A stretch of DNA of 16,494 bases from contig NZ_JBAGBW010000032.1 in the NCBI RefSeq assembly GCF_039822205.1, positions 1 through 16,494 on the forward strand, read 5' to 3'. The position numbers and the translations under genes were made by a program. The DNA is from Thermodesulfobium sp. 4217-1 (GTDB lineage Bacteria; Thermodesulfobiota; Thermodesulfobiia; Thermodesulfobiales; Thermodesulfobiaceae). Under the pieces are notes generated by a model. The model was not told the DNA's origin, searched no databases, and saw only the letters and a list, made by a program, of their open reading frames with translations. Positions 1 through 16,494 of this stretch are shown piece after piece; position 1 is the first letter of the stretch, and each line of letters starts with the position of its first letter.

Positions 1-209
1 TACAAGAATAAAAAGATGTCAAATAGGGATATTAAATGAAGCTCAATTCATTAATAATACTTGATGTTTAAAAAAATAAAATAAGCATTATCCCTTTATA
101 AAATACTTTGTCCATAAAACTGCCAAAACAATCTCAATGTCATCAGCATGAAAAAATTCCAAATATATTGTATCATCTATAATTTAGTATAAAACTTTTA
201 AAGGAGGAA
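1..209. other. AT-rich leader upstream of thi4, no supported gene
   Basis: I find no convincing gene in this stretch. It lacks the conserved motifs of a TPP riboswitch (no CTGAGA-type element and no long paired leader), which is worth recording because thi4 is a thiamin biosynthesis gene. On the plus strand there is a TATAAT at 178-183 that could be a -10 element, with only a weak match for a -35 (TTCCAA at 157-162, spacing 15). The Shine-Dalgarno sequence of thi4, AAGGAGG, is at 201-207. Short minus-strand reading frames here are under 30 codons and have no ribosome binding site. Confidence 0.5.
178..183 (+). promoter_or_regulatory. Candidate -10 box for the thi4 operon
   Basis: TATAAT matches the -10 consensus and would place the transcript start near 190, leaving a leader of about 20 bases before the ribosome binding site at 201-207. 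No good -35 hexamer sits at 16-18 bases upstream, and the region is so AT-rich that such matches arise by chance. Confidence 0.3.
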
Positions 210-212
210 ATG

Positions 213-992
213 ATGGCAAAACACTTTCTTAATCCTGTAACAGACGTACAAGTCAGCAAATTAATTCTAAAGCACTACTACGAGAGCATTACTGATGCGC
301 TTAATTCTGACGTTATAATCGTAGGGGCAGGCCCATCTGGGTTGACTGCTGCAAGGGAGCTTGGAAATTCAGGTTATAAGGTAGTAATTATGGAAAGAAA
401 GCTCTCCCCCGGCGGCGGCACCTGGGGCGGCTCGATGTCTTTTAATAAAGTCATAATACAAAAAGATTTAAAGGACTTATTAAACGATCTGCAACTGCCC
501 TTTGTGGAAGATGAGGATGCCCTTGTGGTAGACTCTTGTCTATTTGCAAGTCAGCTGATCTCTCAAGCTCTGAAAGCACCAAACGTAAAGCTTTTCAATC
601 TAATGACAGTTGTAGATTTAGAGTATATAAATAACGCAATTACAGGTGTAGTGGTAAACAATACAGGGATAGAAATAGCAGGACTTCATGTCGACCCAAT
701 GGTGTTTCAGACAAAGGCAGTTCTGGACTCCACAGGCCACGATGCCATAGCTGCAAACATCTATTCAAAGAGAGTGCAGATTCCTCTTAAAAAAGAGCAT
801 TTTATGAATGCAATTCAGGGGGAAGAAGATACCGTAAACAATACAAAAATGTTAGCAAACGGTTTATTTGTCTCTGGAATGGCAGCCAACAACGTTGACG
901 GCGGCAGCAGAATGGGGCCAATATTTGGCGGGATGATAAAATCTGGTCTTAAGGCTTCCAAATTAATAATGGAGTATATAAAAACTGTTTAG
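213..992 (+). CDS. thi4: Thi4-family thiazole synthase, sulfide-dependent (His) type
   Basis: The protein makes the adenylated thiazole moiety of thiamin from NAD, glycine and a sulfur source, in the cytoplasm. Numbering from the ATG at 210, the Rossmann dinucleotide motif GAGPSG is at residues 39-44. The MERK acidic end of the following strand and a GGGTWGG motif (68-74) come next. A DSTGHDA motif is at 173-179, and the C-terminal GMAANNVDGGSRMGP region (223-237) is typical of Thi4. Suicide Thi4 enzymes (yeast, plants) carry a sacrificial cysteine. Here the aligned segment reads GLHVDP with His160, as in the catalytic archaeal and anaerobe enzymes that use free sulfide and iron. Two ATGs lie in tandem at 210 and 213. 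I prefer 213 because AAGGAGG (201-207) is then 5 bases away rather than 2. The length of about 260 residues is normal. No other thiamin gene is in the window. The end of the gene overlaps the proposed start of the NFACT gene, suggesting coupling. Confidence 0.93.
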   Translation: MAKHFLNPVTDVQVSKLILKHYYESITDALNSDVIIVGAGPSGLTAARELGNSGYKVVIMERKLSPGGGTWGGSMSFNKVIIQKDLKDLLNDLQLPFVEDEDALVVDSCLFASQLISQALKAPNVKLFNLMTVVDLEYINNAITGVVVNNTGIEIAGLHVDPMVFQTKAVLDSTGHDAIAANIYSKRVQIPLKKEHFMNAIQGEEDTVNNTKMLANGLFVSGMAANNVDGGSRMGPIFGGMIKSGLKASKLIMEYIKTV

Positions 993-2520
993 CACCTTAA
1001 CATTTTATCTAAACTTTATAGAGGCGAAAAATAGATTAATCGGAAAACAAGTTAGCAAACTGCTTTTCTACAAAGATTGTTTTACGTTAAATCTCTGGGA
1101 TAAGGAAGAGGGTTCTACCTTCTTCCTTGTATCACTAATAAACAACATTCCATTCATTGGCCTTTCAAAAGAAAAGAATGTAAAATTCGAATCGCACAAA
1201 CACCCCTTTTATGACTTTTTGAACAAACACCTGCCAGGATCAGAAATAACTGACATCACAATCAATAGATTTGACAAGGTATTGAAAATTTCTTTCTCAA
1301 ACGATTTCCCAATTGGCAAATTTCCCAAGGTAGACATCGTTCTGGAGCTTATTACGAATAAAACCAATGCAATTGCATTGGTAGACAATGTGATCAAAAC
1401 GTCTTACAAGGAGATAATTCCAGACGATCCTCTAAAAAGAAAGATACTCTCTGGAATAGAGTATCAATATCCAGACAAGTCAAAAAGGCTTGAGCCAAGA
1501 GAAATCACATCAGAGCTCCTGTCAGAATTTGGCGTTGAAAAGACCCTATCGGAAAAAACCTTTGGCTTTCCAAAGAACGTTATAGATGAAGTAAAAGATT
1601 GGACTCCTCAGAGAGTCCTTCATTGGATAGATAGCGACTTCGAGAATCTTTACCCGAAAGTGGTCGACAATGAATTAATTTTGTCTTTAGATAACGAAGA
1701 GAATTCATTCCTTGAAACTATATATGCCCTTGGCACAAACAAGATTATCAAACTAAACGAAGATAAAAGAAGAAGAGAAATTGAGTCAGAAAGAAAGAAA
1801 AAGGTCACATATTTACAAAAAAAACTCGATAATGTAAAAAAAGACCTTGAAAAAAATTTACAGTGGGAAGAGCTCCAATCACGGGCGACAAACATTTTAA
1901 GCAATTTAAATAGAGTAGAAATTATTAACAACCAATATGTACTCGACGGATTGGCTATCGGAGATTCGAACACTACCCCAGGCAAAATAGCAAGCGATCT
2001 GTTTGAAAGGGCAAAGAAGATGAAGAGCGCCCTTTCAAAGATTGAAAAGATGATACGATTTTTAGAAGATGAGATTACAAAAGCTAAATCAGAAAATTTA
2101 ACGCCTGCCAAACCAGACAAGAAGAGAGAAGAGAGAAACAAGAAAGAAAGAGAGAAGACAAAGGATTATATAAAAATAGACTTTGATGACTACACCATTG
2201 CATTGGTCGGCAAAAATGCCAATTCCAATATAAATTTAATAAAGATTTCAAATCCAAATGACTGGTGGTTTCATGTTAGAAATTATTCTGGCAGTTATTT
2301 GATTTTAAAAACTACAAAAAAAGAGCTAAACCAGGCTGATATTAAAAAAGCTTCACAGATATGCGCTCATTTTTCAAAAGGAAAGAAAGAAAAAGAAGTA
2401 GAGGTAATCTATACCCAGGTAAAATACCTCACAAAGGCCAAAGGTAAGAGCAATGGGATGATTTTTTACAGAAATGAAAAAACAATTTTCGTCTCTCCAG
2501 AAAAAGAAAAAGACCTATAA
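985..2520 (+). CDS. rqcH: NFACT/RqcH-family ribosome quality-control protein, non-canonical (CTG) start
   Basis: RqcH binds stalled, peptidyl-tRNA-obstructed 50S subunits and recruits tRNA-Ala to add C-terminal alanine tails. The C-terminal NFACT-R domain (DUF814) is clear: a GKNANSN segment, then NDWWFHVRNYSGSYLIL, the ASQICAHFSKGK helix and VEVIYTQVKYL. A coiled coil rich in Lys/Glu fills the middle. The first ATG/GTG/TTG in frame is a TTG at 1219, but NFACT-N homology clearly continues upstream: LIGKQVSKLL, then HPFYDFLNKHLPGSEI, matching the family's L.G.RI.KI and PP.F...LRKHL.G. The frame is open from 982 with no usual start codon. CTG at 985, 10 bases after GGAG (971-974), gives 511 residues and puts the family's DR motif at residues 97-98, the numbering I recall for Bacillus RqcH. 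Here it reads FDKV, so Arg is replaced by Lys. The start overlaps the thi4 stop (CTGTTTAG). An upstream ATA or a sequence error are alternatives. The family call is secure; the start is not. Confidence 0.85.
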   Translation: MFSTLTFYLNFIEAKNRLIGKQVSKLLFYKDCFTLNLWDKEEGSTFFLVSLINNIPFIGLSKEKNVKFESHKHPFYDFLNKHLPGSEITDITINRFDKVLKISFSNDFPIGKFPKVDIVLELITNKTNAIALVDNVIKTSYKEIIPDDPLKRKILSGIEYQYPDKSKRLEPREITSELLSEFGVEKTLSEKTFGFPKNVIDEVKDWTPQRVLHWIDSDFENLYPKVVDNELILSLDNEENSFLETIYALGTNKIIKLNEDKRRREIESERKKKVTYLQKKLDNVKKDLEKNLQWEELQSRATNILSNLNRVEIINNQYVLDGLAIGDSNTTPGKIASDLFERAKKMKSALSKIEKMIRFLEDEITKAKSENLTPAKPDKKREERNKKEREKTKDYIKIDFDDYTIALVGKNANSNINLIKISNPNDWWFHVRNYSGSYLILKTTKKELNQADIKKASQICAHFSKGKKEKEVEVIYTQVKYLTKAKGKSNGMIFYRNEKTIFVSPEKEKDL

Positions 2521-2548
2521 GCTGTCTGCTAATGGAAGAAATAGATAA

Positions 2549-3508
2549 ATGAACTTAACAGAGTTCGAAAAATATGAGTCCTTTGAGCTATTCGCCATAC
2601 CCTCTTTTGAAAAAGAAAGGCTCGATCAGTTTCTCCTTCTTGCTATGAAGGAAGAGTCCAGAAATTATTACTCAAAACTAATCAAAGAAGGTTGTGTAAA
2701 GGTAAACGACAACCTCGTAGAAAAGCCCTCTTACAGCATCAAGCCCTACGATAAAATTTCATTAACAATAAAGCTCAAAGAGCCCTTTTCCGTTGAGCAG
2801 GACAAGTTAAAGATAAAGATTCTGTATGAAGATGAATATTTCATGGTCATAAACAAGGATAGGGATATGGTAGTGCATCCTGGAGCGGGAAATTTTAGAA
2901 ATACTATATTAAATGCGCTCATAGATTCCATAAACAAGGAAGAGTTTGTAGATCAAGAAAGACCTGGAATAGTCCACAGGCTCGACAAAGAGACCACTGG
3001 CGTCTTGATAGTAGCGAAATCAGTCAGGACAATGAGCAGGCTCTCAGAGCAGTTTAAAAGCCGTCAGGTAAAGAAAACTTATATCGCACTTGTTTATGGA
3101 TATATGCAATACAAAGAGGGCTTTATATCAATGCCCATTAAGCGTTCAAAAATTCACCGACAGAAAATGGAAGTAAATCTCTCTGGCAAGACAGCCCTTA
3201 CTGAATATTCAGTTCTCAGAGAAGGCCTCCTGGAAAAGCATGCTGTTTCCTTGTTGAAGATAAATATATACACTGGAAGAACTCATCAAATAAGAGTACA
3301 CATGTCACATATAGGACATCCAATAGTGGGAGATAAAAAATATTCAACAAGAAGTTGCAAAAATTGCCCAGAAATAGCACTTCATGCATTGAAAATAGAG
3401 TTTTCGCATCCAACTTACGACAAAACAGTTAGCTTTACTGCTCCTCTGCCAGATGACCTACAAGATTTTCTAAAAAAATGCAATATCGACTACGACTTCG
3501 ACTTATAA
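2549..3508 (+). CDS. rluD: RluA/RluD-family large-subunit rRNA pseudouridine synthase
   Basis: The enzyme isomerises specific uridines of 23S rRNA to pseudouridine. An S4 RNA-binding domain occupies about residues 20-75 (ERLDQFLLLAM, then the KLIKEGCVKVNDNLVEKPS loop). The catalytic domain carries the signature RPGIVHRLDKETTGVLIVAK around residues 138-157, with Asp146 as the catalytic aspartate. A YTGRTHQIRVHMSHIGHPIVGDKKY stretch and C-terminal ALHALKIEFSHP complete the RluD type. At 319 residues it has the usual length. One oddity is NKDRDMVVHPG near residues 102-112, where the family usually has NKPAG.VVHP. The ATG at 2549 follows the NFACT stop by 28 bases with only a weak GGAAG ribosome binding site, so translation may be coupled. 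The 3' end runs 19 bases into the oppositely oriented rmlB. RluD, rather than another RluA paralogue, is favoured by the N-terminal S4 domain. Confidence 0.93.
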   Translation: MNLTEFEKYESFELFAIPSFEKERLDQFLLLAMKEESRNYYSKLIKEGCVKVNDNLVEKPSYSIKPYDKISLTIKLKEPFSVEQDKLKIKILYEDEYFMVINKDRDMVVHPGAGNFRNTILNALIDSINKEEFVDQERPGIVHRLDKETTGVLIVAKSVRTMSRLSEQFKSRQVKKTYIALVYGYMQYKEGFISMPIKRSKIHRQKMEVNLSGKTALTEYSVLREGLLEKHAVSLLKINIYTGRTHQIRVHMSHIGHPIVGDKKYSTRSCKNCPEIALHALKIEFSHPTYDKTVSFTAPLPDDLQDFLKKCNIDYDFDL

Positions 3509-4485
3509 ACTCTGCCCCAATACTCCTTTAGATTGGCTACTTCCTTTTCCAACCATTTATAATTTTCTACATACCAGTCCACAGTTTCTTTCAGGCCCTG
3601 CTCAAAAGAATAAGATGGTCTCCACCCCAGTTCTTTTGAAATCTTTTCGGTATCCAGAGCATAGCGAAAGTCATGTCCAGGTCTATCTTTTACAAATTCA
3701 ATAAGATCTTCAGATCTATTTAATATATTCAATAGTTTTTTTACCAGGTTTAGGTTGGTCATCTCTTCGCCGCTGCCAATGTTATAAGCGTTCGAATCCT
3801 TGCCCTCAGCAAGAACTTTAAAGATAGCGCTGCAGCAATCCTTTACGTATGTCCACTCCCTAAAATTGCCTCCATCTGCATAGACAGGGACTTTTTGATT
3901 ATTTAAAGCTTTGAAAATTACTACAGGAATCAGCTTCTCTGGAAACTGCCACATACCATAGTTGTTCGATGGCCTAACTATTCGTGTTCTCAGAGAAAAG
4001 GTTCTCGCATAAGCATTTATCAAGAGATCAGCGCTCGCCTTGCTCGCAGAATATGGGGAATTTGGCTTTAGAGGATTGTTTTCCGAAAACTTTCCTTCCT
4101 TTCCAAGCTCTCCATAGACCTCATCGGTAGAAACGTGCACCAATAATACATCAGAATTTATCAATGAGTTCAAGATGCTCGTAGTACCGCATATATTTGT
4201 ATTTACAAATTCGTTTGGCTCCAGGATAGATCTGTCCACATGGGTCTCAGCAGCAAAATTTATAACAGCTTCGACTTTATCTGTCTTTATAATCTTTTTA
4301 ATAGAATCTTCATTTCTTATATCATCCTCGTAGAAAGCGATATCGCCTATTACTGAATTTATACGATCCATCGAGCCAGCATAGGTAAGCTTGTCTATCA
4401 CGCTGACTCTGTGGCCCTTTTCTACTGCCTGCCTTACGAATTCACTGCCTATAAATCCTGCACCGCCAGTAATCAATATATTCAT
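3490..4485 (-). CDS. rmlB: dTDP-glucose 4,6-dehydratase
   Basis: RmlB converts dTDP-D-glucose to dTDP-4-keto-6-deoxy-D-glucose, the second step of dTDP-L-rhamnose synthesis and related deoxysugars for surface glycans. It is an extended short-chain dehydrogenase. The NAD motif TGGAGFIGS is at residues 6-14. The catalytic STDEVYGELG supplies Thr120-Asp121-Glu122, and YSASK gives Tyr145 and Lys149. NNYG..QFPEKLIP and REWTYVKDC are the family's substrate-binding segments. The length of 331 residues is typical. Its ATG has an AGGAGA ribosome binding site about 7 bases upstream, inside the 11-base gap after the methyltransferase-like gene, so the two form an operon. No rmlA, rmlC or rmlD is in the window, so the rest of the pathway must lie elsewhere. 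A related NDP-sugar dehydratase is possible, but the TDE catalytic triad and FPEKLIP favour RmlB. Confidence 0.9.
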   Translation of the reverse strand: MNILITGGAGFIGSEFVRQAVEKGHRVSVIDKLTYAGSMDRINSVIGDIAFYEDDIRNEDSIKKIIKTDKVEAVINFAAETHVDRSILEPNEFVNTNICGTTSILNSLINSDVLLVHVSTDEVYGELGKEGKFSENNPLKPNSPYSASKASADLLINAYARTFSLRTRIVRPSNNYGMWQFPEKLIPVVIFKALNNQKVPVYADGGNFREWTYVKDCCSAIFKVLAEGKDSNAYNIGSGEEMTNLNLVKKLLNILNRSEDLIEFVKDRPGHDFRYALDTEKISKELGWRPSYSFEQGLKETVDWYVENYKWLEKEVANLKEYWGRVYKSKS

Positions 4486-4496
4486 AACTCTTCTCC

Positions 4497-4991
4497 TTAA
4501 TTAAAAAATATAAATTTAAAAATTAAAAAGATATATATCGCCAGGACGGTAAAAGATGCCCTGTATTCGTTGTTGGACATATATCTATCAAATGATATTG
4601 GAGCCGACTTAAAGCTTAAGAAATTTGGGAAAAATGCAGGAACCCTACTCTTGTATTCGAGAAATTTTTCTTTGTGTTCGTTGTAGAGCTCCACCTCTTC
4701 TTCTCTCATCTTGTGAAAGTGGACGAACAAGAATCCCACAGCGAAGATTGCCAACAAAATAAGGCTTCCAGTGGACATCATCACCCCAAAGCCAGCCAAA
4801 AAGCTGCCCAGATAGAGAGGATTTCTGACGATAGAATATGGTCCGTCAGTGGAGAGAACCTTTACTTTATTTATGGTAGCTGCCGCCCACGCTCTCAGCA
4901 AAAGTCCCAAGATTGAAAAAACTACGCCAGAAAATAAAGACAGCTTAGTCGGATGTGACAGAAATATTATCAAAATAAACAGTAAATACAA
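4497..4991 (-). CDS. Isoprenylcysteine carboxyl methyltransferase-like membrane protein
   Basis: This 164-residue integral membrane protein carries the ICMT/PEMT-type signature GPYSIVRNPLYLGSFL at residues 50-65. It is followed by a hydrophobic segment and by an acidic EEE...YNEHKEKFLEYKSRVPAFFP stretch, as in bacterial members of this family. They are presumed S-adenosylmethionine-dependent methyltransferases, substrate usually unknown. Hydrophobic helices lie at about 2-12, 18-40, 62-92 and 145-163. The C-terminal helix after a short hydrophilic loop (about 122-144) is an extra beyond the usual core. The ORF has no ATG. TTG at 4991 is the likeliest start, though its Shine-Dalgarno is weak, and the frame is open upstream for 12 further codons that are rich in Lys/Arg. 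It precedes rmlB by 11 bases, so a role in lipid or glycan envelope metabolism is an inference from context only. Confidence 0.75.
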   Translation of the reverse strand: MYLLFILIIFLSHPTKLSLFSGVVFSILGLLLRAWAAATINKVKVLSTDGPYSIVRNPLYLGSFLAGFGVMMSTGSLILLAIFAVGFLFVHFHKMREEEVELYNEHKEKFLEYKSRVPAFFPNFLSFKSAPISFDRYMSNNEYRASFTVLAIYIFLIFKFIFFN

Positions 4992-5030
4992 AAGCTTGGT
5001 TCTTTTTTTGACGAGAAATTTTATAATTTA

Positions 5031-5113
5031 GATCAGCCCTTTCTATATAACATGGTTTGTTATTTTAACATATAATCTATTTAAGTTTTAGTTTTAACTT
5101 TTTATTTAGGAGG
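5031..5113. promoter_or_regulatory. Divergent intergenic region with udg ribosome binding site
   Basis: This very AT-rich gap separates the divergent methyltransferase-like gene and the uracil-DNA glycosylase gene, so promoters in both directions are expected here. For the plus strand TATAAT at 5071-5076 is a candidate -10, without a good -35 at standard spacing. The udg ribosome binding site AGGAGG is at 5108-5113. For the minus strand only A/T-rich -10-like matches are seen. No operator palindrome stands out. Confidence 0.35.
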
Positions 5114-5119
5114 ATGATC

Positions 5120-5755
5120 TTGTACATACCCAGCTTATTTGATGACTTAGAAAATCCAGACGGGGATCTAAAGAACGATTCGTCAAAATTAAAATTTAAC
5201 GCGGTTCTATTAGAAGCCAAAAGTTGTAAAAAGTGCCAGTTAAGCTCCACCCGTACAAGTGTAGTTTTCGGAGAAGGACCTATGAGCCCTGAAATTATGG
5301 TAATTGGAGAGGGACCAGGGGAAATGGAGGACTTACAAGGTATTCCTTTTGTAGGGAAAGCAGGTCAACTCCTAACCAAGATTTTTGAGTCAGTAGAACT
5401 AAAAAGAGAGGATATCTACATCACAAACGTTGTGAAATGCAGGCCCCCTGGAAACAGAAATCCTCTCCCAGAAGAAATTGAGGCTTGCAGACCTTTCTTA
5501 CAGGTTCAAATAGAATCTCTAAAACCAAAGATAATAGTCTTGTTGGGAGCTGTTGCGTGCAAAGCCATTTTGAAAAATTTTAGCTCTATTACGAAGATGA
5601 GAGGAGAATTGATTCTTCAAGACGATCAATATTTCATACCAATGTTTCATCCATCATATCTTCTTAGAAATGCCAGCAAGAAAGAGGGATCCCCTCGATG
5701 GCTTACATGGAAAGATATGCAAAGGGTGAAGAAGTTTGTTGAGAAAGAGAGCTAA
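5120..5755 (+). CDS. udg: Type-4 (thermophile-type) Fe-S uracil-DNA glycosylase
   Basis: The enzyme removes uracil from DNA to start base-excision repair of deaminated cytosine. Family 4 is common in thermophiles and anaerobes and holds a [4Fe-4S] cluster. Counting from the ATG at 5114, the four cluster cysteines are Cys38 and Cys41 (CKKC), Cys109 (VVKCRPPGNRNP) and Cys125 (EACRPFL). The active-site motif GEGPGEMEDLQGIPFVGKAG is at residues 65-84, and the DNA-contacting HPSYLLR is at 179-185. The length is normal at about 211 residues. The start needs thought: the ATG at 5114 directly abuts AGGAGG (5108-5113) with no spacer, whereas the TTG at 5120 is 6 bases away. The TTG gives MYIPSLFDDL, so I chose 5120. 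The stop overlaps the 3' end of the convergent ftsX by 4 bases, leaving no room for a separate terminator. Confidence 0.9.
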   Translation: MYIPSLFDDLENPDGDLKNDSSKLKFNAVLLEAKSCKKCQLSSTRTSVVFGEGPMSPEIMVIGEGPGEMEDLQGIPFVGKAGQLLTKIFESVELKREDIYITNVVKCRPPGNRNPLPEEIEACRPFLQVQIESLKPKIIVLLGAVACKAILKNFSSITKMRGELILQDDQYFIPMFHPSYLLRNASKKEGSPRWLTWKDMQRVKKFVEKES

Positions 5756-6648
5756 AAATCTTTTGTAACAGAAAACTTGCCGACATTTCTCAGAGAAATA
5801 AAGCTGCCCAAGAATCCAATAAAGGTCCCAGTAAGCACGATTATAAAGCACATCAAAATCCACAGAGAGGTATTCAGTGGCCAGAAAAATGACCACGGCG
5901 GATTTATATTTACAATCGCAAAACTCAAGAAGATAGAGAGAAATATAAAGAAAAAGATTGCCAGAAGTGAAGAAAATAGCCCTATAAAGCTTCCCTCAAG
6001 GATATATGGCATCCTGATAAAATTTGGCTCTGCGCCCACCAGCTCCAAGATCTCAAGCTCTTCTCTCCTTGCAAGTACCGATACCTTGATAGTGCTTGAG
6101 ATTACCACAAGCGATGCAAGGGCAAAACCAATTAGTAAAAGAGATCCGATAAGAGTAATTCTTTGGACCATCACATTGAGCGCATTTAAAAGTTGCTGAG
6201 GATATCTCGTTTCGTCAACTTGAGGAAATTGTGAGATTACCTTTGAAAGTCCAGCAATATAATCTGGACCTTTCGTCCTAACCTTGATAGTATCTGGCAA
6301 AGGGTTTTTTATGTCAGAAATGTTTATCTTGCTCTGAAAATATTTTTTAAATTTCTCCCATGCATCATGCTTTGAGACGTATTCCACCGATGAAACGCCT
6401 TCCATATTCGATATCGTTCCCACCAGGCCGTTTATGTCTTGTGCAGACACATTATCCTTCAAGAATACAAGGAGCTCTACCTGATCGCCTATCTTGGTCG
6501 AAGCCTGGAACAATGACAAAAACAACATCAATATCAATCCAAAGATTATCATAGTAAAAGAAATAGAAATGGTAGAAGCTATTGCCATGCCTCCACCTCT
6601 GCTCAGAGAAATTATTGACTCCCTTAAATATATTCTAAATCTGCTCAT
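5752..6648 (-). CDS. ftsX: Cell-division permease-like protein FtsX
   Basis: FtsX is the membrane partner of the ATPase FtsE. The complex sits at the septum and relays ATP hydrolysis to extracellular peptidoglycan hydrolases. The protein has 298 residues and the expected layout: short cytoplasmic N-terminus, TM1 at about 21-48, an external domain at about 50-160 (with VEYVSKHDAWEKFKK, the usual SKEEA-like motif), then TM2 at about 165-187, TM3 at 209-236 and TM4 at 260-286. The conserved VLARREELEILELVGAEPNFIRMPYILEG coupling segment is between TM2 and TM3. The start ATG overlaps the end of ftsE by 14 bases, so expression is coupled. It is the last gene of the minus-strand cluster. No hydrolase or CtpA protease follows, unlike many Firmicute ftsEX loci. 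Confidence 0.93.
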   Translation of the reverse strand: MSRFRIYLRESIISLSRGGGMAIASTISISFTMIIFGLILMLFLSLFQASTKIGDQVELLVFLKDNVSAQDINGLVGTISNMEGVSSVEYVSKHDAWEKFKKYFQSKINISDIKNPLPDTIKVRTKGPDYIAGLSKVISQFPQVDETRYPQQLLNALNVMVQRITLIGSLLLIGFALASLVVISSTIKVSVLARREELEILELVGAEPNFIRMPYILEGSFIGLFSSLLAIFFFIFLSIFLSFAIVNINPPWSFFWPLNTSLWILMCFIIVLTGTFIGFLGSFISLRNVGKFSVTKDF

Positions 6649-7336
6649 AAACTATCGGCGTAGGCTCCAGACTATCAGACTCTACTTGCCCATTCTTTAA
6701 TTGAATAACTCTCTTGTTCATCTTGCTGACAATTATTGGATTGTGAGTCGTTATTAAAATAGTCATCCCCATCCTGTTCAAATTTTCAAAAATGGACATT
6801 ATCTCCCATGAAGTTTTCAGATCTATATTACCAGTAGGCTCATCAGCAATTAGAAGAGTAGGATAATACGATATAGCCCTTGCTATTGCCAGCCTTTGCT
6901 GCTCGCCGCCTGAGAGTTCATTTGGAAAAGCCCTGGACTTCCCACTAAGTTTGACAAGCTCCAATGACTTATAAGCCCTCTTTTTCACTTCTCTATCAGA
7001 TAAACCGAGCATCTCCAGACACAATGAGATGTTTTCGATCGCAGTCTTCCTTGGCAAAAGCTTTACATCCTGAAAAACCACACCTAAGGTTCTCCTGAAA
7101 ACGGGAATATCCTTATCTTTTAACTTTAACAAATTCATATTGTTTACATGGACCTCTCCTGAAGAAGGCAGCAGGGCTCTATACAGAAGTTTCAACAAAG
7201 TTGATTTGCCAGCTCCGCTATGGCCGACAATAAAAACAAAGTCTCCCTTTTCCACTTCAAGGTTTATATCCTTTAAGCCAAATATCTGACCATGGTAAAC
7301 TTTTGTAACATTTTTGAAAACTATAGCAGAATTCAT
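6635..7336 (-). CDS. ftsE: Cell-division ATP-binding protein FtsE
   Basis: FtsE is the ABC ATPase of the FtsEX complex, acting at the inner face of the membrane at the division site. Walker A GHSGAGKS is at residues 38-45, the Q-loop glutamine is Gln89 in VVFQD, the signature LSGGEQQR starts at 141, Walker B LLIADEP is at 161-167 with catalytic Glu166, and the switch histidine is His198 (ITTHN). The length of 233 residues is usual. The FtsE-typical RRTLGVVFQDVKLLP segment separates it from the LolD/MacB type, and the ftsX neighbour confirms the assignment. The ATG start overlaps the stop of the transketolase C gene as ATGA, and the 3' end overlaps ftsX by 14 bases. Confidence 0.95.
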   Translation of the reverse strand: MNSAIVFKNVTKVYHGQIFGLKDINLEVEKGDFVFIVGHSGAGKSTLLKLLYRALLPSSGEVHVNNMNLLKLKDKDIPVFRRTLGVVFQDVKLLPRKTAIENISLCLEMLGLSDREVKKRAYKSLELVKLSGKSRAFPNELSGGEQQRLAIARAISYYPTLLIADEPTGNIDLKTSWEIMSIFENLNRMGMTILITTHNPIIVSKMNKRVIQLKNGQVESDSLEPTPIVYEQI

Positions 7337-8253
7337 TTTATATTAGACAGCAATCTTTCTTTTATACCTGCTGCGTCCAGACCATAGTAGGTTAGCAGTT
7401 CATTTGGCTTGCCAGAAGTACCAAATTTGTCATTGATGCCGATAAAACAAACCTTCATAGGATAACTCCTCGAAAGGGCTGAGGCGACCATTGAACCAAG
7501 ACCACCTATAATGCTGTGCTCTTCAGCGGTAAAGACCATATCGTGTTCCCTTGCAATCTCTATAATCTCTTCCTCTGGAAATGGCTTCAGACAGGGGACA
7601 TTTACTAAGGTTGGCTCTATATCATAAGCCTTTAAAAGCTCGATAGCCTCCAGACATTTCCACAGCATAATTCCTGTGGCAAATATGACTATCTTCTTCC
7701 CCTTTTTAAATATATATGGTTTTGTATCAAAAGAATAATCCTTTGGCAGCAGATCGGGTACGCCCATCCTGCCCAGCCTTACATAGACAGGACCTTTATA
7801 TTTAAATGCCCAATTAATCACAGACTTTGTTTCTATTGGGTCAGCTGGAACCAGGACTGTCATATTGGGAATTATAGACATTAAGCCAATATCTTCTACC
7901 GATTGATGCGATGCGCCATCTTCGCCCACAGTAATGCCAGCGTGCGATGCGCAAACCTTAACGTTCAGGGATGGATAGGCTACAGTATTTCTAATCTGCT
8001 CCCAGGCTCTGCCAGAAGCAAATATGGCAAAAGTGCTCGCAAAAGGGACGAAGCCAGCAAGAGAAAGTCCTGCAGCTATGCCTATCATATTTTGTTCAGC
8101 TATGCCTACATCGAAAAATCTTTCGGGAAATTCTTTGGCGAAAAGCGAAGTTTTAGTAGATTTGGACAGATCTGCATCAAGAGCTACTACCTGATCGCTC
8201 AATCTGCCTAAATCTAAAAGAGCCTCTCCGTAAGCCTCTCTGGTTGCCTTCAT
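7333..8253 (-). CDS. Transketolase, C-terminal (pyrimidine/PP-interface) subunit
   Basis: This is the second half of a split transketolase, which moves two-carbon ketol units between sugar phosphates in the non-oxidative pentose phosphate pathway. The 306-residue protein has the transketolase pyrimidine-binding domain, with FFDVGIAEQNMIGIAAGLSLAG containing Glu53, the conserved acid that activates thiamin diphosphate. CASHAGITVGEDGASHQ (101-117) holds the conserved active-site histidines. A C-terminal Rossmann-like domain follows (FATGIMLWKCLEAIELL, then FTAEEHSIIGGLGS). The ATG overlaps the stop of the N-terminal subunit gene as ATGA, and its own stop overlaps the ftsE start the same way. 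Together the two halves give about 580 residues, slightly less than a fused transketolase. A 1-deoxyxylulose-5-phosphate synthase is excluded by the motifs and by the split. The substrate could differ from that of classical transketolase. Confidence 0.9.
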   Translation of the reverse strand: MKATREAYGEALLDLGRLSDQVVALDADLSKSTKTSLFAKEFPERFFDVGIAEQNMIGIAAGLSLAGFVPFASTFAIFASGRAWEQIRNTVAYPSLNVKVCASHAGITVGEDGASHQSVEDIGLMSIIPNMTVLVPADPIETKSVINWAFKYKGPVYVRLGRMGVPDLLPKDYSFDTKPYIFKKGKKIVIFATGIMLWKCLEAIELLKAYDIEPTLVNVPCLKPFPEEEIIEIAREHDMVFTAEEHSIIGGLGSMVASALSRSYPMKVCFIGINDKFGTSGKPNELLTYYGLDAAGIKERLLSNIK

Positions 8254-9080
8254 TGTTCATCACACTCTTTCAATTCAGAATATGCAATCTTCGCCTGATC
8301 TTCGCTTGGCGCCTTGCCGTGAAAATCACAAATATTTTCCATAAAGGATACTCCCTTGCCCTTTATGGTATGCGCAATAATAACAAGAGGTTTTTTGTCA
8401 CCTCTTTTTTTTGCATTCAGAAGTGCAGGAACTATCTGATCGAAATCGTGCCCGCTTAGCTCCACCACGCTCCATCCGAAAGAGAGCCACTTGTCAGCCA
8501 GGGGTTCCAGGGACATAACTTCTTCTGTAAATCCATCTATTTGAAGGTTGTTTCTGTCAATTATTGCAGTTAGATTGTCGAGCTTAAAGTGTCTTGCTGC
8601 CATTGCTGCCTCCCAAACCTGCCCCTCTTCCAACTCTCCGTCTCCCAATAAGGCAAAGACATGAGATTTGAGGCCCTTTAGCCTTAGACCAAGGGCACAG
8701 CCAACAGAGATAGACAATCCCTGTCCCAGAGAACCGGTAGACGCCTCTATTCCAGGAAGCTTTTTCATATCAGGATGCCCCTGAAAAGGACTATTTAACT
8801 GCCTGAGCGTGTCGAGTCCAGATTTGTCAAAATAGCCAGCCTCTGCAAGGGTTGAGTACAAAACAGGCGCAGCATGACCTTTCGAGAGGAAAAACCTATC
8901 TCTTGACCCTAAGGAAGGATTTTTAGGATCGTAGTTCAGCACTCCCCCAAAATAAAGCGAAACCAGTATTTCAACAGCAGATAAAGAACCGCCAGGATGG
9001 CCAGATTTCGCAGAAGTAATCATCTCAATAATTAGATGCCTGATATTCTTTGCGTGCTCTCTTAACAGCAAGTCATCCAA
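8250..9080 (-). CDS. Transketolase, N-terminal (thiamin diphosphate-binding) subunit
   Basis: First half of the split transketolase. The 276-residue protein contains SGHPGGSLSAVEIL, FFLSKGHAAPVLY, TGSLGQGLSISVGCALG and the thiamin diphosphate/Mg motif GDG (146-148) followed by NN at 167-168 (DRNNLQIDG). The start is TTG at 9080: a GAGGAG ribosome binding site lies 8 bases upstream, and an in-frame stop three codons upstream excludes a longer form. An ATG just upstream (9087-9085) is in another frame and stops after four codons. The gene follows cmk by 38 bases, the largest internal gap after secA, so an internal promoter is conceivable but none is evident. Its stop overlaps the start of the C-terminal subunit by 4 bases, as expected for subunits made in equal amounts. 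Confidence 0.92.
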   Translation of the reverse strand: MDDLLLREHAKNIRHLIIEMITSAKSGHPGGSLSAVEILVSLYFGGVLNYDPKNPSLGSRDRFFLSKGHAAPVLYSTLAEAGYFDKSGLDTLRQLNSPFQGHPDMKKLPGIEASTGSLGQGLSISVGCALGLRLKGLKSHVFALLGDGELEEGQVWEAAMAARHFKLDNLTAIIDRNNLQIDGFTEEVMSLEPLADKWLSFGWSVVELSGHDFDQIVPALLNAKKRGDKKPLVIIAHTIKGKGVSFMENICDFHGKAPSEDQAKIAYSELKECDEQ

Positions 9081-9118
9081 AATTCATTCTCCTCTCAATT
9101 TCTTTAATCAATTATACA

Positions 9119-9784
9119 TTAAGTATAATTTTTTTTACTTTCAACAATTTCATAAATTTTGTTAACGACCCAATGAACATCCTTTGCGGTAGAATCTATG
9201 ACTACAGCATCTTCTGCCACCATCAAAGGGCCTATTGACCTATTCATATCAGATTTGTCTCTTTTTTCAATTTGGCTCATTACCTCTTCAAAACCAATTT
9301 TTATATTTTTTTTCAGCAACTCTTCGTGCCTTCTCCTTGCTCTTTCTTCCAGCGATGCGGTTAAAAATATCTTCACCTGGGCATCAGGACAGACCACAGT
9401 GGTTGTATCTCTGCCCTCCAAAACAGTATTTGGCGACTTGATAGATAGCTTTCTTTGTTCAACAGAGAGAAAGGCTCTTACCACCCCGCTAGAGGCTGCC
9501 TTTGAGACATTCCTGTCTATAATGGGAGTCCTCAATTCTTTTGATAAAATTTCGCCATTTAAAATAATATTTCCATCAACAAAGTCAATATTGATAGATT
9601 CGATTATATCCTTGAAAACTTTCTCCAAATCAGCAGAATCTTCTTGTTTTCTTTTTATAAGCTCAAAGGTTATAGCTCTATACATCGCGCCAGTATCCAC
9701 ATATTTAAAGTTAAGCTTTTTAGATAATTCTCGCGCTACCGTGCTCTTGCCAGCCCCTGCAGGACCATCAATTGCTATTATCAT
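9119..9784 (-). CDS. cmk: Cytidylate (CMP/dCMP) kinase
   Basis: Cmk phosphorylates CMP and dCMP with ATP, recycling pyrimidine nucleotides for RNA, DNA and CDP-lipid synthesis. The P-loop GPAGAGKS is at residues 7-14 and YVDTGAMYRA follows at 28-37. The CMP-binding region LEGRDTTTVVCPDA is at 122-135, the lid RRRHEELLKK at about 150-159, and RDKSDMNRSIGPL...AEDAVVIDST at about 175-199. The length of 221 residues is standard. The GRD motif is followed by TTT where most family members have IGT, a mild deviation close to the CMP-binding arginine and aspartate, which are both kept. The ATG overlaps the stop of the upstream DUF5693 gene as ATGA. Confidence 0.95.
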   Translation of the reverse strand: MIIAIDGPAGAGKSTVARELSKKLNFKYVDTGAMYRAITFELIKRKQEDSADLEKVFKDIIESINIDFVDGNIILNGEILSKELRTPIIDRNVSKAASSGVVRAFLSVEQRKLSIKSPNTVLEGRDTTTVVCPDAQVKIFLTASLEERARRRHEELLKKNIKIGFEEVMSQIEKRDKSDMNRSIGPLMVAEDAVVIDSTAKDVHWVVNKIYEIVESKKNYT

Positions 9785-11706
9785 GTATCAAACCTCGACT
9801 TATAGGTTTTTATTAAGCCGTATAATACTATGCAAAATACAAATCCAAAAAGTGTGCCAAAAAATATTCCTTCCAGACTTCTGATAATGCTGATGTATAT
9901 TGGGATGTGAATGTGTAAAAATGTGTCGGTCAAAGATATAAAGGCTACAGAAGAGATTAAAAAGAAGAACTTGGAAAAGTTAACACTATTTAATTTATAC
10001 AGATAGAAAGAGAATATCAGCAAAGAATATCCTATGAGCTCTTTAAACCTTGGCCTTACAAATAGAGTTTTTTCCAAAAATATCCTTATGTGCTCTTCAT
10101 CTGGCAATAGTCCAATCGGATTTTGGTTTCCAGATCTCAGCACATAAACAGCCAAAATTATCAAAAATATCAGCAGAGCTATGAATTCCACCCTTCTCAT
10201 AGGCTTCATAATTTCATTAATATAATCCTTGATATTGATAGATCTGAAAAATATCCTGAGCCCCAAGAATAAAATCGGCAATATCAAGAGCAGCTTTATC
10301 AATGGGAAGATATTTATTCCTATTACCGATGTCGACGACAGATAGATATTATTTGTGAGCAGCGCTCCCGAAATTGATATAAAGAAAACCATTAGAAAAT
10401 TAAGCAAAAATGATTGCCAACTAAAATTTTTTATTTTATTAAATAAGTATATCGGAGGGAAGGTAGAGCTCATCAGAGCAGTTTCCCATGCAATAAAATT
10501 AAATTTACCAAATATAAATAACAAGATGTCTATCAATAGCAGTACAGACGAGTAAATCAATATCTTTCTTGAGCTCAAATTAGCAGAAAGCATCAGAAGA
10601 GATAGACATCCCAGACAAAAGAATATACCAAATATCCAGATAAGTCTTATCGGCTTAAAATAAAATTCATCATGAGCGCTCCATTGAGCCTTGCCAGGCG
10701 TATACCCTTGAAGTTTTATTTCTTGAACGATATTCTTTATATATTCGACATTTGTCTTTATGAGGTCGCCATTTATAGGCTCGCCCCAGGGGTTAACGTA
10801 CAATACCTTGATATTTCTCTCTTTAATAGCTCTGCCCCATCGGGGAATAGCATCAGAATATTTTATCTTTTTTCCTGATTCAAACATCTTATTTGAATAA
10901 ATGATGTTTTCTCCAGGTATCTCGTTATTCGTGATTGCGTGAACTCTCAACACTTGATATGGTATCATTCTTGCCAATTCGTCAATGCCCTTTTGTTTAG
11001 CAAACTCTACATATCCAAAACGTATATTATTCTTTTCCAAAATATTTGCGTAGATGTTAATAAACTTAGGATATCCCAGCACTTCTCTCTCACCGAAAAT
11101 TATCATCCACACATCTTTAGGATACTGGTTTACCCATCTCTCAAAATCATCCTTACTAGAATAAAAACGATAATCGTTTATCGGTCTCAACACGATGTCA
11201 AGTCCCATTTTCTTACATAGACTCAATTCTTGATTGAGAAACCCAAAATATAAAGATGGCAAATCTTCATCAGAAGAATAAATTTCCGAGCCTTTTAGAT
11301 AGGTTTTCCTAAGAAGTCCATTGTATTTCTGTGTCAATTTATCAAAAACTTCTTTTGCCAGCTCAGGATTTCTAAATTCAGCAACCCATATTACCCCATC
11401 TTTAACTGCTTTTTCATCTGGATGAACCAAAAAAACTTCTCCGCGTTCGACCAGGGATTTAAGGTTTGATTCTTTTAGGGCTACAGCGATCACTCCTTCT
11501 TCCTTGAGAGTGCTTAGAAGTTTATCAAAGGGATAGTTGGTCAATTCAGCAAGATCCCTAAACCCTTCATAATCGATTACAATTGATATATGTTTATCCG
11601 CCTTAATTTCCACATCAGTTCTAATAGAAGAAATAACAATAGAAAACAATACTGCAGAAAAAAGCATAAATAATGCCACATAAGTAAGAAGTTTTTTATT
11701 TATCAT
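9781..11706 (-). CDS. DUF5693-family multi-pass membrane protein, function unknown
   Basis: A 641-residue envelope protein of unknown function. A membrane anchor at about residues 8-28 is followed by a large, probably external domain (about 30-350). That domain opens with SIVIDYEGFRDLAELTNYPF and LKEEGVIAVAL, the conserved start of the DUF5693 family as I recall it. The C-terminal 280 residues contain roughly nine or ten hydrophobic helices, with a conserved-looking loop RSGNQNPIGLLPDEEHIRIFLEK and VRPRFKELIGY between helices. Family members in Firmicutes are often near csaB, a cell-wall polymer pyruvyltransferase. No csaB is here. The start ATG directly abuts the prfB stop with no gap, and the 3' end overlaps cmk by 4 bases. 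The position between prfB and cmk in a tight operon suggests a conserved housekeeping role in the envelope, but that is inference. Confidence 0.75.
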   Translation of the reverse strand: MINKKLLTYVALFMLFSAVLFSIVISSIRTDVEIKADKHISIVIDYEGFRDLAELTNYPFDKLLSTLKEEGVIAVALKESNLKSLVERGEVFLVHPDEKAVKDGVIWVAEFRNPELAKEVFDKLTQKYNGLLRKTYLKGSEIYSSDEDLPSLYFGFLNQELSLCKKMGLDIVLRPINDYRFYSSKDDFERWVNQYPKDVWMIIFGEREVLGYPKFINIYANILEKNNIRFGYVEFAKQKGIDELARMIPYQVLRVHAITNNEIPGENIIYSNKMFESGKKIKYSDAIPRWGRAIKERNIKVLYVNPWGEPINGDLIKTNVEYIKNIVQEIKLQGYTPGKAQWSAHDEFYFKPIRLIWIFGIFFCLGCLSLLMLSANLSSRKILIYSSVLLLIDILLFIFGKFNFIAWETALMSSTFPPIYLFNKIKNFSWQSFLLNFLMVFFISISGALLTNNIYLSSTSVIGINIFPLIKLLLILPILFLGLRIFFRSINIKDYINEIMKPMRRVEFIALLIFLIILAVYVLRSGNQNPIGLLPDEEHIRIFLEKTLFVRPRFKELIGYSLLIFSFYLYKLNSVNFSKFFFLISSVAFISLTDTFLHIHIPIYISIIRSLEGIFFGTLFGFVFCIVLYGLIKTYKSRFDT

Positions 11707-12799
11707 TTAACCACCCTGATTTTTTTCTTTTGATTGTTTTAGTAAATATGCCTTCTGAAATTCGTCAATATTGCCATCCAGGGCTCCATACACATCTCCA
11801 ATTTCCACATTGGTTCTGTGATCTTTCACCATGGTATAAGGATGCAAGACATAAGTTCTTATTTGCTTGCCCCATGAAGCATCAGTTTCACCCTTAAACT
11901 CGTTTAGCTTACTCTTTTGCTTTTCTTCATTGAGGCTGTTTATCCTGGAGATAAGGACCTTCATAGCCGCATCCTTATTCTGAAATTGACTTCTCTCATT
12001 TCTACATGTCACCACAATGCCAGTTGGCAAGTGAATAATTCTAACTGCCGAATCAGTTTTGTTTACGTGCTGTCCCCCTGCGCCAGAGGCTCTAAAAGTC
12101 TCAATCCTGATATCCTCGTTTTTTATATTCACTTCCTTAATGTCTTTGATTAATGGAGCCACTTCCACCAGTACAAATGATGTATGCCTTCTGTTATTAA
12201 AATCAAATGGAGAGAGTCTTATCAGCCTGTGAACTCCTTGCTCAGACTTCAAAAACCCATAAGAATATCTGCCCTTGAAAAAGATGGTAGCAGATCTGAT
12301 GCCAGCCTCATCTCCAGGACTCTGATCGACGAATTCTACAGAATACTTATTTTTTTCTCCCCATCTGATATACATCCTAAGAAGCATTTCAGCGAAATCT
12401 TGCGCGTCCACGCCTCCTGCCCCAGCGCTTATTGTAAGCATGGCGTCATAGCTATCGTATTTATCAGATAAAAGAGCCTTAAATTCCATTTCTTCAAGAA
12501 TCTGGATTAAGTTTTTATAACTTTTATCAACTTCAATATCTGCATCTTCACCCTGAAACTCCAACCAAAACAAAAAGTCTTCAAAATTCGATGTCAAGTT
12601 TTTCCACTCGTCAACACTTTTCTGAAGACCGTCAGCTATCTGGGTAAGGTTGGAAGACCTTTGAACATCTTGCCAGATTTCAGGTTTGGAAAATTCCATT
12701 TTTATGCTATCTAATTTTTTTGTTTTGTTGTCCAGGTCAAAGACAGTCACGTAGCTTTAAGATTCTCTCATTTAGCGAATTAACATCATATTCAATCAT
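11707..12799 (-). CDS. prfB: Peptide chain release factor 2 (RF2), programmed +1 frameshift
   Basis: RF2 reads UGA and UAA stop codons in the ribosomal A site and triggers peptide release. The open frame from GTG 12750 lacks the normal N-terminus. The true start is ATG 12799, which reads 20 codons (ending LRDCL) to an in-frame TGA at 12739-12737. A +1 slip on CTT TGA C then continues as DLDNKTKKLD, giving 363 residues, the family's usual length. In full-length numbering the stop-codon recognition motif SPF is at 196-198 and the catalytic GGQ at 241-243 (ASGAGGQHVNKTDSAVRI). The start has a GGAAGGA ribosome binding site inside the secA 3' end and overlaps the secA stop as ATGA. The frameshift makes RF2 level autoregulatory: low RF2 leaves the UGA unread and favours the slip. 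The usual stimulatory AGGGGG-like sequence just before CTT is not evident here. The coordinates span both frames, joined at the slip site. Confidence 0.95.
12736..12742 (-). other. RF2 programmed +1 frameshift site (CTTTGAC)
   Basis: On the minus strand the sequence CGTGACTGTCTTTGAC contains CTT (12742-12740), the in-frame TGA stop (12739-12737) and the C that gives poor termination context. The peptidyl-tRNA-Leu slips from CTT to TTT and translation resumes at GAC (12738-12736). Upstream frame and downstream frame both match RF2 family sequence exactly up to this point. Confidence 0.93.
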
Positions 12800-15300
12800 T
12801 TTTCATTCCTTCCACAACAATGTTTATATTTTTTTCCGCTTCCACATGGACAAGGATCATTTCTTCCGATTTTTTTCTTCTTATTATCACCTTGAACGTT
12901 TACATTAGTCTTAGTTTGTGGAGCTTTTGGCTTTTCATTTAAATCTTCTTTTTTCTCAACAATTACGTTGAACAGAAACTTTAAAGTATCTTTTTTTATC
13001 AGCGTAGCTGTCTCCTGGAATAGCTTTGATGCCTCAATCTTGTACTCTACAAGAGGATCCTTCTGACCATAGGCTCTCAAGCCTATGCCCTCTCTCAAAG
13101 AATCGTTGTCCTGCAGATGCTCCATCCACTTTTCATCTATAATTCTTAAAGAAATATATTTTTCCAAAGACCTTAGTAATTCTGGACTAAGATCTGACTC
13201 TCTAATTTCATATTTCTCTTTTAAGAAGGATTTAAGCTTAGACTTCAATTCTGATATATCTTTGCAGTCAGCAAAGACTTCGTCGTCTATCTTTGTAATT
13301 TCTTGAAGAGATTCCCTAAGAAGCTCTATATTTTCCTCATTAATTACCTTTTTAGGACAGGCGTCATCTACAAATTTGTCAACAATCTGCTCAATCCATC
13401 CAACAATTATATCTTTGCAATCTTCACGAGTTAATAGTTTTTGTCTTTCAGAATATATATATTCTCTCTGCCTATTCAAGACATCATCGTACTCAATAAG
13501 CTGCTTTCTTATGCCGAAGTTGTTCTCTTCGACTTTTTTCTGGGCATTTTCAACGGCCTTTGTCACCCAGCTGTGCTCGATTGGCTCGTTTTCATCAATA
13601 CTTAACTTATCCATTAAAGTAGCTAACTTATCAGAACCAAACATCCTCAAGAGATCGTCATCAAGCGATAAGTAAAACCTTGAAGATCCAGGGTCTCCCT
13701 GCCTTCCAGAACGGCCTCTTAACTGGTTGTCGATTCTCCTGCTCTCATGCCTGGATGTGCCAATTACATGTAATCCGCCAAGTTGCTTTACTTCATCGTC
13801 AAGAACGATATCTACACCTCTGCCTGCCATATTTGTAGCTATTGTTACCGACTTCTTTTCGCCAGCATGAGAGATTATCTCAGCTTCTTTTTCGTGATAC
13901 TTCGCATTCAATACATGATGCGGTATGCCCTTCTTCTTCAAGAGCAAGCTAAGTTTTTCTGATTTTTCAATAGATGTCGTGCCAACCAAGATTGGCTGAC
14001 CTCTTTCAAAACAATCCTGGATTTCATTTATTAAAGATCTAAGTTTTGCACTCTCATTTTTGTAAATTACATCGGGAAAATCAACTCTTGTTACGGGCTT
14101 GTTGGTTGGTACCACCACTACTACCAGGTTATAAATCTTTATAAGCTCAGATTCATCAGTCTTTGCAGTACCGGTCATACCAGCTAACTTTTTATATGCT
14201 CTAAAATAATTTTGTATTGTAATAGTAGCTATAGTCTGCGTCTCTTCTTTTACCCTTACGTGTTCTTTTGCTTCAATAGCCTGGTGAAGACCGTCAGAGT
14301 ATCTTCTACCATTCATAAGCCTTCCTGTAAATTCGTCTACGATGATTATTTCGCCGTCTTTGACTACGTAATCTTTTTCCTTCTTAAACATAAAGTTGGC
14401 TCTTAACAGCTGGGTAAGAACGTGAAGTACATCTATATTTTTTACATCAAAAAGATTTTCTATGCCCAATAACTTCTCTGCCTTTGCCACGCCTTCCTCA
14501 GTCAAAGAAAGAGTTTTAGTTTTTTCATCTGGGGTAAAATCTTCTTCTGATTTCATCCTTAGGGCTACAGGATTGAGCCTATTATACAGCTCTGTTTTCT
14601 GAGCGGCTCTTCCCGATATGATTAGCGGTGTTCTGGCTTCATCGATCAAGACGCTGTCGACCTCGTCTACAATTGCATAGTTCAAGCCTCTTTGGACCTG
14701 ATCGAGTACAGATAAAGCCATATTATCTCTTAAAAAGTCAAAACCAAATTCATGATTGACTCCATAGGTAATATCACAATTATATGCAGCTTTTCTTTGC
14801 TCGTTGTCAAAGTTATTTTGCAAATAGCTTACTGAAACGCCAAGATATTCGTAAACAGGTCTCATCCATTCGGCGTCTCTTTTGGCCAAATAGTCGTTTA
14901 CAGTAATTATATGAACGCCCTCACCGCTAAGTGCATTGAGATAGGCAGCGCTGGTAGCAGCAAGGGTTTTGCCTTCGCCTGTTCCCATCTCAGCTACCTT
15001 GCCATCGTTTAATACGAGACCGCCTATTAACTGAACGTCAAAATGTCTAAGCCCAAGGGTTCTTAAAGCTGCCTCTCTTGTCATAGCAAAGGCATTTAAA
15101 AGAATATCTGTTGGGAATTCTTTTCCCTTGAAATCTTTAAGAGCTTCTCTAAAATTGTTAGTTTGCTGTAAGAAATCTTCCCTGCTTAATTTTTTAACCT
15201 CTTCTTCTTTGCTATTTATAGCAGCTACCACTTCATAGTATTTTTTTAGCTCGTTCTCTTTGCTAGAACCCAAAATCTTATTTAGAAGCTTATTAAACAT
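12796..15300 (-). CDS. secA: Preprotein translocase ATPase SecA
   Basis: SecA drives secretory proteins through the SecYEG channel using ATP. The 834-residue protein has Walker A MGTGEGKT at 105-112, the DEAD-like DEVDSVLIDEARTPLIISG, ITYGVNHEFGFDFLRDNMA, TIQNYFRAYKKLAGMTGTA, and NMAGRGVDIVL of the second nucleotide-binding fold with RGRSGRQGDPGSSRFYLSLDDDL. It ends in the zinc-binding tail NDPCPCGSGKKYKHCCG with Cys817, Cys819, Cys828 and Cys829, used to contact SecB or ribosomes and lipids in other bacteria. The ATG at 15300 has GAGGA about 7 bases upstream. It lies 17 bases after hpf and overlaps prfB by 4 bases. The length is slightly short compared with about 900 in E. coli, mainly in the linker before the zinc tail, and close to Gram-positive SecA. 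Confidence 0.98.
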   Translation of the reverse strand: MFNKLLNKILGSSKENELKKYYEVVAAINSKEEEVKKLSREDFLQQTNNFREALKDFKGKEFPTDILLNAFAMTREAALRTLGLRHFDVQLIGGLVLNDGKVAEMGTGEGKTLAATSAAYLNALSGEGVHIITVNDYLAKRDAEWMRPVYEYLGVSVSYLQNNFDNEQRKAAYNCDITYGVNHEFGFDFLRDNMALSVLDQVQRGLNYAIVDEVDSVLIDEARTPLIISGRAAQKTELYNRLNPVALRMKSEEDFTPDEKTKTLSLTEEGVAKAEKLLGIENLFDVKNIDVLHVLTQLLRANFMFKKEKDYVVKDGEIIIVDEFTGRLMNGRRYSDGLHQAIEAKEHVRVKEETQTIATITIQNYFRAYKKLAGMTGTAKTDESELIKIYNLVVVVVPTNKPVTRVDFPDVIYKNESAKLRSLINEIQDCFERGQPILVGTTSIEKSEKLSLLLKKKGIPHHVLNAKYHEKEAEIISHAGEKKSVTIATNMAGRGVDIVLDDEVKQLGGLHVIGTSRHESRRIDNQLRGRSGRQGDPGSSRFYLSLDDDLLRMFGSDKLATLMDKLSIDENEPIEHSWVTKAVENAQKKVEENNFGIRKQLIEYDDVLNRQREYIYSERQKLLTREDCKDIIVGWIEQIVDKFVDDACPKKVINEENIELLRESLQEITKIDDEVFADCKDISELKSKLKSFLKEKYEIRESDLSPELLRSLEKYISLRIIDEKWMEHLQDNDSLREGIGLRAYGQKDPLVEYKIEASKLFQETATLIKKDTLKFLFNVIVEKKEDLNEKPKAPQTKTNVNVQGDNKKKKIGRNDPCPCGSGKKYKHCCGRNEK

Positions 15301-15317
15301 TTATATTCCTCAAATAT

Positions 15318-15857
15318 TTATTTTTCTGGTTCAATCAAACCATATCCACCATCATTTCGGCTATAAATTACGTTAACGTCCATAGTTTGCGAATTTATAA
15401 ACACATAAAAGTTATGACCTAACAATTCCATATCTATTATAGCCTCTTCTGGTGTTATTGGCTTGAAAGGAAACCTTTTTATCTTAATTATCTCGCCTTC
15501 AGGAGATATCTCTTCGTTTTTCTGTTCTAAAAAGCTCTCAGACATCAGATTCCTATGTCTTTGGACCAGCTTTTCCTTGTATCTTGATATCTGTCTTTCC
15601 AGCTTGTCGTGGACGAGGTCGACTGCGGTCCTTACGTCATCAGAATTTTCTTGAGCACGAATTGTAGAACCAGCAGCAAAGATTGTAACCTCAGCCGAAA
15701 ATATCTGCTTATTTTTCTTGGCGCTTGATCTGGTCAAAACGATCTGAACTTCGATAATTTTTTTGAAAAATCTATCCAATTTTGACATTTTGTTTGAAAT
15801 ATAAGTTTTTTGTTCATCCGATAGGTTTACACCTTTATCTTTTACGATTACTTGCAT
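15318..15857 (-). CDS. hpf: Long-form ribosome hibernation promoting factor
   Basis: HPF binds the decoding centre of idle 30S subunits and, in the long form, dimerises 70S ribosomes to 100S in stationary phase or stress. The 179-residue protein has the N-terminal HPF/RaiA domain (about 1-105, with VDLVHDKLERQISRYKEKL) and the C-terminal dimerisation domain (about 120-177, IIKIKRFPFKPITPEEAIIDMELLGH then VFIN..TMDVNVIYSRNDGGYGLI). The ATG has a perfect AGGAGG 7 bases upstream. It is the first gene of the minus-strand cluster and directly precedes secA, an order seen in many Firmicutes. A TATAAT-like box lies upstream, after the csp terminator. Confidence 0.96.
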   Translation of the reverse strand: MQVIVKDKGVNLSDEQKTYISNKMSKLDRFFKKIIEVQIVLTRSSAKKNKQIFSAEVTIFAAGSTIRAQENSDDVRTAVDLVHDKLERQISRYKEKLVQRHRNLMSESFLEQKNEEISPEGEIIKIKRFPFKPITPEEAIIDMELLGHNFYVFINSQTMDVNVIYSRNDGGYGLIEPEK

Positions 15858-15902
15858 GCTTGTCCTCCTATAAATATTTAGTAAGAAAAAAGCTTACATT
15901 AA

Positions 15903-15908
15903 ATTATA
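15903..15908 (-). promoter_or_regulatory. Candidate -10 box for the hpf-secA operon
   Basis: On the minus strand TATAAT lies 45 bases before the hpf start, just downstream of the csp terminator. The sequence 17 bases further upstream (TTTTGT at 15931-15926, inside the terminator stem) is a poor -35. The location is right for the start of the long operon, but the match rests on the -10 alone. Confidence 0.4.
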
Positions 15909-15926
15909 TTGATTAAATTAAGAAAA

Positions 15927-15951
15927 CAAAAGCCCCAAACAGGGGCTTTTG
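15927..15951 (-). terminator. Rho-independent terminator after csp
   Basis: A perfect 10-bp stem CAAAAGCCCC / GGGGCTTTTG with a 5-base loop (15937-15941) lies 50 bases downstream of the csp stop. On the minus strand it ends in GGGGCTTTTGTTTTCTT, a T-rich tail suited to termination of csp transcripts. On the plus strand the following sequence is GAAAAGATC, so it is directional. Confidence 0.88.
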
Positions 15952-16001
15952 AAAAGATCAATTATTAAAAATTTATTATTTTAAGGACAATAATTTCTTA
16001 A

Positions 16002-16208
16002 TTATGATACCTTTGTAACGTTTGATGCCTGTGGTCCCTTTGGACCATCAACAATTTCGAACTGGACAGCCTGTCCCTGCTCTAAGGTTCTGAAACCCTT
16101 GCCCTGGATTGCGCTGTAGTGAACAAAGACATCACCACTTCCATCGTCCTTTGATATGAAGCCATAACCCTTTTCATTGTTAAACCACTTTACTTTTCCT
16201 AAAAACAT
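16002..16208 (-). CDS. csp: Cold-shock domain protein (CspA family)
   Basis: A 68-residue single cold-shock domain that binds single-stranded RNA/DNA and melts RNA structure. It opens with [15 protein letters not shown], containing RNP1 (KGYGFI), then DVFVHYSAI with RNP2 (VFVHY), and ends [19 protein letters not shown], all standard. The ribosome binding site AGGAGG (16224-16219) is 10 bases before the ATG. The message has an unusually rich leader: no clear promoter of its own between it and the tRNA-Leu gene 142 bases upstream, a long hairpin, and a possible short ORF whose stop overlaps the csp ribosome binding site. A strong terminator follows. Confidence 0.96.
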
Positions 16209-16222
16209 AGATGAATAACCTC

Positions 16223-16306
16223 CTAAAACCTTTTCAAAAGTTTAAATTTTTCTAATCTGTCCTCATCTCGTCTCATCTGTGACCAAAAACTTAGAGCAAA
16301 GTTCAC
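16223..16306 (-). CDS. Possible 27-codon leader ORF before csp
   Basis: On the minus strand a frame runs from GTG at 16306 (or ATG at 16276, 17 codons) to TAG at 16225-16223. The stop overlaps the csp AGGAGG. The peptide's second half is charged, [17 protein letters not shown] very strong anti-SD match, AAAGGGAGGTGA, covers the GTG, but the spacing is wrong for GTG itself and no SD serves the ATG. It may therefore be chance, or the SD-like element may have another role such as regulation of the leader. I do not recognise the peptide. Confidence 0.2.
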
Positions 16307-16314
16307 CTCCCTTT

Positions 16315-16351
16315 AAGAACATCAAGCCTCTTCACAAAGAGGTTGGTTCTT
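16315..16351 (-). other. Long hairpin between tRNA-Leu and csp
   Basis: The two arms pair as AAGAAC (16315-16320) with GTTCTT (16346-16351), CAA (16323-16325) with TTG (16343-16345), and CCTCTT (16327-16332) with AAGAGG (16337-16342), closed by a CACA loop and with small bulges on one side. On the minus strand it starts at the encoded CCA end of the tRNA and is followed by AAAGGGAGGTGAAC, not a T-tract. It therefore looks like a processing signal or leader structure rather than a normal terminator. Confidence 0.6.
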
Positions 16352-16437
16352 GGTGCCGAGACAGGGACTTGAACCCTGACGAACAAAGCGTTCACTAGCC
16401 CCTCAAACTAGCGCGTCTGCCATTCCGCCACCTCGGC
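16351..16437 (-). tRNA. tRNA-Leu (anticodon GAG)
   Basis: On the minus strand the gene begins GCCGAGG and ends TCTCGGC-A-CCA, giving a 7-bp acceptor stem (one G-T pair) and an encoded CCA (16353-16351). The anticodon stem CTAGT/GCTAG closes a loop TTGAGGG with anticodon GAG at 16404-16402. The T-arm is CAGGG TTCAAGT CCCTG. A long variable arm with stem GAAC/GTTC is the mark of a class II tRNA, and GAG means leucine (CUC/CUU codons). The D-region GGCGGAATGGCAGACGC is typical of tRNA-Leu. Confidence 0.95.
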
Positions 16438-16447
16438 ACTTTTAATA

Positions 16448-16476
16448 AGTATAAATATAAAATTTTATAAAGTCAA
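16448..16476 (-). promoter_or_regulatory. Near-consensus promoter of tRNA-Leu (and perhaps csp)
   Basis: On the minus strand TTGACT (16476-16471) and TATACT (16453-16448) are separated by exactly 17 bases, each hexamer one base off the housekeeping sigma consensus. A transcript start about 7 bases past the -10 would give a tRNA leader of only a few bases before 16437. It is the best promoter in the window. Confidence 0.85.
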
Positions 16477-16494
16477 CTATTCGAATTGCTTCTG

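Follow-up and report, generated by a model that had tools for sequence, protein, structure and literature searches.

The locus described here raises the question of where translation begins when the reading frame of a conserved protein holds no usual start codon at its N terminus. The frame, of the NFACT/RqcH family, lies on the forward strand of a 16,494-nucleotide stretch of DNA from Thermodesulfobium sp. 4217-1 (the whole stretch is termed the window, and is contig 32 of a 69-contig draft genome), where it is bounded by a TAA at 979-981 and by a stop codon ending at 2520. The genome carries one copy of the gene. A preliminary description had reported that ATG, GTG and TTG were missing from the conserved N terminus and had proposed initiation at a CTG overlapping the stop of the thi4 gene upstream. 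The locus was compared among the window's genome (G000) and those of three relatives (G001, G002 and G003), which are all of one genus and the sole four genomes of the phylum available. The relevant features of the window are the following.

210..992, forward strand: thi4-family gene, directly upstream (Pfam PF01946 Thi4, E 6.6e-65); the same neighbour is found in G001, G002 and G003
971..974, forward strand: putative Shine-Dalgarno sequence GGAG, ten bases upstream of the CTG; present in four of four genomes
979..981, forward strand: in-frame stop, upstream bound of the NFACT frame; not itself conserved, G001 having TTA
985..987, forward strand: CTG, proposed NFACT start codon; kept in four of four genomes, with an N-terminal length as family models expect
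985..992, forward strand: overlap of the proposed NFACT start and the thi4 stop, CTGTTTAG (CTGTTTAA in G001); one or the other form in four of four genomes
985..2520, forward strand: NFACT/RqcH-family gene, 511 codons plus stop, by the proposed start; Pfam NFACT_N, NFACT-R_1 and NFACT-R_2; codons 4-78 under purifying selection
1219..1221, forward strand: TTG, first usual start in frame, rejected as start; CTA in G001, and 78 codons inside selected coding sequence
1273..1278, forward strand: D97-K98 (CTG as residue 1), where Bacillus subtilis RqcH has its 97DR98 motif; DK also in G001 and G003

The reading frame and its candidate start

Codon-by-codon reading from 982 onwards confirmed that no ATG, GTG or TTG occurs before the TTG at 1219, and the first 78 codons of the frame were found to encode conserved protein sequence. 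The in-frame stop is followed by AAA at 982 and by the CTG at 985-987, which differs from ATG by one base. The claimed overlap was present, positions 985-992 reading CTGTTTAG with the thi4 stop TAG at 990-992, and the GGAG said to lie 10 bases 5′ of the CTG was located at 971-974. This putative Shine-Dalgarno sequence consists of four bases only, and its spacing of ten is long, if workable. The last codons of thi4 (ATG GAG TAT ATA AAA ACT GTT TAG) contain both the GGAG and the CTG, and the GGAG and its spacing also encode Thi4. Because the CTG likewise encodes part of Thi4 (ACT GTT, Thr-Val), its conservation may be due in part to thi4.

Conservation and selection

The gene order thi4 to NFACT is common to all four genomes, G001 and G003 being single-contig genomes, and the NFACT proteins of G002, G003 and G001 are 97%, 72% and 71% identical to that of the window. 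Alignment with these close relatives placed CTG at the same position and in the same frame in every genome, without indel, and yielded no other usual start: an ATG was neither restored at the site nor present elsewhere in a relative, and TTG 1219 was not conserved, with the G001 frame lacking a usual start as far as codon 230. Retention of the CTG exceeds the background, because G001 retains CTG at only seven of the 91 internal CTG positions of the window and CTG accounts for 5.5% of leucine codons.

Codons 4-78 differ between G000 and G002 by 14 synonymous and no nonsynonymous changes, and dN/dS over the same codons was 0.08 (G000-G003), 0.06 (G000-G001) and 0.09 (G003-G001). For codons 4-26 alone, the respective values were 0.25, 0.10 and 0.21. 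Synonymous sites in codons 27-78 and 79-155 were saturated in the G000-G003 and G000-G001 comparisons, leaving no computable ratio; the G003-G001 pair gave 0.05 for codons 27-78 and 0.08 for codons 79-155. Such purifying selection on codons 4-78 is indicative of translation beginning at or before about codon 4. From the upstream stop to codon 4 the frame reads AAA, CTG, TTT and AGC, the CTG being the sole near-cognate start, and on these sequence comparisons the NFACT gene most likely begins at CTG 985.

Family assignment and N-terminal length

The protein matched Pfam NFACT_N (PF05833) with an E value of 1.6e-18 and 67.2 bits (cut-off 31), together with the NFACT-R models PF05670 (41.7 bits, cut-off 29.8) and PF18297 (37.6 bits, cut-off 26.9). 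Counting the CTG as residue 1, residue 18 matched position 16 of NFACT_N and residue 13 matched position 11 of the RqcH_arch model. The family models thus align almost from their first position, and the expectation that CTG 985 gives a protein of the usual length was upheld. Among NFACT loci of other phyla extending into the N-terminal domain, most have a usual start ~ 20 residues ahead of the conserved glycine region; CTG 985 lies 19 codons ahead of that glycine. Two loci outside the genus were noted in passing. One, in another phylum (L021), has no usual start before residue 42 and only ATC and ATT codons ahead of the conserved PFDG motif. The other (L007, genome G049) is an NFACT homolog match carrying one in-frame TAG, possibly a pseudogene or a case of recoding.

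An equivalent of the DR motif had also been placed at residues 97-98. The position proved to be that of B. subtilis RqcH, but the residues are DK: of the 97DR98 motif for tRNA-Ala the aspartate is kept and the arginine is replaced by lysine in the window, G001 and G003. Since D97A/R98A ablates RqcH function (PMC8373112), alanine tailing by the window's protein is not assured. Membership of the NFACT/NEMF domain family stands, while its identity as an alanine-tailing RqcH appears less probable than before.

Other genes of the genus without a usual start

Ortholog pairs of G001 and ~ 900 kb of G003 were compared, and several conserved proteins lacked a usual start at the N terminus. For five of these genes the sequence was examined across the four species (loci L173-L192). 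RNase J has ATT after AGGAGG, the same codon in all four, and a GmhB-like phosphatase has ATT after a GAGGAG-type Shine-Dalgarno sequence, also in all four, with a TTG two codons before it in G000. At the conserved N termini of LpxC, NrnA and RsmI, the four species share ATC, CTG and CTG, respectively. In each of the five the near-cognate codon is constant while the preceding codons vary. Further cases were seen in two species: an FtsQ-like gene (CTG after AAGGAGGT; named by gene position only, with no family match), an LpxL-like acyltransferase (CTG), CCA (ATA), GNAT (ATT) and a Gfo/Idh oxidoreductase (ATT). Counted from these codons, family models aligned close to their beginnings (residue to model position: NrnA 7 to 8, LpxC 10 to 13, RsmI 5 to 2, GmhB 8 to 5 and GNAT 2 to 4, alongside NFACT 13 to 11). 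MurA, MurF, FtsI, XerC, HNH and O-antigen ligase were left out of the set as ambiguous.

Internal ATC codons of the window are kept as ATC in G001 in 12 of 88 cases; with the 7/91 for CTG, this puts retention of CTG and ATC at the proposed starts above background. For ATT the internal retention is already 57%, and its persistence at proposed starts is therefore hardly informative.

Other start sites were recorded during this survey. TTG is a frequent start, being shared by G001 and G003 at 141 of 604 Shine-Dalgarno-supported conserved starts. In the window itself, on the reverse strand at 4497-5027, a PEMT-family gene (phospholipid/isoprenylcysteine methyltransferase-like) has conserved residues IIKFLVKKRTKL preceding TTG 4991, its first usual start. 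The first codon of this conserved stretch is ATT 5027 (or ATA 5024), which immediately follows a stop and has an AAAGGG upstream of it; this is likely a second non-standard start in the window. The prfB gene, also on the reverse strand, has a classical +1 frameshift site (CTT TGA C, 12736-12742). The first exon opens with ATG 12799, which forms an ATGA overlap with the stop of secA, and the GTG 12750 start given in the list of open reading frames is not the real one.

The initiator tRNA of the genus looks normal, and an altered initiator tRNA was rejected as an explanation, the anticodon-stem G-C pairs and C1xA72 being present. In IF3 of the genus, Asp occupies position 116, where E. coli, Geobacillus and Thermus have Arg or Lys, and the C-domain has Lys in place of E. 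coli Arg168. It is speculation, drawn from few sequences, that the changes at 116 and 168 weaken start-codon discrimination. The infC gene itself (locus L047, G001:C1 about 297952-298546) appears to start at an ATA behind GGAGGTGAATGTT, in keeping with infC of other bacteria.

Controls and frequency

Near-cognate codons behind Shine-Dalgarno-like sites in open pre-start stretches, when pooled, showed no excess (26 seen, 24.7 expected), and the case for near-cognate starts therefore rests on individual genes. A stricter census of the genus gave 11 of 710 pairs without a usual start, about 6 of which were judged clean after reading. The same census gave 3/150 for Sinorhizobium megaplasmids, two of which look real, and 0/85 for T4/RB69. 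The view that the genus is exceptional in its start codons was thus unsupported, the Sinorhizobium control having a similar rate (2-3/150). The two control genes with a likely non-standard start lie on S. meliloti pSymB (L199, ~ 49.4 kb in, and L195, ~ 9.4 kb in). A transporter-like gene has an apparent ACG start behind GGGAGGGTG and hutC an apparent ACG or CTG start, both conserved in S. meliloti and S. medicae.

Two further approaches were set aside. Choosing the codon of greatest Shine-Dalgarno strength over all codons in 855 ortholog pairs was too noisy. Unsupervised EM of start codons recovered ATG, TTG and GTG, then ATT, CTG and ATA, plus spurious TTA and TTT; it failed on a GC-rich control and was not used as evidence.

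The preliminary description had called a CTG-initiated gene unusual. This holds against annotated frequencies, where CUG makes up 0.024% of bacterial initiation codons (PMC11497404); within the genus, however, about a dozen genes, NFACT among them, are of this sort. Among about 69,000 starts, switches to CUG or AUU were few (PMC5622118). The database frequencies of near-cognate starts derive from annotation, which may understate them, and the set of genes collected here suggests that the annotated CUG figure is an underestimate.

Alternative explanations for the NFACT start

An improbable explanation is a programmed +1 frameshift at the end of thi4 (ACT GTT TAG C), with a GTT to TTT slip generating a low level of a Thi4-NFACT fusion. 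The geometry fits a slip onto TTT before a stop, as in prfB CTT TGA C, all four genomes keep the GTT with a T after it, and the CTTTGAC of prfB in the window indicates that frameshifting is present in the genome. Such sites include a slow stop, however, and here the stop and the next base vary (TAG C, TAG T, TAA T). Moreover, the NFACT N terminus is of standard length without a fusion, and five other genes likewise lack a usual start, of which RNase J and the GmhB-like gene, with their own strong Shine-Dalgarno sequences after in-frame stops, are not explained by a slip.

Initiation at another unusual codon nearby, such as TTA 997, TTT 988 or ATA 1018, has only a slim chance of being correct. 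The first few codons are not resolved by selection alone, and TTA 997 is shared by the four genomes; but TTA is a very poor start codon, ATA 1018 is TTA in G001 and G003, and neither TTA nor ATA 1018 has a Shine-Dalgarno sequence as well placed as that of CTG 985.

A start at TTG 1219 would give a protein 78 residues shorter and leave the upstream frame untranslated. This TTG is the first codon open to gene finders, whose choice is limited to ATG, GTG and TTG, yet most of the initial portion of the NFACT-N domain would then be lost, the codon is replaced in G001, and codons 4-78 evolve as protein (dN/dS below 0.1). This start is very improbable, and is ruled out by the purifying selection on those codons. 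A sequencing or assembly error hiding an ATG might be suspected in a 69-contig draft, but is the least probable explanation of all and is excluded by G001, G002 and G003, which share the identical CTG arrangement with no indel and of which two are single contigs.

Interpretation

By computation, then, the NFACT frame is without a usual start, its N-terminal codons are under selection, and the CTG, the GGAG and the overlap are kept in four species. We consider it highly probable that these features are best explained by an NFACT start at CTG 985, with GGAG as ribosome-binding site, restart coupled to thi4 and a low protein level. In E. coli the efficiency of CUG is 0.86% of that of AUG (PMC11497404), which counts against CTG 985 as a start. 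A start overlapping a stop is a known basis of coupling (PMC6728339), and coupling of NFACT translation to thi4 is plausible since the overlap is conserved. We infer CTG as the actual initiation codon, together with methionine insertion, coupling and low expression. The ordinary initiator tRNA would decode the CTG, supplying formyl-methionine, with GGAG 971-974 serving as the putative ribosome-binding site. Ribosomes finishing thi4 would probably restart at CTG 985, as this lies within the last two thi4 codons and stop. Such restarting may compensate for the weak codon, and the amount of NFACT protein would be low and tied to thi4 translation.

A wider reading, which we put forward tentatively and regard as rather doubtful, is that the genus tolerates CTG, ATT, ATC and ATA starts in ~ 1-2% of genes, some of them essential (RNase J, LpxC, FtsQ, CCA, RsmI and NFACT), possibly through an IF3 C-domain that discriminates less. 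In its broader version, the annotation of bacteria in general may be missing conserved near-cognate starts. Gene finders allowing only ATG, GTG and TTG truncate or misplace such genes, and NFACT would lose its first 78 residues. Near-cognate starts are already known as a kind, and the main interest of the NFACT CTG is that it is one member of a set; conserved near-cognate starts in the essential genes of one genus offer a natural setting for studying start-codon discrimination.

Comparison with known systems

In termination-reinitiation at ATGA/TGATG overlaps, the downstream start overlaps the upstream stop, the genes are co-directional and the arrangement is conserved, as at the thi4-NFACT junction (PMC6728339). 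The NFACT junction differs in that the overlapping start is CTG, the overlap spans 8 bases and the coupling is putative. RqcH of B. subtilis (NFACT/NEMF) shares with the window's protein the NFACT_N and NFACT-R domains and an acidic residue at 97, and differs from it in having DR rather than DK at 97-98 and a usual start rather than CTG. The infC gene, with its AUU or AUA start, resembles NFACT as a translation-related gene with a conserved near-cognate start, and infC of the genus appears to use ATA. The weak start codon of infC serves autoregulation by IF3. That autoregulatory loop belongs to infC, whereas the NFACT codon is a CTG at a stop overlap.
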